Shown here piece after piece: positions 1 through 64,000 of a DNA stretch of 64,000 bases. Under the pieces are notes generated by a model. The model saw only the letters and a list, made by a program, of their open reading frames with translations, ran no database searches and was not told where the DNA came from. The position numbers and the translations under genes were made by a program. The DNA comes from Variovorax paradoxus (GTDB lineage: Bacteria; Pseudomonadota; Gammaproteobacteria; Burkholderiales; Burkholderiaceae_C), in NCBI RefSeq assembly GCF_024734665.1, contig NZ_CP102931.1, forward strand, positions 4,524,001-4,588,000. Direction: 5' to 3'. The first letter of the stretch is position 1; each line of letters starts with the position of its first letter.

Positions 1-1320
1 GCGCTGGCGCTGGCCGCCGGAGAACTGGTGCGGGTAGCGGTCCAGCGCGGTGCGCGGCAGCTGGATGCGGTCCATCAGCTCTTCGGCGGTCTGGCGCGCG
101 TGCAGCTTGCTCAGGCCGAAGTTCATCGCGCCTTCGACCATCGACGAGCCCACGGTGCGCCGCGGATTCAGCGAGCGGTTGGGGTCCTGGAACACCACCT
201 GCACGCGCGAGCGCAAGGGCCGCAGCCGGCCTTCGGGCAGGTCGCGCACCTCGGCGTCGCCCCACAGGATGCTGCCCGCGCTGGGCGCGATCAGCCGGAT
301 CATGCAGCGCGCGAAGGTCGACTTGCCCGAGCCCGACTCTCCCACCACGCCCACGGTTTCGCCGCGATGCACGGCCACGCTCGCATCCTGCAGTGCGGTG
401 TTGTGCTTCGCGCGGCCGAGCCAGTCGCGACGCGTGTAGATCTTGCCGACGCCCGTGCCGGCCAGCAGCGGCCTGCCGCCGGGAAGCTCGCGCGCGGGCG
501 GCGGCGTCATGCCGGGCACGGCGTCCAGCAGCATGCGGGTGTAGGCCTCGCGCGGATGGCGCAGCACCTGCTCGCACGGCCCCTGCTCCACCAGCTTGCC
601 GCGGTGCATCACCATCACGTCGTCGGCTATCTCGGCGACCACGCCCATGTCGTGCGTGATGAACAGCACGGCGCTGCCCTGCTCAGCCTGCAGCTCGGCG
701 ATGAGCTTCAGTATCTCGGCCTGCGTGGTCACGTCCAGCGCGGTGGTCGGCTCGTCGCAGATCAGCAGGCGCGGTTTCAGGATGATGGCCATCGCGATCA
801 CGATGCGCTGGCGCTGTCCGCCCGAGAGCTGGTGCGGGTAGCTCGCATGGATGCGCGCCGGCTCGGGCAGCCGCACGCGCTCGAAGATCGAGATGATGTG
901 CGCCTTGCGTTCGGCCGCGCTCCACGTGGTGTGCGTGCGCAGCAGCTCGTCGACCTGTTCGCCGCAGGTGAGCACCGGGTTCAGCGCGGTCATCGGCTCC
1001 TGGAACACCATGCCCATGCCGGTGCCGCGCAACTGGCGCAGCCGCTTGTCGGAGGTGAAGCGGCCGTTGTCGACCAGCTTCTCGCCGGCGAGCATCACGT
1101 CGCCAGCCTTCACCGTGAGCCCCTTGGCCAGCAGGCCCATCACCGTGGTGGCCAGCACGGACTTGCCCGAACCGGACTCGCCCACGATGCACAGCGTGCG
1201 CCCCGCCTCGATGCGCAGGTCCAGGTGTTCGATGGCGTGTGGCCGGTCGGCATCGGCGGGCAGCGCGACCTGCAGGCCGCGCACTTCGAGGATGGCAGCG
1301 CCCGGGTTGGAATCAGTCAT
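1..1320 (-). CDS. Fused dual-ATPase subunit of a peptide/nickel-type ABC importer (partial, C-terminus off the window)
   Basis: This protein powers uptake of oligopeptides or similar solutes by hydrolysing ATP on the cytoplasmic face of the two permeases encoded just upstream. The ATG is at 1320, 12 bp after the permease stop, and about 440 residues are visible. The first nucleotide-binding domain has a Walker A (GESGSGKS, near residues 47-54), an LSGGQRQR signature and a Walker B ending in CDEPTTALD. A second domain has its own GESGSGKST Walker A, and its FSGGQRQR signature lies at the very edge of the window. Two complete ATPase domains in one chain is the GsiA/YejF layout, instead of separate DppD and DppF proteins. 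The substrate cannot be read from the sequence. Confidence 0.93.
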   Translation of the reverse strand, partial: MTDSNPGAAILEVRGLQVALPADADRPHAIEHLDLRIEAGRTLCIVGESGSGKSVLATTVMGLLAKGLTVKAGDVMLAGEKLVDNGRFTSDKRLRQLRGTGMGMVFQEPMTALNPVLTCGEQVDELLRTHTTWSAAERKAHIISIFERVRLPEPARIHASYPHQLSGGQRQRIVIAMAIILKPRLLICDEPTTALDVTTQAEILKLIAELQAEQGSAVLFITHDMGVVAEIADDVMVMHRGKLVEQGPCEQVLRHPREAYTRMLLDAVPGMTPPPARELPGGRPLLAGTGVGKIYTRRDWLGRAKHNTALQDASVAVHRGETVGVVGESGSGKSTFARCMIRLIAPSAGSILWGDAEVRDLPEGRLRPLRSRVQVVFQDPNRSLNPRRTVGSSMVEGAMNFGLSKLHARQTAEELMDRIQLPRTALDRYPHQFSGGQRQR

Positions 1321-1332
1321 GGAATCTGCGCC

Positions 1333-2205
1333 TCACACGCGTTTGGAGAACTTGGGGTCGAGCACGTCACGCAGGCCGTCGCCCAGCATGTTGATGGCGA
1401 GCACCGTGGGCACCAGGAACAACGCGGGAAACAGCACGTTGCCCGGGCTCTGCGCGAACTGCACGCGCCCTTCGGCCATGATGTTTCCCCAGGTCGGCAC
1501 GTCCGACGGAAGGCCCAGGCCGAGGAAGCTCAGGATGGCCTCCGTCAGTACGGCAGAAGCGGCGATGAAGGTGCCCTGCACGATCAACGGTGCAAGGGCA
1601 TTCGGCAAGATGTCGCGCCACAGGATGGTGGCGTCGGCGGTGGCAAGCGCCCGGGCCGCCTCCACGAAGGGCTCGTCGCGCAGGCTCATTACCAGCGCGC
1701 GCACCAGCCGGGTCACGCGCGGCACCTCGGGCACCGCGATGGCCAGGATCACCGTGGACAGGCTCGCGCCGAGCACCGCCACCAGCGTGATGGCGAGCAG
1801 CACGGCGGGAATGGCCATCACGCCGTCCATCACGCGCATCAGCACGGCGTCCACCGCGCGGAAATAGCCCGCCAGCATGCCCAGCAGGCAGCCGAAGGCG
1901 ACGGCGACGAACGCGGTGAACAGGCCCACCGTCATCGAGATGCGGGTGCCGTAGAGCACGCGGCTCCACACGTCGCGCCCGACGCTGTCGCTGCCCATCC
2001 AGAAGGTGTGGGCGAACTGTGCGCCGTCGGGCATCGTCACCTGGCCCGAGGTGCCCGCGCCGACCGAGATGAAGCTCGGGTCCATCGCGGACGGGTCGAA
2101 GGTGCCGAGCCAGGGCGCGAACATGCCCAGCAACGCCAGCGCCGCCAGCACGACGACGCCGCCGCGCACGGCGGTGTTGCGCCAGAGTCTTTTCAGGGTG
2201 CTCAT
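1333..2205 (-). CDS. ABC importer permease, DppC/OppC-like
   Basis: Inner-membrane permease of the dipeptide/oligopeptide importer, 290 residues, normal for DppC. It has an N-terminal membrane segment (VVVLAALALLGMFAPWL), the OppC-type periplasmic stretch containing GSDSVGRDVWSR, and five further hydrophobic segments. The cytoplasmic EAA loop, which docks on the ATPase, reads EAARALATADATILWRDILP. It begins one base after the DppB-like stop, so the two are probably translationally coupled. Family and role are clear. The transported solute (peptide, glutathione, nickel or an opine-like compound) is not. Confidence 0.93.
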   Translation of the reverse strand: MSTLKRLWRNTAVRGGVVVLAALALLGMFAPWLGTFDPSAMDPSFISVGAGTSGQVTMPDGAQFAHTFWMGSDSVGRDVWSRVLYGTRISMTVGLFTAFVAVAFGCLLGMLAGYFRAVDAVLMRVMDGVMAIPAVLLAITLVAVLGASLSTVILAIAVPEVPRVTRLVRALVMSLRDEPFVEAARALATADATILWRDILPNALAPLIVQGTFIAASAVLTEAILSFLGLGLPSDVPTWGNIMAEGRVQFAQSPGNVLFPALFLVPTVLAINMLGDGLRDVLDPKFSKRV

Positions 2206-2206
2206 G

Positions 2207-3148
2207 TCAGTAACGGATGCGGGGATCGATGAAGAGATAGCTCACGTCGACCAGCAGGTTCACGGCGACGTACACCACGGCAAAGAACAGCACCACGCCC
2301 TGCAGCACGGGAAAGTCGCGGTTGAGCACCGCGTCGACCGTGAGCTGGCCCAGGCCCGGAATGGCGAACACGGTTTCGGTGACCACCACGCCGCCCAGCA
2401 GTAGCGCCGCGCTCACGCCGATCACCGTGACCACCGGCACGGCCGCATTGCGCAGCGCGTGGTGCTTGAGCACTTCCAGCTCGGTGATGCCCTTGGCGCG
2501 CGCGGTCCGGATGAAGTCTTCGGTCAGCGCCTCGCTGACTGCAGCACGCGTCACCCGCGACAGCAGCGCCACGTAGGTGATAGCCAGCGTGAGGCACGGC
2601 AGCACCAGCTGGTTGAGCCACGGCCCCACCCCTTCGCCGATGCGCCGGTAGCCCTGCACCGGAAACCATTGCAGCTTCATTGCCAGCACGTAGATCAGCA
2701 CGTAGCCGACCACGAACACCGGCACCGAAAAGCCGGCCACAGAGAACGCCATGACGGCCTTGTCGAGCCAGCCCCCCATGCGCCAAGCGGCCAGCGTTCC
2801 CAGAGGCAGCGCGATGGCCACTGCCAGCAGCAGCGTGCCGGCCGCCAGCGAGAGCGTCGGTTCCATGCGCTGGCCGATAAGCTCGATCACCGGCTTGTTC
2901 AGGAAGAACGAGAAGCCCAGGTCGCCGTGCAGCACGCCCTTGCCCCAGATCGCGAACTGCTCCCACAGCGGCCGGGTGAGGCCGAGCTGCACGCGGATGC
3001 GGTCCAGGTCTTCGTTGGTGGCGCTGTTGCCGCCGATGACGGCCGCAGGGTCGCCGGGGGTGAGGCGCACGATCATGAAGATCGCCACCGCCACGACCAG
3101 CAGCACGGGAATGGTGGCGAGCAGGCGCTTGCCGAGGAAGGTCAGCAT
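2207..3148 (-). CDS. ABC importer permease, DppB/OppB-like
   Basis: Partner permease, 313 residues, the usual DppB length. The N-terminus (FLGKRLLATIPVLLVVAVAIF) is the typical DppB first membrane segment, followed by the RLTPGDPA motif. The EAA loop is RTARAKGITELEVLKHHALR. It is the second gene of the operon, 13 bp after the binding protein and one base before the DppC-like gene. Together with the fused ATPase this makes a complete four-gene importer. Confidence 0.93.
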   Translation of the reverse strand: MLTFLGKRLLATIPVLLVVAVAIFMIVRLTPGDPAAVIGGNSATNEDLDRIRVQLGLTRPLWEQFAIWGKGVLHGDLGFSFFLNKPVIELIGQRMEPTLSLAAGTLLLAVAIALPLGTLAAWRMGGWLDKAVMAFSVAGFSVPVFVVGYVLIYVLAMKLQWFPVQGYRRIGEGVGPWLNQLVLPCLTLAITYVALLSRVTRAAVSEALTEDFIRTARAKGITELEVLKHHALRNAAVPVVTVIGVSAALLLGGVVVTETVFAIPGLGQLTVDAVLNRDFPVLQGVVLFFAVVYVAVNLLVDVSYLFIDPRIRY

Positions 3149-3161
3149 GGCAGGCGCGCCC

Positions 3162-4805
3162 TTATTGCTTCTTGATGTTCCAGTACACCTGCGCGCCCGC
3201 CGGCACCAGGCCGCTCACGTTCTTGCGCACCGCGGCGGGCTGGTTGTATTGGCCCACAGGCACGTGCGTGGCCGTCTCGAAGGCGCGCAGCTGGGCGGCC
3301 TGCGCGAGCTTCTTCTTGTCGGCCTCGGTCTTGGCCTGCGCGAACTGGACCTTGATTTCTTCCAGCTTCGCATCGGTCTGCCAGCCGAACCAGCCCTTGT
3401 CGCCGGTGGCGTTCATCATGGCCATGGTGATCGGGTTGAGGATGTCCGAGGCGGTCCAAGAGGTCATGAACGCGCTCCAGCCGCCGGCCGAGGGGGCATC
3501 CTTCTTGGCGCGGCGCGCCACCAGCGTGGACCAGTCCATCGACTGCATGTCGACCTTGAAGCCGGCCTGCTCCAGTTGCTGCTTGGCCACCAGCGGCAGC
3601 TTGCCGATGGTGGGGTTGTCGGTCGGGCGCATCAGCACCACGGGCTCGCCCTTGTAGCCGGCCTCCTCCAGCAGCGCCTTGGCCTTCTGCGGGTTGGCCA
3701 CGCCGGTGTAGTCGCCGGTCTGCTCCGACTCGAACAGCGTGCCGCACGGGAACATGCTCTTGCAGTAGCGCGTGAGGCCGGGTGTGCCGACCTGCGTGCG
3801 CAGGAAGGCTTCCTGGCCCAGCGCCAGCAATGCGGCGCGGCGCACCTTTTCGTTGTTGAACGGCGGCTGCAGGAAGTTGAAGCGCAGGATGAACTGGTTG
3901 CCCGCGGGCTGCGCGTCGATCAGCTTGATGTCGGGGTTTGTGCGCAGCGTGGCGTACTGCTCGAAGGCGGGCTGCTCCAGGATGTCGGCCTCGCCGTTGA
4001 GCAGCGCGTTCATCTGCGTCTGCGCGTCGCGGATGATGAGCCACTCCACGCGGTCCACGTACACGTTCTTGCCGCCGGCCGTGCCCGAGGGCGCCTCGGC
4101 GCGCGGCTTGTAGCGCGTGTTCTTGGTGAACACCACGCGCTCGCCGGGGCGGAACTCGTCGGCCTTGAACACGTAGGGGCCGGAGCCGATCGACTCCTTG
4201 ATCTGCGTGTCGCCCGAGGTTTCGGCAATGCGCTTGGGCATGATGAACGGCACGTTCGACGAGGGCTTGCCCAGCGCCTCGAGCACCAGGCCGAAGGGCT
4301 CCTTCAGCACGATGGAGAAGGTCCTGGCGTCGGGCGTTTCGTAGCGCTCGGTCACCTTGGCGAGCTGCGCGCCGAAGGTGTCGCGGCTGGCCCATCGCTT
4401 GATGGAGGCCACCACGTCCTCGCTGGTGACGGGCTTGCCGTCGTGGAACTCCAGGCCGTCGCGCAGCGTGAAGGTCCAGGTCTTGTTGTCGGGCGACACC
4501 TTCCACTTGTCGACCATCTGAGGCTTGATGTGGCCTTCGAGGTCGGTGGCGAAGAGCGTGTCGTACACCATGTAGCCGAAGTTGCGCGTCACGTAGGCCG
4601 TGGTCCAGATCGGGTCGAGCACGGTGATGTTGCTGCTCGGGATGATCTTCAGCGTGGTGGTCTGTGCCATCGCGGGCACCATGGCCCCGGCGGCCGCACC
4701 GGCCAGCAGCGCGGCGGCGCCCCATCGGGCAAGGCGGCGCGACAAGGTACTGGCCGATGTCCCGACTGTCGGAACAAGCGAAGGCGAGAAGAACTGCGGT
4801 TGCAT
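3162..4805 (-). CDS. Family 5 extracellular solute-binding protein of the ABC importer
   Basis: Periplasmic receptor that captures the ligand and delivers it to the DppBC-like permeases. It has 547 residues, in the family 5 (DppA/OppA/NikA) range. A signal peptide runs to about residue 48, with a hydrophobic core (AAALLAGAAAGAMVPAMA) after an arginine-containing n-region. The n-region is long, so translation could start further in. The mature part begins TTTLKIIPSSNITVLDP and contains LRDGLEFHDGKPVTSEDVV, the family 5 signature region. It is the first gene of the operon and is divergent from the MocR-type gene, which may control it. Confidence 0.92.
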   Translation of the reverse strand: MQPQFFSPSLVPTVGTSASTLSRRLARWGAAALLAGAAAGAMVPAMAQTTTLKIIPSSNITVLDPIWTTAYVTRNFGYMVYDTLFATDLEGHIKPQMVDKWKVSPDNKTWTFTLRDGLEFHDGKPVTSEDVVASIKRWASRDTFGAQLAKVTERYETPDARTFSIVLKEPFGLVLEALGKPSSNVPFIMPKRIAETSGDTQIKESIGSGPYVFKADEFRPGERVVFTKNTRYKPRAEAPSGTAGGKNVYVDRVEWLIIRDAQTQMNALLNGEADILEQPAFEQYATLRTNPDIKLIDAQPAGNQFILRFNFLQPPFNNEKVRRAALLALGQEAFLRTQVGTPGLTRYCKSMFPCGTLFESEQTGDYTGVANPQKAKALLEEAGYKGEPVVLMRPTDNPTIGKLPLVAKQQLEQAGFKVDMQSMDWSTLVARRAKKDAPSAGGWSAFMTSWTASDILNPITMAMMNATGDKGWFGWQTDAKLEEIKVQFAQAKTEADKKKLAQAAQLRAFETATHVPVGQYNQPAAVRKNVSGLVPAGAQVYWNIKKQ

Positions 4806-4905
4806 GTGATTTCCTGAAAGATGGAACTGGAGCGCAATGCCGAACCTGCGAGGGCTTGCGGCGGCGAGGTCTCCATTGAGACATCTGTCAGGTGAAATGC
4901 ATATA

Positions 4906-4925
4906 TACAGTTAAATTCTTCTGTA
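4906..4925. promoter_or_regulatory. Dyad in the divergent importer/MocR intergenic region
   Basis: TACAG and CTGTA form a perfect 5-bp inverted repeat with a 10-base A/T-rich spacer, next to the promoter-like run CATATATACAG. It lies between the two divergent start codons, where an operator for the MocR-type protein would be expected. The dyad is seen directly; its use as an operator is inference. Confidence 0.35.
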
Positions 4926-5004
4926 GTAGAACAGTCGCTTGTTCGCCCCGTATCCGTCCCCGTGTTGGGGCTTTCTCGTGCACACGAAGCGTGCATGCCT
5001 TGCC

Positions 5005-6423
5005 GTGATCACTGTCAATCCTTCGCTGCCCACGCCCCTGGTTCGCCAGGTCTACGACGCGCTGCTCGCGCAAATCGCCTCGAGCGCGATGAGGCCCGGC
5101 GACAAGCTGCCCTCGGTGCGTTCGCTTTCCACCGACTGCGGCGTGAGCACCATGACCGTCACCAACGCCTACCAGCGCCTGGTGGCCGAGGGCCACGTTG
5201 AGGCGCGGCGCGCCAGCGGCTACTACGTGGCCGAGGTCGAGCGCTCGACAGCCACGCGGCGCAAGCCCTTCCTGGGCCGCACCTCGGTCGACTCGCTGTG
5301 GCTGCTCAAGCACGTGTACGAAGACGACCGCACGCTGCTCAACGCTGGCTGCGGCTGGATCCCGCCCGAGATGCTGCATATAGACGGCGTGCGGCGTGCG
5401 CTGGCGGCGCTGTCGCGCAAGTCTGCCGCAGGGCTGGCGAACTACGGCACGCCCTACGGCTACCTGCCGCTGCGCCAGCAGATCCAGACGCTGCTGGCGC
5501 AACAGGGCATCGAGACCGCGCCGCACCAGATCGTGCTGACGCACGGCGCCTCGCAGGCACTGAACCTGGTGGCGCGCTGCCTGCTGCAGCCGCGCGACGT
5601 GGTGCTGGTCGACGAGCCCGGCTCCACCAATCTTTACGCCATGCTGCGCTCGCTCGACCTGAAGCTGGTGGGGGTGGAACGCACGGTGAACGGGCCCGAC
5701 GTGGCCGCGCTGCAGGCACTGGCGCAGCGCCACGGTGCCAAGGCCTTCTTCACCACCACCAACCTGCACAACCCCACCGGTGGCCAGTGCACGCCGGCGG
5801 TGGCCTACCAGATGCTGCGGCTGGCCGAGCAGCTGGACTTCCACATCGTCGACAACGACGTCATGGCCGGGCTGGAGCCGCCCGGCGCTGCCACGCCGCT
5901 CGCCAGCCTCGACCGGCTGCAACGGGTGATCCACGTGGGCAGCTTCTCGAAGACGGTCTCGCCAGCGCTGCGCGTGGGCTTCGTGGCCTGCAGCGAGGAG
6001 TTCGCCGAGAAAATGATTCTTCAGAAGATGGTGAACAGCCTGACGACCTCGGAGTTGAGCGAGCGGCTGCTGCATGGCGTGCTGGTCGAGGGACGCTACC
6101 GGGCCCACGTGGCGCGGCTGGCCGAGCGGTTGCAGGCGGCCCAGCACACCGTGTGCGACCGGCTGGAGGCTGCGGGCATGCAGCTCTTCACGCGGCCAGC
6201 GGGCGGGCCCTTCCTGTGGGCACGCTTCGAGCGCGACGACGTCGACATGCGCGCGCTGGCGCAGCGCGCCATCGCCGAGAGCTTCCTGCTGGCGCCGGGC
6301 GACCTGTTCCGCACCGACTTGCGGCCCACCCCGTGGCTGCGCTTCAATGTGGGCTACGCGGACGATCCGAAGCTGTACCGCTTCCTGGCCCAGGAAGCCA
6401 AAAGGCTGCGCGCCAGGGCCTGA
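5005..6423 (+). CDS. MocR/PdxR-type transcriptional regulator (GntR HTH plus aminotransferase-like domain)
   Basis: A DNA-binding regulator whose C-terminal domain has the fold of a type I PLP-dependent aminotransferase and senses PLP or an amino-acid adduct. The GntR winged helix is N-terminal (LVRQVYDALLAQIASSAMRP, then the recognition region VSTMTVTNAYQRL). The PLP lysine sits in SFSKTVSPALR (near residue 316), and the upstream DNDVMAGLE and NLHNPTGG motifs are intact. I chose the GTG at 5005, giving 472 residues. A TTG at 4939 would add 22 residues that do not look like part of the fold. Its divergent placement suggests it regulates the peptide-type importer. Confidence 0.9.
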   Translation: MITVNPSLPTPLVRQVYDALLAQIASSAMRPGDKLPSVRSLSTDCGVSTMTVTNAYQRLVAEGHVEARRASGYYVAEVERSTATRRKPFLGRTSVDSLWLLKHVYEDDRTLLNAGCGWIPPEMLHIDGVRRALAALSRKSAAGLANYGTPYGYLPLRQQIQTLLAQQGIETAPHQIVLTHGASQALNLVARCLLQPRDVVLVDEPGSTNLYAMLRSLDLKLVGVERTVNGPDVAALQALAQRHGAKAFFTTTNLHNPTGGQCTPAVAYQMLRLAEQLDFHIVDNDVMAGLEPPGAATPLASLDRLQRVIHVGSFSKTVSPALRVGFVACSEEFAEKMILQKMVNSLTTSELSERLLHGVLVEGRYRAHVARLAERLQAAQHTVCDRLEAAGMQLFTRPAGGPFLWARFERDDVDMRALAQRAIAESFLLAPGDLFRTDLRPTPWLRFNVGYADDPKLYRFLAQEAKRLRARA

Positions 6424-6456
6424 GTTCGCGCCACCGATCGGGAGACAAGGAAGACC

Positions 6457-6837
6457 ATGCTCTATTCCATCCTCATCTACGGTTCCGAATCTGCCGTGGC
6501 TGCCTGGGAGCCCGGCGTCGAAGAGGAAATGCTCGACCGCCATGCCGACCTGCGCGACGACCTCCAGGCGCAGGGCCGGCTCGGCACCGTGCTGCGGCTG
6601 ATGCCCAACGTGGCCACCACGGTACGCCGTGCGGGCGATATGCACCCGCTGGTCACCGATGGCCCCTTTGCCGAGACGAAGGAGCAGTTGATGGGCATGT
6701 ACATCGTGGAGTGCGAGACCGTCGAGGAAGCCAGGCATGCCGCGCACCGGCTGGCCTTCGAGACAGGCGTGTTCGAGATCCGGCCGCTCACCTGGTACGA
6801 CCCGGGCGTGATTCCGGCGCGGATTCCGCAGGTCTGA
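6457..6837 (+). CDS. YCII/DGPF-domain protein
   Basis: A small cytoplasmic protein of 126 residues with the DGPF motif (VTDGPFAETKEQLMGMYIVE) and the ferredoxin-like alpha/beta pattern of the YCII family. Members often sit beside ECF sigma factors or stress genes, and their biochemical role is mostly unknown. It starts 33 bp after the MocR-type gene on the same strand and is followed 38 bp later by a GNAT gene, so the three may be co-transcribed. No ECF sigma gene is nearby. Confidence 0.88.
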   Translation: MLYSILIYGSESAVAAWEPGVEEEMLDRHADLRDDLQAQGRLGTVLRLMPNVATTVRRAGDMHPLVTDGPFAETKEQLMGMYIVECETVEEARHAAHRLAFETGVFEIRPLTWYDPGVIPARIPQV

Positions 6838-6875
6838 AAGAATCGCGCGGGTCACTCCGCACCCTGCCGCCCCGC

Positions 6876-7496
6876 ATGCCACCCGAATCCCTGTCAACGC
6901 CCGCATTGGCCGACGCACTCATCGTCGATCCGTTCTATCTCGCGATCTCCGTCGACTTCGAGCACGACATGCCGGCCCGCAAGGCGGTGCTCGCCGCGTA
7001 CTTCGCCTACTCGCTGGGCGAGGCCGCGCGAACCGGGCGCTGCCTGACGACGGAAGACGGCAGGCTCGGCGCGGCGGCCTGGCTGCTGCCGCGCACGGAT
7101 GCCGTCGACACAGCCGAGTCGGCGGCAAAGAACGAATTCCTCGCGGGCACGCTGGGCCCGCGTGGCTACGACAACTACCACCGCATCGTCCAATTCATGG
7201 CCGCACGTGCGCCGGCCGTCGTGCCAGCACAGGCCTGGTACCTGTCGATCCTCGGCATCTCGCCCGCCGCGCAGGGGCGCGGGCTGGGCGCACAGCTGCT
7301 GGCGCCGACGCTGGCCGAAGCCGACGCGGCAGGCGTGCCGTGCTTCCTGGAAACCTTCACGCCGCGCAGCGTGGCGTTCTACGAGCGGCTGGGCTTCCGC
7401 TGCGCAGCGGAACACCTGGAGCCGGTCACGAACTCGGCGTACGCGATCATGTGCCGGCCCGCCGCGGACATACTTCGCAACAACCACGGAAAATAA
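6876..7496 (+). CDS. GNAT-family N-acetyltransferase
   Basis: Predicted acetyl-CoA-dependent N-acetyltransferase, 206 residues. The acetyl-CoA binding motif A is clear: WYLSILGISPAAQGRGLG, followed by the pyrophosphate loop. The C-terminal motif B is RSVAFYERLGF. The substrate is unknown. The reading frame stays open far upstream only because it runs antisense or in a shadow frame through the MocR gene. The ATG at 6876 is the sensible start because it gives a compact GNAT length. Confidence 0.88.
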   Translation: MPPESLSTPALADALIVDPFYLAISVDFEHDMPARKAVLAAYFAYSLGEAARTGRCLTTEDGRLGAAAWLLPRTDAVDTAESAAKNEFLAGTLGPRGYDNYHRIVQFMAARAPAVVPAQAWYLSILGISPAAQGRGLGAQLLAPTLAEADAAGVPCFLETFTPRSVAFYERLGFRCAAEHLEPVTNSAYAIMCRPAADILRNNHGK

Positions 7497-7543
7497 GCAA
7501 ATACCGTTACCCATCGCGCCGCGCTGGCCGAAGAATCCGCCGA

Positions 7544-8260
7544 ATGTCCCCTCTCCCGATCGAAGACGCCGAACCCGTCTCGCTGAGCCCCACCCTCATC
7601 GTCGAGGACGACCCCGCCATGCAGGAGCGCCTGCGCCACGTGCTGTCCACACTCGGCGGCGACAAAGAACGCATCACGGTGACCGACAGCGTTGCCGGGG
7701 CGCAGCAGCTGATCGGCAAGCATGACTACGGCGTGGTGCTGGTGGACATCGGCCTGCCCGACGGCAGCGGCGTGGAGCTCATCAACTGGCTGCAGGCGCA
7801 CCACCCGGGCATTCCAGCGGTGGTGATCTCGGCCTGGCGCACCGAGGAAATCATTTTTGCGGCGCTGCGCGCGGGCGCCATCGGCTATCTGCTGAAGGAG
7901 CGCGACGACGTCGAACTCGGCATCGCGCTGCGCAGCATCGAACAGGGCGGCGCGCCCATCGACCCGAGCATCGCGCGCCACATCCTCGCGTGGCTCGCAA
8001 CGCACCAGCCGACGGCCGACGCGCAGGTGCAAGCCTCCGGCGCCGCACCCGCCGCCGATGGACTGGCCCCGCTGACGCGCCGCGAACGCAAGATCCTCGA
8101 GCTCGTGTCGCAAGGCCTGAGCAACCGCGACATGGCCGAGTCGCTGTCGATCTCCAGACTGACCGTGGAATGCCACACCAAGAACATCTACCGCAAGCTG
8201 GCCGTCAATTCGCGCACCGAAGCCGTCTTCCAGGCGCGGCGGCATGGCTTGCTGCGCTGA
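7544..8260 (+). CDS. LuxR/NarL-type two-component response regulator
   Basis: Response regulator of 238 residues. The receiver domain has the acidic pair (VEDDPA), phospho-acceptor Asp68 in VLVDIGLPDGSG, and the conserved lysine in GYLLKE. The C-terminal LuxR helix-turn-helix reads LTRRERKILELVSQGLSNRDMAESL and continues through TVECHTKNIYRKL. The kinase gene directly downstream overlaps its 3' end and is the likely partner. Target genes are unknown. Confidence 0.93.
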   Translation: MSPLPIEDAEPVSLSPTLIVEDDPAMQERLRHVLSTLGGDKERITVTDSVAGAQQLIGKHDYGVVLVDIGLPDGSGVELINWLQAHHPGIPAVVISAWRTEEIIFAALRAGAIGYLLKERDDVELGIALRSIEQGGAPIDPSIARHILAWLATHQPTADAQVQASGAAPAADGLAPLTRRERKILELVSQGLSNRDMAESLSISRLTVECHTKNIYRKLAVNSRTEAVFQARRHGLLR

Positions 8261-10080
8261 CGGGCGCGCTGCTCCTCCTGCTCTTTGCGGCCTGCCCGGC
8301 TTTCGCTCAGGCAAACGCAGCAGCGCCCGCGCTGCACGTCGAAGCCGTGCGCGGCACCGGCTGGAACGACACGGCCCCGCCCGCTGAAGGCTGGACTCTC
8401 GTCACCTTGCCCGACAGCTGGGCCGCGCGCTGGCCCGGCTTCGACGGCGTGGTCTGGTATCGGCTGACCTGGCAGGAGCCGGAGCAGGTGCATGAAACCG
8501 GCCTGCTGCTGCACTACCTCAACATGGCCGGCGAGGTGTCGCTCAATGGCACGCCGATTTCGCGCGACGACAGCCTGGTCGAGCCGCTCACGCGCGCCTG
8601 GAACACCCCGCGCTACTGGCTGCTGGCCCCGCCGCTGCTCAGGCCCGGCACCAACACGCTGCTGGTGCGCGTCTCGGGCCTGTTCGCCTACCAGGCGGGG
8701 CTGGGGCCGGTAAGCCTGGGCACGCCGGCCGCGATGCAGGCGGAGTTCGAGCAGGAGCGCCTCGTGCGCCGCGACCTGCAGGTGCTGGGCCTCGCGGTGA
8801 GCGCGGCGGCCTCGGCCTTCTTCGCCGCCCTGTGGCTGCTGCGCCGGCGCGAGACGGCCTACGGATGGTTCGCACTGATGTCCGTGCTGTGGCTGCTGTT
8901 CGGCTACAACCAGATCGCGACCAGCCCCTGGCCCTTTGCCAGCAACCACAGCTGGCAGGCGCTGAACATCTCGACGCTGCTGGTCTTCGGCGTGTCCTAC
9001 GTCATCTTCGCGCTGCGCTTCTGCGGGCGACGCATGCCGCGGCTGGAGGGCGCGGCGCTGCTGATTGCGGTGGTCGGCGTGCTCGACCTGTGGCTGGCAC
9101 CCCACGCAGACCTGATCGCGCACCGCGCCATCTGGACGCTGGTGGGCGGCTTCACCGTCATCGCGGTGAACGGCACCTCGATCGTCCACGCCCTGCGCCA
9201 TCGTAACAGCCCGATGCGCTCGCTCGCGCCGTTCATGGCGGTGTCGGCGCTGACGGATGCGCACGACCTGCTGGTGTTCACGCAGGTGATCGACAGCAAC
9301 ACCTACTACACGACGATGTCTTCGTACATCCTGCTGCTGGGCATGGCCTTGACCCTGGCCGCGCAGTTCGTGAAGAGCCTCAAGCGCATCGAGAACTTCA
9401 ACACCGAGCTGATCGAGGAAGTGAACGCAGCCAAGGCCGACCTCGCCGCCACGCTGGCGCAGCAGCACGCGCTGGAGTTGACGCACGCGCGCATCGGCGA
9501 ACGCGTGAACCTCGTGAGCGACCTGCACGACGGGCTCGGCGGCATGCTCGTGGGCAGCATCGCCACGCTGGAGCGCACGCCCGAGAACCTCAGCGCGCCC
9601 GAACTGCTCGCCATGCTCAAGCGCCTGCGCGACGACCTGCGGCTGATCATCGACGCCACCGGCCGTGACGATGGCGCTCGCGTGCTGGGCGAACTACTGG
9701 CGCCGCTGCGTCACCGCAGCGCGCAGCTGCTCGACGCCAACGGCATCGACTGCCGCTGGCAGGTGTCTGGCATCGACACGCTCGAACTACCGCCCTCGCA
9801 GAGCCTCGACCTGATGCGCTTTCTGCAGGAGGCGCTGACCAATGTGCTCAAGCACAGCGCAAGCCGGCGCGTGGACGTGACCGTGGCGCGCGCGGGCGCC
9901 GAACTCCGGCTCAGCGTGCGCGATGACGGGCGCGGCTTTGCGGTCGAAGGCACTGGCGAAGCCGGCGGCGCGGGCTTGCGCAGCCTGCGCACGCGGGCGC
10001 GCCGCCTCGGGGCCGAGCTGCAGCTGCAGTCGCGCCCCGGCGAGACGCAAGTGGCGCTGCGGATGCCGCTCGCGAGCTGA
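8170..10080 (+). CDS. Membrane sensor histidine kinase, 7TMR-DISM-like with HisKA_3/HATPase
   Basis: Sensor kinase that probably phosphorylates the adjacent LuxR-type regulator. After a signal-peptide-like core (ALLLLLFAACPAFAQA) comes a periplasmic jelly-roll-like domain, about seven membrane segments, a coiled coil, the HisKA_3 histidine in LVSDLHDGLGG, the N box FLQEALTNVLKHSASR and the G boxes DDGRGF and GAGLRSL. The start is uncertain. The only ATG in frame is at 8170, inside the regulator gene, and gives a 48-residue leader. A CTG at 8257 would fit the signal peptide better. The gene ends exactly one base before the convergent P450 stop. Confidence 0.88.
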   Translation: MPHQEHLPQAGRQFAHRSRLPGAAAWLAALTGALLLLLFAACPAFAQANAAAPALHVEAVRGTGWNDTAPPAEGWTLVTLPDSWAARWPGFDGVVWYRLTWQEPEQVHETGLLLHYLNMAGEVSLNGTPISRDDSLVEPLTRAWNTPRYWLLAPPLLRPGTNTLLVRVSGLFAYQAGLGPVSLGTPAAMQAEFEQERLVRRDLQVLGLAVSAAASAFFAALWLLRRRETAYGWFALMSVLWLLFGYNQIATSPWPFASNHSWQALNISTLLVFGVSYVIFALRFCGRRMPRLEGAALLIAVVGVLDLWLAPHADLIAHRAIWTLVGGFTVIAVNGTSIVHALRHRNSPMRSLAPFMAVSALTDAHDLLVFTQVIDSNTYYTTMSSYILLLGMALTLAAQFVKSLKRIENFNTELIEEVNAAKADLAATLAQQHALELTHARIGERVNLVSDLHDGLGGMLVGSIATLERTPENLSAPELLAMLKRLRDDLRLIIDATGRDDGARVLGELLAPLRHRSAQLLDANGIDCRWQVSGIDTLELPPSQSLDLMRFLQEALTNVLKHSASRRVDVTVARAGAELRLSVRDDGRGFAVEGTGEAGGAGLRSLRTRARRLGAELQLQSRPGETQVALRMPLAS

Positions 10081-12429
10081 CTAGAGTTCGAGCACCAGCC
10101 GCCCTTCGCAAGCGCGAGAGCAGCAGGCCATCATCTTCGTGTTGACATCGCGCTCCGAGCGCGTGAGCACCACGTCGCGGTGATCGACCTTGCCCGAGAG
10201 CACGCGCACTTCGCACGAGCCGCACAGGCCTTCTTCGCAATCGCTCTGCACGTCGACATTCGCGGCACGCAGCGCGGTCAGCAGGGTCTGGTCGGGCGGC
10301 ACGGTGAGGACGAGGCCGGAGTCTTTCAGCTCGACCTCGAAGGCGTGCTCCTTCGACGGATCGAGCGTGGCGAGCGTCGACTCGAAATGCTCCACGCGCA
10401 GCGCGCCTTCGGGCCACGCGGCGCAGCAGCTTTCCAGCGCTTCGAGCATGCGCAGCGGGCCGCAGGCATAGACCTGCGCGCCGGGCACGGGCTGCGCAAG
10501 CAAGGCTTGCAAGTCGTTGCGGCGCCCTTCGTCGGCGGCGTGCACATGCAGGCGTTCGCCATGCAGCGCGGCCAGCTCGTCGACAAAGGCCATGCTCGCG
10601 CGGCTGCGGCCGCTGTAGTGCAGCTCGTAGTCCATGCCCAGCGCCTTCGCGCGCCGCGCCATGGCGCTGACCGGCGTGATGCCGATGCCGCCGGCAATGA
10701 AGATCGCCTTCTTCAGCGATTCGTCGAGACGGAAGTGGTTGCGCGGGCCGCGAATGCGCAGCCGGTCGCCCGGCTTCACGTTCGCATGCACCCATGCCGA
10801 GCCGCCGCGCCCTTCGGGCTCGTGCAGCACGGCGATCTCCAGCACGCCCTGCTCGTCGGGGTCGCCGCACAGCGAATACTGGCGCGACAGCTCGGGCGTA
10901 CCGCACTCGACGTCGATGTGCGAGCCGGGCGTCCAGCGCGGCAGCGCCTTCCCGTCGGGCGAGACGAGGCGCAGTTTGACGATGCCGTCAGCCACCGGCG
11001 TGATGCGCTCGACCACCACGGGCCTCGCAATCGAATGCGCCGACGGTTCGCCGATGCGCACGGGCACCTGCATGTCGCGCAGGCCATGGTTCGCTCGCTC
11101 CGGATTGGCGGCCGGGTCCCATTCCACCCACAGGTGCTCGGGCCCGCGGAACGAAGTGTTCGGCACGTAGGTGAAGCGTTGCTCGGCAAGGCGCATGTGC
11201 GGCAGCCGGCGTGTGAACTCTTCCAGGAAGATCTGCATCTCCATGCGCGCGAGGTTCTTGCCCATGCACTGGTGCGAGCCGTAGCCAAAGGTGAGATGGT
11301 CGCTGGCGTTGTCGCGGCGGATGTCGAACAGGTCCGCATCGGCGAAGTGCCCTTCATCGTGGTTGGCCGACGAGGTGACGATCAGCAGGCGCGAGCCCGC
11401 GGGCAGGTCGACGCCGTCGATCTGCGTGTCTTTCGTGACGAGCCGGCGCCACGCGGCCACCGAGCCGTTGTGGCGCAGGCACTCTTCCACTGCATTGGGA
11501 ATGAGCCCCGGGTCTTCGCACAGTTCGCGCCACACGTGGGGGTGCTGCAGCAGCAGCTTCATCGCGTTGGCCGTGGCGTTGGCGGTGGTCTCGTGCGCGG
11601 CGACGATGCCGGCCATCATCATCGAGTGCAGGTACGAGTCGGTCACCACCTCGGGGTGCAGCATCTGCTTGCGGATGCCGTACTGCATCCAGCCGGGTGC
11701 GTCGGGGTCTTGCCGCATCTTCTCGAGCACCTTGCCGGCGTACTGCCAGAAGTTGCCGACCGCGTGCGCCACGGCCACCTGCTCCTCGGGCTTGGGGCGG
11801 CCCCACGTGTTGACGGTGTGCGCAATGGAATATTTGCGCAGCGTATCCATGTCTTCCTCGGGCACGCCAAGGAAGTGCAGCGCCACGGTGAGCGGAATTT
11901 CCCACAGCATCTGGTCGACGAGATCGGCCTTGCCGTCGTCGATGAGGCGGTCCACGTACTCGCGGGCCAGCTCGCGCACCATCGGCTCGTGGTGCTTCAG
12001 TGCCTCGGGCGTGAACGGGTCCATCAGCGCGCGGCGGCGCGGCATGTGGGCGGGCTCGTCTTCGTTGACCAGCGTGCGGTTCAGCGCGAAGCCGTACGAG
12101 GCCAGCACCGCGTTGGCCTCCTCGCCGGTGGGCGTGATCTTTTCCAGCGCATTCGACGGGCTGAAGGTGATGTTGTCGCGGAACACCGCCTTGATGTCCG
12201 CATAGCGCGTGAGCACCCAGTAGCCCAGCTTCGGGCTGTAGAAGATGGGCTCCTGCTCGCGCGCCCAGCGCACGTACTCGGGTGGGTCCTGCTGGTAACC
12301 GTCTTCGAAGGGGTCGAAGCCGGCGGCGCGCTGGCTCACGGGGCAGCCCGTGGGCGTGCGCTCGGAAGACAGCGGCCCGTGCGCGACAGGGCAGCCGGAA
12401 GCGCGTGGTGGCATGGCGGTGTCAGGCAT
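10081..12429 (-). CDS. Self-sufficient cytochrome P450 (CYP116B type: P450 - FMN reductase - 2Fe-2S ferredoxin)
   Basis: A complete monooxygenase in one chain of 782 residues, the usual CYP116B (P450-RhF) length. The P450 part has the I-helix AGIVAAHETTANAT, the ExxR pair Glu316/Arg319, and the heme loop FGYGSHQCMGKNLARME with Cys388 as thiolate ligand. A phthalate-dioxygenase-reductase-like part follows, with FMN- and NADH-binding regions (RQYSLCGDP, FIAGGIGITPVSAM). The C-terminal plant-type 2Fe-2S cluster uses Cys731, 736, 739 and 769 (CX4CX2CX29C). Electrons pass from NAD(P)H through FMN and Fe-S to heme. It is the second gene after a Bug-type binding protein and lies under a probable IclR promoter. 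The natural substrate is unknown. Confidence 0.96.
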   Translation of the reverse strand: MPDTAMPPRASGCPVAHGPLSSERTPTGCPVSQRAAGFDPFEDGYQQDPPEYVRWAREQEPIFYSPKLGYWVLTRYADIKAVFRDNITFSPSNALEKITPTGEEANAVLASYGFALNRTLVNEDEPAHMPRRRALMDPFTPEALKHHEPMVRELAREYVDRLIDDGKADLVDQMLWEIPLTVALHFLGVPEEDMDTLRKYSIAHTVNTWGRPKPEEQVAVAHAVGNFWQYAGKVLEKMRQDPDAPGWMQYGIRKQMLHPEVVTDSYLHSMMMAGIVAAHETTANATANAMKLLLQHPHVWRELCEDPGLIPNAVEECLRHNGSVAAWRRLVTKDTQIDGVDLPAGSRLLIVTSSANHDEGHFADADLFDIRRDNASDHLTFGYGSHQCMGKNLARMEMQIFLEEFTRRLPHMRLAEQRFTYVPNTSFRGPEHLWVEWDPAANPERANHGLRDMQVPVRIGEPSAHSIARPVVVERITPVADGIVKLRLVSPDGKALPRWTPGSHIDVECGTPELSRQYSLCGDPDEQGVLEIAVLHEPEGRGGSAWVHANVKPGDRLRIRGPRNHFRLDESLKKAIFIAGGIGITPVSAMARRAKALGMDYELHYSGRSRASMAFVDELAALHGERLHVHAADEGRRNDLQALLAQPVPGAQVYACGPLRMLEALESCCAAWPEGALRVEHFESTLATLDPSKEHAFEVELKDSGLVLTVPPDQTLLTALRAANVDVQSDCEEGLCGSCEVRVLSGKVDHRDVVLTRSERDVNTKMMACCSRACEGRLVLEL

Positions 12430-12439
12430 GGCGGCAGAC

Positions 12440-13399
12440 TCAGTCGAGGGTGATCTTCAGGTCGCGGATCAGCTTGTGCCAGCGCACGGTTTCGTTCTTC
12501 AGCAGCTCGGTGTACTGGGCTGGCGTGTTGCCCACCGGCTCCACGCCGAAGTCGACCATGCGCGTGCGCACCGAAGGCTCGTTGATGGCCGCGACGATCT
12601 GGCGGTTGAGCGTGTTCACTACCTCAGGCGGCGTGGCCGAAGGCACCACCACGCCGACCAGCGCTGCGGCCTCGACGTTCTTGTAGCCGAGCTCGGCGAA
12701 GGTGGGCACGTCGGGCAGCTGCGGCAGGCGCGTGGGGTTGGCCACGGCCAGCGCGCGCACCTTGCCGCCCTTGATGAAGCCGGAGCCCGCTGCCAGGTCG
12801 ACCATCATGGCCGGCAGCTGTCCGCCGACCACGTCGGCCAGCGCCGGCGCCGCGCCGCGATACGGCACGTGGACCATGAAGAGCTTGGCCTCCACCTTCA
12901 GCAGTTCCATCGCGAGGTGGTGCGGGCTGCCCGCGCCGGCCGAGGCGTAGTTGATGCCGCCGGGCTTGGCCCTGGCCTGGGCGATGAAGTCCTTGGCCGA
13001 GCTGAAGCCCGAGTTGGCGCCGACCACCAGGATCATCGGAAACTTGCCCATCAGGGTGACGGGCGCGAGGTCCTTGGTGGGGCTGTAGCTCAGCGACTTG
13101 TAGAGCGCAGGGTTGAAGACCAGCGTGCCGTTGTCGGCCGAGAGGATGGTGTAGCCGTCGGCCGGGGCACGCGCGGTTTCGGCGGCAGCCAGCGCGGTGT
13201 TGCCGCCGGGCTTGTTATCTACCAGCACCGGCTGCGCGACCTGCGTTGACAGCGTCTGGGCGACCGTGCGCGCAAGAAAGTCGGAACCGCCGCCGGCCGC
13301 GTACGGAACGATCCAGCGGATCGGCTTGGCAGGAAAGGTCTGGGCGCTTGCGCCGGCAGCAGCTACCAGCGAAAGGATCACGGCAATGCACTTCTTCAT
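12440..13399 (-). CDS. Bug/TctC-family tripartite tricarboxylate transporter binding protein
   Basis: Periplasmic binding protein of 319 residues with signal peptide KKCIAVILSLVAAAGASAQ. The family hallmarks are visible: the PAKPIRWIVPYAAGGGSD strand and ligand loop, the VLVDNKPGGN motif and NYASAGAGSPHHLAMELL. Proteins of this family bind carboxylates, aromatic acids or amides. No TctA or TctB membrane subunits are nearby, which is common for these expanded families in Burkholderiales. It is the promoter-proximal gene of a two-gene operon with the P450, 10 bp apart, divergent from the IclR gene. Confidence 0.93.
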   Translation of the reverse strand: MKKCIAVILSLVAAAGASAQTFPAKPIRWIVPYAAGGGSDFLARTVAQTLSTQVAQPVLVDNKPGGNTALAAAETARAPADGYTILSADNGTLVFNPALYKSLSYSPTKDLAPVTLMGKFPMILVVGANSGFSSAKDFIAQARAKPGGINYASAGAGSPHHLAMELLKVEAKLFMVHVPYRGAAPALADVVGGQLPAMMVDLAAGSGFIKGGKVRALAVANPTRLPQLPDVPTFAELGYKNVEAAALVGVVVPSATPPEVVNTLNRQIVAAINEPSVRTRMVDFGVEPVGNTPAQYTELLKNETVRWHKLIRDLKITLD

Positions 13400-13428
13400 G
13401 GGGTGTCTCCGGATTGGATATTGTGTAT

Positions 13429-13459
13429 TGCGTAATTATTATACGCATAGCGTAATTAC
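13429..13459. promoter_or_regulatory. Probable IclR operator in the Bug-P450 / IclR divergent promoter
   Basis: TGCGTA (13429-13434) and TACGCA (13442-13447) form a perfect 6-bp dyad around a 7-base A/T spacer. The string GCGTAATTA recurs as a direct repeat at 13430 and 13450, exactly 20 bp or two helical turns apart. The block is A/T-rich in a GC-rich region and lies 30 bp upstream of the Bug start. That position suits a regulator that represses or activates the operon and itself. Confidence 0.6.
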
Positions 13460-13512
13460 AGAATCGCGGGTTTACCCGGCCATGCAGGCCGAGCACCTAA
13501 CATGAAGACGAC

Positions 13513-14334
13513 ATGACCTCATCCCCGGAACCCAGCCCTTCCTCCTCCGCCTCCCCCGCCCGCGAACGCCGCCAGCGCGTGCAGTCCGCCGAAACCGGCA
13601 TGGCCGTGCTCAAGGGGCTGGCGCACCTGGGCGGCCGCAGCAGCCTCACGGCGTTGTCGACGCACGTCGCCGAGAGCCCGGCCAAGGTGCACCGCTACCT
13701 CGCCAGCCTGATGGAAGCGGGCCTCGTGCTGCAGGACGCGGCCTCGCAGCACTACTACCTGGGCACCGAGGCCATCCAGATCGGGCTGGCCGCGATGCGG
13801 CAGGCCGACCCGATCCGCGCGGCCGAGCCCTGCCTGATCCGCCTGCGCGAGTCGCTGGAGGTGACGTGCTTCGTCGCGGTCATGGGCAACAAGGGCCCGA
13901 CCATCGTGCGTTTCGAGGAGCCGGGCCTGCCGGTGACGGTGAACGTGCGCGCCGGCTCGGTGATGTCGATGCTGTGGTCGGCCACCGGCCGCGCCTTTCT
14001 GGGACTGCTCGACGAATCGCGCGTGTTGGCGCTGGCCGAGCAGGAACTGGGTGAGGCCACGCCCGAAATGCGGGCGCAGCTCGACGCGAAAGACCCGATC
14101 GGGCATTTGCGCCGCGAGGTGCGGCTAACGAACTGCGCCAGCGTGAAGGACACCTACCTGCGCGGCATCAGCGCCGTGGCGGCACCGGTGTACGACTATG
14201 CGGGCCGGGTGTGCGCCGTGATCACCGCGCTGGGCGCCACGGGGGGCTTCGATCCGGCCATCGACGGGCCCATTGCCACGGCGGTGCGGCAGGAGGCCCG
14301 GGCCGCCAGCGCCCTGCTGGGCGCCGCAGCCTGA
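13513..14334 (+). CDS. IclR-family transcriptional regulator
   Basis: Ligand-responsive DNA-binding protein of 273 residues. The N-terminal winged helix covers ETGMAVLKGLAHLGGRSSLT and the recognition helix around ESPAKVHRYLASL. The C-terminal effector domain contains SMLWSATGRAFLGLL and the typical closing segment RGISAVAAPVYDYAGRVCAV. It is divergent from the Bug-P450 operon across a 113-bp gap with a dyad operator candidate, so it most likely controls that operon in response to the imported compound. This is inferred from gene order. Confidence 0.92.
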   Translation: MTSSPEPSPSSSASPARERRQRVQSAETGMAVLKGLAHLGGRSSLTALSTHVAESPAKVHRYLASLMEAGLVLQDAASQHYYLGTEAIQIGLAAMRQADPIRAAEPCLIRLRESLEVTCFVAVMGNKGPTIVRFEEPGLPVTVNVRAGSVMSMLWSATGRAFLGLLDESRVLALAEQELGEATPEMRAQLDAKDPIGHLRREVRLTNCASVKDTYLRGISAVAAPVYDYAGRVCAVITALGATGGFDPAIDGPIATAVRQEARAASALLGAAA

Positions 14335-14341
14335 AGCTTCA

Positions 14342-14360
14342 GGGCCGAATCAATCGGCCC
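14342..14360. terminator. Hairpin between convergent iclR-type gene and uppP
   Basis: GGGCCGA and TCGGCCC pair over 7 bp with a 5-base loop. The hairpin overlaps the stop codon of uppP, 8 bp after the regulator stop. There is no clear T tract, so it may be only a weak bidirectional terminator. Confidence 0.45.
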
Positions 14361-15177
14361 AGACCACCGTGCCGGTCCACGCCGTGGCCAGCACCAGGAT
14401 GCCGAAGGCAATGCGGTACCAGGCGAACGGAATGAAGTTGTGGGTGCTGATGAACTTCAGCAGCCAGCGCACGCACAGCCAGGCGCTGATGAACGAGAAC
14501 ACCAGCCCCACGGCGAACAGCGGAATGTCGGCCATCGACAGCGCCGCGCGCTCCTTGTAGATGCTGTAGAGCCCCGCGCCGATCAGCGTCGGAATGGCAA
14601 GGAAGAAAGAGAAATCGGTCGCCGCCTGGCGCGAGAGGCCCAGCAGCATGCCGCCGATGATGGTCGAGCCGCTGCGGCTGGTGCCCGGGATCATCGCGAA
14701 GCACTGCACCAGGCCAACCTTCAGCGCATCCCACGGCGTCAGGTCGTCCACGTGCTCGACGCGCACCGAGCCCGGTGGCCGCTTCTCTGCCCACAAAATG
14801 ATGAAGCCGCCGATGATGAAGGTGCTCGCTACCACGGTCGGAATGAACAGGTGCTCCTTGATGACCTTGCCGAACAGCAGGCCCAGCACCACCGCGGGCA
14901 GGAAGCCGATGAAGATGTTCAGCGCCAGGCGCTGTGCCTTCGGTTGCCGCGGCAATGCGACAACGGTCGATTTGATCTTCTGCCAATAGACCAGGATCAC
15001 CGCGAAGATCGCGCCGGTCTGGATGGCGATCTCGAAAACCTTGCCCCGGTTGTCGCCGAAGCCGCCGAGCAGCGAGCCCGCAAGAATCAGATGGCCGGTC
15101 GATGAGATCGGAAGGAATTCGGTCAGCCCCTCGACGATGCCCATGACGGCGGCCTTGGCCAGCAAAACAATATCCAC
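14350..15177 (-). CDS. uppP: Undecaprenyl-diphosphate phosphatase
   Basis: Inner-membrane enzyme that dephosphorylates undecaprenyl diphosphate to recycle the carrier lipid for peptidoglycan and O-antigen synthesis. Overproduction of this family gives bacitracin tolerance. It has 275 residues with eight or so membrane segments and both catalytic motifs: [13 protein letters not shown] near the N-terminus and [10 protein letters not shown] in the second half. The start is GTG at 15177, supported by AAAAGGAG five bases upstream. It is transcribed toward the iclR-type gene. Confidence 0.96.
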
Positions 15178-15325
15178 GCGTACTCCTTTTAAGAGCAGCC
15201 ATTATCACGATGGGTCGGTCAGGGGGAATTCAGGATCCCCAGTTCCGGTGATGTTCAGATGCAGTGCGTTAACACAAAGTAGTGCATTACCGGGCATGTG
15301 TGATGTCCGAAGGAGCTTGCGCCAA

Positions 15326-16210
15326 ATGCGAACGCCAATGCCCGGCAACGGGCACGAAGAACATACCTCGACCGTCGACGACCACGGCGAAGACCGACGC
15401 AAGAATGCACAGGACCTCGAGCGCGAGCAGCGCGCCTCGATGCAGCGCGTTGCCGAAGCCACCGGCGCGTCGGCCCACGAACTGCAGCAGCTGATGCAGC
15501 GGCTGCTCGACATCGACCGCTCGGGCTCGAGCGCCGGCATCGTCGCGCAGGGCCACATCGCGGCCGACCGCATGCAGTCGGGCATGCAGGCACTCGACCT
15601 CGGCGACGGCCATGTGGCTGAGCAGCACGGCGATGCCGCGCAGAGCATCGACTTCTGGCTGCTCGAGCCGCTCGACCCGGCGCACGACAAGAAGTGGTAC
15701 GCCCGCTGGAAGTTCTGGAGCTTCATCCTCGGCGCATCCGGTTCCGAAGCCGCGCTCACCCTGCAGGGCCTGGCACTGCGCCCCACCGAGCCCGGCGACA
15801 CGCACGCCGACCTGGTGGCCAAGGCGCGCAAGGTGCTGGAGGCCTGGCGCCGCACTTCGGAGCCGCTCTTCTGGGCGGCCGTGGAATGCTACGTGCGGCA
15901 ACAGTCGTTCTCACTCGAAACACAGGCCTACCTGATGCACTGCATCGCCGCCATGTTCGCGGGCGACCCGATGAAGCTGTCGAACGCGCAGAGCGAACAA
16001 CTCGCGGGCGTTCTCACCGACACCTACTGCGACGCGCTGGGCACCTCGGCGAGCATGCCCTCGGCCGACATCTACCGGCGCCTGTCGCAGGGCCTGGAAG
16101 CAACCGACCGTGAAACCGGCCTCACCCGCAACCTGGGGCGCAGCGACGCGGCCCAGATCGCGATCACGGCGCTGTTCTCGGTCATCGAAGGCTCGCGCTC
16201 ACGCTACTGA
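15326..16210 (+). CDS. Uncharacterised soluble protein
   Basis: I do not recognise a family for this 294-residue protein. The N-terminal 60 residues are charged and probably helical (EDRRKNAQDLEREQRASMQRV), and the middle is rich in Trp and aromatic residues (DKKWYARWKFWSFILG). The rest is mostly helical and ends in SVIEGSRSRY. No signal peptide or clear membrane segment is seen. The ATG at 15326 has AGGAG about 10 bases upstream. A second ATG four codons later is also possible. Its 3' end overlaps the convergent racemase gene by 7 bp. Codon use matches the genome, so it is probably a real core gene. Confidence 0.75.
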   Translation: MRTPMPGNGHEEHTSTVDDHGEDRRKNAQDLEREQRASMQRVAEATGASAHELQQLMQRLLDIDRSGSSAGIVAQGHIAADRMQSGMQALDLGDGHVAEQHGDAAQSIDFWLLEPLDPAHDKKWYARWKFWSFILGASGSEAALTLQGLALRPTEPGDTHADLVAKARKVLEAWRRTSEPLFWAAVECYVRQQSFSLETQAYLMHCIAAMFAGDPMKLSNAQSEQLAGVLTDTYCDALGTSASMPSADIYRRLSQGLEATDRETGLTRNLGRSDAAQIAITALFSVIEGSRSRY

Positions 16211-16866
16211 GCCGTGCGCTGGCGCAGCGCGCGCACCGCGCTGTCGACTGTGGTCAGCACCGGCAGGCCGCTGGCGGCCTCGCAAGCGGCGCGTGCCCTG
16301 GCCATGCTGAACTGCGCCAGCGCGATGCGCGTGCAGCCGCGTTCGCGCAGCGCTGTGGCCTGCGCAGCGATCAGGGTGTCGTGGCGCTGCACATCGCCGG
16401 CATTCAGTGCGTCTAGCGCACCCTCGGCCAGCGCGAGCTCGAGTGCCGTGTCTTGCGGAAACTCTGGCGGCATCGAAGCCAGCGTGGGCGCAAAGGTCGC
16501 GATCAGCCCTAACCGCCCCTGCCCTTGCCCTTGCCCTTGCCCTTGCGCCGCCTCGTCGATCATGGCTTCGTTGGGCTTGAGCACCGGAATGCCCGCATGC
16601 CGCCGCGCCACCGCCTCTATGCACGGCCCGAAGGCCGAGCAGGTGAAGAGAATGCCCTGCGCACCCGTATCGACCGCGTACTGCGCGAGACGCTCGAAGC
16701 GCTCGTGCATGGCGGCGTCGAGCCCCTTGCCGTTGCGCGCCAGGTCGGCCGAGAGGCTGTCGTCGAGCAGGTTCATGCGCACGGCCTCGGGCCAGTCGCG
16801 CGCAAAGGCTTCGTTGATGGGCGCGACGGAGTGCGAGAGCGCGTGGATCAGGGCAATGCGGGTCAT
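16204..16866 (-). CDS. Asp/Glu (hydantoin) racemase-family protein
   Basis: Cofactor-independent racemase fold, 220 residues. The first catalytic cysteine region is LFTCSAFGPC (Cys76), and a second cysteine in LRERGCTRIALAQFS sits where the partner is expected. It is the last gene of an aminotransferase, binding protein and racemase series, 23 bp after the binding protein, so an amino acid is a likely substrate. Residues 108-117 are five Gln-Gly repeats, encoded by a hexanucleotide tandem repeat and probably located in a surface loop. Confidence 0.85.
   Translation of the reverse strand: MTRIALIHALSHSVAPINEAFARDWPEAVRMNLLDDSLSADLARNGKGLDAAMHERFERLAQYAVDTGAQGILFTCSAFGPCIEAVARRHAGIPVLKPNEAMIDEAAQGQGQGQGQGRLGLIATFAPTLASMPPEFPQDTALELALAEGALDALNAGDVQRHDTLIAAQATALRERGCTRIALAQFSMARARAACEAASGLPVLTTVDSAVRALRQRTAQ
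16516..16545 (-). repeat. Hexanucleotide tandem repeat (CCCTTG) inside the racemase gene
   Basis: Four perfect CCCTTG units at 16522-16545 are preceded by one degenerate CCCCTG unit. On the coding strand they give five Gln-Gly dipeptides. Because the unit is 6 bp, slippage would change loop length by two residues without shifting the frame. Confidence 0.95.
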
Positions 16867-16889
16867 GAATTCGGAGGCTCTTCAGAAGC

Positions 16890-17801
16890 TCAGATGCCCT
16901 TCGAAGAAGGATTGGCGAACGCTTCCTTCGTTTCGGCATTCAGCGGGTAGTTGATGTTGATGCCCTTCGGCGGAATCGGCGACATGAACCACTTGGCATA
17001 GAGCTTCTCCATCTCGCCCGACTTCATCATGCCCGACACCACGCGGTCGACCAGCGCCTTGAAGGCCGGGTCGTCCTTGCGGAACATCAGCGACTGGTTT
17101 TCGGTGCGCAGGCTCTCGCCGGTGATGACGAAGTCCTTCGGGTTGCGCGCATTCGCGATCTGCCCGGCCAGCAGGATGTCGTCGAGCACGAAGGCCTGGG
17201 CGCGGCCGCTTTCCACCAGCAGGAACGAGTCGCTATGGTCCTTGCCCGCGAGGTTGTTCACTTCGAGGCTGCGGCCGCGGTCAGCCTCGCGCAGCAGGCG
17301 AAACGATGTGGTGCCGCTGGTGGTGGCCACCGTCTTGCCCTGCAGGTCGGCAATGCTCTTGATGCCCGAATCGGCCTTCACCAGCATGCGCACGTTGTAG
17401 CGGAAGATGTCCGGCGAGAACGCCACCTGCTTCTGCCGCTCGACCAGGTTGGTGGTGGAGCCGCACTCGATGTCGACCGTGCCGTTCTGTACCAGCGGAA
17501 TGCGGTTGGCAGAGGTAACGGCCTGGTACTTGATCTCGATGGCCGGCATCTTCAGCTCGCTCTTCACGGCCTCGACGATGCGGTTGCAGATCTCGATGCT
17601 GTAGCCCACGGGTTTGAGGTTGCCGTCGAGGTACGAAAAGCCGAAGGACGACTCCCGGTAGCCGAAGGCGATGGCGCCGCTGGCCTTTATCTTCGCGAGC
17701 GTGTCGCCTTCCTGGGCCTGCACGGCCGTGAGCGGCATGAAGGCCACAAGGATCACCGCGAGCGCGGCACCAAAGGGAAACGGCAGACGAAGCTTGGGCA
17801 T
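16890..17801 (-). CDS. GltI-like glutamate/aspartate ABC transporter substrate-binding protein
   Basis: Periplasmic binding protein, family 3, 303 residues from the ATG at 17801. An upstream open frame of 28 codons is ignored because the signal peptide (PFGAALAVILVAFMPLTAVQA) follows this ATG. The mature part starts EGDTLAKIKASGAIAFGYRE, and the motifs FSYLDGNLKPVGYSIEIC and DIECGSTTN match GltI. No permease or ATPase gene is linked, so it must use a transporter encoded elsewhere or deliver to a shared one. It lies between an aminotransferase gene and a racemase gene on the same strand. Confidence 0.9.
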   Translation of the reverse strand: MPKLRLPFPFGAALAVILVAFMPLTAVQAQEGDTLAKIKASGAIAFGYRESSFGFSYLDGNLKPVGYSIEICNRIVEAVKSELKMPAIEIKYQAVTSANRIPLVQNGTVDIECGSTTNLVERQKQVAFSPDIFRYNVRMLVKADSGIKSIADLQGKTVATTSGTTSFRLLREADRGRSLEVNNLAGKDHSDSFLLVESGRAQAFVLDDILLAGQIANARNPKDFVITGESLRTENQSLMFRKDDPAFKALVDRVVSGMMKSGEMEKLYAKWFMSPIPPKGININYPLNAETKEAFANPSSKGI

Positions 17802-17856
17802 GGAACGCTCCTCGGAACGATGGTTGAAGAAAAGACGAACGGGAAAGTGGTAGCGC

Positions 17857-19191
17857 TCAGCGGGCGGCTGCACGTGTGACCGCATCGATGGAGGCCGCGA
17901 GCCGCGCGGCGATCTCCTGCAGGTCTTGCCGCGTGGCGATGAAGGGTGGCGCGAGCAGCACGTGGTCGCCCAGCCGGCCGTCGACCGTGCCGCCGAAGGG
18001 GTAGCACAGCAGGCCGCGCGCCATGGCGTCCTTCTTGACGGTGGCGTTGACCTTCAGCGCCGGATCGAAAGGCGTCTTGCTCGCGCGGTCGGCCACCAGC
18101 TCGATGCCCCAGAAAAAGCCGCGGCCGCGGATGTCGCCCACGTGCGGGTGCGCGCCCAGCGCCTCGGCCAGCATCGCGCCGAAGGCAACGCCGTCTTCGC
18201 GCACCTTGGCGACCAGCCCGTCGCGCCGGATCACCTGCTGCACCGCGAGCGCAGCAGCGCAGGCCATCGGGTGGCCGAGGTAGGTGTGGCCGTGCTGGAA
18301 GAAGCCGCTGCCGCTGGACATGGCTTCGACGATGCGGCGCTGCGCCAGCACCGCGCCCACCGGCTGATAGCCGCCGCCCAGGCCCTTGGCAACGGTCATG
18401 AGGTCGGGCACCACGCCCTCCTGCTCGCAGGCATGCAGCGAGCCGGTGCGGCCCATGCCGCACATCACCTCGTCGAGGATCAGCAGCACGCCGTACTTGT
18501 CGCACACCGCGCGCACCGCCTTGAAGTAGCCCCGCACTGGCGTGAGCACACCGGCCGTGGCGCCGCCGACGGTCTCTGCCACGAAGGCGATGACGCTGTC
18601 AGCGCCCTGCGCGAGGATGGCCGCTTCGAGCTCGGCCGCCAGGCGCAGGCCGTACTGCTCGGCGCTTTCATCATCGCGTTGCTCGCGGTACGGATAGCAG
18701 GGCGACACGTGCGTGGCCGGCACGAGGATGGGTGCGAAGGGTTCGCGCCGCCATGCGTTGCCGCCCACGGCCAGCGCGCCCAGCGTGTTGCCGTGGTAGC
18801 TCTGGCGGCGCGCGATGAAGTGCGTGCGCTGCGGCTGGCCGATCTCCACGAAGTATTGGCGCGCCATCTTCAGCGCCGACTCCACCGCCTCCGAGCCACC
18901 GCTCACCAGGTAGACGTGGCTCATGCCCTCGGGGGCGGAGCCGATCATTTCGTCGGCCAACTGCTCGGCCACTTCGCTCGTGAAGAAGCTGGTGTGCGCG
19001 TAGGCGAGCTTGTCGATCTGTGCATGCATGGCGGCCAGCACCTCGGGGTGCGCATGGCCGAGCGACGACACCGCCGCGCCGCCAGAGGCGTCGAGGTATT
19101 CGCGGCCTTCGGCGTCGCGGATGAACATGCCGTGGGAGCCGGTGGCAACGGGCGGGGTCTGGCGAAGGTGGCGGTGGAAGACGTGCGTCAT
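17857..19191 (-). CDS. Class III PLP-dependent aminotransferase
   Basis: Omega/beta-amino-acid type aminotransferase of 444 residues from the ATG at 19191; a TTG four codons upstream is less likely. The PLP signature is present: DEVMCGMGRTG with the conserved Asp, and the Schiff-base lysine in VAKGLGGGYQPVGA. SGGSEAVESALKMAR binds the phosphate. It is the first gene of the operon with a GltI-like receptor and a racemase, and it is divergent from an RpiR-type regulator. The likely role is deamination of an imported amino acid or amine; the substrate is not determinable here. Confidence 0.92.
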   Translation of the reverse strand: MTHVFHRHLRQTPPVATGSHGMFIRDAEGREYLDASGGAAVSSLGHAHPEVLAAMHAQIDKLAYAHTSFFTSEVAEQLADEMIGSAPEGMSHVYLVSGGSEAVESALKMARQYFVEIGQPQRTHFIARRQSYHGNTLGALAVGGNAWRREPFAPILVPATHVSPCYPYREQRDDESAEQYGLRLAAELEAAILAQGADSVIAFVAETVGGATAGVLTPVRGYFKAVRAVCDKYGVLLILDEVMCGMGRTGSLHACEQEGVVPDLMTVAKGLGGGYQPVGAVLAQRRIVEAMSSGSGFFQHGHTYLGHPMACAAALAVQQVIRRDGLVAKVREDGVAFGAMLAEALGAHPHVGDIRGRGFFWGIELVADRASKTPFDPALKVNATVKKDAMARGLLCYPFGGTVDGRLGDHVLLAPPFIATRQDLQEIAARLAASIDAVTRAAAR

Positions 19192-19218
19192 GGCGGCTGG
19201 CAACTGGATTCGAAGGTT

Positions 19219-19302
19219 GGAACTAACGTTTCCGCCGGATTATTATTTGGAACATTTGTTCCGTCAACTGCCGCCACTCGACCCCTCCGGTACATTTGTT
19301 CC
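19219..19302. promoter_or_regulatory. Three operator-like dyads between the aminotransferase and RpiR genes
   Basis: GGAACATTTGTTCC (19249-19262, arms GGAACA/TGTTCC) and GGTACATTTGTTCC (19289-19302) differ by one base and are 40 bp apart centre to centre. A third, weaker copy, GGAACTAACGTTTCC, lies at 19219-19233. The spacings are close to three and four helical turns, which would put all sites on one DNA face. They fill the divergent promoter region, as expected for the RpiR-type protein. Confidence 0.72.
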
Positions 19303-19328
19303 AACGACAGCCGAAGAGAGACACCGCC

Positions 19329-20198
19329 ATGGGCGCCCGAGAGCAGATCCGCCAGCGTTTCAACGAACTGAGCCCCGCCCTGCAGCAGGTGGCGCGCTAC
19401 GTGCTCGACCATCCGAACGAGGTGGTCACGAGTTCGATGCGCAACGTCGGCACGCGCTCGCAGAGCACGCCCGCCACCCTCGTGCGTTTCGCGCAGCATC
19501 TGGGCTTCGAAGGCTGGCCGCAGCTCAAGGAAGCCTTCGCCGCCGACATGGGCCTGGGCTCCGCCGAAACCTACGGCGGGCGCGCCAAGCAGCTCGTCGG
19601 CCGCGCCAAGGACCAGACGCTGACCGGCGAAATGTTCGAGGTGCAGCGCCGCAACCTCGAAGCCACGCACCAGCAGAGCGAGCAGGCGCTGCAAAAGGCC
19701 TGCGCGCTGATCGAGAAGGCCCCGGCCGTGCACGCCGCGGGGTTCAGGGCGTGCTTTCCGATCGCCTTTTCATTCGTCTACGTGTACCGGATCTTTCGCG
19801 CCAGCGTACACCTGGTCGACGGCCAGGGCGGCTCGCTGGAAATGCAGCAACGCGCCTTCGCCAAGGGCGACGCGCTGGTGGTGGCGAGCTTCGCGCCCTA
19901 CTCGCGCGAGGCGCTGCAGGTGGCGCAGGCGGCCAAGGCGGCGGGTTGCCGCATCGTCGCCATCACCGACAGCGTGACCTCGCCGCTGTCGCTGCTGGCG
20001 GACGAGACGCTGCTTTTCACGATCAACAGCCCCTCGTTCTTCCCGTCGGTCGCGGCGGGGGTGGCGGTGACCGAAGCGCTGGTCGAGCTGCTGGCCAGCC
20101 GCGCGGGCAAGCCGGTGATCCGGCGTATCGATCAGGCCGAGGCGCAGTTGTTCGAATCGGGGGCCTACCTCACGCCGCCGGCGGCGCGCGGCGGCTAG
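19329..20198 (+). CDS. MurR/RpiR-family transcriptional regulator
   Basis: Regulator of 289 residues with an N-terminal RpiR helix-turn-helix (LSPALQQVARYVLDHPNEVV, then SQSTPATLVRFAQHLGF) and a C-terminal SIS domain that usually binds phosphosugars or related metabolites (MQQRAFAKGDALVVASFAPY, then VAITDSVTSPLSLLAD). I use the ATG at 19329; a TTG at 19296 would fall inside an operator copy. The divergent gene is an aminotransferase, so the effector may be an amino-acid-derived compound and not a sugar phosphate. Confidence 0.92.
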   Translation: MGAREQIRQRFNELSPALQQVARYVLDHPNEVVTSSMRNVGTRSQSTPATLVRFAQHLGFEGWPQLKEAFAADMGLGSAETYGGRAKQLVGRAKDQTLTGEMFEVQRRNLEATHQQSEQALQKACALIEKAPAVHAAGFRACFPIAFSFVYVYRIFRASVHLVDGQGGSLEMQQRAFAKGDALVVASFAPYSREALQVAQAAKAAGCRIVAITDSVTSPLSLLADETLLFTINSPSFFPSVAAGVAVTEALVELLASRAGKPVIRRIDQAEAQLFESGAYLTPPAARGG

Positions 20199-20208
20199 GG
20201 CCGAGAAC

Positions 20209-20943
20209 TCAGATCAGCGCCCGGGTGCGGCCGGCGGCCTGCTGGCTCAGGTAAAGCACCAGCAGGTCGCGGTTGGCGATGATGTGCTCGCGCATGGCGG
20301 TTTCGGCGCTGGAGGCTTCCTGCCGGCCCAGCGCCTCGACGATGCGGCAGTGCTCTTCCAGCGCCTGCAGGGCCTGCTCGTGGCGGTACAGCTGCATCGA
20401 TGCGTCGCGGTTGTGCGGGCGCAGCTTGCTGTCGAAGATGATCGGCAGCTGGCTGGCTCGCTGCACCGCCTCGGTCAGCCAGCGGTTGTCCGCCAGTGCC
20501 AGCAGCTTGCTGTGAAAGGCCTGGTTCAGGTCCTGCCAGTGCTCGGCCCGGGCGTCAGTCCATTCGCCTCTGCCGTGCAGCACTTCGTACTGCTCGTCGA
20601 GCATGGCCGTCAGTTGCGCCAGGGCCCCGCTTTCGAGGCCGCGCTCGCTGATCAGGCGGCAGCACATGCCCTCCAGCGTGGCACGCACGCTGAAGGCGTC
20701 GAACACGTCCTTGGCGTTGAAGCGGCGCACCTGGAAGCCCTTGTTGGGCAAGTACAACAGCAGCCCCTCGTCGGCCAGCCGCGCCATGGCGCCGCGCACA
20801 GGGGTGCGCGACACGCCAAGCTCGTTGGCGAGCGAAATCTCCATCAAGTGGGAGCCAGGGGCAATCACACCATCGAAGATGCGATTGCGCAGCGTGTCGG
20901 CCACGGACAACGCTCGTGTCCGAGAGGGGTCTGGGGGAGTCAT
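20209..20943 (-). CDS. GntR-family regulator with FCD effector domain
   Basis: FadR-subfamily regulator, 244 residues. The winged helix spans SVADTLRNRIFDGVIAPGSH and ELGVSRTPVRGAMARLADEG. The C-terminal helical FCD domain contains the metal- and ligand-binding histidine positions typical of the group (DLNQAFHSKLLALADN, then EHCRIVEALGRQE). It is convergent with the RpiR gene (10 bp apart). Its targets cannot be inferred from neighbours, because an A/T-rich gap and an unrelated hydrolase follow upstream. Confidence 0.9.
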   Translation of the reverse strand: MTPPDPSRTRALSVADTLRNRIFDGVIAPGSHLMEISLANELGVSRTPVRGAMARLADEGLLLYLPNKGFQVRRFNAKDVFDAFSVRATLEGMCCRLISERGLESGALAQLTAMLDEQYEVLHGRGEWTDARAEHWQDLNQAFHSKLLALADNRWLTEAVQRASQLPIIFDSKLRPHNRDASMQLYRHEQALQALEEHCRIVEALGRQEASSAETAMREHIIANRDLLVLYLSQQAAGRTRALI

Positions 20944-20999
20944 CGAAAGTCGGGAACTGGGGGGGCGCCGGAAGCGGGTCGCGCGGATGGTACGGCCCC

Positions 21000-21112
21000 G
21001 TACAAATGCTTCATATCCCCGATTTCCGTAAAAATTTTATTCCGGGACTTTTTCGATGATTACTTCAAATTTATTAACTTCTGTAAACGCCTCTTCCGCT
21101 GTAGGCGTTAAC
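21000..21112. other. A/T-rich intergenic island with a small dyad
   Basis: This stretch upstream of the GntR gene is markedly A/T-rich (for example AAAAATTTTATT and AAATTTATTAA) within DNA that is otherwise about two-thirds GC. It contains a 7-bp inverted repeat, AACGCCT (21086-21092) and AGGCGTT (21103-21109). It could hold the GntR promoter and operator, or the terminator of the hydrolase gene, whose stop is at 21144. No gene fits. Confidence 0.55.
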
Positions 21113-21143
21113 CCGCCCCCGGTAGCCTTTTCGGCCGGCCCGC

Positions 21144-21941
21144 CTATCTGGCAATGATCCAGTCGGCGATCTGCGGGACAACTTCGCGATCGAGCCCATT
21201 GAAGCCGTGATACGCCATGGCCTCGCACGGGTCGCCCCTGTTCTCCCCACCCTTGAAGCTCAGCAGCGCCTTCCTCGGCGAGTTTTCGAGCTTCCCCATG
21301 AGGGCGGGCACGTTGGCAAACGCGCAGAGCGCGCAGCCATCCTGCTCGTGATGGACGACGAGAACGGGAACCCTGATCTTTTCCAGCGGCATTGCCGGAA
21401 CGGGCCGTCCCCTGTCGTCGGTGAGGATGGTCGAGCTCAGGACGATGCCGTCCGGTCCTTCAGGGCCTGAAAGCTCAGTCGCGACGTATGCCGCGGACTG
21501 CGTACCCCGGCTGGTGCCCACAAGCCACACAGGCACCTTGGATTGCTCTCGCATCCACGCAATGACCGCCTTGATGTCGGCCGCATGCTTCGGCTTCTGG
21601 CGAAAACCGCTGAGGTAGGGTGGACTCAGCCGGTCCGAAGGCGCATCGACGACGGCGACCATGAGCCCTTGGTCCGCAAACAGCTGTCGCGTGCGAACGA
21701 GAAAATTCCCGGCGCCCCAGTTGAACGAACCATTGGGAAAGATCTGCAACCCGCCGTGCCCGCCTGCGAGCAGGATCACGGCAGCCCTTGGCGCTGGCGG
21801 CGACAGCACGAGCATCCGCTGCGTTACCCCGGGCCGGGTGGGAATGTCCACCACCTTCTGCGTGGTCTGCGCCTGGACTGGCGAAACCAGTGCAATCAGA
21901 AAGAGAAAGCCCGCGATCCAGTACCTGGCAATGTTGCGCAT
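21144..21941 (-). CDS. Secreted alpha/beta hydrolase
   Basis: Probable periplasmic esterase-like hydrolase of 265 residues. It has a signal peptide (IARYWIAGFLFLIALVSPVQA), and the nucleophile elbow is VGTSRGTQSAAY, a GxSxG-type motif (Gly-Thr-Ser-Arg-Gly). An early ILLAGGHGG loop may form the oxyanion hole. A late histidine in MAYHGFNGLD is a plausible member of the triad. Codon use is less GC-rich than in adjacent genes, and an A/T-rich island adjoins its 3' end, which may indicate acquisition. The substrate is unknown. Confidence 0.85.
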   Translation of the reverse strand: MRNIARYWIAGFLFLIALVSPVQAQTTQKVVDIPTRPGVTQRMLVLSPPAPRAAVILLAGGHGGLQIFPNGSFNWGAGNFLVRTRQLFADQGLMVAVVDAPSDRLSPPYLSGFRQKPKHAADIKAVIAWMREQSKVPVWLVGTSRGTQSAAYVATELSGPEGPDGIVLSSTILTDDRGRPVPAMPLEKIRVPVLVVHHEQDGCALCAFANVPALMGKLENSPRKALLSFKGGENRGDPCEAMAYHGFNGLDREVVPQIADWIIAR

Positions 21942-22023
21942 CGACGATCTCCTGGGGGTACAGCTTTGAGTCCGTTTGCCGGCCGACCTGCATAATCGCG
22001 CCCTTTTTCCCTAGGGACGCCAG

Positions 22024-23025
22024 ATGAATCTGGAAATCGCGCAATCCACGCCGACGGCGGCAAGCATTGCGAAGCTGGTTCAGGCGCACTACGGCCTGGG
22101 CGAAGTGGTCGAGAGCGAGTTCCTGCGGCGCAGCTTCAATCAAGTCTATCGACTGAGCTTTGCCAGTGGGCGACGTGCCGTGGCGCGGCTCTGTGCCGAG
22201 CGGCCCCGAGGCGGCCCCAACATGCTGTTCGAATCAGCCGCGCTGCAGCATTGGGCCCAGGCCGGATGCCCCGTATCCCGTTGCCTGCCCACCACGGACG
22301 GTGAAGTCGCCATCCACGTGTCGCTACCCGAGGGCTCCCGGGCGCTGATGCTGTTCGAGTATCTGGACGGAGAGTTCACCGGCGACTCGGCCGATGACAT
22401 CGAAGCCTTTGCGCACGGGCTGGCCGCCCTGCACGTCGCGGGCGAAAGCTACCAGGGGCCGGCCAGCAGCTACTGCCTCGACCTGGACTACCTGCTGCTG
22501 CGCCCCCTGCAAGGCCTGCTGCGCGCTCCGACCATGACCGCCGAGCTGCGCCCGCAATTCGAGATGCTGGGCCAGCGCCTGCACAGCGATGTCCTGGCAT
22601 TGGGCGAACTCAGCCGCGTGCTGTGCCACGGCGACGCGCACGGCAGCAACAACTTCATCGTGCGCGGTGCGCAGGACCAGCACGAGGCGGTGTTCTTCGA
22701 CTTCGACGAGGCGGGCCCTGGCTACCTGGCTTATGAACTGGCGGTCTATCCGTGGAGCCTGCATCCGCGCACGCCCGATGGCGTACTGAGCGACAAGGCA
22801 ACGGGGCAGTGGCGGAACTTCATATCCGCCTATCGCGAGGCCCGGCCCCTTTCCGATGCCGACCTTGCCGCCATCGCACGTTTCATGGCCGTGCGGCAGA
22901 TCTGGCTGCTGGGAGAGTGCGCAGGAAGGGTTCCCGTCTGGGGCTCCCAGACCATACCGACCGACTACCTCCGCCGGCAGGTGACCATGCTGCGCAAGTG
23001 GGAAACATTGGAGTTGCCACTCTAG
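22024..23025 (+). CDS. Aminoglycoside-phosphotransferase-fold kinase (APH/ChoK family)
   Basis: Small-molecule or protein kinase of the APH fold, 333 residues, cytoplasmic. The catalytic loop is LCHGDAHGSNNF, with Asp as catalytic base, followed by the metal-binding motif VFFDFDEAGPGYLAYELA. This resembles the SrkA/YihE and homoserine-kinase-like branches more than true antibiotic-resistance enzymes, so no resistance is claimed. It stands alone, divergent from the secreted hydrolase and upstream of an SPW-repeat gene. Confidence 0.85.
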   Translation: MNLEIAQSTPTAASIAKLVQAHYGLGEVVESEFLRRSFNQVYRLSFASGRRAVARLCAERPRGGPNMLFESAALQHWAQAGCPVSRCLPTTDGEVAIHVSLPEGSRALMLFEYLDGEFTGDSADDIEAFAHGLAALHVAGESYQGPASSYCLDLDYLLLRPLQGLLRAPTMTAELRPQFEMLGQRLHSDVLALGELSRVLCHGDAHGSNNFIVRGAQDQHEAVFFDFDEAGPGYLAYELAVYPWSLHPRTPDGVLSDKATGQWRNFISAYREARPLSDADLAAIARFMAVRQIWLLGECAGRVPVWGSQTIPTDYLRRQVTMLRKWETLELPL

Positions 23026-23103
23026 TAGGGCCCGGAACCCTCCCCACCCAGCGCAAGTCGAACTGCTTGTCGCGGCGCCTTGTCGCGACAGGAGGTAATG
23101 ACC

Positions 23104-23469
23104 ATGAAGCAAGTGAAGCATTGGCAAGACCCCGTCAACGCCGTCGCCGGCGCCTGGCTGATCGTCTCGCCCTGGGTCCTGGGCTTTTCGGACATGACGC
23201 CCGCCATGTGGACGATGGTGGCGACCGGCATCGTGCTCGGCGCGGTGGCGCTCGGTGCGACCTTCGTGCCCCGACAGTGGGAAGAATGGACCGAGGTTGC
23301 GCTGGCGGCCTGGCTCGCGATATCGCCCTGGGTGATTGGCTTCCGTGGCGTCGAGACGGCGATGGTCAATGCGGTGCTCGTCGCCGCGGTGATCCTCGTG
23401 CTGGCGCTCTGGGTGCTGGTGACCGACAAGGACTACCTGGGCAATATCGGCGACCGTCCGGCGCATTGA
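23104..23469 (+). CDS. SPW-repeat membrane protein
   Basis: Small inner-membrane protein of 121 residues with four membrane segments. It contains two copies of the SPW motif, WLIVSPWVLGF and WLAISPWVIGF, one per two-helix unit. The ATG at 23104 is chosen because AGGAGGT ends about 8 bases upstream. An ATG at 23098 would be only two bases from that site. The function of the family is unknown. A good hairpin follows the stop codon. Confidence 0.9.
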   Translation: MKQVKHWQDPVNAVAGAWLIVSPWVLGFSDMTPAMWTMVATGIVLGAVALGATFVPRQWEEWTEVALAAWLAISPWVIGFRGVETAMVNAVLVAAVILVLALWVLVTDKDYLGNIGDRPAH

Positions 23470-23486
23470 CCTGACCGCCGGGCCGG

Positions 23487-23509
23487 AGGATGGGCCCAGT
23501 GCCCATCCT
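23487..23509. terminator. Bidirectional hairpin between SPW gene and RND operon end
   Basis: AGGATGGGC and GCCCATCCT form a perfect 9-bp stem with a 5-base loop. It lies between two convergent stop codons, 17 bp from each. The T tract is weak, but position and stem strength suit a shared terminator. Confidence 0.65.
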
Positions 23510-23526
23510 TCATATCGATCAGCCGC

Positions 23527-25029
23527 TTACTGCGTGCGCGAAGCGGCGGGTTGCGGTGCTGCCGCGTCCGCTTTGGCGTTGTTGCCATCGCCCATCCACC
23601 CAGCCTGCCAGCCCCCGCCCATCGCCTGGATCAGCGCGATGGCCGTGGTCTGGCGGCTGACCTGCAGCTGCACAAGCGTGCGCCGCGCGCTCAGCGCGGC
23701 GGCCTGCGCGGTGACCACGTCGGTGTAGCTCACCTGCGCGGCGCGATAGCGGTTCAGCAACTGCTGCTCGGTCTTGTCGGCCGCAGCCGAGGCCTCGCGG
23801 CGGAAGCCCTCCTGCTCGGCGAGCGTCGCGCTCGCGGTGAGCTGGTCTTCCACGGCCTGGAAAGCCGTGAGCACGGTCTGCCGATAGCGCGCCACGCTCG
23901 ACTCGTAGGAGGCCTTGGCCGAATCGACGTTGGCCGCGATGGCGCCCGCATCGAACACCACCTGCGCCACCGAGAAGCCCAGCGACCACAGCGAGTTGGC
24001 CGAGCTGAACAGGTCCTTCACGCGGCTGGCGCTGCTGCCGACCGAAGCCGTGAGGCCGATGTTCGGAAAGTAGGCTGCGCGCGCAATGCCGATCTGCGAA
24101 TTCGCCGCCGCCACGGTGCGCTCGGCGGCCGCGATGTCGGGCCGGCGCTGCAGCAGCGTCGAGGGCACGCCGAGCGGCACGCCGGGCACCACGGGCGTCC
24201 ATTGCGCGGCCGGCAGGCTGAAGTCGGCTGGTGCCACGCCCAGCAGCGCGGCAATCGCGTGCTCGTAGGTGGCGCGCGTGCGCTGCAGACCCACCCGTTC
24301 GGCCTTGGCGTTGACGAGTTGCGTCTGCGCCTGCAGCACATCGGTCTGCGCGGCAATGCCGGCCTGATAGCGGTTGCTCGTGATCTCGAAGGCGCGCTGG
24401 TAGCCCTGGATGGTTTCGTCGAGCAACACGATCTCCGTGTCGGCCTCGCGCAGCGAAAAGTAGTTGGTGGCCAGGTCGCCGATGGCCGACAGGCGCGCCG
24501 CGGCCAAGTCGGCCTCGCTCGCCTGTGCATTGGCCTGCGCGCTGCTCACGGCTTCGCGCAGGCGGCCCCACACATCCGGCGTCCAGCTGGCGCCGAGCGT
24601 GGCCGAGAAGGCATTCGACGGGCTCGACGTGCTGCTGCCGCCCACGGTGCCCGAGCGCTTGCCGCTGCCATCGAGCGACACCGACGGGAACAGCGCCGCC
24701 CGCTCGCCGCGCACCAGCGCCTGGGCCTGCGAATAGTTGGCCACCGCCGCGGCGATGTTCTGGTTCGACACCTGCACGCGGCCGGCGAGTTCATCGAGCG
24801 TGGCATCGCCGAACAGCTTCCACCATTCGCCGCGGTCGAGCGCGTCGGCAGGCGCGGCGGGCAGCCAGCCTTCGGCGGTCTTCTGCTCCTTCCAGTTGAC
24901 GGACGCGGCGGTGGTGGGCTGCTCGTAGCGCGGGCCGACGGAGCAGCCGGCGAGCACAGCAGCCAGTGCGAGCGCCGAGAGCGGGAAGCGGCTCGCGCGG
25001 AAGGAAGAAAGGGAAAGCAGTGCGTTCAT
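23527..25029 (-). CDS. RND efflux outer-membrane lipoprotein (NodT/OprM family)
   Basis: Outer-membrane channel of a tripartite efflux pump, 500 residues. It has a lipoprotein signal (ALALAAVLAGCSVG, with the lipobox cysteine) and the two OEP repeats (SNQNIAAAVANYSQAQALVRG in the first, AANSQIGIARAAYFPNIGL in the second). The C-terminal tail after QAMGGGWQAGW is short and polar. It is the last gene of the operon that encodes a fusion protein and two RND subunits, 13 bp after the second RND gene. Confidence 0.93.
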   Translation of the reverse strand: MNALLSLSSFRASRFPLSALALAAVLAGCSVGPRYEQPTTAASVNWKEQKTAEGWLPAAPADALDRGEWWKLFGDATLDELAGRVQVSNQNIAAAVANYSQAQALVRGERAALFPSVSLDGSGKRSGTVGGSSTSSPSNAFSATLGASWTPDVWGRLREAVSSAQANAQASEADLAAARLSAIGDLATNYFSLREADTEIVLLDETIQGYQRAFEITSNRYQAGIAAQTDVLQAQTQLVNAKAERVGLQRTRATYEHAIAALLGVAPADFSLPAAQWTPVVPGVPLGVPSTLLQRRPDIAAAERTVAAANSQIGIARAAYFPNIGLTASVGSSASRVKDLFSSANSLWSLGFSVAQVVFDAGAIAANVDSAKASYESSVARYRQTVLTAFQAVEDQLTASATLAEQEGFRREASAAADKTEQQLLNRYRAAQVSYTDVVTAQAAALSARRTLVQLQVSRQTTAIALIQAMGGGWQAGWMGDGNNAKADAAAPQPAASRTQ

Positions 25030-25042
25030 GGCGGTGTTGTTC

Positions 25043-28000
25043 TCAAGCTGGCGCGACCCGGCTCAGTTCGTGTTCGTTCTTGCCGCGGCGGCGCAATTTG
25101 TCGAGCAGCAGGTAGACGACCGGCGTCGTCAGCAGGGTCAGCAGCTGGCTGGCGATCAGCCCGCCGATGATGGCCACGCCCAGCGGCCGGCGCAATTCAG
25201 CGCCCTCCCCGAAGCCGATGGCCAGCGGCAGCGCGCCCAGCGCGGCCGCCAACGTGGTCATCAGGATCGGGCGGAAGCGCAGCAGGCAGGCCTCGCGCAC
25301 CGCCTCCAGCGGCGAGAGCCCGCGCGAGCGCTCGGCCTCCAGCGCGAAGTCGATGATCAAAATGGCGTTCTTCTTCACGATGCCGATCAGAAGGAACACG
25401 CCGATCAGCGCAATGATCGAGAACTCCATGCGGAACATCAGCAGCGCCAGCACCGCGCCCACGCCGGCCGAGGGCAGCGTCGACAGCACGGTGATCGGAT
25501 GCACCAGGCTTTCGTACAGGATGCCCAGCACGATGTAGATCACGATCAGCGCGGCCAGGATCAATATGGCCTGCTGCCCCTGCGACTGCTGCGCGCTGGC
25601 CGCCGTGCCGGCGAAGGCGCCGCGCACGTTGGTGGGCATCGCGATGTTGGCCTCGGCCTTGGCAATGGCCTCGCGCGCATCGCCGAGGTTCGCGCCTTCG
25701 GCGAGGTTGAACGAGATGGTGGTCGCCAGTTCGCCGTCTTCATGGCTCACCGAGGTGGCGACCGATTGCTCTTCGAACTTCGCCACTGCCGACAGCGGCA
25801 CGAGCGCGGTGGCCGTGTTGCTCAGCACGTTGCCGGTCGATGCGCTGCGCAGGCCCGCGTTGGCCGACACCGGCACGGAGGTGCTGCTGCTGGCCGTACT
25901 GGTCGTGCTCGAGGACGACGACGAACCTGAACTCGTCGACGTCGTGGTGCTCGCTGCCACCTGCGTGGTCACGGTCTGGCCCCCCACTACCGTCGTCTTG
26001 GTGGCTGGCACGTACACGTCGCTCAGGGCATTGGGACTGCGCGCGTAGCGCGGCGCCCATTCCATCACCACGTGATACTGGTTCAGCTCGGTGTAGATGG
26101 TCGCCACCTGTCGCTGCCCGAAGGCGTTGTAGAGCGCGTTGTCGACGGCCGTGGAAGTAAGGCCCAGCCGGCGCGCGCTGTCGGGGTCGACTTTGGCCAC
26201 CGTCTCCACGCCGTTCTCGTCCTGGTCGGTGTCGATGTCGGTCAGCACCGGCTGCATCTTCAGCTCGTCGGACAGCTTCAGGGCCCAGGTGCGCAGGTCG
26301 GCGAGGTTGTCGCTCTTGAGCGTGTACTGGTAGGTGGAATTGCTGGCGCGACCGCCCGAGCGCACGTCCTGCACGGTGCCCAGGAACACACGCAGGCCCG
26401 TTACTTCGTTGAGCTGTGGCCGCAGCCGCGCGATCACGGCCAGGCCGCTGTCCTTGCGCTGGTTGGCCGGCTTCAGGTTGACGAACATGAAGCCGCCCCC
26501 CGCCCGGCCTGCGCCGGTGAAGCCGACCACGGTGTCGACCGCCTCGTCCTTGCGGATGATGTCGACCACCTGCCGCAGCTTGGCAGCCAGCGCCTGCGAC
26601 GAGATGCTCTGGTCGGCACGCAGGCCGCCGTTGAGCTGCCCGCTGTCCTGCTGCGGGAAGAAGCCCTTGGGCGCGGCGCTGAAGAGATACACATTGAGCC
26701 CGACCACCGCCACCAGGATCAGCATGACCAGCCCCTTGCTGTCGAGCGCCCAGTCGAGGCTGGTCTCGTAGCGCTTGAGCACCCAGTCGTAGCTGCGTGC
26801 CGCCATGCGCCCGAAGCGGCCCTGCGGCTTGCTCTTGTCGTGCTCGCCACCGGGCTTGAGCAGCCACGCGCACATCATGGGCGTGGTGGTCAGCGAGATG
26901 ACGAGCGAGATCATCACCGCCGCCGACAGCGTTACCGCGAACTCGCGGAACAGCCGGCCGACCTGCCCGCCCATGAACAGCAGCGGAATGAACACCGCCA
27001 CCAGCGACACGCTGATCGACAGCACGGTGAAGCCCACTTCCTTCGCGCCCAGCAGCGCCGCCTTCATGCGCGTCATGCCCGACTCGATGTGCCGGCTGGT
27101 GTTTTCGAGCACCACGATGGCGTCGTCCACCACGAAGCCGGTGGCGACCGTGAGCGCCATCAGGCTCAGGTTGTTGAGGCTGAAGCCCAGCAGGTACATG
27201 ACCCCGAAAGTGCCCAGCAGCGCCGCCACCGTGGCCACTGCGGGCACGATGGTCGCGCGCACGCTGCGCAGGAACAGGCTGACCACCAGCACCACCAGGA
27301 TGACCGAGATGACCAGCGTGAGCTCGACCTCGCGCAGCGAGCCGCGGATGGAGTTGGTGCTGTCCGACGCCACCTGCAGCGTGACGTCGGGCGGCAGCTG
27401 AGCCTGCAGCTCGGGCAGCAGCGCGCGCACGCTGTCGACGGTCTCGATGATGTTGGCCGAGGGCTGCCGCGTGATCAGCACGATGATCGCGGGCTCGCCG
27501 TTGAACAGGCCGAGCGTGCGCGTGTCTTCCACGCCATCGACCACCTCCGCCACGTCCTGGAGCCGCACGGCCGCGCCGTTGCGCCAGGCGATGACCATCG
27601 GCGCGTAGTCGCTCGCGCGCAGGGCCGGCGTCTGCGTGTATATCTGCAGCTTGCGGCCTTCGCCCTGGACCGTGCCCTTGGGGCGGTTGGCGTTGGAGGC
27701 CTGGATGGCGGCGCGCACGTCTTCGGTGCTGATGCCGTAGCGGCTGAGCGCGAACGGCAGCAGCTCGATGCGCACGGCTGGGAGCGAGCCACCGCCGATT
27801 TCGACGTCGCCCACGCCATCTACCTGGGACAGGCGCTGGCTGACGATGTTCGAGACGGCGTCGTAGATCTGGCCCGGGGTCTTGGTCTTGGACGTGAGGG
27901 CCAGGATGATGACCGGCGAGGCGGCCGGGTTGGCCTTGCGGTAGGTCGGGTTGCTTCTTAGTGTGGCGGGCAGGTCGACGCGGCTGGCGTTGATGGCGGC

Positions 28001-28327
28001 CTGCACTTCTCTGGCGGCGCCGTCGATGTTGCGGCTCAGGTCGAACTGCAGGGTGACTCGGGCGGAGCCTACCGAGCTGGTGGACGTCATTTCGTTGACG
28101 CCTGCGATGGTGCCTAAGTGGCGTTCCAGCGGGGTTGCTACGCTGGTTGCCATCGTCTCGGGGCTTGCTCCGGGGATGGAGGCTCTTACTGAGATGACTG
28201 GGTAATCGACTTGGGGGAGTGGGGAGACTGGGAGGACGAAGAATGCGGCTATGCCTGCCAGGGCTATGCCTATGGTCAGTAGGACTGTGCCTATGGGGCG
28301 GCGGACGAAAGGCAGCGAGAGATTCAT
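25043..28327 (-). CDS. RND multidrug efflux permease, MdtC-like
   Basis: Proton-driven inner-membrane efflux subunit, 1094 residues, which should form a heteromeric pump with the MdtB-like protein. Twelve membrane segments and the classical motifs are present ([13 protein letters not shown] in TM4, [15 protein letters not shown]). It is about 70 residues longer than E. coli MdtC. The excess is a Ser/Thr-rich insert near residues 789-815, in the second periplasmic loop. The first hundred or so codons are unusual for this genome: 18 of the first 60 end in A, including four ATA. This segment adjoins the giant palindrome at 28354-28916. Confidence 0.94.
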   Translation of the reverse strand: MNLSLPFVRRPIGTVLLTIGIALAGIAAFFVLPVSPLPQVDYPVISVRASIPGASPETMATSVATPLERHLGTIAGVNEMTSTSSVGSARVTLQFDLSRNIDGAAREVQAAINASRVDLPATLRSNPTYRKANPAASPVIILALTSKTKTPGQIYDAVSNIVSQRLSQVDGVGDVEIGGGSLPAVRIELLPFALSRYGISTEDVRAAIQASNANRPKGTVQGEGRKLQIYTQTPALRASDYAPMVIAWRNGAAVRLQDVAEVVDGVEDTRTLGLFNGEPAIIVLITRQPSANIIETVDSVRALLPELQAQLPPDVTLQVASDSTNSIRGSLREVELTLVISVILVVLVVSLFLRSVRATIVPAVATVAALLGTFGVMYLLGFSLNNLSLMALTVATGFVVDDAIVVLENTSRHIESGMTRMKAALLGAKEVGFTVLSISVSLVAVFIPLLFMGGQVGRLFREFAVTLSAAVMISLVISLTTTPMMCAWLLKPGGEHDKSKPQGRFGRMAARSYDWVLKRYETSLDWALDSKGLVMLILVAVVGLNVYLFSAAPKGFFPQQDSGQLNGGLRADQSISSQALAAKLRQVVDIIRKDEAVDTVVGFTGAGRAGGGFMFVNLKPANQRKDSGLAVIARLRPQLNEVTGLRVFLGTVQDVRSGGRASNSTYQYTLKSDNLADLRTWALKLSDELKMQPVLTDIDTDQDENGVETVAKVDPDSARRLGLTSTAVDNALYNAFGQRQVATIYTELNQYHVVMEWAPRYARSPNALSDVYVPATKTTVVGGQTVTTQVAASTTTSTSSGSSSSSSTTSTASSSTSVPVSANAGLRSASTGNVLSNTATALVPLSAVAKFEEQSVATSVSHEDGELATTISFNLAEGANLGDAREAIAKAEANIAMPTNVRGAFAGTAASAQQSQGQQAILILAALIVIYIVLGILYESLVHPITVLSTLPSAGVGAVLALLMFRMEFSIIALIGVFLLIGIVKKNAILIIDFALEAERSRGLSPLEAVREACLLRFRPILMTTLAAALGALPLAIGFGEGAELRRPLGVAIIGGLIASQLLTLLTTPVVYLLLDKLRRRGKNEHELSRVAPA

Positions 28328-28476
28328 CTTTGCTCTCCTTGCGGAGGGCGGAGGCCGGGTCTCGCCCCGGCGGGCGACCTACTTTTCTTTGCTTCGCCAA
28401 AGAAAAGTAGGCAAAAGAAAGGCGACCCTACTGTCTGCGACCCTTCGCTTCGCTTCGGGCAACCTGCGGTGCTCGA

Positions 28477-28548
28477 CGTAGACGGGGGTCCGCAGAACTC
28501 GCTCCACTGCGTTGCGCTCAGACAGCTGCGGCCCTGATCCCGTCTACG
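28477..28548. repeat. Left side hairpin of the palindromic element
   Basis: CGTAGACGGG (28477-28486) pairs with CCCGTCTACG (28539-28548) over 10 bp, enclosing 52 bases. It sits between the left outer arm and the left inner arm. Its sequence is unrelated to the hairpin at the equivalent position on the right. Confidence 0.8.
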
Positions 28549-28549
28549 T

Positions 28550-28729
28550 CTGCGCTCCTCGGCGCAGCCAGAAGGGAGTTCGAACAGGCCATCGCTTCGC
28601 TCGGCCTTCGAACAGCCAACAGCCAAACTCAACCACCGCAGGCGCTGCGCGCCTGCGGTGGCACCGGGGCCGAGCGAAGCAAAGGCCCGAGTGGTCTCCC
28701 CTCCCCTCTGGCTGCGCCGAGGAGCGCAG
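28550..28729. repeat. Inner perfect inverted repeat and central hairpins
   Basis: Positions 28550-28572 and 28707-28729 are perfect 23-bp inverted copies (the right one begins TCTGGCTGCGCC). Within them, GCTTCGCTCGGCC (28594-28606) pairs with GGCCGAGCGAAGC (28668-28680). At the middle, CCACCGCAGGCGC (28633-28645) and its exact complement (28649-28661) form a 13-bp stem with a 3-base loop. Confidence 0.9.
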
Positions 28730-28794
28730 CGTTTCGCGGATAAGGGCTCGCCCTTGTTTGAGCGAAGCGAGTTTGGGCGAGACCCCGCGAAACG
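28730..28794. repeat. Right side hairpin of the palindromic element
   Basis: CGTTTCGCGG (28730-28739) pairs with CCGCGAAACG (28785-28794). A nested CTCGCCC/GGGCGAG pair lies inside. It takes the same place on the right as the 28477-28548 hairpin does on the left, but with different sequence, which suggests exchangeable modules. Confidence 0.8.
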
Positions 28795-28952
28795 CGAGCA
28801 CCGCAGGTTGCCCGTAGCGAAGCGAAGGGTCGCAGACAGTGGGGTCGCCTTTTCTTTGCTTACTTTCTTTTGGCGAAGCAAAAGAAAGTAAGTCGCCCGC
28901 CGGGGCGAGACCCGGCCCCGGAACGCAAACACGCAACAAGAAGCAAGCCAGC

Positions 28953-31900
28953 TCAAACCGCTTCCTCCTCAATCACCGCCCGCCGCGAGCTCCCCCCACC
29001 CAACCGATCAAACGCCAGATAGATAACAGGCGTAGTGAACAGCGTAAGCAGCTGACTAACAATCAACCCCCCAAAAATCGCCAAGCCAAGAGGCCTCCGC
29101 AACTCAGCCCCTTCCCCAAAACTCAACATCAACGGCACAGCAGCAAACAAGGCAGCCAGCGTAGTCATCAAGATAGGCCGAAACCGCAGCAAAGCAGCCT
29201 GATGAATAGCCTCCCGCGGAGACTTCCCCTGAGTCCGCTCAGCATCGATAGCAAAGTCGATCATCATGATCGCGTTCTTCTTCACGATGCCAATCAGCAG
29301 AATGATCCCGATGATCCCGATCACCCCAAGGTCGTTGCCGGTGATCATCAAGGCAAGCAGGGCCCCGACCCCGGCAGAAGGCAGCGTGGACAAGATAGTC
29401 AGCGGATGCACATAGCTCTCGTACAGCACCCCCAGCACGATGTACACGCAAACCACCGCCGCCAGAATCAGCCACAGCTGGTTAGACAGCGACTTCTCAT
29501 AAGCCCCTGAAGCCCCAAGGAAGGTCATCGTCACGCTGCCGGGCAGCCCGATCTCTTTCGCCGCCGCGCGAATCGCATCGACCGAAGTCCCGAGAGAAAC
29601 CCCTGGCGCCGTATCGAAGTTCAGCGTGCTCGCCGGATACTGCGCCACGTGCGTGATCTGCAGCGGCGCCTGCTGCTCGGTGATGTCCGCAATCGCGGAC
29701 AGCGGCGTCGCGGTGCCGGAGCCGGCGATCAGGCTCAGCTGCCCCAGCGTCTGCGGCGTATTCACCATGCCGGGACGCGCTTCGAGAATCACCCGGTACT
29801 GGTTCGTCTCGGTGAAGATCGTCGACACGATACGCTGGCCGAACGCGCTGTAGAGCGCATCGTCCACCGTACTGGCAGTAATCGACAGCCGCGCCGCGGT
29901 GTCGCGGTTCACGTTGACGAACGCCGCCAGGCCCTGCGCGCCGGCATCGCTGCTTACGTTGCGCACCTTGTCCGAAGTCTGCAGCTTGGCCACGAGCTTC
30001 TTCATCCACTCGGTGATCGCCGCGCTGTCTACGCCCTCCAGCGACACGCGGTACTCGGTCGGGCCGGTCTCGGCGTCGATGGTCAGGTCTTGCGTGGGCT
30101 GCAGGTACAGCGTGACGCCGGCCACCTGCCGCACGCGCTCGCGCAGCCTGTCCATCACGTCCTGCTGGTTGCCGCGGCTCTTCGTCAGGTTGATGAGCAT
30201 GCTGCCGGTGTGCAGCATGGTGTTGTTGGCTGCGTCCACGCCGACGAAGGAGCTGAGGTTCTCGACCTCGGGGTCATCGAGAATGGCTTGCGCCGCCTGC
30301 AATTGCAGCTGCGACATGCGGTCGAAGGACACGTCCTGCGCGGCCTGCACGCGGGCCTGCAACTGGCCAGTGTCCTGCGTGGGGAATAGGCCCTTCGGGA
30401 TCGTGAGGTACAGCACCACCGTCAGCACCATGGTCAGCAGCGCGACCAGCAGCGTGAGCGGCTGATGCTCGATCACCCAGTGCAGCGAGCGGTCGTAGCG
30501 CTCCATCACGCCGCTGAAGAAACGCTGGGCGCGCGCGCCGAAGCCATGGCCGGCGGGATCTTTCTTCGGTTCGTGCCTGAGCCAGCGCGCCGACATCATC
30601 GGCACCAGCGTGAGCGACACCACGGCCGAGATCAGGATGGTGATGGCCAGCGTCACCGCGAACTCGCGGAACAGGCGGCCCACCACGTCGCCCATGAAGA
30701 GCAGCGGAATCAGCACAGCAATGAGCGACACGGTCAGCGAGATGATGGTGAAGCCGATCTGCGTCGCGCCCTTGAATGCGGCCTGCAGTGGTTTTTCGCC
30801 CTCCTCGATGTAGCGCGCGATGTTCTCGATCATGACGATCGCGTCGTCCACCACGAAGCCGGTGGCAATGGTCAGCGCCATCAGGCTCAGGTTGTTGAGG
30901 CTGTAGCCCAGCAGGTACATCAGCCCGAAGGTGCCGATCAGCGAGATGGGCACCGCAATGCTCGCGATGACGGTGGCACGCAGGCTGCCCAGGAAGGCGA
31001 AGATCACGAGCACCACCAGCACCACGGCCAGCACCAGTTCCATCTCGACGTGCTGCACCGACGCGCGGATGCCGGCCGTGCGATCGCTGAGCACCTCGAT
31101 CTTCAGCCCGGCGGGCAAGCCGGTCTGAAGATCGGGCAGTTGCTTCTTGATGGCATCGACGGTGGCGATCACGTTGGCGCCCGGCTGGCGCTGCACGTTC
31201 ATGATGATCGCGGGCGACAGCTTGTTGGTGCCGTCGGCCTTGTTGCCGGCCCAGGCGCTGAGCTGGTTGTTCTCGGCGCTGTTGACCACCTGCGCCACGT
31301 CGACCATGCGGATCGGCGCGCCGTTCTTGTACGTGACGATGAGGTTCTTGTAGTCGTCGACCGTGAGCAGCTGGTCGTTCGAGTTGATGGTGTAGGCGCG
31401 CTTGGGGCCGTCGAAGCTGCCCTTGGCACCGTTGGAATTGGCTGCCGAGATGGCCGTGCGCAGCGTGTCGAGCCCGATGCCGTTGGCAGCGAGGGCCTGC
31501 GTGTTGGCCTGGATGCGCACCGCCGGGCGCTGCCCGCCGCTGAGCGACACCAGCCCCACGCCCGAGACCTGGCTGATCTTCTGCGCGAGCCGTGTGTTGA
31601 CGAGGTTCTGCACCTCGGTGAGCGGCAGCGTGTCGGACGTGATCGAGAGCGTGAGCACCGGCGCGTCGGCCGGGTTCACCTTGGCGTACACGGGCGGCGC
31701 CGGCAGGTCGGCCGGCAGCAGCGAGCCGCCGGCGTTGATGGCGGCCTGCACTTCCTGCTCGGCCACATCGAGCGTCTGGCCCAGCGAGAACTGCAGCGTG
31801 ATGATCGACACGCCCGCGGCACTGGTCGAGCTCATGCGGTCGAGCCCCGACATCTGGCCGAACTGGCGTTCCAGCGGCGCGGTAACGGTGTTGCTCATGA

Positions 31901-32072
31901 CCTCGGGGCTGCCCCCGGGGTAGAGCGTCTGCACCTGGATGGTCGGGTAGTCGACCTGCGGCAATGCCGACAGCGGCAGGAAGCGGAACGCCACCAGGCC
32001 GGCCAGCACGATGGCGACCATCAGCAGCGAGGTCGCCACCGGCCGGAGGATGAACGGACGTGACGGGTTCAC
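28953..32072 (-). CDS. RND multidrug efflux permease, MdtB-like
   Basis: Second proton-driven RND subunit, 1039 residues, matching the usual MdtB length. Typical motifs are [17 protein letters not shown] at the N-terminus, [21 protein letters not shown] in TM4, and [17 protein letters not shown]. It is translated 34 bp after the fusion protein and should pair with the MdtC-like subunit. The last 150-200 codons depart from the genome pattern: of the final 60 codons, only 4 end in C, 20 end in T and 6 are TTG. Codon use returns to normal upstream of about 29500. The 625-bp palindromic gap separates it from the MdtC gene. Confidence 0.95.
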
Positions 32073-32106
32073 CGGGCGGTCCCCATGCGGCGGCTGCGAC
32101 TACCGC

Positions 32107-33705
32107 TCATGGGCGGCGCCCGCCCTGGCCACCTTCGCCGCCGCCTTCGGACATGCGCTGCCAGCGCTCCAGCGCCGCCGGGTCGCCACGGTCCAGTGCT
32201 TCGAGGAAGCGCTTGCGGCGCTCCAACTGCTGCGGGTCGTCCTTGGCGGCGTCGAGCATGCGCTGGCGCTGCTCGGCGGTCGGGAGCTTGGCGGGGGTTG
32301 CGGGCTCCGCTGCGGGAGCGGCAGCAGCCGGGCCTGATGCACCTGACGCACCTGATGCGCCGCCCTTCGGCGCCGCCGCGCCGCCTTGACGGTGTTGTCC
32401 ACGGCGCGAACCGCTTGCGGGCGCCGACGCCGCACCGGCCGGGCGTTCGACCTGGGTCTGCACGCGCGCGCCGTCCTTGAGCCGGTCGCCGCCTTCGGTC
32501 ACGACCTGCTCTCCGGCCTTCAGGCCCGACATGATCGCCACGTTGTCCACGCTCGATTCGCCGCGCGTCACCGGGCGCTGCGATACCGTGCTGTCTTCGT
32601 TCAGCACATACACGTAATCGCCATTGGGGCCGTGGCGCAGCGCCGTGACCGGCACCACCACCGCGCTGGCCACGGTGCGCAGCAGCAGCCGCAGGTTGAC
32701 GAACTGGTTCGGGAACAGCGCGCTGTCGGCGTTGGCGAAGCGGGCCTTGGCCTTGACGGTGCCGGTGGCGGTGTCGACCAGGTTGTCAAGCGTGGAGAAG
32801 GCGCCATTCGCAAGCTGGCGCGTGCGCGTGCGGTCGAAGGCGGTGGCGTCGAGCTTGGCGCCCTGGGCGAGGCGCTCCTGCACTTCGGGCACGCGGTCTT
32901 GCGGAATGGCAAATTCAACGTCGATGGGCGCGATCTGCGTGATGGTCGCAATGCCGTTGGTCGTGCCGGTCGAGATGTAGTTGCCCCCGTCCACCGGCCG
33001 CAGGCCGATGCGCCCGCTCACCGGCGCGGTGATGCGGCTCCAGGCGAGGTTGAGCTTGGCCGTGTTCTCGTTGGCGCGGTCGATGGCCACTGTACCTTCG
33101 AGCTGCTTGACCAGCGCGGCCTGCGTGTCGACGTCTTGCCGCGCGATGGAGTCCTGCCCCAGCAGGGTCTGGTAGCGCTGCAGCGTGACGCGCGCCGCCG
33201 CCAGTTGTGCCTCGTCGCGCTGCCGCGCTCCGGTGGCCTGGCCCAGCGCGTTCTGGAACGGCTGCGGATCGATGGTGGCGAGCACATCGCCCTTCTTGAC
33301 CATCTGCCCTTCCTGGAAGAGCACGGCCGTGAGCACGCCCGACACCTGCGGTTGCACGATCACGTTGGCCAGCGGCGTGACGGTGCCCAGCGCCTCGAGT
33401 TGCACCGGGATGTCCGCCTGCCTGGCCGTGGCAACACCGACCGTGCTGGAGGCTCCGCCACCGCCGCCGCGCCCACCCGGGCCGCCCGGCCCACCGGGGC
33501 CACCACCCTGCCGGCCGGCGCCAGGAACGCCACCAGGGCCGGCCGCGGGCGTCTTCGACCGCTGGATCAGATACCAGGCGCCAGCGCCCAGTGCCACGAG
33601 CAGCAGCAGGGTCAGCAGCCCGCCCACCCACCGGCGTCTGCGCACCGTCGGATGTGTTGGCGAGACGGTGGAAGGCAGAGGCTCGGGTGGTTTTTCTTGT
33701 TCCAT
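32107..33705 (-). CDS. RND periplasmic membrane-fusion protein, MdtA-like
   Basis: Adaptor linking the RND subunits to the outer-membrane channel, 532 residues from the ATG at 33705, compared with about 415 for E. coli MdtA. One N-terminal membrane anchor (GGLLTLLLLVALGAGAWYLI) is followed by a Gly/Pro-rich linker. Next come the lipoyl and hairpin domains (VIVQPQVSGVLTAVLFQEGQ) and the beta-barrel region. The extra length is a C-terminal Ala/Gly/Pro-rich tail ending in a charged helix (QQLERRKRFLEALDRGDP). It is the first gene of the four-gene efflux operon. Confidence 0.93.
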   Translation of the reverse strand: MEQEKPPEPLPSTVSPTHPTVRRRRWVGGLLTLLLLVALGAGAWYLIQRSKTPAAGPGGVPGAGRQGGGPGGPGGPGGRGGGGGASSTVGVATARQADIPVQLEALGTVTPLANVIVQPQVSGVLTAVLFQEGQMVKKGDVLATIDPQPFQNALGQATGARQRDEAQLAAARVTLQRYQTLLGQDSIARQDVDTQAALVKQLEGTVAIDRANENTAKLNLAWSRITAPVSGRIGLRPVDGGNYISTGTTNGIATITQIAPIDVEFAIPQDRVPEVQERLAQGAKLDATAFDRTRTRQLANGAFSTLDNLVDTATGTVKAKARFANADSALFPNQFVNLRLLLRTVASAVVVPVTALRHGPNGDYVYVLNEDSTVSQRPVTRGESSVDNVAIMSGLKAGEQVVTEGGDRLKDGARVQTQVERPAGAASAPASGSRRGQHRQGGAAAPKGGASGASGASGPAAAAPAAEPATPAKLPTAEQRQRMLDAAKDDPQQLERRKRFLEALDRGDPAALERWQRMSEGGGEGGQGGRRP

Positions 33706-33973
33706 GGGCGGTGCGTGCGAAAGATGCAGGGGGTGCGGACCGGGGTAGTACAGCGCGGAATGGTAGTCCCGCTCTTTGCTGCGCCGTAAAGCGACGGTAA
33801 AGCTGCCCGCACGGCCTCCGCAATTCACGCCGCCCGGCTGCAATTCGCGCCGCATGCATGCATTCCGTCGCAAGCCGGTGGCTGGGGCGGGCGGGCGCCG
33901 GCACAGTCCACTCCATCGATTCCCTTCTGCCCTTCTTCTTCAAGATTTCTTCCACTTCCAACGGAGCGCCACC

Positions 33974-34495
33974 ATGCTGATGCAAATCATCCTTCACACG
34001 CCCAAGTGGGTGTTCGCCGTGTTCTTCCTGCTGCTGTGGCTCGGCGCCAAGCAGCTGCTCACCAACAATGTGAGCCTGAGCCGCGTCACGCTGATGCCGG
34101 TGGCCATGGGCGCCCTTTCGATCTACGGCGTGGTCTCCGTCTTCGGCGATTCCTTCGGCGCCCTGCTGGGCTGGGCCGCCGCCGCGGTGGTAATGCTGGC
34201 GCTGGTGCTGCAGCGCCCGCTGCCCGCCACCACCCGCTACGACGCGGCCGAGCGCCGCTTCCACGTGGCCGGCAGCCCCGTGCCGCTGATGCTCATGATG
34301 GGCATCTTCCTGACCAAGTACGTGGTGGGCGTAACCCTGGCCATGCACCCCGAGGTGCGCCAGCAAGCCGCCTTCAGCCTCGTGATCCCGGTGCTGTACG
34401 GCGCCTTCAGCGGTGTCTTCGCGGCCCGTGCGGTGCGCCTGTGGAAGCTGGCCATCCGCACTGACGCTATGTCGGCCACGGCCCGCGCGGCCTAA
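33974..34495 (+). CDS. Small integral membrane protein (DUF6622-like)
   Basis: Inner-membrane protein of 173 residues with about five hydrophobic segments (WVFAVFFLLLWLGAKQLL, then VTLMPVAMGALSIYGVVSVF, and others). The pattern resembles the DUF6622 family, for which I know no function. The ATG at 33974 follows GGAG with normal spacing. It is divergent from the efflux operon across a 268-bp gap where I see no obvious operator. Confidence 0.8.
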   Translation: MLMQIILHTPKWVFAVFFLLLWLGAKQLLTNNVSLSRVTLMPVAMGALSIYGVVSVFGDSFGALLGWAAAAVVMLALVLQRPLPATTRYDAAERRFHVAGSPVPLMLMMGIFLTKYVVGVTLAMHPEVRQQAAFSLVIPVLYGAFSGVFAARAVRLWKLAIRTDAMSATARAA

Positions 34496-34534
34496 GATTC
34501 CCTAGGCCACGACTTTCATCCAGGACCCGCCACC

Positions 34535-35497
34535 ATGAACGCGTTCTTGCTGATCCTCAAGATCTCCGTCACGGTGGTGCTCGTCGCCTCCATTGCCGAG
34601 GCGCTCGTGCTGTCCTGGCGCAACGGCTGGCGCAGCTACGACTGGAAGGCGGCCGGCGTCTCGGTGGTCGACTTTCTTGTGCGCGAGTACCCGTTGCGCT
34701 GGCTGCTGCCGCTGGCCTTCTGGACCGGCGCGATGAACTGGTTTTATGACCACCGCCTCTTCACCCTGCCGATGGACCACTGGAGCGGCTGGGCCGCCTG
34801 CTTCATCGGCCAGGAGTTCTGCTACTACTGGTACCACCGCGCGGCGCACCGGGTGCGCTGGTTCTGGTGCACCCACTCCATCCACCATTCGCCGAACCAG
34901 CTGAACCTGTCGGCCGCCTACCGCTTCGGCTGGACCGGCCGTCTCACCGGCACGCTGGCCTTCTTCATGCTGGCGCCGCTGCTGGGCATGCCGCCGCGGG
35001 TGATCCTGCTGATGCTCACGCTGAACCTGCTGTACCAGTTCTGGATTCATGCCACCTGGATCCCGCGCCTCGGGCCGCTCGAATGGGTGCTGAACACGCC
35101 CTCGGCCCACCGCGTGCACCACGCCTCGAACCTGGAATACCTGGACGGCAACTACGGCGGCGTGCTCATCGTGTTCGACCGCCTGTTCGGCACCTACATT
35201 CCAGAGCGCGCCGATCTTCCCTGCCGCTACGGGCTGGTGAACCCGATCACCTCGCACAACCTCTTCGAGATCGAGTTCAGCCAGTGGCGCGCGCTGTTGC
35301 GCGACCTGGCCTCGGCCCGCTCGGTGCGCACCTTTGTCGGCTACCTCGTGAAGCCACCGGGCTGGAAGCCCGATGGGGCAGGCGACACCACCGAGGAACT
35401 GCGGCAGCGCGCGGCATTGCCGGCGGCACCGTCGCCACAGTCGCCGCAGCCCGCCTCTTCCGATTTCATTCCTGTCCAATACAAGGAGCTGTCATGA
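34535..35497 (+). CDS. Sterol desaturase / fatty-acid hydroxylase family membrane protein
   Basis: Di-iron membrane hydroxylase, 320 residues. The histidine clusters that bind two irons are visible: YHRAAH, CTHSIHHSP and SAHRVHHA. Four or so membrane segments surround them. The family hydroxylates or desaturates lipids, hopanoids or carotenoids in the inner membrane. Its stop overlaps the start of the next gene (ATGA), so it is translationally coupled to a 2TM protein and a sensor kinase. Confidence 0.92.
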   Translation: MNAFLLILKISVTVVLVASIAEALVLSWRNGWRSYDWKAAGVSVVDFLVREYPLRWLLPLAFWTGAMNWFYDHRLFTLPMDHWSGWAACFIGQEFCYYWYHRAAHRVRWFWCTHSIHHSPNQLNLSAAYRFGWTGRLTGTLAFFMLAPLLGMPPRVILLMLTLNLLYQFWIHATWIPRLGPLEWVLNTPSAHRVHHASNLEYLDGNYGGVLIVFDRLFGTYIPERADLPCRYGLVNPITSHNLFEIEFSQWRALLRDLASARSVRTFVGYLVKPPGWKPDGAGDTTEELRQRAALPAAPSPQSPQPASSDFIPVQYKELS

Positions 35498-35790
35498 CCT
35501 CTCTTGCATCAAATTCTTCCCGCTCCGACGTCGAGCGCCTCGCCCGCCGCCGCGCCGGCGCCAAGATGGGCTGGTACATCCACGCCTTCGTCTACGTGGT
35601 GGTCAACCTCGGCCTCGTCACGATCTCGGCCGCCAACGGCCGCACCTGGGCGATGTACCCGCTCATGGGCTGGGGGCTGGGCCTGCTGATCCACGGCGCC
35701 GTCGTCTGGTTCGTGGCGCCCGGCGGCGGCTTCTACGACAGGCTGGTGGAACGCGAACGCCGCGCGCTGGGCGGCGGGGACCATCGGTGA
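35494..35790 (+). CDS. 2TM-domain membrane protein
   Basis: A 98-residue protein with the 2TM domain: an N-terminal basic helix (VERLARRRAGAKMGWYIHAF), then two membrane helices (VYVVVNLGLVTISA and LIHGAVVWFVA). This domain is often fused to or encoded beside LytS-type histidine kinases. Here it overlaps both the upstream hydroxylase (ATGA) and the downstream kinase (GTGA), so all three are coupled. Confidence 0.88.
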   Translation: MTSLASNSSRSDVERLARRRAGAKMGWYIHAFVYVVVNLGLVTISAANGRTWAMYPLMGWGLGLLIHGAVVWFVAPGGGFYDRLVERERRALGGGDHR

Positions 35791-36860
35791 GCGTGGAACA
35801 GCCTGCTGCTGCAAACAACAGGTTCAGGCCTGAAAACCTGAAGTCCATGCTGCGGCATGGCCTCATCACCGCCGTCTTCTGCTGCCTCATTGCCACCGTG
35901 ATGACCATCACCGGCGGCGACAACTGGGCCGGCCACATGGTCTATTCGCTGTCGATCGGCATCGTGAGCTGGCTGTTCATCGACGGTGGCCGGCTCCTGA
36001 TCAGCGGGCACCGTGAAATCCTCTGGCCCGCATGGCCGTGGGGCTTTCTCCTGATCGCGGTGGGCGCGGCCGTCGGCTTCTTCGTCGGCAACCTCATCGG
36101 CGACGCCTGGTTCGGCGCACCCCGGTTCGACTTTCTCGACTTCAAGGGTCACAAGCTGGCCACCGGCGTCACGATCACCATCATCGCGACGATCGGCATG
36201 TGCTTCTTCTTCTACAGCCTCGGCAAAAGCAAGCACATGCAGAGCCAGATCGAACTGGCCCAGCGCAACGCCACCGAGGCGCGGCTCAAGCTGCTCGAAA
36301 CGCAGTTGGAGCCGCACATGCTCTTCAACACGCTGGCCAACCTGCGCGTGCTGATCACCATCGACCCGCCGCGCGCCGTCGCCATGCTCGACCGGCTCAA
36401 CAGCTACCTGCGCATGACGCTCAGCGGCTCGCGCGCGCTGTCGCATCCGTTGTCGGCCGAGTTCGAGCGGCTGGGCGACTATCTGGAACTGATGTCGGTG
36501 CGCATGGGAGAACGCCTGCACTACACGCTCGACCTGCCGGAAGACCTGCGCGATGCGCCCGTGCCGCCGCTGCTGTTGCAGCCGCTGGTGGAAAACAGCA
36601 TCCGCCACGGGCTGGAGCCGAAGGTCGAAGGCGGCGAGATCGTCGTGCGCGCCCGCAGGGAAGCAGGCCAGTTGGTGATCGAGGTAAGCGACACCGGCGT
36701 GGGCCTCGATGCAGCGCCGCCTTCGGAAGGCAGCGGTTTCGGGCTGGAGCAGGTGCGCGACCGGCTGGCCACCATGTACGGCGACCGGGGACACATGAAG
36801 CTGGTGCCCTCGCCCGCCGGCGGCACCAGCGCCACGCTGAGCTTCCCTACACCTGCCTGA
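35787..36860 (+). CDS. LytS/AlgZ-type sensor histidine kinase
   Basis: Membrane kinase of 357 residues starting at a GTG that overlaps the previous stop. Four membrane segments (HGLITAVFCCLIATVMTITG onward) are followed by a coiled coil and the His_kinase domain with its histidine in LETQLEPHMLFNTLANL. The ATPase part has the N box LVENSIRHGLEP and the G box SDTGVGL. It almost certainly signals to the LytTR regulator that begins 24 bp downstream. An internal ATG near MLRHGLIT is an alternative start. Confidence 0.92.
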   Translation: MSVEQPAAANNRFRPENLKSMLRHGLITAVFCCLIATVMTITGGDNWAGHMVYSLSIGIVSWLFIDGGRLLISGHREILWPAWPWGFLLIAVGAAVGFFVGNLIGDAWFGAPRFDFLDFKGHKLATGVTITIIATIGMCFFFYSLGKSKHMQSQIELAQRNATEARLKLLETQLEPHMLFNTLANLRVLITIDPPRAVAMLDRLNSYLRMTLSGSRALSHPLSAEFERLGDYLELMSVRMGERLHYTLDLPEDLRDAPVPPLLLQPLVENSIRHGLEPKVEGGEIVVRARREAGQLVIEVSDTGVGLDAAPPSEGSGFGLEQVRDRLATMYGDRGHMKLVPSPAGGTSATLSFPTPA

Positions 36861-36884
36861 ACACGACACAACAACAGCGACAAG

Positions 36885-37718
36885 ATGAACCCCACCGCCC
36901 TCATCGCCGAAGACGAGCCCCTGCTCGCGCAAGCCCTCAAGGCCGAACTGGCGGTCGCTTGGCCCGAACTGCAGATCGTCGCCACCGCCGGCGACGGCCG
37001 CAGCGCCGTGCGCGAGGCGCTGCGCCTGCTGCCGCAGGTGCTGTTCTTCGACATCCGCATGCCCGGCCTCGACGGCCTCGGCGCCGCCGCTGAGCTGGCC
37101 GATTGCTGGCCCACCGACGAGGCGCCCATGCCGCAGCTGGTGTTCGTGACGGCTTATGACGAATACGCCACCCGCGCCTTCGACGCGCAGGCCATCGACT
37201 ACGTGCTCAAGCCCCTGCAGCCCGAGCGCCTGCGCAAGACCGTGAACCGGCTGCAGCAGGCGCTGGCCGCGCGCCAGCCGGAGCCCACGCCCGCCCTGGC
37301 CGACGCGGCGCTCGAACAGACGCTGGCCCAATGGCGCCAGGTTCTGACCGCCGCCGGTGCCGGAACGGCGGCGACGGCCGCCCCCGCCCCGCTGCGCATG
37401 ATCGCCGCCAGCGACGCCGGTGGCAGCACCGTGCGCATGGTGCCCATCGACGAGGTGCTGTATTTCGAGGCCGCCGACAAATACCTGCGCGTGCTGACCG
37501 CCACGCACGAATACCTGATCCGTACGCCGCTGAAGCAGTTGCTGCCCCAGCTCGACGCAGACACCTTCTGGCAGGTGCACCGGGCGGTGGTGGTGCGCAG
37601 CGCGGCCATCGAGTCGGTGCATCGCGACGAGGCCGGCAAGCTTCATTTGATGCTGCGCGGGCGGGCGGAGAAGATTCCGGTCAGCCGCCTGTACGCCCAT
37701 CTTTTTCGCGCCATGTGA
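36885..37718 (+). CDS. LytTR-family response regulator
   Basis: Response regulator of 277 residues. The receiver has the acidic pocket AEDEP and phospho-acceptor Asp in VLFFDIRMPGLDG, and VLKPLQPERL carries the conserved lysine. The C-terminal LytTR DNA-binding domain includes VLYFEAADKYLRVLT and FWQVHRAVVVR. It completes the operon of hydroxylase, 2TM protein, kinase and regulator. A strong terminator follows, so the operon ends here. Confidence 0.94.
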   Translation: MNPTALIAEDEPLLAQALKAELAVAWPELQIVATAGDGRSAVREALRLLPQVLFFDIRMPGLDGLGAAAELADCWPTDEAPMPQLVFVTAYDEYATRAFDAQAIDYVLKPLQPERLRKTVNRLQQALAARQPEPTPALADAALEQTLAQWRQVLTAAGAGTAATAAPAPLRMIAASDAGGSTVRMVPIDEVLYFEAADKYLRVLTATHEYLIRTPLKQLLPQLDADTFWQVHRAVVVRSAAIESVHRDEAGKLHLMLRGRAEKIPVSRLYAHLFRAM

Positions 37719-37742
37719 AATTGGCAGGGGCGCCCCAAAAGA

Positions 37743-37773
37743 AAAGGCCGACCCTTTCGGGGCCGGCTTTTTT
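37743..37773 (+). terminator. Rho-independent terminator after the LytTR operon
   Basis: GCCGACCC and GGGGCCGGC form a GC-rich stem with one mismatch and a short loop, followed by six T. The left side is A-rich, so it could also end the convergent small gene at 37800. Confidence 0.85.
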
Positions 37774-37799
37774 CATTCAGTCACGAATGCCGTGGCGTT

Positions 37800-38141
37800 T
37801 TAGCGCCAATGGCCATGGCCGCGGTAGTAGCCACGACCGTAGTAGCGCGGGCCGTAATACGCCGGCGGAGCGTAGTAGACCGGGGCCGGACGGTAGTACA
37901 CCGGCGGCGGCGCGTAGTAGGCGGGCGCTGGCGGTGCGTAATAGACAGGTGCCGGCGGCGCGTAGACCGGGGCCGGGTAGTAGGCCGGACCGCCCACTCC
38001 CACCGCCACGCCTGGAACACCGACTCCGATGGACCAGCTGACGTCGCTGCGAGCGCTGGCCGAAGTGGCGGCAAACAATGCACCGGCGGCCACGACGCCT
38101 GCGGCGGCCCATTTGAAGAAGGTTGAACGTGTGAGGCTCAT
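37800..38141 (-). CDS. Small secreted Tyr/Pro-rich repeat protein
   Basis: Exported protein of 113 residues, function unknown. A signal peptide (FFKWAAAGVVAAGALFAATSASA) is followed by a Gly/Val-rich strand segment. About six imperfect copies of a Pro-Val-Tyr-Tyr-Ala-Pro-Pro unit come next, and the C-terminus is Arg/Gly/Tyr/His-rich. Similar YYAPP-rich proteins are common and unassigned in Burkholderiales. The composition suggests an unstructured surface or periplasmic protein. Confidence 0.85.
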   Translation of the reverse strand: MSLTRSTFFKWAAAGVVAAGALFAATSASARSDVSWSIGVGVPGVAVGVGGPAYYPAPVYAPPAPVYYAPPAPAYYAPPPVYYRPAPVYYAPPAYYGPRYYGRGYYRGHGHWR

Positions 38142-38263
38142 GATTCGGACTCCTTGTTACGGTGGGCTGCGTTCGGGTGTGAACCGCCCATGTGTGTATT
38201 GAACGCGGCAATTGCAAAGGGGGTGCACCGGGCAATGTGAAGAACGTTGCCAAAGGTAACTCA

Positions 38264-38279
38264 TAGGGGGTGACCCCTA
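38264..38279 (+). promoter_or_regulatory. Hairpin in the glnS leader
   Basis: TAGGGG and CCCCTA form a 6-bp stem with loop GTGA, ending 10 bases before the glnS ATG. The G run is the only ribosome-binding-like sequence there, so the stem could mask it. This is an inference from position only. Confidence 0.4.
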
Positions 38280-38289
38280 AAATGCAACG

Positions 38290-40104
<1,815 letters not shown>

Positions 40105-40123
40105 CCCGGTCGTTCTGCGCTGC

Positions 40124-40426
40124 TTATTCGGGCCGCTTGTAGACCACGCCGATCACCGCGCTGTTCTCATCGGTGGTGCACACGGCGGAGCGGCCCTGCG
40201 GCCCGACCTTCAGGTTGATCGTGTAGACGCCGTCGCGCGGCGTCGTCCCCTTGTCCGCGACGATGCTGCCCGGCGGCACCCTGAGCTCGCGTGCGGCCGC
40301 GGCCACGCAGTTCTTGACGCTCGCCTCGGGCGCGCCGCCCACGCGGATGCCTGGGCTGTTGCACGCCGCCAGCAGAAAGCCTGCAATCGCGGCGCAGGCA
40401 AGATGGATGAAGCTTCGCATCGTCAT
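40124..40426 (-). CDS. Small lipoprotein
   Basis: A 100-residue lipoprotein of unknown function. The signal peptide ends in a lipobox (GFLLAACNSPG) with Cys as the lipidated residue. The mature part has one further cysteine pair candidate (Cys in VKNCVAAAA and SAVCTTDE). I chose the ATG at 40426 because AGGAG lies 8 bases upstream. The upstream extension of the open frame is not supported. Confidence 0.8.
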   Translation of the reverse strand: MTMRSFIHLACAAIAGFLLAACNSPGIRVGGAPEASVKNCVAAAARELRVPPGSIVADKGTTPRDGVYTINLKVGPQGRSAVCTTDENSAVIGVVYKRPE

Positions 40427-40511
40427 TCCAGGTTCTCCTGTGTGATGAACCGATTGGAGCCACCAAGACCATCGAATGTTGCAGGACAGACCCGGGCTAT
40501 CCTGTCGGCCA

Positions 40512-41063
40512 ATGAATTTTCCGAGCCCTTCTCCCCGCCTGATCCGCTTCAACAAGCCCTACGGCGTGCTCAGCCAGTTCACGCCCGAAGGCCGCTGGCG
40601 TGGCCTGAAAGACTTCATCGACATTCCCGACGTCTACGTCGCCGGCCGGCTCGATGCCGACAGCGAAGGCCTGCTGCTGCTCACCGACGACGGCAAGCTC
40701 CAGGCGCGCATCACCGATCCGCGTTTCAAGATGGAGAAGATCTACTGGGTGCAGGTGGAAGGCGTGCCGACCGAAGCTGCGCTCGCCTCCTTGCGCAGCG
40801 GCGTGCAGCTCAACGACGGCCTCACACGCCCCGCGAGGGCGCGGCTGCTCGACCCGCCGCCCGAAGTGTGGGAGCGACAGCCGCCCATTCGCGAGCGCAA
40901 GAGCATTCCCACCGCGTGGCTGGAGCTGGCGATCAGCGAAGGCCGCAACCGCCAGGTGCGGCGCATGACGGCGGCCGTGGGGCTGCCGACACTGCGCCTG
41001 ATCCGCGCCGCCATCGGGCCTCATACGCTCGACGGACTGGCGCCCGGCACCTGGCGCGAATAA
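40512..41063 (+). CDS. RsuA/RluE-family rRNA pseudouridine synthase
   Basis: Converts a uridine of rRNA to pseudouridine. It has 183 residues and no S4 domain, which matches RluE (23S U2457) better than RsuA or RluB. The catalytic Asp is in [14 protein letters not shown], the N-terminal motif is [12 protein letters not shown], and the C-terminal signature is [12 protein letters not shown]. The ATG at 40512 is preferred over an upstream in-frame ATG that lacks family similarity. The family is sure; assignment to RluE is likely but not proven. Confidence 0.92.
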
Positions 41064-41125
41064 GCGACTGACGCGGCGACGCACGAACAGCCACACAACC
41101 TTCATTCATTCTTCAAGCCTCTTCC

Positions 41126-42025
41126 ATGCACATCCCCGATCTCGCTCCCCTCGTCCTGAACCGCCGCAGCACCCTGCTCGGCGTCATCGGCTTGCTTGCA
41201 TTGCCCGCAACGCACGCCAACGCCGCAACCCCGGCCAAGACGAAGAAACAACCGGCGCAATCCGGTGTGTGGCCACACGCGTCCCAGGTTCCGGGCGGCG
41301 TGGCCCGCCTGTCACTCGGCCCATCGGCGAAGCGGCCGCAGGCCTTCGCAGGCGATGTGCCTCTGCTGGTGCTGGGCGATGCCATCGAATGGACCGCACT
41401 GGTCGGCATTCCGCTCGCCGCCGAACCCGGCGAGGCCAGCGTCGCCGTGCGCGCCGAAGGCAAGCCCGAGCGCCAGATCGCCTACACGGTGGCCCCGAAG
41501 CAGTACCGCGAACAACGCCTGACGGTGGCGCCGCGCACGGTCGACCTGTCGCCCGAGGACCAGGCCCGCTACGAGCGCGAACGCGACCACCAGGCCACCG
41601 TGATGGCCACGCTCACGGACATGCGGGCGGATGCGTCACTGCAGATGCGCGTGCCCGTGCCGGGTCGTCGCTCCAGCTCGTTCGGCCTGCGCCGGGTGTT
41701 CAACGGCCAGTCGCGCAATCCGCACAGCGGGATGGACATCGCGGCGGGCACAGGCACGCCGGTGCTGGCGCCGCTACCCGGGAAGGTAATCGACACGGGG
41801 GACTATTTTTTCAACGGCGGCACCGTGTGGCTCGACCACGGTGGCGGGCTGCTGACGATGTATTGCCATCTGAGCCGGGTCGATGTGAAAGTCGGCGATG
41901 TGCTGAAGACCGGCGAGCCGTTGGCCGCCGTGGGTGCGACCGGCCGGGTGACTGGGCCGCACCTGCATTGGTCCGTGATGCTGAACCGGGCGATGGTGGA
42001 CCCGGCGCTGTTCATCGCGGCCTGA
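41126..42025 (+). CDS. M23-family metallopeptidase
   Basis: Exported zinc peptidase that probably cleaves peptidoglycan cross-links, 299 residues. The N-terminus has a signal-like segment (TLLGVIGLLALPATHANA). The LasA/M23 core is complete: the zinc pair in HSGMDIAAGTGTPV and the catalytic HLHW near the C-terminus. The middle region contains a charged helix (SPEDQARYERERDHQ). With all zinc ligands present it should be active and is not an EnvC-like degenerate activator. Confidence 0.92.
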   Translation: MHIPDLAPLVLNRRSTLLGVIGLLALPATHANAATPAKTKKQPAQSGVWPHASQVPGGVARLSLGPSAKRPQAFAGDVPLLVLGDAIEWTALVGIPLAAEPGEASVAVRAEGKPERQIAYTVAPKQYREQRLTVAPRTVDLSPEDQARYERERDHQATVMATLTDMRADASLQMRVPVPGRRSSSFGLRRVFNGQSRNPHSGMDIAAGTGTPVLAPLPGKVIDTGDYFFNGGTVWLDHGGGLLTMYCHLSRVDVKVGDVLKTGEPLAAVGATGRVTGPHLHWSVMLNRAMVDPALFIAA

Positions 42026-42115
42026 GACACTGGCCGGCCTGAGCACTTACCCTAAATCCTGCCGTCCACTGGACTCATACACTCGCCCATTCCTGGAGTG
42101 AGGTGGGACCAAGCA

Positions 42116-43003
42116 ATGGCTAGACAAACAAAGTCCGAGCGACGCCGCGAGCGCGCACGACGAGAACTGGCGGGCAAGGGATGGATGGCGATCCTCATCG
42201 GTATCCTGCTGCTGACGGTCTTGCCTTTGCTGATGAAGGATGTTCTTTCAGGAGCGCTTGGCCCTGCATTTCGCCCGGCGGGCTGGGCGGCACTGGCAAT
42301 AGGCGTAGTGCTGGTTGGACTGAACTACGTCACTACCCGCACCGCAGCGCCAGCAAAGGTTCTGGCCGATCCAGCTAAACCAGTCTTTGCATCAGAGCCT
42401 TCGCAGTCCACGCCATTGACGCCGGCACGACAGATGAAATCGCAGTGGAGCCCTTCCGTGCTTGCCGACATCGAGTGGCGCAGATTCGAGGCCGTGTGCG
42501 AAGCGCTCTACGCACAGGCCGGCTTCACCACGCGCAGTCAGTCGCATGGCGCGGACGGCGGTATCGATATCTGGCTTCAATCCAAGCACAGCGATGTGCC
42601 GCGTATCGTCCAGTGCAAACACTGGCAAAGCAAGATGGTCGGCGTCAAGGAGATGCGCGAGTTCTTCGGGGTGATGGCCTCGCACCAGTTGAAGAGCGGC
42701 ACCTACGTCACGAGCTCCACGTTCTCCGAAGATGCCATCGCATTCGCCAAGGCGAATGGCATCCACGCACAGGACGGTGCCGCACTGCTCAAGCTAATCA
42801 GCCAGCGCACGCCCGAGCAACAAATGGCATTGCTCGCGGTTGCGTATGAAGGCGAATACTGGCGTCCTACTTGTGCGAGTTGCGGTACCAAGATGCTCGA
42901 GAAAAAATCGACCAAGAATGAAGGCAGTTTTTGGGGTTGCGCCAACTACCCCAGGTGCAGGGGTAAGACGATCCCAAAGGCCAAGGCCGTCGCGGCGGCA
43001 TAG
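42116..43003 (+). CDS. Membrane-anchored Mrr-type restriction endonuclease with C-terminal zinc ribbon
   Basis: Protein of 295 residues with three parts. Residues 1-90 carry a very basic start and two membrane helices (GWMAILIGILLLTVLPLL and WAALAIGVVLVGLNYV). The middle is an Mrr catalytic domain with the PD-(D/E)XK residues in GADGGIDIWL and RIVQCKHW. The C-terminus is a topoisomerase-type four-cysteine zinc ribbon (CASCGTKM and GCANYPRC). The ATG at 42116 is chosen over a GTG 18 bases upstream. Codon use is less GC-biased than in the neighbours, consistent with transfer. It may cut modified or foreign DNA close to the membrane. Confidence 0.9.
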   Translation: MARQTKSERRRERARRELAGKGWMAILIGILLLTVLPLLMKDVLSGALGPAFRPAGWAALAIGVVLVGLNYVTTRTAAPAKVLADPAKPVFASEPSQSTPLTPARQMKSQWSPSVLADIEWRRFEAVCEALYAQAGFTTRSQSHGADGGIDIWLQSKHSDVPRIVQCKHWQSKMVGVKEMREFFGVMASHQLKSGTYVTSSTFSEDAIAFAKANGIHAQDGAALLKLISQRTPEQQMALLAVAYEGEYWRPTCASCGTKMLEKKSTKNEGSFWGCANYPRCRGKTIPKAKAVAAA

Positions 43004-43017
43004 TCTCTCAACCGGTC

Positions 43018-43341
43018 GTGCCCGAAAATTCGCTCTTCACCGAGGCCTGCCTCGACGCATCGGTCTCGCTTGCCTCGCGCCGCGACACCCTCGCCCTGCT
43101 CAACACCCGCCTGCACCCCGCGCTGCAGAAAATCGTCGCGGCCGAAGTCGCGTCAGGCAACCGCGTCAGCGACGCCGGCATCGACTGGCCTGACCTGGGC
43201 TCAGTGCACGTCACCCTGCGCGACCAGTTCGGCAGTGGCCATGCGAATGCAGAGGCCACGTTCAGCCTCTGCAATGACCCGCACTACTGGCATGCCGACT
43301 ACAGCACCGCAGGCAAGCCTGTGCACCTGTTGATCTGCTGA
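43018..43341 (+). CDS. Hypothetical protein
   Basis: Small protein of 107 residues starting at GTG, 14 bp after the Mrr-type gene on the same strand. I recognise no family. It is soluble, with a helical N-terminal half (RRDTLALLNTRLHPALQKIV) and a C-terminal half rich in His, Tyr and Asp (NDPHYWHADYSTAGKP). It may be translated together with the nuclease, but no functional link is visible. Confidence 0.6.
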   Translation: MPENSLFTEACLDASVSLASRRDTLALLNTRLHPALQKIVAAEVASGNRVSDAGIDWPDLGSVHVTLRDQFGSGHANAEATFSLCNDPHYWHADYSTAGKPVHLLIC

Positions 43342-43347
43342 CGAATC

Positions 43348-44283
43348 TCAAATCGGCTTCGTCAGATACACAGCCTCGCGCCCCACGATCGCGCGCTGCG
43401 CCGGCATGAAGATCGTGCAGTCGTCGCACAGCGCGCGGATTTCCTCGTCGCCGTTCGTCGCGATCAGCTCGCCCTTCGCAAAGGTCTCGAAGCCGATCAG
43501 CGGACGCACGAACGCAAAGTCCGCCGACTTGATGACGTGCGTCTGCAGCAGCTGAAAGCGCCGCTGCGGCTCGGGTGCCGGCGTGGCCGGGTCCTTCTCG
43601 ACGAGGCCGAAATACGCGAGGAAGTCGTAGGTGACGGCAGTGGCCAGTTCCGACGCGGAACGCAAGAAGTGCTGGCCGCACTCGACCACCATCGCCACGC
43701 CCTTGCCGTCCGGGCCGCCGTGGCTACCGTACTGGATCAGCGGCGTGCCCGAGCCCAGGCCGTCGGGCATCACAAGGTGCACCGACGGGCGGCCGATGGC
43801 CAGTGCGACCTTGGCGTTGCGCTCGAACGCCGGGTACACCCAGAACGGCACGACGGGCTGGCTGGTCGAATGGATGTCGAGGATGTGATCGGCCGCGTCC
43901 ACCACCGGACGCAGGATGCGCGCACGGCTCAGCTCGGGGCTGTCTTCGGTGCCATCGAGCCATTCGGGCGACCAGATGCGGTTGAGGTTGTGCACGAGCT
44001 GGCGGCTGTCGAAGGGCAGCGCCTCGTTGAACGACTCGTACGCTGCCACGTTGGCAAAGCTCACGGTGAGCGTGCCGATCTTCGGGCGCACGTCGTTGTC
44101 GAGCAGGTGCGTGGCCGCCGTCATGCCGCAGATCTCGTTGCCGTGCGTCAGCGCGTTGATCAGCACGTGCGGGCCGGGCTTGCCGGACTCGAAGCGGTGC
44201 ACGTAGTCGACGCCGGTGTTGCCCTTGCGGTAGGCGGAGAGGTCGCGGGGGAGGACTTCGAGGGCGGGGGGAGATTGGGTCAT
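43348..44283 (-). CDS. Succinylglutamate desuccinylase/aspartoacylase-family hydrolase
   Basis: Zinc-dependent deacylase fold, 311 residues. The first zinc motif HGNE is in INALTHGNEICG, an RxxxxDxN-like region follows (DSRQLVHNLNRIWSP), and a further His is in ILDIHSTSQP. Members remove acyl groups from amino acids such as N-acetylaspartate or N-succinylglutamate. The exact substrate is not indicated; no arginine-succinyl-transferase pathway genes are nearby. It is convergent with the small gene before it. Confidence 0.87.
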   Translation of the reverse strand: MTQSPPALEVLPRDLSAYRKGNTGVDYVHRFESGKPGPHVLINALTHGNEICGMTAATHLLDNDVRPKIGTLTVSFANVAAYESFNEALPFDSRQLVHNLNRIWSPEWLDGTEDSPELSRARILRPVVDAADHILDIHSTSQPVVPFWVYPAFERNAKVALAIGRPSVHLVMPDGLGSGTPLIQYGSHGGPDGKGVAMVVECGQHFLRSASELATAVTYDFLAYFGLVEKDPATPAPEPQRRFQLLQTHVIKSADFAFVRPLIGFETFAKGELIATNGDEEIRALCDDCTIFMPAQRAIVGREAVYLTKPI

Positions 44284-44393
44284 GGGCGTCAGGAAATGGA
44301 ACGAAGCGGTCCGGCAAGTTTGCTACAGGGCGCGCGTTCGTGCTGAGCGGCCCTACGCGAAGCAAACACAGACCCGCCCTGCCGCACTGGCGA

Positions 44394-45596
44394 CTACCAG
44401 TTGACCTCGCGCTCCGGCGTGGCCGAGATGTGGTGAATCGACAGGTCAGCGCCGTCGTATTCCTCCTCCTGCGACAGCCGCAGCCCCAGCGAGGCCTTCA
44501 GCGCGCCGTACACCGCCGCGCCCGCCAGCCCCGCCCATGCCACGCCGATGACGGTGCCGATGAGCTGCGCCCACACGTTCACACCGCCAATGCCGCCCAG
44601 CGCCTGCGTGCCGAAGATGCCCGCCGCGATGCCGCCCCAGGTGCCGCACAGGCCGTGCAGCGGCCACACGCCGAGCACGTCGTCGATCTTCCATTTGTTC
44701 TGCGTGAGCGTGAACATCTTGACGAAGATCGCGCCCGCCACGCCGCCCACCACCAGCGCGCCCAGCGGGTGCATCAGGTCGGAGCCGGCGCACACGGCCA
44801 CGAGCCCCGCGAGCGGGCCGTTGTAGACGAAGCCCGGGTCGTTCTTGCCCATGGCCAGCGCCACCAGCGTGCCGCCAACCATCGCCATCAGCGAGTTGAC
44901 GGCCACCAGGCCCGATATCTTGTCGATGCTCTGCGCGCTCATCACGTTGAAGCCGAACCAGCCCACGCACAGCACCCACGCGCCCAGCGCGAGGAACGGA
45001 ATGTTCGACGGCGGATGCGCACTCAGCGAGCCGTCGCCCCGGTAGCGGTTGCGCCGTGCCCCCAGCAGCAGCACCGCCGGCAACGCCAGCCAGCCGCCCA
45101 CCGCGTGCACCACCACCGAGCCCGCGAAGTCATGAAACTCATGGCCGGTGAGCGAGGCGATCCAGCCCTGGATGCCGAAGTGCTTGTTCCAGGCAATGCC
45201 CTCGTACAGCGGGTAGACGAAGCCGACGATCACCGCCGTGGCGATCAGCTGCGGCCAGAACTTGGCGCGCTCGGCAATGCCGCCCGAAATGATGGCCGGG
45301 ATGGCCGCCGCGAAAGTGAGCAAAAAGAAGAACTTCACCAACTCGTAGCCGCTTCTTGCCGACAGTTCGGTGGCGCTCACGAAGAAATGCGTGCCGTAGG
45401 CCACGCCATAGCCCACCAGGAAATACACGATGGTCGAGACCGAGAAGTCGACCAGGATCTTCACCAGCGCATTGACCTGGTTCTTCTTGCGCACTGTCCC
45501 CAGTTCGAGAAAAGCAAAACCGGCGTGCATGGCCAGGACCATGATGGCGCCGAGAAGGATGAACAGCGCGTCTGCGCCCTGTTTGAGTGCATCCAT
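44394..45596 (-). CDS. amtB: Ammonium transporter
   Basis: Inner-membrane ammonium channel, 400 residues, eleven membrane helices. The pore signatures are DFAGSVVVHAVGGW with the first pore histidine, and PLHGLCGTWGG with the second. No N-terminal signal peptide is evident, so the first helix (LFILLGAIMVLAMHAGFAFLE) begins directly. In proteobacteria amtB is normally activated by NtrC and sigma-54 under nitrogen limitation and is linked to glnK. No glnK is seen here. A good sigma-54 promoter match lies 74 bp upstream. Confidence 0.96.
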   Translation of the reverse strand: MDALKQGADALFILLGAIMVLAMHAGFAFLELGTVRKKNQVNALVKILVDFSVSTIVYFLVGYGVAYGTHFFVSATELSARSGYELVKFFFLLTFAAAIPAIISGGIAERAKFWPQLIATAVIVGFVYPLYEGIAWNKHFGIQGWIASLTGHEFHDFAGSVVVHAVGGWLALPAVLLLGARRNRYRGDGSLSAHPPSNIPFLALGAWVLCVGWFGFNVMSAQSIDKISGLVAVNSLMAMVGGTLVALAMGKNDPGFVYNGPLAGLVAVCAGSDLMHPLGALVVGGVAGAIFVKMFTLTQNKWKIDDVLGVWPLHGLCGTWGGIAAGIFGTQALGGIGGVNVWAQLIGTVIGVAWAGLAGAAVYGALKASLGLRLSQEEEYDGADLSIHHISATPEREVNW

Positions 45597-45669
45597 TGGA
45601 GCTTCTTGCTGATTTTTGGTTTGAATTGGTGCGCCGCACCCGAATCACCCGGAGCGGCGGGCCAATGAA

Positions 45670-45683
45670 GCAAAAATGGTGCC
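45670..45683 (-). promoter_or_regulatory. Sigma-54 (-24/-12) promoter of amtB
   Basis: On the minus strand the sequence GGCACCATTTTTGC has GG and GC elements with exactly 10 bases between them, as in TGGCAC-N5-TTGC. This places the start of transcription about 60 bases before the amtB ATG. TGGTGC half-sites resembling NtrC boxes lie close by, and a direct repeat GCACCGGATC at 45741 and 45752 is further upstream. Confidence 0.65.
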
Positions 45684-45759
45684 TGAATGCTCTTTGATGG
45701 TGCGAAATGAACCAGTAACGGGCTTTTCTCAGCCCTTCGCGCACCGGATCGGCACCGGA

Positions 45760-46653
45760 TCAGCCCGCGCCAGCGCGCAGCGCGTCCCGGTAGCGGCGGC
45801 TGCAGGGCACGGTGGTGCCGTCGTGCATGTGCAGCCGGGCGTCGCCGCCGTCGAGCGGCTCGATTTCCTTGATGCGGCCCAGGTTCACGGCGTGGCTGCG
45901 GTGCACGCGCACGAAGCGGGCGGGGTCGAGCTGGGTCAGAAAGTCGGTGAGCGTGGCGCGCAGCAGGTAGTCGTGGCCGTTGACGTGCAGGCCGACGTAG
46001 TTGCCCTCGGCCTGGAGCCAGTCGATGTCGGTGGCGGCGATGAGAAATTCGCGGCGCAGCTTGCGCACCAGAAAGCGCTCGGGGCGCGCGGGCTGCGGGG
46101 TTTCGGCTTCGACTGGCTCCGGCTCCGCCGGGGCTTCGGGCGCATCGAGCACCCGTGCCTCGCCCTGCAGCCGCAGCATGAACAGCCGGTACGCCCAGAT
46201 GCCGAAGACGATGCTCACGTACACCCGCACGTCCTTCAGGTACTCGTAGCCCCACTGGCTCACCCAGCCCCCGAAGTCGTAGTGCTCGCCGGCCATGGCA
46301 TAGACCAGCGCCCGCAGCCCGAACATGCCCACCACGTGGATCACGCTGAAGACCACGCTCGCCACCGCATGCCAGGCCACGAAGCGCAGCACGTGGCCAC
46401 GCACCAGCGGCGACAGCCGGCGCTCGACGGCAACCAGCGCCGGAATCAGCAGCAACAGCACGAGGTGGCTGGACCCCTCCCAGGTCGCAACTTCCCAGTT
46501 GGCACGCGGCACGGCGCGAGTGCGCATGTCGATGATCGCCACCATCGTGCTGAACACGGCCTGCAGCGCCATCCACACGATCCAGAACGCCACCTCCACA
46601 TAGCGGCGGACCGGCTCGTAGCGCTCGTACAGGTTCTTGCGGGGGTCTCCCAT
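45760..46653 (-). CDS. Membrane-bound LytTR transcriptional regulator
   Basis: One-component regulator of 297 residues from the ATG at 46653. Four membrane segments occupy the first two-thirds (EVAFWIVWMALQAVFSTMVA, LVLLLLIPALVAVE and others). A Pro/Glu-rich linker leads to a LytTR DNA-binding domain (TDIDWLQAEGNYVGLHV, then RFVRVHRSHAVNL). There is no receiver domain, so it probably senses a membrane signal directly. It is upstream of amtB on the same strand and divergent from the acyltransferase gene. Either may be its target. Confidence 0.9.
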   Translation of the reverse strand: MGDPRKNLYERYEPVRRYVEVAFWIVWMALQAVFSTMVAIIDMRTRAVPRANWEVATWEGSSHLVLLLLIPALVAVERRLSPLVRGHVLRFVAWHAVASVVFSVIHVVGMFGLRALVYAMAGEHYDFGGWVSQWGYEYLKDVRVYVSIVFGIWAYRLFMLRLQGEARVLDAPEAPAEPEPVEAETPQPARPERFLVRKLRREFLIAATDIDWLQAEGNYVGLHVNGHDYLLRATLTDFLTQLDPARFVRVHRSHAVNLGRIKEIEPLDGGDARLHMHDGTTVPCSRRYRDALRAGAG

Positions 46654-46817
46654 GGCCGGGATTCTCGCGAAAACGAGCCTTCGAACGGCGCTTTTCGTCC
46701 CGTCTCGTCCCTCCAGGCCACCGCTCGTCACAAAACGGGGGCGATCCGTCCCCCGGGGGCGCCGCGCGAAGACCACCGGGCCGAGCATCGCGGCTTCCAG
46801 CTTCGAGGAGCCATCAG

Positions 46818-48038
46818 ATGACCGCCCAACCCCTCCCACCCGACCATCGCCGCCACGACATCGACGCCCTGCGCGCGCTGGCCTTCCTGTTCGTCATCCT
46901 CTATCACGTGGGCATGTACTACGTGGCCGACTGGCCCTGGCACCTCAAGAGCCCGCATGCAGCCGAATGGCTGCAGTGGCCGATGCGCATGCTGAACCTC
47001 TGGCGCATGGATCTCGTCTTCCTGATCTCCGGCGTATCGCTCGGCTTCCTCAGCCGGGGCCAGGGCACCTGGGGCCTGTTGCGCAGCCGGGGCCTGCGGC
47101 TGATGCTGCCGCTGGCCTTCGGCATGGCAGTGATCGTTCCCTACCAGGCCTATGCGCAGGGCGTGGCCAACGGGCTGGTGGTGCCGGGCTTCGGCGCCTT
47201 CCTGCTGCGCTATTTGTCGATGGCCGAGCCGTGGCCGAAGCGGGCCTTCGACGGCGCGGAGTTCGGCATCACCTGGAACCATCTCTGGTACCTGCCCTAC
47301 CTCTTTACCTACACCGCGCTGATCGCGCTGACGCTGCCGCTGTGGAACTCGGCCGCCGGCCAGTGGGTGCGCCGCAGCTTCAACGGCCTGCGCGGCTGGA
47401 AGCTGCTGCTGCTGCCGGTGGTGCCGCTGCTGGTCTTCACGATGCTGCTGGCCTCGCGCTTTCCGGCCACGCATAACCTGGTGCGCGACTTCCACCTGCA
47501 CAGCCTCTACTTCACGATGTTTCTCTACGGCTACTGGATGGGCGTGGACACCGGCGTGTGGAAGGAACTGGAGCGCCTGCGCCGCGTGTCGCTCGCGCTG
47601 GCGGTCGCGGTGATCGTCACTTTCATCGCGCTGCGCACCGGAGCGAAGGGCCCGGCCTCCGGCCCGCTGATGGACACCCTGCGCATGCTCTACCTGTGGC
47701 TGGCCGTCGCCACCATCCTCGGCCATGGCCACCGCTATCTGAACCGCCCGTGGCCCTGGCTGCGCTGGGCCAACGAATCGGTGTATCCGTGGTACGTGCT
47801 GCATCAGACGCTGATCATCGTCGGCGTGGCCGCACTGGCTCCGCTCGCGCTCGGCCCGGTGATCGAACCAGCGCTGCTGGTGCTGCTGACGCTTGTCGGC
47901 TGCTGGGCACTGACGGACGGGCTGATCCGCCGCTTCAACCTGCTGCGGCCGCTGTTCGGGCTGAAGCTCAGGCGCGCGGCTTCAGCTGAAGCTCGTCCAC
48001 AGGAACGAGGATTGCGTTCCCCGTCGCCACGAGCTTGA
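46818..48038 (+). CDS. Acyltransferase 3-family membrane protein (MdoC-like)
   Basis: Integral membrane O-acyltransferase, 406 residues with about ten helices. It starts with the family signature RRHDIDALRALAFLFVILYH, containing the essential His/Arg. The form resembles OpgC/MdoC, which succinylates periplasmic glucans, but the acceptor cannot be told. Its last 71 bp overlap the convergent thioesterase gene. An earlier stop is not available, so the overlap looks real. Confidence 0.9.
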   Translation: MTAQPLPPDHRRHDIDALRALAFLFVILYHVGMYYVADWPWHLKSPHAAEWLQWPMRMLNLWRMDLVFLISGVSLGFLSRGQGTWGLLRSRGLRLMLPLAFGMAVIVPYQAYAQGVANGLVVPGFGAFLLRYLSMAEPWPKRAFDGAEFGITWNHLWYLPYLFTYTALIALTLPLWNSAAGQWVRRSFNGLRGWKLLLLPVVPLLVFTMLLASRFPATHNLVRDFHLHSLYFTMFLYGYWMGVDTGVWKELERLRRVSLALAVAVIVTFIALRTGAKGPASGPLMDTLRMLYLWLAVATILGHGHRYLNRPWPWLRWANESVYPWYVLHQTLIIVGVAALAPLALGPVIEPALLVLLTLVGCWALTDGLIRRFNLLRPLFGLKLRRAASAEARPQERGLRSPSPRA

Positions 48039-48402
48039 GCGCGTCTTCGCCCTTGCCTTCGGGCTGCGCATAGAGCTCGGACGCGACAAACACCTGCTTG
48101 CGTCCGGCCTTCGCCACGCGCCCGCGCGCCACGAAGGCACTGCCCACCGCGGGCGACATGAAGTTCACCGAAAAATGCGACGTCATCACGCGGCCTGCCA
48201 GCGTACCGGCCGCGTAGCCGCTCACGGTGTCGAGCAGCGCGGAGATCATTCCCGCGTGGAGGAAGCCGGCAAACTGCCCCATGTCCTCCGCGCGCCAGTT
48301 CATGCGCAGTTCGGCCTCGCCGTTGCCGGCCTGGGTGGCCTCGATGCCGGCCCAGCGATTGAAGGTGGCGGCCTCGTTGACGGCCTTGAAGGTTTCGAGC
48401 AT
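47968..48402 (-). CDS. PaaI/YdeN-like hotdog-fold thioesterase
   Basis: Acyl-CoA thioesterase-like protein, 144 residues. The hotdog core is visible: MGQFAGFLHAGMISALLDTVSGYAAG with the HxG motif region (LHAGM), and SHFSVNFMSPAVG. It hydrolyses an unknown acyl-CoA. Its 3' end overlaps the acyltransferase gene on the opposite strand by 71 bp. The upstream gap (48403-48541) shows nothing clear. Confidence 0.88.
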   Translation of the reverse strand: MLETFKAVNEAATFNRWAGIEATQAGNGEAELRMNWRAEDMGQFAGFLHAGMISALLDTVSGYAAGTLAGRVMTSHFSVNFMSPAVGSAFVARGRVAKAGRKQVFVASELYAQPEGKGEDALKLVATGNAILVPVDELQLKPRA

Positions 48403-48541
48403 GGCGTGTCCTTTGCGAGTGGGGCAGGGAGTGGTTCATGCCACTCTACGAACCGCACAGGACAAGCACCGTCACGCGCGTGACGAACGGGGTCGCGCGC
48501 AGTTGCATTGGCGACAGCGGCGCCACGGCGTTGACCGGCAA

Positions 48542-49636
48542 TCAGCCGACCGTGCGCACCACATTCCCCTGCGGATCTCTGATCGTCGTCTTCTGGACTT
48601 TCCAGCGCACGGCGCCGAAACCGGGCACCTCGTACGTGCCCGCAACCGGCTTCAGTGTGCGGGCCAGTTCGCGCACGGCGGCGTCGCTCAGGTGCAGCGT
48701 CAGCTTGCCGTCTTCCTCGGCCACGCGGTCGGCATCACCATGCTCGAAGACCAGCGCGCGCTCGCGGCTCGCAAAATGAAACCCGCGGCCGAAGGGCAGC
48801 CGCAGTGGCAGCAACGCGACCAGTTCGTCGACCTGGCGTGCGCCGATCGTGATCTCGGTGAGCGGCGCGCGCAGCAGCCGCTTGCTCGTCTCCCAGCCGA
48901 GCACGTCGGTGAAGAGAAAGCCGCTGGACGAACCGTCGCGCGCCGCGCCCTCCTCCACGCGCCGGCGCACATCGGGGTCGTCGAGTGGCGAAGGCCGCGC
49001 GAGGTCGGTCACCCACAGCGGCATCGCGGGCAGCAACGCATCGAGCAGCTTGCGCGTGTCCCAGCGCTTGCATGCCCGTTCCTCGTCTTCCGTCAGCCCG
49101 ACGACCTGGAGGAAACGCATGCGCCCGTTCGGCGTGTCGATGGCCGGCAGCTCCGGGTCGAACACGAAGCCCATCGAGCAGATCAGCGTCTCGCGCTCCA
49201 GCGCGATGGGACCATTGGCGGTCATCCAGTGGCCGTCGTCGAACACGTTGCCGCTCTTGAACACGTAGCGCGCGAGGTTCTGCAGAAAGTTGATGGCCCA
49301 TGCAGGCGGCTCGGCCTCGTCGGGCTCGCAGGCCAGGCGAAAGGTCAGCTCGAAGCCGTAGCCGCTGGTGTCGGCGTCGCTCGATTCCTTGGCGTACAGC
49401 TCGCTGAGCCCATAGCTCAGGTAGTGCCAGTGCGGCACCGGCTCCATGCGCTTCCACACGCTCACGCCGTCGAGCGGATCGGGCCCGCCGAACATCCACT
49501 TGAGGACCGTGGCGTAGTGCTTCGGGTCCTGGCCCGGATAGAGGCGCTCCAGTGCGGCGGTGATGGCGTCCCAGCCCGGCGAGAGGTTTTCGTCGTCGCC
49601 AGCGTTGTCGTCCTGGCCCTGCGCTGCTTGCGTCAT
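48542..49636 (-). CDS. Suppressor-of-fused (SUFU) domain protein
   Basis: Soluble protein of 364 residues with the SUFU fold known from the Hedgehog pathway, also common in bacteria with unknown function. The hallmark stretch is GWDAITAALERLYPGQDPKH, then PDPLDGVSVWK and PHWHYLSYGLSELY; GYGFELTFRLAC is equally typical. The C-terminal 150 residues are a less conserved second part. In bacteria some SUFU proteins are immunity proteins for toxins, but no toxin gene lies beside it. The ATG at 49636 is preferred to an upstream one. Confidence 0.9.
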   Translation of the reverse strand: MTQAAQGQDDNAGDDENLSPGWDAITAALERLYPGQDPKHYATVLKWMFGGPDPLDGVSVWKRMEPVPHWHYLSYGLSELYAKESSDADTSGYGFELTFRLACEPDEAEPPAWAINFLQNLARYVFKSGNVFDDGHWMTANGPIALERETLICSMGFVFDPELPAIDTPNGRMRFLQVVGLTEDEERACKRWDTRKLLDALLPAMPLWVTDLARPSPLDDPDVRRRVEEGAARDGSSSGFLFTDVLGWETSKRLLRAPLTEITIGARQVDELVALLPLRLPFGRGFHFASRERALVFEHGDADRVAEEDGKLTLHLSDAAVRELARTLKPVAGTYEVPGFGAVRWKVQKTTIRDPQGNVVRTVG

Positions 49637-49753
49637 GTCGCTCCTTGCGGTGTCTGTCGATGGCGGCAAGCCTACACCGGGCCATCCTCAGGCCCGTGTC
49701 AGGCCGGCGTGGCATCCTCGGGCGTCGAATTGCTTTTTTCGGGAGACAGCAAC

Positions 49754-50572
49754 GTGAGATGGATCCATCGGCGAGACGCATTGGCCCTGTCGGCCGCCTG
49801 CGCCGCGTCCGCCCTGCTCGCCGCAACGGGCTGCGGGCAGAAAAACGTGCCCGCCGCCTCCGCACCGACTCAGCCTTCACCCGGCAGCATCGAGATCACG
49901 CAGGCGGACATCGACTGGTTCCGCCGCAGCCGGGCCGAGTGGATCGACTGCGAATCGGGCGCGCCGGGCATGGTGCCGCCCGACATGTCGCTCGAACAAT
50001 ACGAAGACCTGCTCGACGGCGGCAGCTCGCCGGCCTTCGACCGCTTCGTGAACGTGACCACCGCCTTCTTCCTGCATGCGAGCTTCGTCGCCGGGCACTA
50101 CAGCTTCGAGCCGCCCTTCGCCCAGCGCGCCGCCTTCGACGTGACGGACGAGCACATCCGCCTGCTGCGGCGCGCGAACTGGCTCAGCTTCCTCATCGAC
50201 TGCAAGCGCCCCTACGGCGACTTCACGCATTTCGAGATCGACATGGCCGACATCCTCGGCCTGCCAGTGACGAAGGACGCAAAGGGCTACGCGCAGATCG
50301 GCAAGGATGCGGAAAAGCGCATGGACGCGCTGCATGCCGACATGCTCCCGACGCTGCAGGCGTACATCCGCTTCGCGCGGCTCAACCCCGGTCGCTACGT
50401 GGTGCCCGGGCGTGGCGTGGCGCAAACGGCGGGGCGGCCGCTATGCAGGCCGGTGTCGGCTACGCGCCTGGCGATGTATCAGCGCGCGCTGGCGGCCGCC
50501 GGCCCGCGCTCCGATTCGCACCGCGTCGCCGCGCTCGACGAGGCAGCCAGGGCGCTGTTTGCGCTGGACTGA
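49754..50572 (+). CDS. Predicted Tat-type lipoprotein of unknown function
   Basis: Exported protein of 272 residues starting at GTG (49754). The N-terminus has a twin arginine (HRRDALALSAACAASALLA) and a lipobox-like LLAATGC, so export of a folded lipoprotein by the Tat route is possible. The mature domain begins ITQADIDWFRRSRAEWIDCE and is helical and aromatic-rich, with no family I can name. The longer open frame upstream is antisense to the SUFU gene and not real. Confidence 0.78.
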   Translation: MRWIHRRDALALSAACAASALLAATGCGQKNVPAASAPTQPSPGSIEITQADIDWFRRSRAEWIDCESGAPGMVPPDMSLEQYEDLLDGGSSPAFDRFVNVTTAFFLHASFVAGHYSFEPPFAQRAAFDVTDEHIRLLRRANWLSFLIDCKRPYGDFTHFEIDMADILGLPVTKDAKGYAQIGKDAEKRMDALHADMLPTLQAYIRFARLNPGRYVVPGRGVAQTAGRPLCRPVSATRLAMYQRALAAAGPRSDSHRVAALDEAARALFALD

Positions 50573-50587
50573 CCTGCTGGCGTTGCC

Positions 50588-51550
50588 TCAGGCGTCCTGT
50601 TCGGGCGCAGTCTCGGGCTTCGGCTTGCCCTTTTGCTTGCGCGCGGCCTTCTTCGCTGCGCGCTCGGCGTCGGCACGCTGGCCGTCGGCCAGCCACAGCG
50701 CGAATTCGTCGGGCGTTTCGAGCGTGACGCGCCCAAGGTTGCCGGCGCGGAACTCGTGCATCACGATCTCCGCCGCCTTCTGCAGGTTGACCTTGCCCTT
50801 GCCCAGCAGCGCGCCGCGCTTGCGGCCGATGGTGTCGAGCAGCGACTCGTCCTTCATGCTGGCCATGGTCTCGGCGTCGAGCTCCACGAGCTTGAAGCGC
50901 GCGGCCACGCCGGCGGCGTAGTGCGTCTTGAGGTAGTTGAGCAGTTCCAGCGCCACCTCTTCCTCGTCGAAGGCGTTGCGCCCCACCGCGCCGCTGGCCG
51001 CGAGGTTGTAGCCGCTCTTGGGCACGATGATGCGCGGCCACAGCATGCCGGGCGTGTCCCAAAGGTAGAAGTCGTCGGCCAGGGTGATGCGCTGTTCGAG
51101 CTTGGTGATGCCGGCCTCGTCGCCGGTCTTGGCCTTGCGCCCGCCGGTGAGCGTGTTGATGAGGGTGGACTTGCCCACGTTGGGAATGCCGCAGATCAGC
51201 ACGCGCATCGGCTTGGCCATACCGCCGCGATTGGGCGACAGCTCGTGGCAGGCTTTCACGATCTGCTGCGCGGGCGTGGTCTGGCTCGCGTCCAGGCCGA
51301 TGGCGCGCGTGGCGGGCAGCGCGTTGTAGTGCGCCAGCCAGAGCACGGTGCGCGCGGGGTCGGCCAGGTCCTGCTTGTTGAGCACCTTCAGCGTGGGCCG
51401 GCCGGCCGTGAGTTCGGCCAGCATCGGGTTGGCGCTGGAGCCGGGCAGGCGCGCGTCGAGCAGCTCGATGACCACGTCGATGTCCTTCACCCGCTCGGTG
51501 ATGGCCTTCTGGGTCGAATACATGTGACCGGGGAACCACTGGATCGCCAT
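50588..51550 (-). CDS. ylqF: Ribosome biogenesis GTPase YlqF/RbgA
   Basis: Circularly permuted GTPase that helps late assembly of the large ribosomal subunit, 320 residues. Motif order is G4 (NKQD) first, then G1 (GIPNVGKST), then G3 (DTPG), which is diagnostic. The start is MAIQWFPGHMYSTQKA, the usual N-terminus of this family. The C-terminus is a Lys/Ala-rich tail (KKAARKQKGKPKPE). It is convergent with the lipoprotein gene. Confidence 0.95.
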   Translation of the reverse strand: MAIQWFPGHMYSTQKAITERVKDIDVVIELLDARLPGSSANPMLAELTAGRPTLKVLNKQDLADPARTVLWLAHYNALPATRAIGLDASQTTPAQQIVKACHELSPNRGGMAKPMRVLICGIPNVGKSTLINTLTGGRKAKTGDEAGITKLEQRITLADDFYLWDTPGMLWPRIIVPKSGYNLAASGAVGRNAFDEEEVALELLNYLKTHYAAGVAARFKLVELDAETMASMKDESLLDTIGRKRGALLGKGKVNLQKAAEIVMHEFRAGNLGRVTLETPDEFALWLADGQRADAERAAKKAARKQKGKPKPETAPEQDA

Positions 51551-51651
51551 CGATGGGCTCTTTCTTTCGCGCTGTCTCTGTCTGGGAATGGGGTGGCCCG
51601 TCAAGGGGCCGGGTGCGCATTGTGAACTGCGAACCTGAACGGGAGCTTGTT

Positions 51652-51671
51652 GCTACGCTTTCGATAGCTGC
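51652..51671 (+). repeat. Interspersed repeat copy, GCTAnnCTTTnGATAGCTGC type
   Basis: GCTACGCTTTCGATAGCTGC matches 17 of 20 positions with the copy at 60955. It lies in the gap upstream of the BamE-like gene. I recall this kind of motif as common between genes in Comamonadaceae. Confidence 0.6.
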
Positions 51672-51763
51672 AAGCGGGCATTCTGCCTTCGCTTTCGGCT
51701 TGTTCGACCCTAGAATCCGCGCGCTGCTCTCCGCAGCAATTCAAACAACTCCGAGGGAAATCC

Positions 51764-52375
51764 ATGTTCAAGCGCCTTGCCGCTGCCGCCCTGCTGGCAG
51801 CCACCGTCGTGCCCGTGTCCGTCGTCCACGCCCAGCGGCCCTCCCCGCCGCCCGGCCAGCTGATCAACGGCTTCCTGTGCTGCAACATGCGCACCTACGG
51901 CGACTCGATCAGCGACATCAACTACGACGAGCAGGGCACGCGCATCGTCGCGGTGGGCACGCCGGCGCGCATCACGGCCTACGACTTCCGCTGGTTCAAC
52001 CTGGACCTCGCCGGCAAGCCGCAGCGCATCAAGAACGACTACAGCCGCAACATCCCGCTGCCCGCATTCGCGCAGCGCTACGTGGTGACCGAAGACCCGA
52101 AGCAGAAGATGGCGGCCTTCCCGCCCGCAGTTCGCGACGCCATCCTCGCCGGCAAGGTGATGCCCGGCATGACGCGCGAGCAGGTGCTGATGGCCATTGC
52201 CTACCCGGTGGCCAGCGAGAACCCGAGCCTCGATGCACCCGTGTGGCGCTACTGGCGCGACAGCTGGTCGGAGTTCCAGGTGCAGTTCGACGAGAAGGGC
52301 CTCGTGAAGGCGGTAGTGGGCGACCCTGTGGCGCTGAGCCGCGTGCTGGCGGCGGCGCCTGCGCAACAGCCTTAA
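51764..52375 (+). CDS. Exported protein with BamE/SmpA-like region
   Basis: Periplasmic protein of 203 residues. Signal peptide KRLAAAALLAATVVPVSVVHA is followed by a short segment with paired cysteines (GFLCCNMRTYGDS). The C-terminal part, AGKVMPGMTREQVLMAIAYP then FQVQFDEKGLVK, follows the BamE/SmpA pattern (a G-Mt-xxxV-xxxlG-P turn and a return strand). There is no lipobox, so it is not BamE itself. The function is unknown. Confidence 0.8.
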   Translation: MFKRLAAAALLAATVVPVSVVHAQRPSPPPGQLINGFLCCNMRTYGDSISDINYDEQGTRIVAVGTPARITAYDFRWFNLDLAGKPQRIKNDYSRNIPLPAFAQRYVVTEDPKQKMAAFPPAVRDAILAGKVMPGMTREQVLMAIAYPVASENPSLDAPVWRYWRDSWSEFQVQFDEKGLVKAVVGDPVALSRVLAAAPAQQP

Positions 52376-52522
52376 GTTCTCGCGCATTGCGCGTGCCTTG
52401 CACACACGCGCAATCCCTTAGAGGGTTTTGCATCGCGGGGGCAGTTATCGCCCCTATGATTTGACCGAGTGCGGCGCCCGAGCGTCGGTCGAATCGAAAA
52501 CCCTTTGATGGAGTTACCCGCG

Positions 52523-52951
52523 ATGAAACCCGTCTCCGAACTGCTCAAGCGCCATGATTCCGCAGCATGGCGCACCTCCCCCGACACCAGCGTGTTCGAC
52601 GCGCTGGCCACCCTGGCCCGCTTCGAGGTGGGCGCGCTGATGGTGATGGAAGGCGAGAAGCTGGTGGGCTTTCTCTCCGAACGCGACTACACCCGCAAGG
52701 TCGCGCTGCAGGGCAAGAACTCGAAGGAAGTGAAGGTGCGCGAGATCATGACGCCCGACGTGATGACCGTCACCCCGCAGACCCGCACGCGCGCCTGCAT
52801 GACGCTGATGAGCCAGCGCAAGTTCCGCCACCTGCCGGTGGTCGACGGCGAGAAGGTGGTCGGCATGATCTCGATTCAAGACCTGATGGACGACATCATC
52901 TCGGACCACGAAGCCACCATCGAGCAGCTGACCACGTACATCCAGAGCTGA
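52523..52951 (+). CDS. Tandem CBS-domain protein
   Basis: Soluble protein of 142 residues consisting of two CBS domains (FDALATLARFEVGALMVMEG, and VREIMTPDVMTVTPQT through FRHLPVVDGEKVVGMISIQD). Such pairs bind adenosyl ligands (AMP, ATP, NADH) and modulate partners. The ATG at 52523 has GGAG nine bases upstream; another ATG at 52508 lacks this. It is not fused to an enzyme, so its partner is unknown. Confidence 0.92.
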   Translation: MKPVSELLKRHDSAAWRTSPDTSVFDALATLARFEVGALMVMEGEKLVGFLSERDYTRKVALQGKNSKEVKVREIMTPDVMTVTPQTRTRACMTLMSQRKFRHLPVVDGEKVVGMISIQDLMDDIISDHEATIEQLTTYIQS

Positions 52952-53069
52952 CCCGGCTCGCCGCATTGCGGACCCTGCCCGGCACATGGGTAGGGAACAG
53001 ACCTACGTGCACCGCGGCGCTTCAGCGCGCAAAGTGAGCTTTCGTTCATCCATCCAGCAGGGACATTGC

Positions 53070-53429
53070 ATGCAGATTCAGGTCAACACGAGCAACGGAA
53101 TCACGAACAAGGACGCGCTGGAGCGTTGGGCCGACACCGAGATCAAGCAGCACCTGAGCCGTTTCGTCGAGGACGTGACGCGCGTCGAGGTGCACCTGAG
53201 CGACGAGAACCACGACAAGACCGGCGGCGGCGACAAGTGCTGCGTGATGGAAGCGCGCCTGGCGCACCATCAGCCGCTGGCGGTAACGCAGCACGCGGCC
53301 AGCCTCGACGAGGCCTTCCGCGGCGCGGCCGACAAGCTCAAGCGTTTGCTGGACAACACGCTGGGCCGCCTTCACAACCACCGCGACCGCGGCTCGATCC
53401 GCACCGACCCGAGCTTTATCGCGGAGTAG
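53070..53429 (+). CDS. HPF/RaiA-family ribosome-associated protein
   Basis: Protein of 119 residues related to hibernation factors. The strand-helix pattern is MQIQVNTSNGITNKDALERW, a VEVHLSDENHDKTGGGDKCC segment, and the helix ASLDEAFRGAADKLKRLLDN, which follows the S30AE fold. It may act on stalled or stationary-phase ribosomes. It is shorter and more divergent than YfiA/HPF. Its end overlaps the convergent MerR-type gene by 14 bp. Confidence 0.85.
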   Translation: MQIQVNTSNGITNKDALERWADTEIKQHLSRFVEDVTRVEVHLSDENHDKTGGGDKCCVMEARLAHHQPLAVTQHAASLDEAFRGAADKLKRLLDNTLGRLHNHRDRGSIRTDPSFIAE

Positions 53430-53889
53430 CCGGAGCAGTAGCACTGCGCCTGCCGCGTTTCGACGGCTTCAGGCTGGGCGTCTCGGCAGGGATGAGCGGC
53501 GGGCGGTGGCCGCTGGCCATCCACTCGTCGTAGAAGTCGATCTTGCGGTCGACCAGCGACAGCGCCCGCTTCCACTCAGCGATGGTCTCGGTCACGCGCT
53601 CGCGGTGGGCCGCGAGCATGTCGCGACGCTGACGCAGCGTGACCTTGCCCTGCACCGCCAGCGCGGTGTATTCGCGCATCTCGGCAATCGACATGCCGGT
53701 GCGGCGCAGGCGCTCCATCAGGTCGAGCCAGCCGACGTGCAACTCGACGTACAGGCGCCGGCCGCCCTCGTCGCGCGCCACGCCGGGCACGAGGCCCTGC
53801 GTTTCGTACCAGCGGATGGCGTGCACCGTGCGGCCGGTGCGCGTGGCCAGCTCGCCGATGTGGAAAGGCGTGCCCGTGTCAGCCGGCAT
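53416..53889 (-). CDS. MerR-family transcriptional regulator
   Basis: Regulator of 157 residues. The N-terminal winged helix is ELATRTGRTVHAIRWYETQGLV, followed by the GGRRLY wing and a dimerisation helix (HVGWLDLMERLRRTGMSI). There is no cysteine set typical for metal sensing, so the effector is likely an organic compound or oxidative signal. It lies downstream of the SnoaL-like gene (11-bp overlap), so it is probably in one operon with it. Confidence 0.92.
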   Translation of the reverse strand: MPADTGTPFHIGELATRTGRTVHAIRWYETQGLVPGVARDEGGRRLYVELHVGWLDLMERLRRTGMSIAEMREYTALAVQGKVTLRQRRDMLAAHRERVTETIAEWKRALSLVDRKIDFYDEWMASGHRPPLIPAETPSLKPSKRGRRSATAPATPR

Positions 53890-54307
53890 GGGCAGCCGCT
53901 GTGGCCAAAGGTGGCTGCAGCGCCTCCTGGACCAGTGCGGTGTCGAAGTACTCGGTCAGCTCTTTCACCTTGCCTCCTTCGAGTCGGTAGACGTAGCAGT
54001 AGCGGTTGTTGTAGCGCTTGCCGGCCTTGGTGGGCACGTCGCCGCTGAACAGCACCACCACCCGGTCGCCCTCGGCAATGATGCGCTCGGTCTTGCTCAC
54101 GTAGGGCCCCGCGAACTGCGCGAAGAGCGGGTTCAGAAGCTCTTCGCGAATGGCCTTCTTGCCCCGGTAGGTGCGCGACCACGGGGTGCTGCCTTCGAGC
54201 TTCCAGCTGGCGTCGTCGGCAAGGCTGTCGACGAAGACCTGGCCGTTGCCCTTGTCCAGCTCGTCGTGGATGCGCTGGACCAGGGCCTTGTTGTCGATCG
54301 TGTTCAT
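53879..54307 (-). CDS. SnoaL/NTF2-like fold protein
   Basis: Protein of 142 residues with the cone-shaped NTF2-like fold (ALVQRIHDELDKGNGQVFVD, then DASWKLEGSTPWSRTYRGKK). Families with this fold include polyketide cyclases, limonene-epoxide hydrolases and stress proteins; no catalytic set is clear. It is the promoter-proximal partner of the MerR-type gene, whose target it may be. Confidence 0.82.
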   Translation of the reverse strand: MNTIDNKALVQRIHDELDKGNGQVFVDSLADDASWKLEGSTPWSRTYRGKKAIREELLNPLFAQFAGPYVSKTERIIAEGDRVVVLFSGDVPTKAGKRYNNRYCYVYRLEGGKVKELTEYFDTALVQEALQPPLATAAAHAG

Positions 54308-54411
54308 GGCTTGATTTCCTTGGGTTGAATGAATGAACCGGACACCCGGTGAATTCATTGGAAATGCTCGAGTGCACTCTAGGTCAAGCGCACCATGAAC
54401 ACGCGGGCCGG

Positions 54412-55341
54412 TCAGCCCCTCTTCGCGTTCGCCATGCCCTTGGCGACCTCGTTCGCGCCCTGGGCCGCGCCACTTTGCGGTACGGCCTCGCCTTCACGCT
54501 CGGTCACTTCCGACAGGCGCGCCGCCAGCTGCTCGGGCGTGTCGGCGGCAATGCCCAGCCAGGCGCCCTGCGTCAGCGTGATGTGCGCGGCCTCGAAGGT
54601 ACCGGCGCCCGCGCAGAGGATGGTGCGGTTGGGTGCGTCCTGCGCGGCCAGCACCAGCATCGCGGGCACCACGGCCTCGGGGCGGAAGGCTTCGAGCATT
54701 TCCTTGGGGAACAGGTCCTCCGTCATGCGGGTGGCGGCGGTGGGCGCCAGGCAGTTCACGCGGATGTCGTTCTTCGCGCCCTCGATGCTCAGCGTCTGCA
54801 TGAGGCCCACCAGCGCGAGCTTGGCCGCGCCGTAGTTGCTCTGGCCGAAGTTGCCGTACAGGCCGGTGGACGAGGTCGTCATCACGATGCGGCCGTACTT
54901 CTGCTCGTTCATGAGCGCCCAGACGGCCTTGGTGCAGTTCACGGCGCCCATCAGGTGCACGTCGACCACCAGCTTGAAGTCGGCCAGCTCCATCTTGGCG
55001 AAGCTCTTGTCGCGCAGGATGCCGGCGTTGTTGACGAGGATGTCGACGCGGCCCCAGGCATCGACCGCCTGCTTGACCATGGCCTGCACCGCCTCGAAGT
55101 CGGTGACGGATGCGCCGTTGGCAATGGCCTCGCCGCCGGCCGCCTTGATTTCGTCGACCACCGCCTGCGCGGCGCTCACCGAACCGCCGGAGCCGTCGCG
55201 CGCGCCGCCCAGGTCGTTGACCACCACCTTGGCGCCGCGCGCCGCCAACGCCAATGCATGCTGACGACCCAGGCCGCCGCCCGCGCCGGTCACGATGGCC
55301 ACGCGGCCCTTGAAGTCGATGTTGCTGCTGCTGTTGCTCAT
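54412..55341 (-). CDS. Short-chain dehydrogenase, MFE-2-like 3-hydroxyacyl-CoA type
   Basis: NAD(P)-dependent SDR of 309 residues. The cofactor loop is TGAGGGLGRQHALALA and VVVNDLGGARDGSG is typical of the MFE-2/peroxisomal type. The active site contains SSTGLYGNFGQSNYGAAK, with the YxxxK pair. It could oxidise (3R)-hydroxyacyl-CoA during fatty-acid breakdown. It stands alone between a SnoaL-like gene and a receiver gene. Confidence 0.9.
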   Translation of the reverse strand: MSNSSSNIDFKGRVAIVTGAGGGLGRQHALALAARGAKVVVNDLGGARDGSGGSVSAAQAVVDEIKAAGGEAIANGASVTDFEAVQAMVKQAVDAWGRVDILVNNAGILRDKSFAKMELADFKLVVDVHLMGAVNCTKAVWALMNEQKYGRIVMTTSSTGLYGNFGQSNYGAAKLALVGLMQTLSIEGAKNDIRVNCLAPTAATRMTEDLFPKEMLEAFRPEAVVPAMLVLAAQDAPNRTILCAGAGTFEAAHITLTQGAWLGIAADTPEQLAARLSEVTEREGEAVPQSGAAQGANEVAKGMANAKRG

Positions 55342-55464
55342 GTCTCTCTGTCGCTTTCCTGGGGAGTTGCCGTTGTCCGGTTGCCGCTAGAGCGGCAGCG
55401 TGGCGTTTTACCCCAGAAAGGCGCGCGACCCAGTCATGCGCGCGTCAGCCGGCGTCACCCTGCA

Positions 55465-55848
55465 TCAGCCGGGAAGGGACGCGCGCACCTGCGCACAAAA
55501 GTCCACCAGCTGGTCGAGCTCGGCCGACTTGTCGAAGAAGGCATCGGCACCCAGTTGCCGCGAACGCTCGCGCATGGCGGCGTTGGCGTAGTTGCTCAGC
55601 ACGATCACCTTCTGGTGCGGAGCCCGGTGGCGGCAGGCACGGATCACGCCCAGCCCGTTGCCGCGCCGCAGGAACAGGTCGACGATGGTCAGGTCCCAGT
55701 CGCCGGTGTGCTGATGCAGCCAGGCCACGGCCTCCTCCTCGGTGCTGGCGGAGGCCACCACCTTGGCGTCGGTCACGTCTTCCAGGAATCCGACGAGGTT
55801 CTCGCGAATCACGGGGCTGTCCTCGACTAGATAGGCCTTGAAGGTCAT
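55465..55848 (-). CDS. Single-domain response regulator (receiver only)
   Basis: CheY-like receiver of 127 residues without output domain. The acidic pair is VEDSPVI, the phospho-acceptor Asp is in DLTIVDLFLRRGNGLG, and the conserved lysine is in AFFDKSAELD. The ATG at 55848 is preferred over a longer open frame. No kinase gene is adjacent, so it is an orphan that may act in a phosphorelay or on chemotaxis-type targets. Confidence 0.9.
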   Translation of the reverse strand: MTFKAYLVEDSPVIRENLVGFLEDVTDAKVVASASTEEEAVAWLHQHTGDWDLTIVDLFLRRGNGLGVIRACRHRAPHQKVIVLSNYANAAMRERSRQLGADAFFDKSAELDQLVDFCAQVRASLPG

Positions 55849-55978
55849 GGGGAGGTCGCGAGGTCGGTGCTTGCGCGGTGCATGGAGGCATCCTCGCAGC
55901 CCCACGGCCGCGCGCGGTGAGCCATGCAGGCCAATGCCTGTAGGTCATCGGCCACCGCTGCTGTCGGTCATTCCGTGC

Positions 55979-56659
55979 CTATGGACGTCTGCCGAGTCCT
56001 ATTCCGGGCGTCGGCAACTGCTGAATGCCCTGCCGGGCCGCCGCCGCGTCCTGCACCGCCATCGCGCGCTCGAAGCCCGCGCGCGAACTCAGGCGCTTCC
56101 AGTACTGCTGCACCCCGGGGCCGAAGCGCTCTTGATGACCCAGCACCCTGGCCAGCAGCAACGCGTAGCCGATCGAGATGTCGGCCGCCGTGAACCGGCC
56201 GGCGCATGCGAAGTCTTGCGCCTCCAGCAGCCTCTCGAGCGCTCGCAGGCGCACGAAAAAGAACTGGGCGTAGTCCTCCGCGGCCTGGGGCTGGCGGCGG
56301 TCTTCCGGCTCCAGCAGGGTGTAGCGAAGCACCAGGGTCTGCGGAAAGGTCAGCGAGGCCTCGCCGAAGTGAAGCCAGTTCAGGTAGTCCCCATAGCCGG
56401 CCTCCTCGCGCTCCACGTTCAGCGAGGTGGGGGCGTTGATGCTGGCCAGGTACTGGCAGATGGCCGCCGACTCGGTCATGCGCGTTTCGCCATCAACCAG
56501 CAGAGGCACCGTGCCCTGCGGGTTGATCTTGAGGTACTCGCGGTGCAGCACCCGCGGCGGAAACGGCAGCATCTCCAGCCGGTAGGAAGCGCCGAGTTCC
56601 TCGAGCATCCAGAGAACGCGGAACGAACGTGCATTCGCGCAGTGGTAGAGCGTGATCAT
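55979..56659 (-). CDS. Glutathione S-transferase
   Basis: Cytoplasmic GST of 226 residues. The N-terminal thioredoxin-like domain has MITLYHCANARSFRVLWMLE with the putative catalytic Ser/Cys region, GTVPLLVDG and the ESAAICQYL motif that binds glutathione. The all-helical C-domain ends FTAADISIGYAL. The substrate is unknown. A very long open frame extending upstream through the divergent genes is not real. Confidence 0.93.
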   Translation of the reverse strand: MITLYHCANARSFRVLWMLEELGASYRLEMLPFPPRVLHREYLKINPQGTVPLLVDGETRMTESAAICQYLASINAPTSLNVEREEAGYGDYLNWLHFGEASLTFPQTLVLRYTLLEPEDRRQPQAAEDYAQFFFVRLRALERLLEAQDFACAGRFTAADISIGYALLLARVLGHQERFGPGVQQYWKRLSSRAGFERAMAVQDAAAARQGIQQLPTPGIGLGRRP

Positions 56660-56830
56660 CGGATGGAGGGCTCGACGCCGGGAGTTGCCGCGCCGATGGT
56701 CGCACGCACGCTCCACGGTGCCTTGCGTCGATTGGCTGCGGCGAGCGCAGCCAGTCGGCGCAAGTTTTCTTCCGTGCCGGCGAATAGCCTGCGGACTCTT
56801 GCGATAGCCGATCACGATTGCGGAGTGTCC

Positions 56831-57652
56831 ATGCCGTCCCTGAAATCGAAAACCCTCTTCATCACCGGTGCCAGCCGTGGCATCGGCAAGGCCATTGCCC
56901 TGAGGGCCGCACGCGATGGCGCCAACATCGTGGTCGCGGCCAAGACGGCAACGGCCGACCCCCGCCTGCCCGGCACGATCCACAGCGCAGCCGAAGAAAT
57001 CGTCGCGGCCGGCGGACAGGCGCTCGCGGTGGTCGTCGACGTGCGTGACGAAGCCCAGGTCCGCAGCGCCGTCGACGCTGCGGTGGCACGCTTCGGCGGC
57101 ATCGACATCCTGGTCAACAACGCCAGCGCGATCCATCTCGAGACGGTGGAGCGCACGCCGATGAAGCGCTACGACCTGATGTTCGAGATCAACGCACGGG
57201 GCAGCTACCTGTGCGCGCAGGCCTGCCTGCCGCATCTCGAAAAGGCGGCCAACCCGCACATCCTGACCCTGTCGCCGCCGCTGGACATGAACCCCAAGTG
57301 GTTCGCGCGCCATGCGGCCTACACCACGTCGAAGTACGCGATGAGCATGCTCAGCCGCGGCCTCGCCGAAGAGCTGCGCGGGCGCGGCATTGCGAGCAAC
57401 TCGCTGTGGCCGCGCACCGTCATCGCCACCAGCGCGCTGCGCATCGCGGCTCCCGACGTGGCGGGACAGGCGCGCCTGCCAACCATCATGGCGGACGCCG
57501 CGTGGCACATCCTGACCCGACCGAGCCGCGAGCTCACCGGCCAGCTGCTGATCGACGAGCAGGTGCTGCGCGATGCCGGCGTCACCGACTTCGAACCCTA
57601 CCTGGTAACGCCGGGTGTCGAGCCGCTGATCGACTTTTTCGTGGAACCGTGA
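56831..57652 (+). CDS. HSDL2-like short-chain dehydrogenase
   Basis: SDR of 273 residues. The cofactor loop is TGASRGIGKAIALRA, and AYTTSKYAMSML provides the YxxxK pair. The motif LPGTIHSAAEEIVAAGGQ is typical of the HSDL2/hydroxysteroid-dehydrogenase-like group, here without the C-terminal SCP2 domain found in animals. It precedes an acyl-CoA ligase by 34 bp, so the two may act on one fatty or steroid acid. Confidence 0.9.
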   Translation: MPSLKSKTLFITGASRGIGKAIALRAARDGANIVVAAKTATADPRLPGTIHSAAEEIVAAGGQALAVVVDVRDEAQVRSAVDAAVARFGGIDILVNNASAIHLETVERTPMKRYDLMFEINARGSYLCAQACLPHLEKAANPHILTLSPPLDMNPKWFARHAAYTTSKYAMSMLSRGLAEELRGRGIASNSLWPRTVIATSALRIAAPDVAGQARLPTIMADAAWHILTRPSRELTGQLLIDEQVLRDAGVTDFEPYLVTPGVEPLIDFFVEP

Positions 57653-57686
57653 CCAGGCCGCCGTGCCGCCCCAAGGAGACCATCGC

Positions 57687-59270
57687 ATGCAAGCAGCCGA
57701 CGCCGAACGCGCAAGCATCGCTCGCATTTCGCTCGCAGACGTCGTGCGGCGCAGCGCGAGGCGAGATCCAGACAAGATCGCCGTCATCCAGGGTGATCGG
57801 CGGGTCACGTTCGCGGCGCTCGATGCCGCGAGCGAGCGCGTGGGCGAGGCACTGCGCGACCAAGGGCTCGCCGATCGCCGCATCGCGACGATGTGCGTCA
57901 ACTCGATCGAGCACCTCGCGGCCATCCAGGCCATTCACAAGTCGGGCAACGTCTGGGTGCCGGTCAATGTCCAGCTCGATGCGGCCTCCATCGAGCATGT
58001 GCTGAGCCACGCCGAGGCCAGCGCGGTTTTCATCGACGCAGCGCTGTTCGAAGTGGCTGCGCTGCGCACGCTGGTCGAGCGCCTGGGCCTGCTGACGGTG
58101 GTGATCGGCGCACAACACCGGGCCACCGCCGGCACGCTGCATTTCGACGCGCTGGCATCGCGCCCGCCGGCGCAGCCGCTGGCCATCGCCCGCGGCGATG
58201 ACGACCTCGCGCTCATCATGTACACCAGCGGCACCACGGGAAAGCAGAAGGGCGTGATGCATTCCCACCGCTCGGTCCATGGCGCGCTGCTGAGCTGCGC
58301 GCAAAGCTTCGAGGCCACCGAGCGCGATGTCGTCGTCTCGGTGCTGCCGCTGTTCCACTGCGCCCAGCACGCCATCAGCACCGGTGCATTGATGGTCGGG
58401 GCAACGCTGTGGCTCGCCAACGGCTTCGATCCGGCGGCAATGCTGGCGGCCATCGGGCGCGAACGCATCACCTGGCTGTCGTGCCTGCCGATGATGTTCG
58501 ATGCGCTGATGAAGCACCCGCAGCGCCCGCAAACCGACTTCTCGTCGCTGCGCGTGTGCATGTACGGCCTGGCGCCGATGCCGAAGAACCTGCTCGCGGA
58601 CATTCGGCGCGACATGTGCGCCGACGTGCGCCTGGGCACCGGCCAGACCGAGATGTACCCGCCGACCATGGTCTACCGCGCGAGCGACCATCCGGGCAAG
58701 GACGGCAACTGCTGGGGCGTGTCGGTGGCGGGGGTGGAGACCGCCGTCATGGACGACGACGGCCGGCTGCTCGGGCCGGGCCAGGTCGGCGAGATCGTCC
58801 ATCGCGGGCCCAACGTCTTTCTCGGCTACCTCAAGGACCCGGAGGCCACCGCCGCGGCGCGCCGCTTCGGATGGCACCACACCGGCGACATCGGCATGTT
58901 CGACGCCGACGGGCACATGCTGTTTCTCGACCGCAAGAAGGACATGATCAAGACCGGCGGAGAGAACGTCTCCAGCGTCAAGCTGGAGGCCGTGCTGCTC
59001 GCCCACCCTGCCGTCAGCGCCGCGGCCGTGGTGGGCCTGCCGCATCCGCACTGGGGCGAGGCGGTTGCCGCATTCGTGGTCTTGCGCCGCAATGACGGCT
59101 CATGCGGCGAAGACGAACTGCTGGCGTTCTGCAAGGAGCGCCTCGGCCGGTTCGAAGTGCCCAAGTCGATCCGCTTCATCGACGGGATGCCGATGACGCC
59201 GACGGGCAAGATCCAGAAATTCCAGCTGCGCAGCGCCCACCTGGCGCTCTTCGAGTTCGCGCAAGGATAG
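57687..59270 (+). CDS. AMP-dependent acyl-CoA synthetase/ligase
   Basis: ANL-superfamily enzyme that activates an organic acid through acyl-AMP to acyl-CoA, 527 residues. Motifs: the phosphate loop MYTSGTTGKQKGVMHSH, A5-like GQTEMYPP, the HTGDIG and DRKKDMIKTGGENVSS hinge region, and the catalytic lysine in TPTGKIQKF. The ATG at 57687 has AAGGAGA upstream and is preferred to a GTG 24 bases earlier. It probably forms an operon with the preceding SDR. Confidence 0.94.
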   Translation: MQAADAERASIARISLADVVRRSARRDPDKIAVIQGDRRVTFAALDAASERVGEALRDQGLADRRIATMCVNSIEHLAAIQAIHKSGNVWVPVNVQLDAASIEHVLSHAEASAVFIDAALFEVAALRTLVERLGLLTVVIGAQHRATAGTLHFDALASRPPAQPLAIARGDDDLALIMYTSGTTGKQKGVMHSHRSVHGALLSCAQSFEATERDVVVSVLPLFHCAQHAISTGALMVGATLWLANGFDPAAMLAAIGRERITWLSCLPMMFDALMKHPQRPQTDFSSLRVCMYGLAPMPKNLLADIRRDMCADVRLGTGQTEMYPPTMVYRASDHPGKDGNCWGVSVAGVETAVMDDDGRLLGPGQVGEIVHRGPNVFLGYLKDPEATAAARRFGWHHTGDIGMFDADGHMLFLDRKKDMIKTGGENVSSVKLEAVLLAHPAVSAAAVVGLPHPHWGEAVAAFVVLRRNDGSCGEDELLAFCKERLGRFEVPKSIRFIDGMPMTPTGKIQKFQLRSAHLALFEFAQG

Positions 59271-59281
59271 GCGCGGTGCGC

Positions 59282-59300
59282 AGCGGGTTCAGGACCCGCT
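59282..59300. terminator. Hairpin between acyl-CoA ligase and gshA
   Basis: AGCGGGT and ACCCGCT pair over 7 bp with a 5-base loop, 11 bp after the ligase stop and overlapping the convergent gshA stop. There is no T tract. Confidence 0.45.
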
Positions 59301-60870
59301 AGGCAGCGACCGCCATGCGGCCGCGCGCCATGCCCAGCCGCGCGGGCGAGACGTACTGCTCGCGGTAGATCTCGAAGGGCATGGTGTCGGCCGCCTCGAT
59401 GCGCTTCTGCTCCTGGATCGACTCGGCCGTCATCTGCTCGAACTCGGCCTGTTGCGCGGCCGAGAACGGCAGGCCCAGCAGCGCGGCACGGGTCTGCTCC
59501 GACTGGGCACGCACGAAGCCGATGAAGGAGTTGCCGTGGTCTTTCTCGATGGCCGCGAGCACGCGGGCCGAGGGCAGGCTGTCGGGGTTCTGCAGCGCGG
59601 CCCTGGCAGCGCGCACTGCGTCGGCATGCGCCGTGCCGCTTAGTGCCGCGTCGAGCGCGGCGGCAATGGGCAGGCACTGCTCGACCAGCTCCAGGCCCCA
59701 GTCGGCCAGCGCCACTTCGCGTCCGTCGCGCTGCAGCTTCAGGCCCGGCTCGCGGCCGCGCGCGGCCGTGAGGTGCTGGTTGTGCGCGAGGTCGGCGATT
59801 TCCTGCGGCGTGTCGTCGGGGCTGTCGCTCAGCAGGCAGTGCAGCAGGAACACGTCGATGAAGCGCATGGTCTGCGCGTTGATGCCGACGGTCTCGAACG
59901 GGTCAAGGTCCATCAGGCGCACTTCGACGTACTCCACGCCGCGCTCGCGCAGCGCATGCAGCGGGCGCTCGCCGGGGTTGATCACGCGCTTGGGGCGGAT
60001 GGTGCCGTAGAACTCGTTCTCGATCTGCAGCAGGCTGGTGCCCAGCTGGTTGTAGTCGCCGCCGAGGTTGCGGATGCCGATGGATTCGTACGCCGGCCAC
60101 GGGCGCGTGAGCGCGTCCTGCAGCGAGGCGCCGTAGCCGTCGAGGCTGTTGTAGCTCACGGCCAGCGAGGCCTGCGCGTCACTCTGGTAGCCCAGGCGGC
60201 CCATGCGCAGCGAGGTGCCGTGCGGCATGAACATGCTGCCGTCGCCCAGCGGCTGCAGCTCGTGCGGTCGGCCCGCCACGAAGCTCGAACACAGGGCCGG
60301 CGAGGCGCCGAACAGGTACAGCAGCAAGAAGGCCTGGCGGCGGAAATTGCGGATCAGCGCGAAGTACTGTTCGCTCGACACGTCGGGCAGCGACCAGTTG
60401 TAGTGAATACCCGAGATGGTCTGCATGCGGCGGCCATAGCGGTGGCTCAGGCCCATGCGGTAGACGCTCTTGGCGCGGCCCACGTTCGAGGAGCCATAGC
60501 GGCCGATCGGAATGGTCTCGTCGGTCGGCAGGCCGCAGGGCATGCTCGACACCCACAGGCGCTCGTCGCCCAGGCCGTCGAGCACGCGGTAGGTGAACTG
60601 GTGCACCCGCGTGAGTTCTTCGAGCGCCGATTCGACGTTCGCGTGCACGCCCGTGATGAGTTCGAGCTGCGATTCGCTGAAGTCGGTCGTGATGTGCGGA
60701 TGCGTGAGCGCGGAGCCCAGGGCCACGGGATGCGGCGTCAGCGCAAGCTTGCCGTCCGGCAGAGCGCGCAGGCTTTCCTTCTCGATGCCACGTCGCATGC
60801 CCTGGAGGCGTGCGGCTGAAAGTGCACCCAACCTCTCCTGCAATCTGTTGCTCATATTGTTATGACCCAT
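59299..60870 (-). CDS. gshA: Glutamate-cysteine ligase
   Basis: First enzyme of glutathione synthesis: ATP-dependent joining of glutamate and cysteine. About 523 residues, of the proteobacterial (type I) form. Visible signatures are GMRRGIEKESLRAL, the substrate region TDFSESQLELITG, and the ISGIHYNWSLP segment. It may start at the ATG at 60870 or at a second ATG at 60855 (MSNRLQERL). Neither has a strong ribosome-binding site, so the start is open. Confidence 0.95.
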   Translation of the reverse strand: MGHNNMSNRLQERLGALSAARLQGMRRGIEKESLRALPDGKLALTPHPVALGSALTHPHITTDFSESQLELITGVHANVESALEELTRVHQFTYRVLDGLGDERLWVSSMPCGLPTDETIPIGRYGSSNVGRAKSVYRMGLSHRYGRRMQTISGIHYNWSLPDVSSEQYFALIRNFRRQAFLLLYLFGASPALCSSFVAGRPHELQPLGDGSMFMPHGTSLRMGRLGYQSDAQASLAVSYNSLDGYGASLQDALTRPWPAYESIGIRNLGGDYNQLGTSLLQIENEFYGTIRPKRVINPGERPLHALRERGVEYVEVRLMDLDPFETVGINAQTMRFIDVFLLHCLLSDSPDDTPQEIADLAHNQHLTAARGREPGLKLQRDGREVALADWGLELVEQCLPIAAALDAALSGTAHADAVRAARAALQNPDSLPSARVLAAIEKDHGNSFIGFVRAQSEQTRAALLGLPFSAAQQAEFEQMTAESIQEQKRIEAADTMPFEIYREQYVSPARLGMARGRMAVAA

Positions 60871-60954
60871 CAATCTTCTGAGGGGCTGGAAGGTAGCACG
60901 GGCACGCGGGCATTGCTTGTGCAGGGAATCCCGAGGCTGGCTACCCTGTAGCTC

Positions 60955-60974
60955 GCTATTCTTTTGATAGCTGC
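60955..60974 (+). repeat. Interspersed repeat copy, GCTAnnCTTTnGATAGCTGC type
   Basis: GCTATTCTTTTGATAGCTGC, upstream of gshA, shares 17 of 20 bases with the copy at 51652. The region continues with CTGCATAGACGACGCGCCAG, which is also reminiscent of an intergenic repeat of this bacterial group. Confidence 0.6.
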
Positions 60975-61020
60975 CTGCATAGACGACGCGCCAGTGAATG
61001 GCCCCGATGGCTGGTGAATT

Positions 61021-61338
61021 TCAGGCCTTGGCGCGGCCGGCCGACAGGTCGATCTCGTCCGACTGGTAGACGTGGATCTCCGGCGTGCCGTCGGCCATGG
61101 CCGCCAGCGCCTTGCCGAAGGCGCGCGAGGCGTCCACGCGAAAGTGCGTCTGCAGCGCGGCCATGTCGCTCCAGCGCTCCACGAAGGTCAGGCGCAGCGG
61201 GTCCTGCACGTCGGTCGTGACTTCGTGCGAGATGCAGCCGGGTTCGGCGCGCGAGCGCAGCACGTGCTCGGTGCTGATGGCGAGCATGGCCTGCAGGGTG
61301 TCGGGCTTTGCCAGGGCATGTCCGATGACCAGGATCAT
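61021..61338 (-). CDS. ABM-domain (quinol monooxygenase-like) protein
   Basis: Small ferredoxin-like alpha/beta protein of 105 residues from the antibiotic biosynthesis monooxygenase family (MILVIGHALAKPDTLQAMLA, then RAEPGCISHEVTTDVQDPLR and FVERWSDMAALQTHFRVD). Members form dimers that oxidise quinols or similar compounds without cofactors. The ATG at 61338 is used; the longer frame is antisense. It lies 23 bp after the esterase gene on the same strand. Confidence 0.9.
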   Translation of the reverse strand: MILVIGHALAKPDTLQAMLAISTEHVLRSRAEPGCISHEVTTDVQDPLRLTFVERWSDMAALQTHFRVDASRAFGKALAAMADGTPEIHVYQSDEIDLSAGRAKA

Positions 61339-61361
61339 TTTTTTGTCTCCTTCGACGAAGT

Positions 61362-62024
61362 TCAGCCGAGCACCCGCAGCAGAAAGCGGTTGAGGTCGGC
61401 GATTTCTTCCATGCACACCGAGTGCGCCATCGTGTATTCGTGCCACTCGACGGTATAGCCCAGAGCGGACAGCGCGTCGCGCGAGCGCATCGCGGCAGCA
61501 AGGGGCACCACGGGGTCTTGCCGGCCATGGGCGAGGAACACGGGTGTCTCGTGATTGGCCGCGTGACGTTCGGCCGCGGTGGTGGCCGCGATCGGCAGGT
61601 AGCCTGAGAGACCGACGATACCGGCCAACCGCTCGGTGTGGCGCAGGCCAGTCATCAGAGCCATCGCACAGCCTTGCGAGAAGCCGGCCACCACGATGCG
61701 CTCGGCGGCGATGCCGCGGGCTTTTTCACTGGCGATGATCGCTTCGATGCTCGCCTGCGAGCGGCGCAGGCCGGCCTCGTCTTCCTGTGCTGCCAGGTCG
61801 GGCAAGGCGATGTCGTACCAGGCTGGCATCTGGTAGCCGCCGTTGATGGTCACGGGAATGACCGGTGCATTGGGGAACACGAAGCGCACGGGGCCCACGG
61901 CCGAGAGCTCGAGTTCGTTGGCAATGGGCACGAAGTCGTTGCCGTCGGCGCCGAGGCCGTGCATCACGATCACCGTGGCGGTGGGGTTGGGGGCGGTTTC
62001 GATCTCGATGGGAGGACGGGACAT
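61362..62024 (-). CDS. Carboxylesterase/phospholipase-type alpha/beta hydrolase
   Basis: Soluble hydrolase of 220 residues. The nucleophile elbow is GFSQGCAMAL, HGLGADGNDFVP forms the oxyanion region, and HGRQDPVVPL and EYTMAHSV supply Asp and His. It matches the YjfP/EstB-like acyl-protein-thioesterase group. The substrate is not known. It probably forms an operon with the ABM gene. Confidence 0.92.
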   Translation of the reverse strand: MSRPPIEIETAPNPTATVIVMHGLGADGNDFVPIANELELSAVGPVRFVFPNAPVIPVTINGGYQMPAWYDIALPDLAAQEDEAGLRRSQASIEAIIASEKARGIAAERIVVAGFSQGCAMALMTGLRHTERLAGIVGLSGYLPIAATTAAERHAANHETPVFLAHGRQDPVVPLAAAMRSRDALSALGYTVEWHEYTMAHSVCMEEIADLNRFLLRVLG

Positions 62025-62175
62025 GGTCGGGCAAAGGTATTCAGGAACGCAGATGACCGCACCTTAGCGCATCCGGGGCCTGCCCAAGGCACGGAAACGG
62101 CCGGTTGGCTGACTTGCACATCGTTGCGATGTGCCACCGTGCAGCTGCCTTGGCAGGCGACTGTTTGACTGTTTG

Positions 62176-63168
62176 TTACTCGGCCTTGATGCCCACGGCC
62201 TTCACGATCTGCGCATAGCGCTCGTATTCGGCCGCCACCTGCGTCTGGAATTGGCGTTGCGGATGGCCCGTGGCTTCGATGCCCTGCACCGCGAGTTCTG
62301 CACGGGCGGCCGGAGCCTGCACGATGCGCCCCGCCTCCGCCGCGATGGCGTCGAGTACCGGCTGCGGCGTTCGCGCCGGCGCGAACAGCCCGAACCATGT
62401 GCCCGAGCGGTAGCCCGCATAGCTTTCGCCCACGGTCGGCACTTCGGGCAGCAGCGCATGGCGCCTCTCGCCGCTGGTGCCCAGCGCCACCAGCCGGCCG
62501 CTGCGGATGTGCGGCAGCGCGGGGCCGACCGCGATGAACATCACGTCGACCTGCCCCGCGATCACGTCCTGCATGCCCAGCGGGCCGCCACGGTACGGGA
62601 TGTGCGTGACGTAGATGCCGGCCTTCTGCTTCAGCAGCTCCATGCTCAACTGCTGCGGGCTGCCGTTGCCGGCCGAGGCGTAGTTGATGCGCCCAGGGTG
62701 GGCCTTGGCCGCACGAACGAAGTCGGCCACCGTGTGGAAGCCGGTCTTCGGGTTGGCGACCAGCACGAAGTCGATCTGCCCGAGCGATACCACCGGCACC
62801 AGGTCGCGCCGGGCGTCGTAGGGCAAGCCGGCTTGGATGTTGGGGAGGATGGTGATGGGGCCGTCCGCGCCCACCAGCAGTGAGTAGCCGTCGGGCTGCG
62901 CCTTGGCCAGCCCGTCGGCGGCCAGGATGCCGGCCGCGCCGGCGCGGTTGTCGACCACCACCGGCTGCTTCCATTGCTCCGACAGGCGCTGCGCCAGGTA
63001 GCGCGCCAGCACGTCGGGCGAACTGCCGGGTGTGTTCGCGACCGTGATGTGCACGGGCTTCGACGGATAGGCGGCCGCCGATTGCGCCTGCGCGGCCACG
63101 GTCAACGAAGCGCAGGCCCACAGGGCAAGGACCGGCTTGAGCAGCTTCGACAGGAAATGGGCACGCAT
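62176..63168 (-). CDS. Bug/TctC-family tripartite tricarboxylate transporter binding protein
   Basis: Second Bug-type periplasmic receptor of the window, 330 residues, with signal peptide region LLKPVLALWACASLTVAAQAQ. Family motifs are YPSKPVHITVANTPGSSPD, VVVDNRAGAAG and NYASAGNGSPQQLSMELL. The ligand is probably a carboxylate or aromatic acid. It has no linked membrane subunits or enzymes. It is divergent from the Fur-type gene. Confidence 0.92.
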   Translation of the reverse strand: MRAHFLSKLLKPVLALWACASLTVAAQAQSAAAYPSKPVHITVANTPGSSPDVLARYLAQRLSEQWKQPVVVDNRAGAAGILAADGLAKAQPDGYSLLVGADGPITILPNIQAGLPYDARRDLVPVVSLGQIDFVLVANPKTGFHTVADFVRAAKAHPGRINYASAGNGSPQQLSMELLKQKAGIYVTHIPYRGGPLGMQDVIAGQVDVMFIAVGPALPHIRSGRLVALGTSGERRHALLPEVPTVGESYAGYRSGTWFGLFAPARTPQPVLDAIAAEAGRIVQAPAARAELAVQGIEATGHPQRQFQTQVAAEYERYAQIVKAVGIKAE

Positions 63169-63379
63169 GGCGAACTTTCGGTTGCAGGAGGCAAAGCGCG
63201 CGATTCTGTCGCGCCCTCGCCCGCAAGCGAACGACCCATTTGTCAGATGCTTAGGCTGGTTCCGGCATATGCAGCGCTCCCAGTTCGCCATCGCCTCGCC
63301 CCATCAGGCGGGCGATTCGACCCCTCTCTACCCCGTGCACCCCGGAATGCAACACAATGGCGTTTCGCAAGAAGACCGC

Positions 63380-63853
63380 ATGAAGACAACGACCTCGCAC
63401 CCGAAGCCCCCTCGCGCCGCCCCATTCGACAGCGAAGCGCTGCTGCGCGACAGCGGCCTGCGCGTGACCCGCGCCGCGCAGACCGTGCTCGAACTGATCG
63501 AACACAGCTCGCAACCCCTGACGCACGAGGAAGTCGCCTCGGCCTACACCACCGCCACCGGCGAAACGCCCGACCGCGTGACGGTCTACCGCGTGCTCGA
63601 CCGGCTTGTCGAGGCCGGCCTGTGCGACCGCCGCGTGGGCCCCGACCGCGTCAACCGCTTCTCGCGCCATGTGGAGGCCGAGTCGGGCAACACCTTCGAA
63701 TGCGACCAGTGCCACAAGGTGCTGGCGCTGCCTTCGGACCCGGAGCTGCCGAAGGTGATGGGCCGTCTTGGCCGTGCGCTGCGCAAGCAGGGCATCGACA
63801 CCCGCCACACTGCGCTGACCCTTCACGGCACCTGCGGCGACTGCGCCCGCTAA
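63380..63853 (+). CDS. Fur-family regulator, probably Zur
   Basis: Metal-dependent repressor of 157 residues. The winged helix covers ESLRVTRAAQ-like (here DSGLRVTRAAQTVLELIEHS) to TVYRVLDRLVEAG. Two zinc-structural cysteine pairs are present, ECDQCHK and GTCGDCAR. It starts at the ATG at 63380. The next gene (63861-64000) is a COG0523-type GTPase, a class often controlled by Zur, which favours a zinc role over iron. Confidence 0.88.
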   Translation: MKTTTSHPKPPRAAPFDSEALLRDSGLRVTRAAQTVLELIEHSSQPLTHEEVASAYTTATGETPDRVTVYRVLDRLVEAGLCDRRVGPDRVNRFSRHVEAESGNTFECDQCHKVLALPSDPELPKVMGRLGRALRKQGIDTRHTALTLHGTCGDCAR

Positions 63854-63860
63854 GCTGTTC

Positions 63861-64000
63861 TCACACGTTCCACGAAGGGAACGGATCCGGAAAGTTCTGC
63901 CACCACGAGGCGCCGAAGCGCATCTCGTTTTCCGTGAGCAGGCACTCGTCGAGCCGGGCACGCAACGCGTCTTCATCCATGCCGATGCCGATCAGCACCA
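63861..64000 (-). CDS. COG0523/CobW-type metallochaperone GTPase (partial, C-terminus)
   Basis: About 45 C-terminal residues are visible: VLIGIGMDEDALRARLDECL, then a conserved LLTENEM and the end motif QNFPDPFPSW. These closing motifs are characteristic of CobW/ZigA-like G3E GTPases, which move zinc or cobalt into target enzymes. The N-terminal GTP-binding part lies beyond the window. It is convergent with the Fur-type gene, with 7 bp between stops. Confidence 0.8.
   Translation of the reverse strand, partial: VLIGIGMDEDALRARLDECLLTENEMRFGASWWQNFPDPFPSWNV

Follow-up and report, generated by a model that had tools for sequence, protein, structure and literature searches.

REPINs, REP-BIMEs and MITE-like repeats are non-coding, multi-copy, mostly intergenic and hairpin-forming. 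In Escherichia coli, a 246-bp interrupted palindrome in the chromosome undergoes a recurrent SbcCD-dependent break that is repaired by recombination; in the part of that study considered here, the chronic break did not raise rpoB mutation, and sites adjacent to the break lay outside the test (PMC4213011). Break repair in E. coli can be mutagenic (PMC5542668). In yeast, mutations of resected 3' overhangs arise on the overhang strand (PMC3521656), and in cancer, same-strand mutation showers, or kataegis, are tied to breaks (PMC3628087); for all four sources, we rely on the portions consulted.

The window, a stretch of 64,000 nucleotides of a Variovorax paradoxus genome, contains a giant imperfect palindrome (hereafter, the element) between two genes for RND efflux permeases (Table 1). 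The names “mdtC-like” and “mdtB-like” used in the original prediction were apt: the best NCBIfam matches of the two products are MdtC (NF007905; 1353.6 bits, cut-off 1774) and MdtB/MuxB (NF007798; 1489.5 bits, cut-off 1584), both under the curated cut-offs. The palindrome region (581 nt) was computed to form a single hairpin (-277.7 kcal/mol, z -27.8), so the element has the form of an SbcCD-type substrate, a long near-perfect inverted repeat in a single hairpin. The genome carries seven full copies of this ~565-bp palindrome and one 40-bp remnant, and tip-only remnants were found at loci L048, L129, L136, L326 and L328. Elements are located at gene borders. Like REPINs, REP-BIMEs and MITE-like repeats, the element is non-coding, multi-copy, mostly intergenic and hairpin-forming; unlike REP, it is far longer, and its putative scar lies in the host flanks. 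Open reading frames of 101-210 aa overlap the palindrome. A search of Rfam gave a single match, whose 28.9 bits fall far short of the gathering score (168), so the element was not assigned to a known structured RNA family, and phage records gave no match to it. An IS110-type gene inside an interrupted copy looks like a passenger, and we take the IS256-like gene in the interrupted copy L139 to be one as well.

Table 1. Features of the element and its flanking genes, in window coordinates.
Feature	Position	Strand	Basis or details
Giant imperfect palindrome (element)	28353..28917	.	Inverted repeats, hairpin fold, 7 full genome copies
Palindrome outer arms	28353-28475 + 28795-28917		123 nt, 92% complementary
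Left outer tip, GCCGGGTCTCGCCCCGGC-type short hairpin; part kept in tip-only remnants	28353..28377	+	Alignment of copies
Conserved arm hairpin, left (CCTACTTTTCTTTG-loop-CAAAGAAAAGTAGG)	28378..28411	+	Inverted pair; same type in many other taxa
Conserved arm hairpin, right (CTTACTTTCTTTTG-loop-CAAAAGAAAGTAAG)	28859..28892	+	Inverted pair
Central hairpin of palindrome	28633..28661	+	Inverted pair and fold
Left putative scar: + strand wobble keto-rich (C replaced by T and G), 5' end of mdtC-like gene	27683..28327	+	Wobble profile, exact counts
Right putative scar: - strand wobble keto-rich, 3' end of mdtB-like gene	28953..29670	-	Wobble profile, exact counts
mdtC-like RND efflux permease gene, 1094 aa	25043..28327	-	NCBIfam best match MdtC, under cut-off
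mdtB-like RND efflux permease gene, 1039 aa	28953..32072	-	NCBIfam best match MdtB/MuxB, under cut-off

Synonymous positions on the two sides of the element are skewed in opposite directions. We use keto for G or T, and into-strand for whichever strand enters the repeat when read 5'->3'. Our recount reproduced exactly the wobble bases first counted by hand on the coding strand: A18 C31 G8 T3 in the first 60 codons of the mdtC-like gene, and A2 C4 G34 T20 in the last 60 codons (stop excluded) of the mdtB-like gene. The corresponding keto fractions are 0.18 and 0.90, while control 60-codon windows from the same genome ranged from 0.22 to 0.85 (n=950, from 12 regions of 20 kb, with genes called by a simple purpose-made caller). 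On the + strand, wobble keto is 0.65-0.93 in all blocks left of the palindrome from 27,683 to 28,325; right of it, the values are 0.10-0.23 from 28,953 to 29,310, 0.38 at 29,313-29,430, 0.25-0.28 from 29,433 to 29,670, and 0.38-0.47 between 29,670 and 30,030. The predicted mirror skew thus holds, but the bias reaches slightly farther than the proposed fade points of 27920 and 29550, to 27,683 on the left and 29,670 on the right.

The skew was also found beside other copies of the repeat, as the original prediction implied. Keto skew of the same sense flanks all seven full copies and the 40-bp remnant in this genome, with opposite signs left and right in 7/7 full copies. Across two-armed copies in this genome and in genomes of the genus and family, 77 of 78 flanks had the expected sign, and single-arm copies were skewed at the intact tip in 6/7 cases. 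Keto at 4-fold sites declines with distance from the element, from 0.84 (0-100 bp) to 0.79 (300-400 bp), 0.63 (600-800 bp) and ~0.5 past 1 kb. The sign is the same beside gene 5' ends, 3' ends and both gene orientations. A pattern search showed that the conserved hairpin sequence is common to many taxa; in other named genomes, 71/79 oriented hairpin flanks were positive within the first 200 bp, with a mean skew of +0.223 that falls to +0.008 at 800-1000 bp, and the eight with the wrong sign include Quinella, Gallionella, Desulfobacterales, one Xanthomonas and one Polaromonas. These observations confirm that flank skew beside giant palindromes is real and general across many bacterial genomes.

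In a scan of 463,208 bp of this genome, the top eight flips were the seven full copies and the remnant (scores 0.50-0.76), followed by a score of 0.39. Sites of the weaker flips (0.34-0.39) had no unusual structure. The scan also gave opposite-sense flips down to -0.46, with the most extreme ones at the outer margins of the putative scars around elements, and others from -0.35 to -0.38. Sixty-three other hairpins (stem of at least 11, loci of at least 4 kb, away from recognised copies) had a mean difference of 0.056 (sd 0.172, 52% positive), and we therefore rejected the reading that just any hairpin brings about the skew; the true control is smaller than 63, since at least two of them are N runs and several are variants of the element. 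Our literature search, judged at the level of search summaries and with subscription papers largely outside its scope, found no account of such flanking skew, and a text search with parts of the hairpin sequence matched three papers, all of them, by title, in unrelated fields.

Orthologues lacking the repeat mostly lack the pattern, again as predicted. Over the first 80 codons, 20 element-free mdtC loci had a mean keto of 0.510 (sd 0.075), and the left-side skew was absent in 18 of them; the remaining two, with the highest keto, hold another inverted repeat. One such repeat, which spans 196 nt and occupies the mdtBC site of another genome (L363), is unrelated to the element and has keto of 0.70 on its left and 0.30 and 0.12 on its right. 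Empty sites at glgB (L320 and L341) showed no skew, and the empty sites L134 and L135 no flip. The exception was a glgB locus without a detected element (L338), which is still skewed (0.75). At the tip-only remnants L048, L326 and L328, which retain a ~40-bp palindrome, the skew can equal that of full copies, so either a full palindrome is dispensable or the deletions happened recently.

We compared the direction of change on the into-strand within ~360 bp of the element and beyond 750 bp, pooling mdtC and glgB. C>T was raised near the element (39/537 vs 104/4281, p=5e-8), and G>T was the most raised change (59/1748 vs 12/3072, p=4e-16), while G>A, C>A and G>C showed no rise. The mdtC locus alone gave C>T (p=2e-8), G>T (p=1e-15) and C>G (p=4e-4), and glgB alone C>T (p=0.03) and G>T (p=0.002), with no rise of C>G near the element (1/235 vs 29/1901). 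The into-strand therefore gains T at both loci, through C>T and G>T, and G at mdtC only, through C>G, and the complementary changes are not raised. Per site, near mdtC elements, C>T was 3.6 times its complement G>A, and G>T 11 times C>A; mdtC loci with the element had 43/1147 G>T, against 2/658 in element-free ones (p=8e-7), where substitutions had no strand bias. The changes span several hundred bases per side, whatever the gene orientation. Pure cytosine deamination is insufficient to account for them, given that G>T is raised as well, and the G enrichment at 200-600 bp is larger than C>T alone would give. T>C, and at mdtC also G>A, were lower near the element; a model of mutation alone would not lead one to expect this.

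Synonymous divergence of mdtC climbs toward the element (0.297 vs 0.078) with no rise in amino-acid divergence; nine element-free mdtC pairs also show a mild rise, to 0.225 from 0.144. The rate gradient at glgB is an unclean control, because a pair without the element is also more diverged near the gene end, and protein change is up there too. The skew of the other copies, together with the mostly unskewed orthologues, supports the original view that neither gene identity nor a single transfer event explains the pattern, and with it the proposal of an element-centred process rewriting or constraining neighbouring synonymous sites. We favour rewriting over constraint, because it is synonymous rather than protein divergence of mdtC that rises toward the element, and because the most raised change, G>T, is keto-to-keto and invisible to keto selection.

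We lean towards reading the flank skew as a mutational scar of recurrent, palindrome-driven breaks or gaps, which we infer to expose the 3'-ended strand to lesions that are filled inaccurately. The palindrome would extrude a hairpin or cruciform, or block synthesis, and the repeat would thereby suffer recurrent breaks or gaps, in which a distant Mre11-Rad50-like nuclease may have a part. Resection would leave the 3'-ended strand, which is the into-strand on either side, single-stranded over a few hundred bases, where deamination, oxidation or base loss may strike it. Error-prone gap filling would then place A or C opposite the lesions, fixing T or G on the into-strand, with purifying selection on the proteins limiting surviving changes to synonymous sites; the decay of the skew with distance would mirror the lengths of the exposed tracts.

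The likeness to kataegis and to yeast 3'-overhang mutagenesis lies in changes of the 3'-ended strand, a strand switch at a central site and an extent of hundreds of bases. Substitutions near mdtC elements are biased to one strand, a bias that is absent without the element, and the switch at the centre was found in every full copy and in nearly all two-armed flanks. The almost exclusive change of C expected of a deaminase was not seen, with G>T raised more than C>T, and we know of no deaminase for a palindrome-flank scar. Unlike kataegis, this is a fixed compositional scar of evolutionary scale, in bacteria and at recurring sites, it combines G>T with C>T, and its break is deduced. The element shares with the E. 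coli 246-bp palindrome its nature as a long chromosomal palindrome; it differs in being natural and multi-copy, in belonging to a genome where canonical SbcC and SbcD are below cut-off and the match is a distant Mre11-Rad50-like pair, and in that the portion consulted of the E. coli study measured rpoB mutation rather than the flanks (PMC4213011). The E. coli stress-induced system makes double-strand break repair mutagenic via damaged bases and a low-fidelity polymerase, as proposed here, but needs stress responses, and its report, in the portion consulted, does not describe a strand-mirrored compositional record (PMC5542668).

We also searched for the enzymes that might process such breaks. 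Canonical SbcC and SbcD were below cut-off in this genome: the best SbcC profile score was 25.1 bits against 478.5 (53 of 105 first-look candidates scored), and the best SbcD score 52.2 bits against 77.65. An SbcD/Mre11-like ORF (381 aa) overlaps the start of a Rad50-like ORF (875 aa) at ~3,297,950-3,301,720, with every match under the SbcC and SbcD cut-offs; judging by these matches, this Mre11-Rad50-like pair is a possible candidate for the nuclease, as a distant SbcCD. An AddA-like helicase matched TIGR02784 at 327.5 bits, under its cut-off. With seven candidates per genome scored, a canonical-type SbcC (at least 90 bits) was found in 10/99 other family genomes, and the element was present in 8 of these 10 and in 27 of the 89 others. 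The idea that loss of canonical SbcC is a condition for keeping the palindromes thus fails at family level.

It is improbable, in our view, that selection produced the skew, by fixing keto alleles in the flanks of a chronically broken site because a 3'-overhang strand rich in G and T would, for instance, help RecA to load or offer AddAB chi-like signals. Chi orientation and the GT preference of RecA do have the same sign as the skew; in 20 kb of flank, GCTGGTGG has seven occurrences on the into-strand against one on its complement, the AddA-like helicase is present, and the reduced T>C and mdtC G>A are in its favour. Yet the top change, G>T, is neutral under keto selection, mdtC synonymous change is faster rather than slower near the element, and the skew is diffuse, the top 5-mers being mostly non-keto words; with no dominant word in the flanks, we rejected selection for a chi-like motif. 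A trans-acting HUH/Y1-type or other nuclease could instead nick the element, as in REPIN- or MITE-like systems, so that nick repair mutates the flank and the giant palindrome is incidental. We consider this unlikely too: the full-strength skew that can remain at tip-only copies, the skew at the intact tip of single-arm copies and the wide distribution of the hairpin sequence fit such nicking, but no transposase was recognised among the reading frames (read without a homologue search) of the uninterrupted element, and the same-sign skew at the unrelated repeat of L363 points, at one locus, to geometry rather than sequence.

Still less likely is fork stalling, in which a hairpin on the lagging-strand template exposes adjacent single-stranded DNA without a two-ended break. 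A hairpin of this kind is an accepted intermediate at the E. coli palindrome, according to the portion consulted of that study (PMC4213011), but a fork travelling mainly one way would expose the into-strand on one side. Here the two sides of each full copy are near equal (600-bp values of 0.19-0.28 left and 0.21-0.38 right), which fits a two-ended event; symmetry was judged over all copies, GC skew here being too noisy to give replication direction. Hardly credible, finally, is that the element inserts at pre-existing keto flips, or that gene orientation, gene ends or operon junctions produce the flip as a side effect. The position of the elements at gene borders and the skew of L338 would agree with it, but the empty orthologous sites described above are mostly unflipped, on which grounds we reject pre-existing skew or insertion preference; the constant sign across gene ends and orientations likewise leads us to reject gene arrangement or translation as the cause, and no other site in the 463 kb flips so strongly in the same sense.

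Returning to the mutational scar, we see an even chance of a broader reading, in which a widespread class of giant palindromes, in Comamonadaceae, Burkholderiaceae, Dyella, Methylomonas, Pasteurella and others, would serve as chronic sites of breakage and repair and keep the 3'-overhang strand of their flanks permanently hypermutable. This would be a natural and inherited equivalent of kataegis in bacteria, at work also in genomes that show no canonical SbcCD. Bacterial chromosomes would then have built-in zones of local hypermutation that can be located by base composition, and scar length and strand would reveal how each lineage naturally resects and fills breaks. A kataegis-like record would sit in synonymous sites, readable from genome sequence alone, and codon-usage and divergence-based inference would be distorted close to such repeats. 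The many copies and species, with their empty orthologous sites, offer a comparative assay of palindrome processing outside E. coli, of the end-filling polymerase and of natural lesions in single-stranded DNA.

The synonymous sites on either side of the giant imperfect palindrome between the mdtC-like and mdtB-like genes are biased in mirror image, and a recount of the wobble bases at these two genes matched exactly the hand count of the original prediction. On the + strand of the window, the keto (G or T) fraction of wobble positions is 0.93 at 28,163-28,280 vs 0.10-0.12 at 28,953-29,190, and about 0.5 farther away; each strand is thus keto-rich when read 5' to 3' into the repeat (the into-strand). 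On the coding strand, the 60-codon blocks on the two sides have keto fractions of 0.18 and 0.90, both beyond the control range of the same genome (0.22-0.85, 950 windows). The 581-nt palindrome stretch folds into one predicted hairpin (-277.7 kcal/mol, DNA parameters; z -27.8, 100 shuffles). The C-terminal part of the mdtC-like protein (window 25043-28327) looks unusual: the best NCBIfam stretch stops at residue 811 of 1094, and a second stretch is present.

Features located in the window, in the V. paradoxus genome that holds it (own genome) and in fetched loci (L numbers)
Feature	Location	Description
Imperfect palindrome	window 28,353-28,917	123-nt outer arms, 92% complementary
Half copy	own genome 5,954,754-5,955,010	skew only adjoining the intact end
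Tip-only remnant, 40 bp	own genome near 2,071,911	skew +0.51 and -0.39
Tip-only remnant	L048 9905-9944	
Transposase gene in mid-palindrome	L089 4330-5293 (genome G033)	IS110 family by Pfam
Transposase gene in mid-palindrome	L090 2273-3236 (genome G033)	
Palindrome interrupted by a gene	L139 5053-6887 (Paraburkholderia caribensis plasmid)	skew confined to the outside of both arms
SbcD/Mre11-like and Rad50-like gene pair	L372 1150-4919 = own genome about 3,297,949-3,301,718	below all curated SbcC/SbcD/Rad50 cut-offs

In the own genome (7.29 Mb, single contig), searches turned up seven full copies of the element, one half copy and one remnant of the outermost short hairpin, or tip. The bias had been attributed to a process centred on the element, and the other copies bear this out: all seven full copies carry flanking skew in the first 200 bp (left +0.22 to +0.38, right -0.31 to -0.44; control of 1407 windows of 200 bp, sd 0.093, 0.1-99.9% range -0.26 to +0.26). 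In a scan for sign flips over 463,208 bp (the window and 20 further stretches, eight of which had been picked around copies), the top eight flips (0.50-0.76) were the seven full copies and the tip remnant, the next reaching 0.39; opposite-sense flips reached -0.46, the strongest sitting at the outer edges of the skewed flanks. The sign tracks the repeat independently of gene orientation, and strength is similar on the left and right. Pooling the seven copies, 4-fold wobble C on the into-strand drops from 0.44-0.46 to 0.11, T climbs from 0.05 to 0.35 beside the repeat, and G reaches 0.63 at 300-400 bp, up from about 0.45. The keto fraction over consecutive bins out to 1 kb is 0.84, 0.84, 0.81, 0.79, 0.70, 0.63 and 0.58, and at most 0.53 beyond; gene calls for this profile came from a simple script and some frames overlap the element, so individual genes may be wrong, while the mdtB and mdtC wobble counts were taken from these genes' own frames. 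The width of the skewed flank varies by species (roughly 200-400 bp in genome G020, 600-800 bp for G033 and as much as 1 kb for G000).

Matches to the 127-bp arm were found in 28 of 61 genomes searched and in 36 of 100 family genomes (one per genus), the own genome counted in both. Twenty genus loci were fetched from six genomes: 17 were two-armed, all with the expected sign on both sides, one was single-armed, and in two (L089 and L090) the palindrome was split by the same kind of gene, with skew outside and none inside. Among 20 family loci from nine genomes, 15 were two-armed, with the left side positive in 15 and the right negative in 14 (L188 the sole exception). With the seven own copies added, two-armed copies carry the sign in 77 of 78 flanks. 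Single-armed copies had skew of at least 0.2 at the intact tip in six of seven cases, L176 being without. Plasmid records showed skew on both sides in Paraburkholderia (L139, L173), Pasteurella multocida (L169) and, weakly, Comamonas (L172); three others (L170, L171, L174), with a short match only and no two-armed palindrome found, showed none. The gene interrupting L139 is presumably an IS256-like transposase gene. A pattern scan of named genomes gave at least 120 stretches, of which 80 (L195-L274) were analysed. In these 80, mean skew in the first outside 200 bp was +0.223 (positive in 71 of the 79 oriented hairpins for which this stretch could be measured, p about 1e-13), falling to +0.008 at 800-1000 bp; five unoriented hairpins averaged +0.112. 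Variovorax, Paraburkholderia, most Dyella, Dechloromonas and Methylomonas loci showed the effect clearly. Of the Quinella, Gallionella, Desulfobacterales, Aeromonas, Methylotenera and Xanthomonas loci seen, most showed it weakly or not at all. The hairpin ACTTTYYTTTG-N6-CAAARRAAAGT is common to very distant bacteria in this set, including Selenomonadales and Bacteroidetes-labelled assemblies.

Orthologous sites were compared using the best 30 mdtC loci from 100 genus genomes. The 18 loci with a full-length element were skewed, as were four cut by a contig end beside an arm and one (L111) whose contig ends before any element is visible. Three tip remnants (L129, L136 and L123, the last recognised by eye) had keto fractions of 0.60-0.80 on the left and 0.12-0.35 on the right (first 80 codons), and a degenerate one-armed copy (L110) had little skew. 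Three loci lacked the element: L134 and L135 showed no skew, and L122 was unskewed in the nearest 40 codons only. The expectation that orthologues without the repeat would lack the pattern mostly held in 20 further element-free loci (first 80 codons, left mean 0.510, sd 0.075; right mean 0.414, where L350 was rather low at 0.33 and 0.28). Two of them, L363 (G008) and L369 (G005), were outliers on both sides with skew of the same sign, and their mdtB-mdtC gap holds a different inverted repeat, of the GGGAGAGGG type, at the same intergenic site (196 nt, -97.5 kcal/mol with RNA parameters in L363; 105 nt and weaker, -31.5, in L369). T is not elevated in their flanks (0.03-0.04), so the skew there is mainly G for C. 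At a second locus, whose gene we take from its protein to be glgB, 30 loci were read (L333 truncated at a contig end): in the nearest two bins of 40 codons, keto was 0.65-0.93 at the 22 sites with a detected element and 0.42-0.50 at two without (L320, L341). Tip-only copies L326 and L328 equalled full copies, L331 and L339 were intermediate, and L338 reached 0.75 despite no element being detected. The palindrome has repeatedly been cut down to its outermost short hairpin (L048, L129, L136, L326, L328).

Wobble changes were polarised using sister pairs and four outgroup sequences, three or more of which had to agree, at codons with constant first two bases. Over 11 mdtC and 10 glgB pairs, comparing the into-strand within about 360 bp with that beyond 750 bp, C>T (39/537 vs 104/4281, p=5e-8), G>T (59/1748 vs 12/3072, p=4e-16) and C>G (25/537 vs 108/4281, p=0.008) rose near the element, T>G was 28/543 vs 0/68 (p=0.06), and T>C fell (38/543 vs 12/68, p=0.007). 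No rise was seen for G>A (39/1748 vs 82/3072), C>A (1/537 vs 21/4281) or G>C (64/1748 vs 86/3072). C>T and G>T were raised at each locus (mdtC p=2e-8 and 1e-15; glgB p=0.03 and 0.002), C>G at mdtC only (24/302 vs 79/2380; glgB 1/235 vs 29/1901). A separate analysis of mdtC and mdtB (10 pairs) agreed: the C>T result held on either side of the element, the G>T result in the majority of proximal bins. Proximal counts at mdtC with the element were C>T 23/302, G>A 24/1147, G>T 43/1147 and C>A 1/302; eight element-free pairs, from 18 of the 20 loci (minus L363 and L369) plus L134 and L135, had no strand bias there (C>T 17/468, G>A 34/658, G>T 2/658, C>A 6/468). In seven close mdtC pairs, wobble divergence was 0.297 near the element vs 0.078 far, with amino-acid difference of 0.015 vs 0.025. 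The element-free pair L134-L135 had no such gradient, and in nine further element-free pairs (L363-L369 among them) divergence rose from 0.144 to 0.225. At glgB the control pair and protein change also rise toward the gene end, making its rate gradient uninformative.

The flanking skew is real, general and beyond ordinary causes. Selection for keto bases does not predict the rise in G>T, and no single motif accounts for the flanks; a mutational process on the into-strand of both flanks fits best. The palindrome very probably drives this strand-specific change around itself, and on balance we lean towards its acting through breakage or gapping followed by error-prone filling of the 3'-ended strand, which the into-strand would be after 5' resection of a two-ended break. 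From general knowledge, C>T could arise from deaminated or lost C, G>T from oxidised or lost G when A is inserted, and C>G from insertion of C. The unrelated inverted repeat with the same skew (L363) speaks for geometry, and the fully skewed tip-only copies speak for the tip itself or for recent deletion. Earlier papers describe chronic palindrome breakage in E. coli with rpoB mutation not increased (PMC4213011), damaged bases taking part in mutagenic break repair (PMC5542668), bacterial recombination genes (PMC1193525), yeast mutations that fall on the 3' strand exposed by resection (PMC3521656) and break-associated same-strand mutation showers in cancer (PMC3628087). Our literature searches found no published description of flanking skew of this kind, and searching by hairpin letters returned only papers unrelated by title.

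Canonical SbcC and SbcD were not called in the own genome (25.1 bits, cut-off 478.5, and 52.2 bits, cut-off 77.65), and an AddA-like helicase scored under its cut-off (TIGR02784, 327.5 bits). An SbcD-like protein of 381 aa has a Metallophos domain and is weakly similar to SbcD and Mre11 structures. Its gene overlaps the start of a gene for an 875-aa Rad50/SMC-like ATPase, which makes this distant Mre11-Rad50-type pair a candidate for a putative nuclease opening the hairpin. Canonical-type SbcC was seen only in G026 and G012 (62% complete) of 37 genus genomes, neither of which matched the element. In the family, the element is present in 8 of 10 genomes with canonical-type SbcC vs 27 of 89 without, so it occurs both with and without this protein; the association runs in opposite ways in genus and family.
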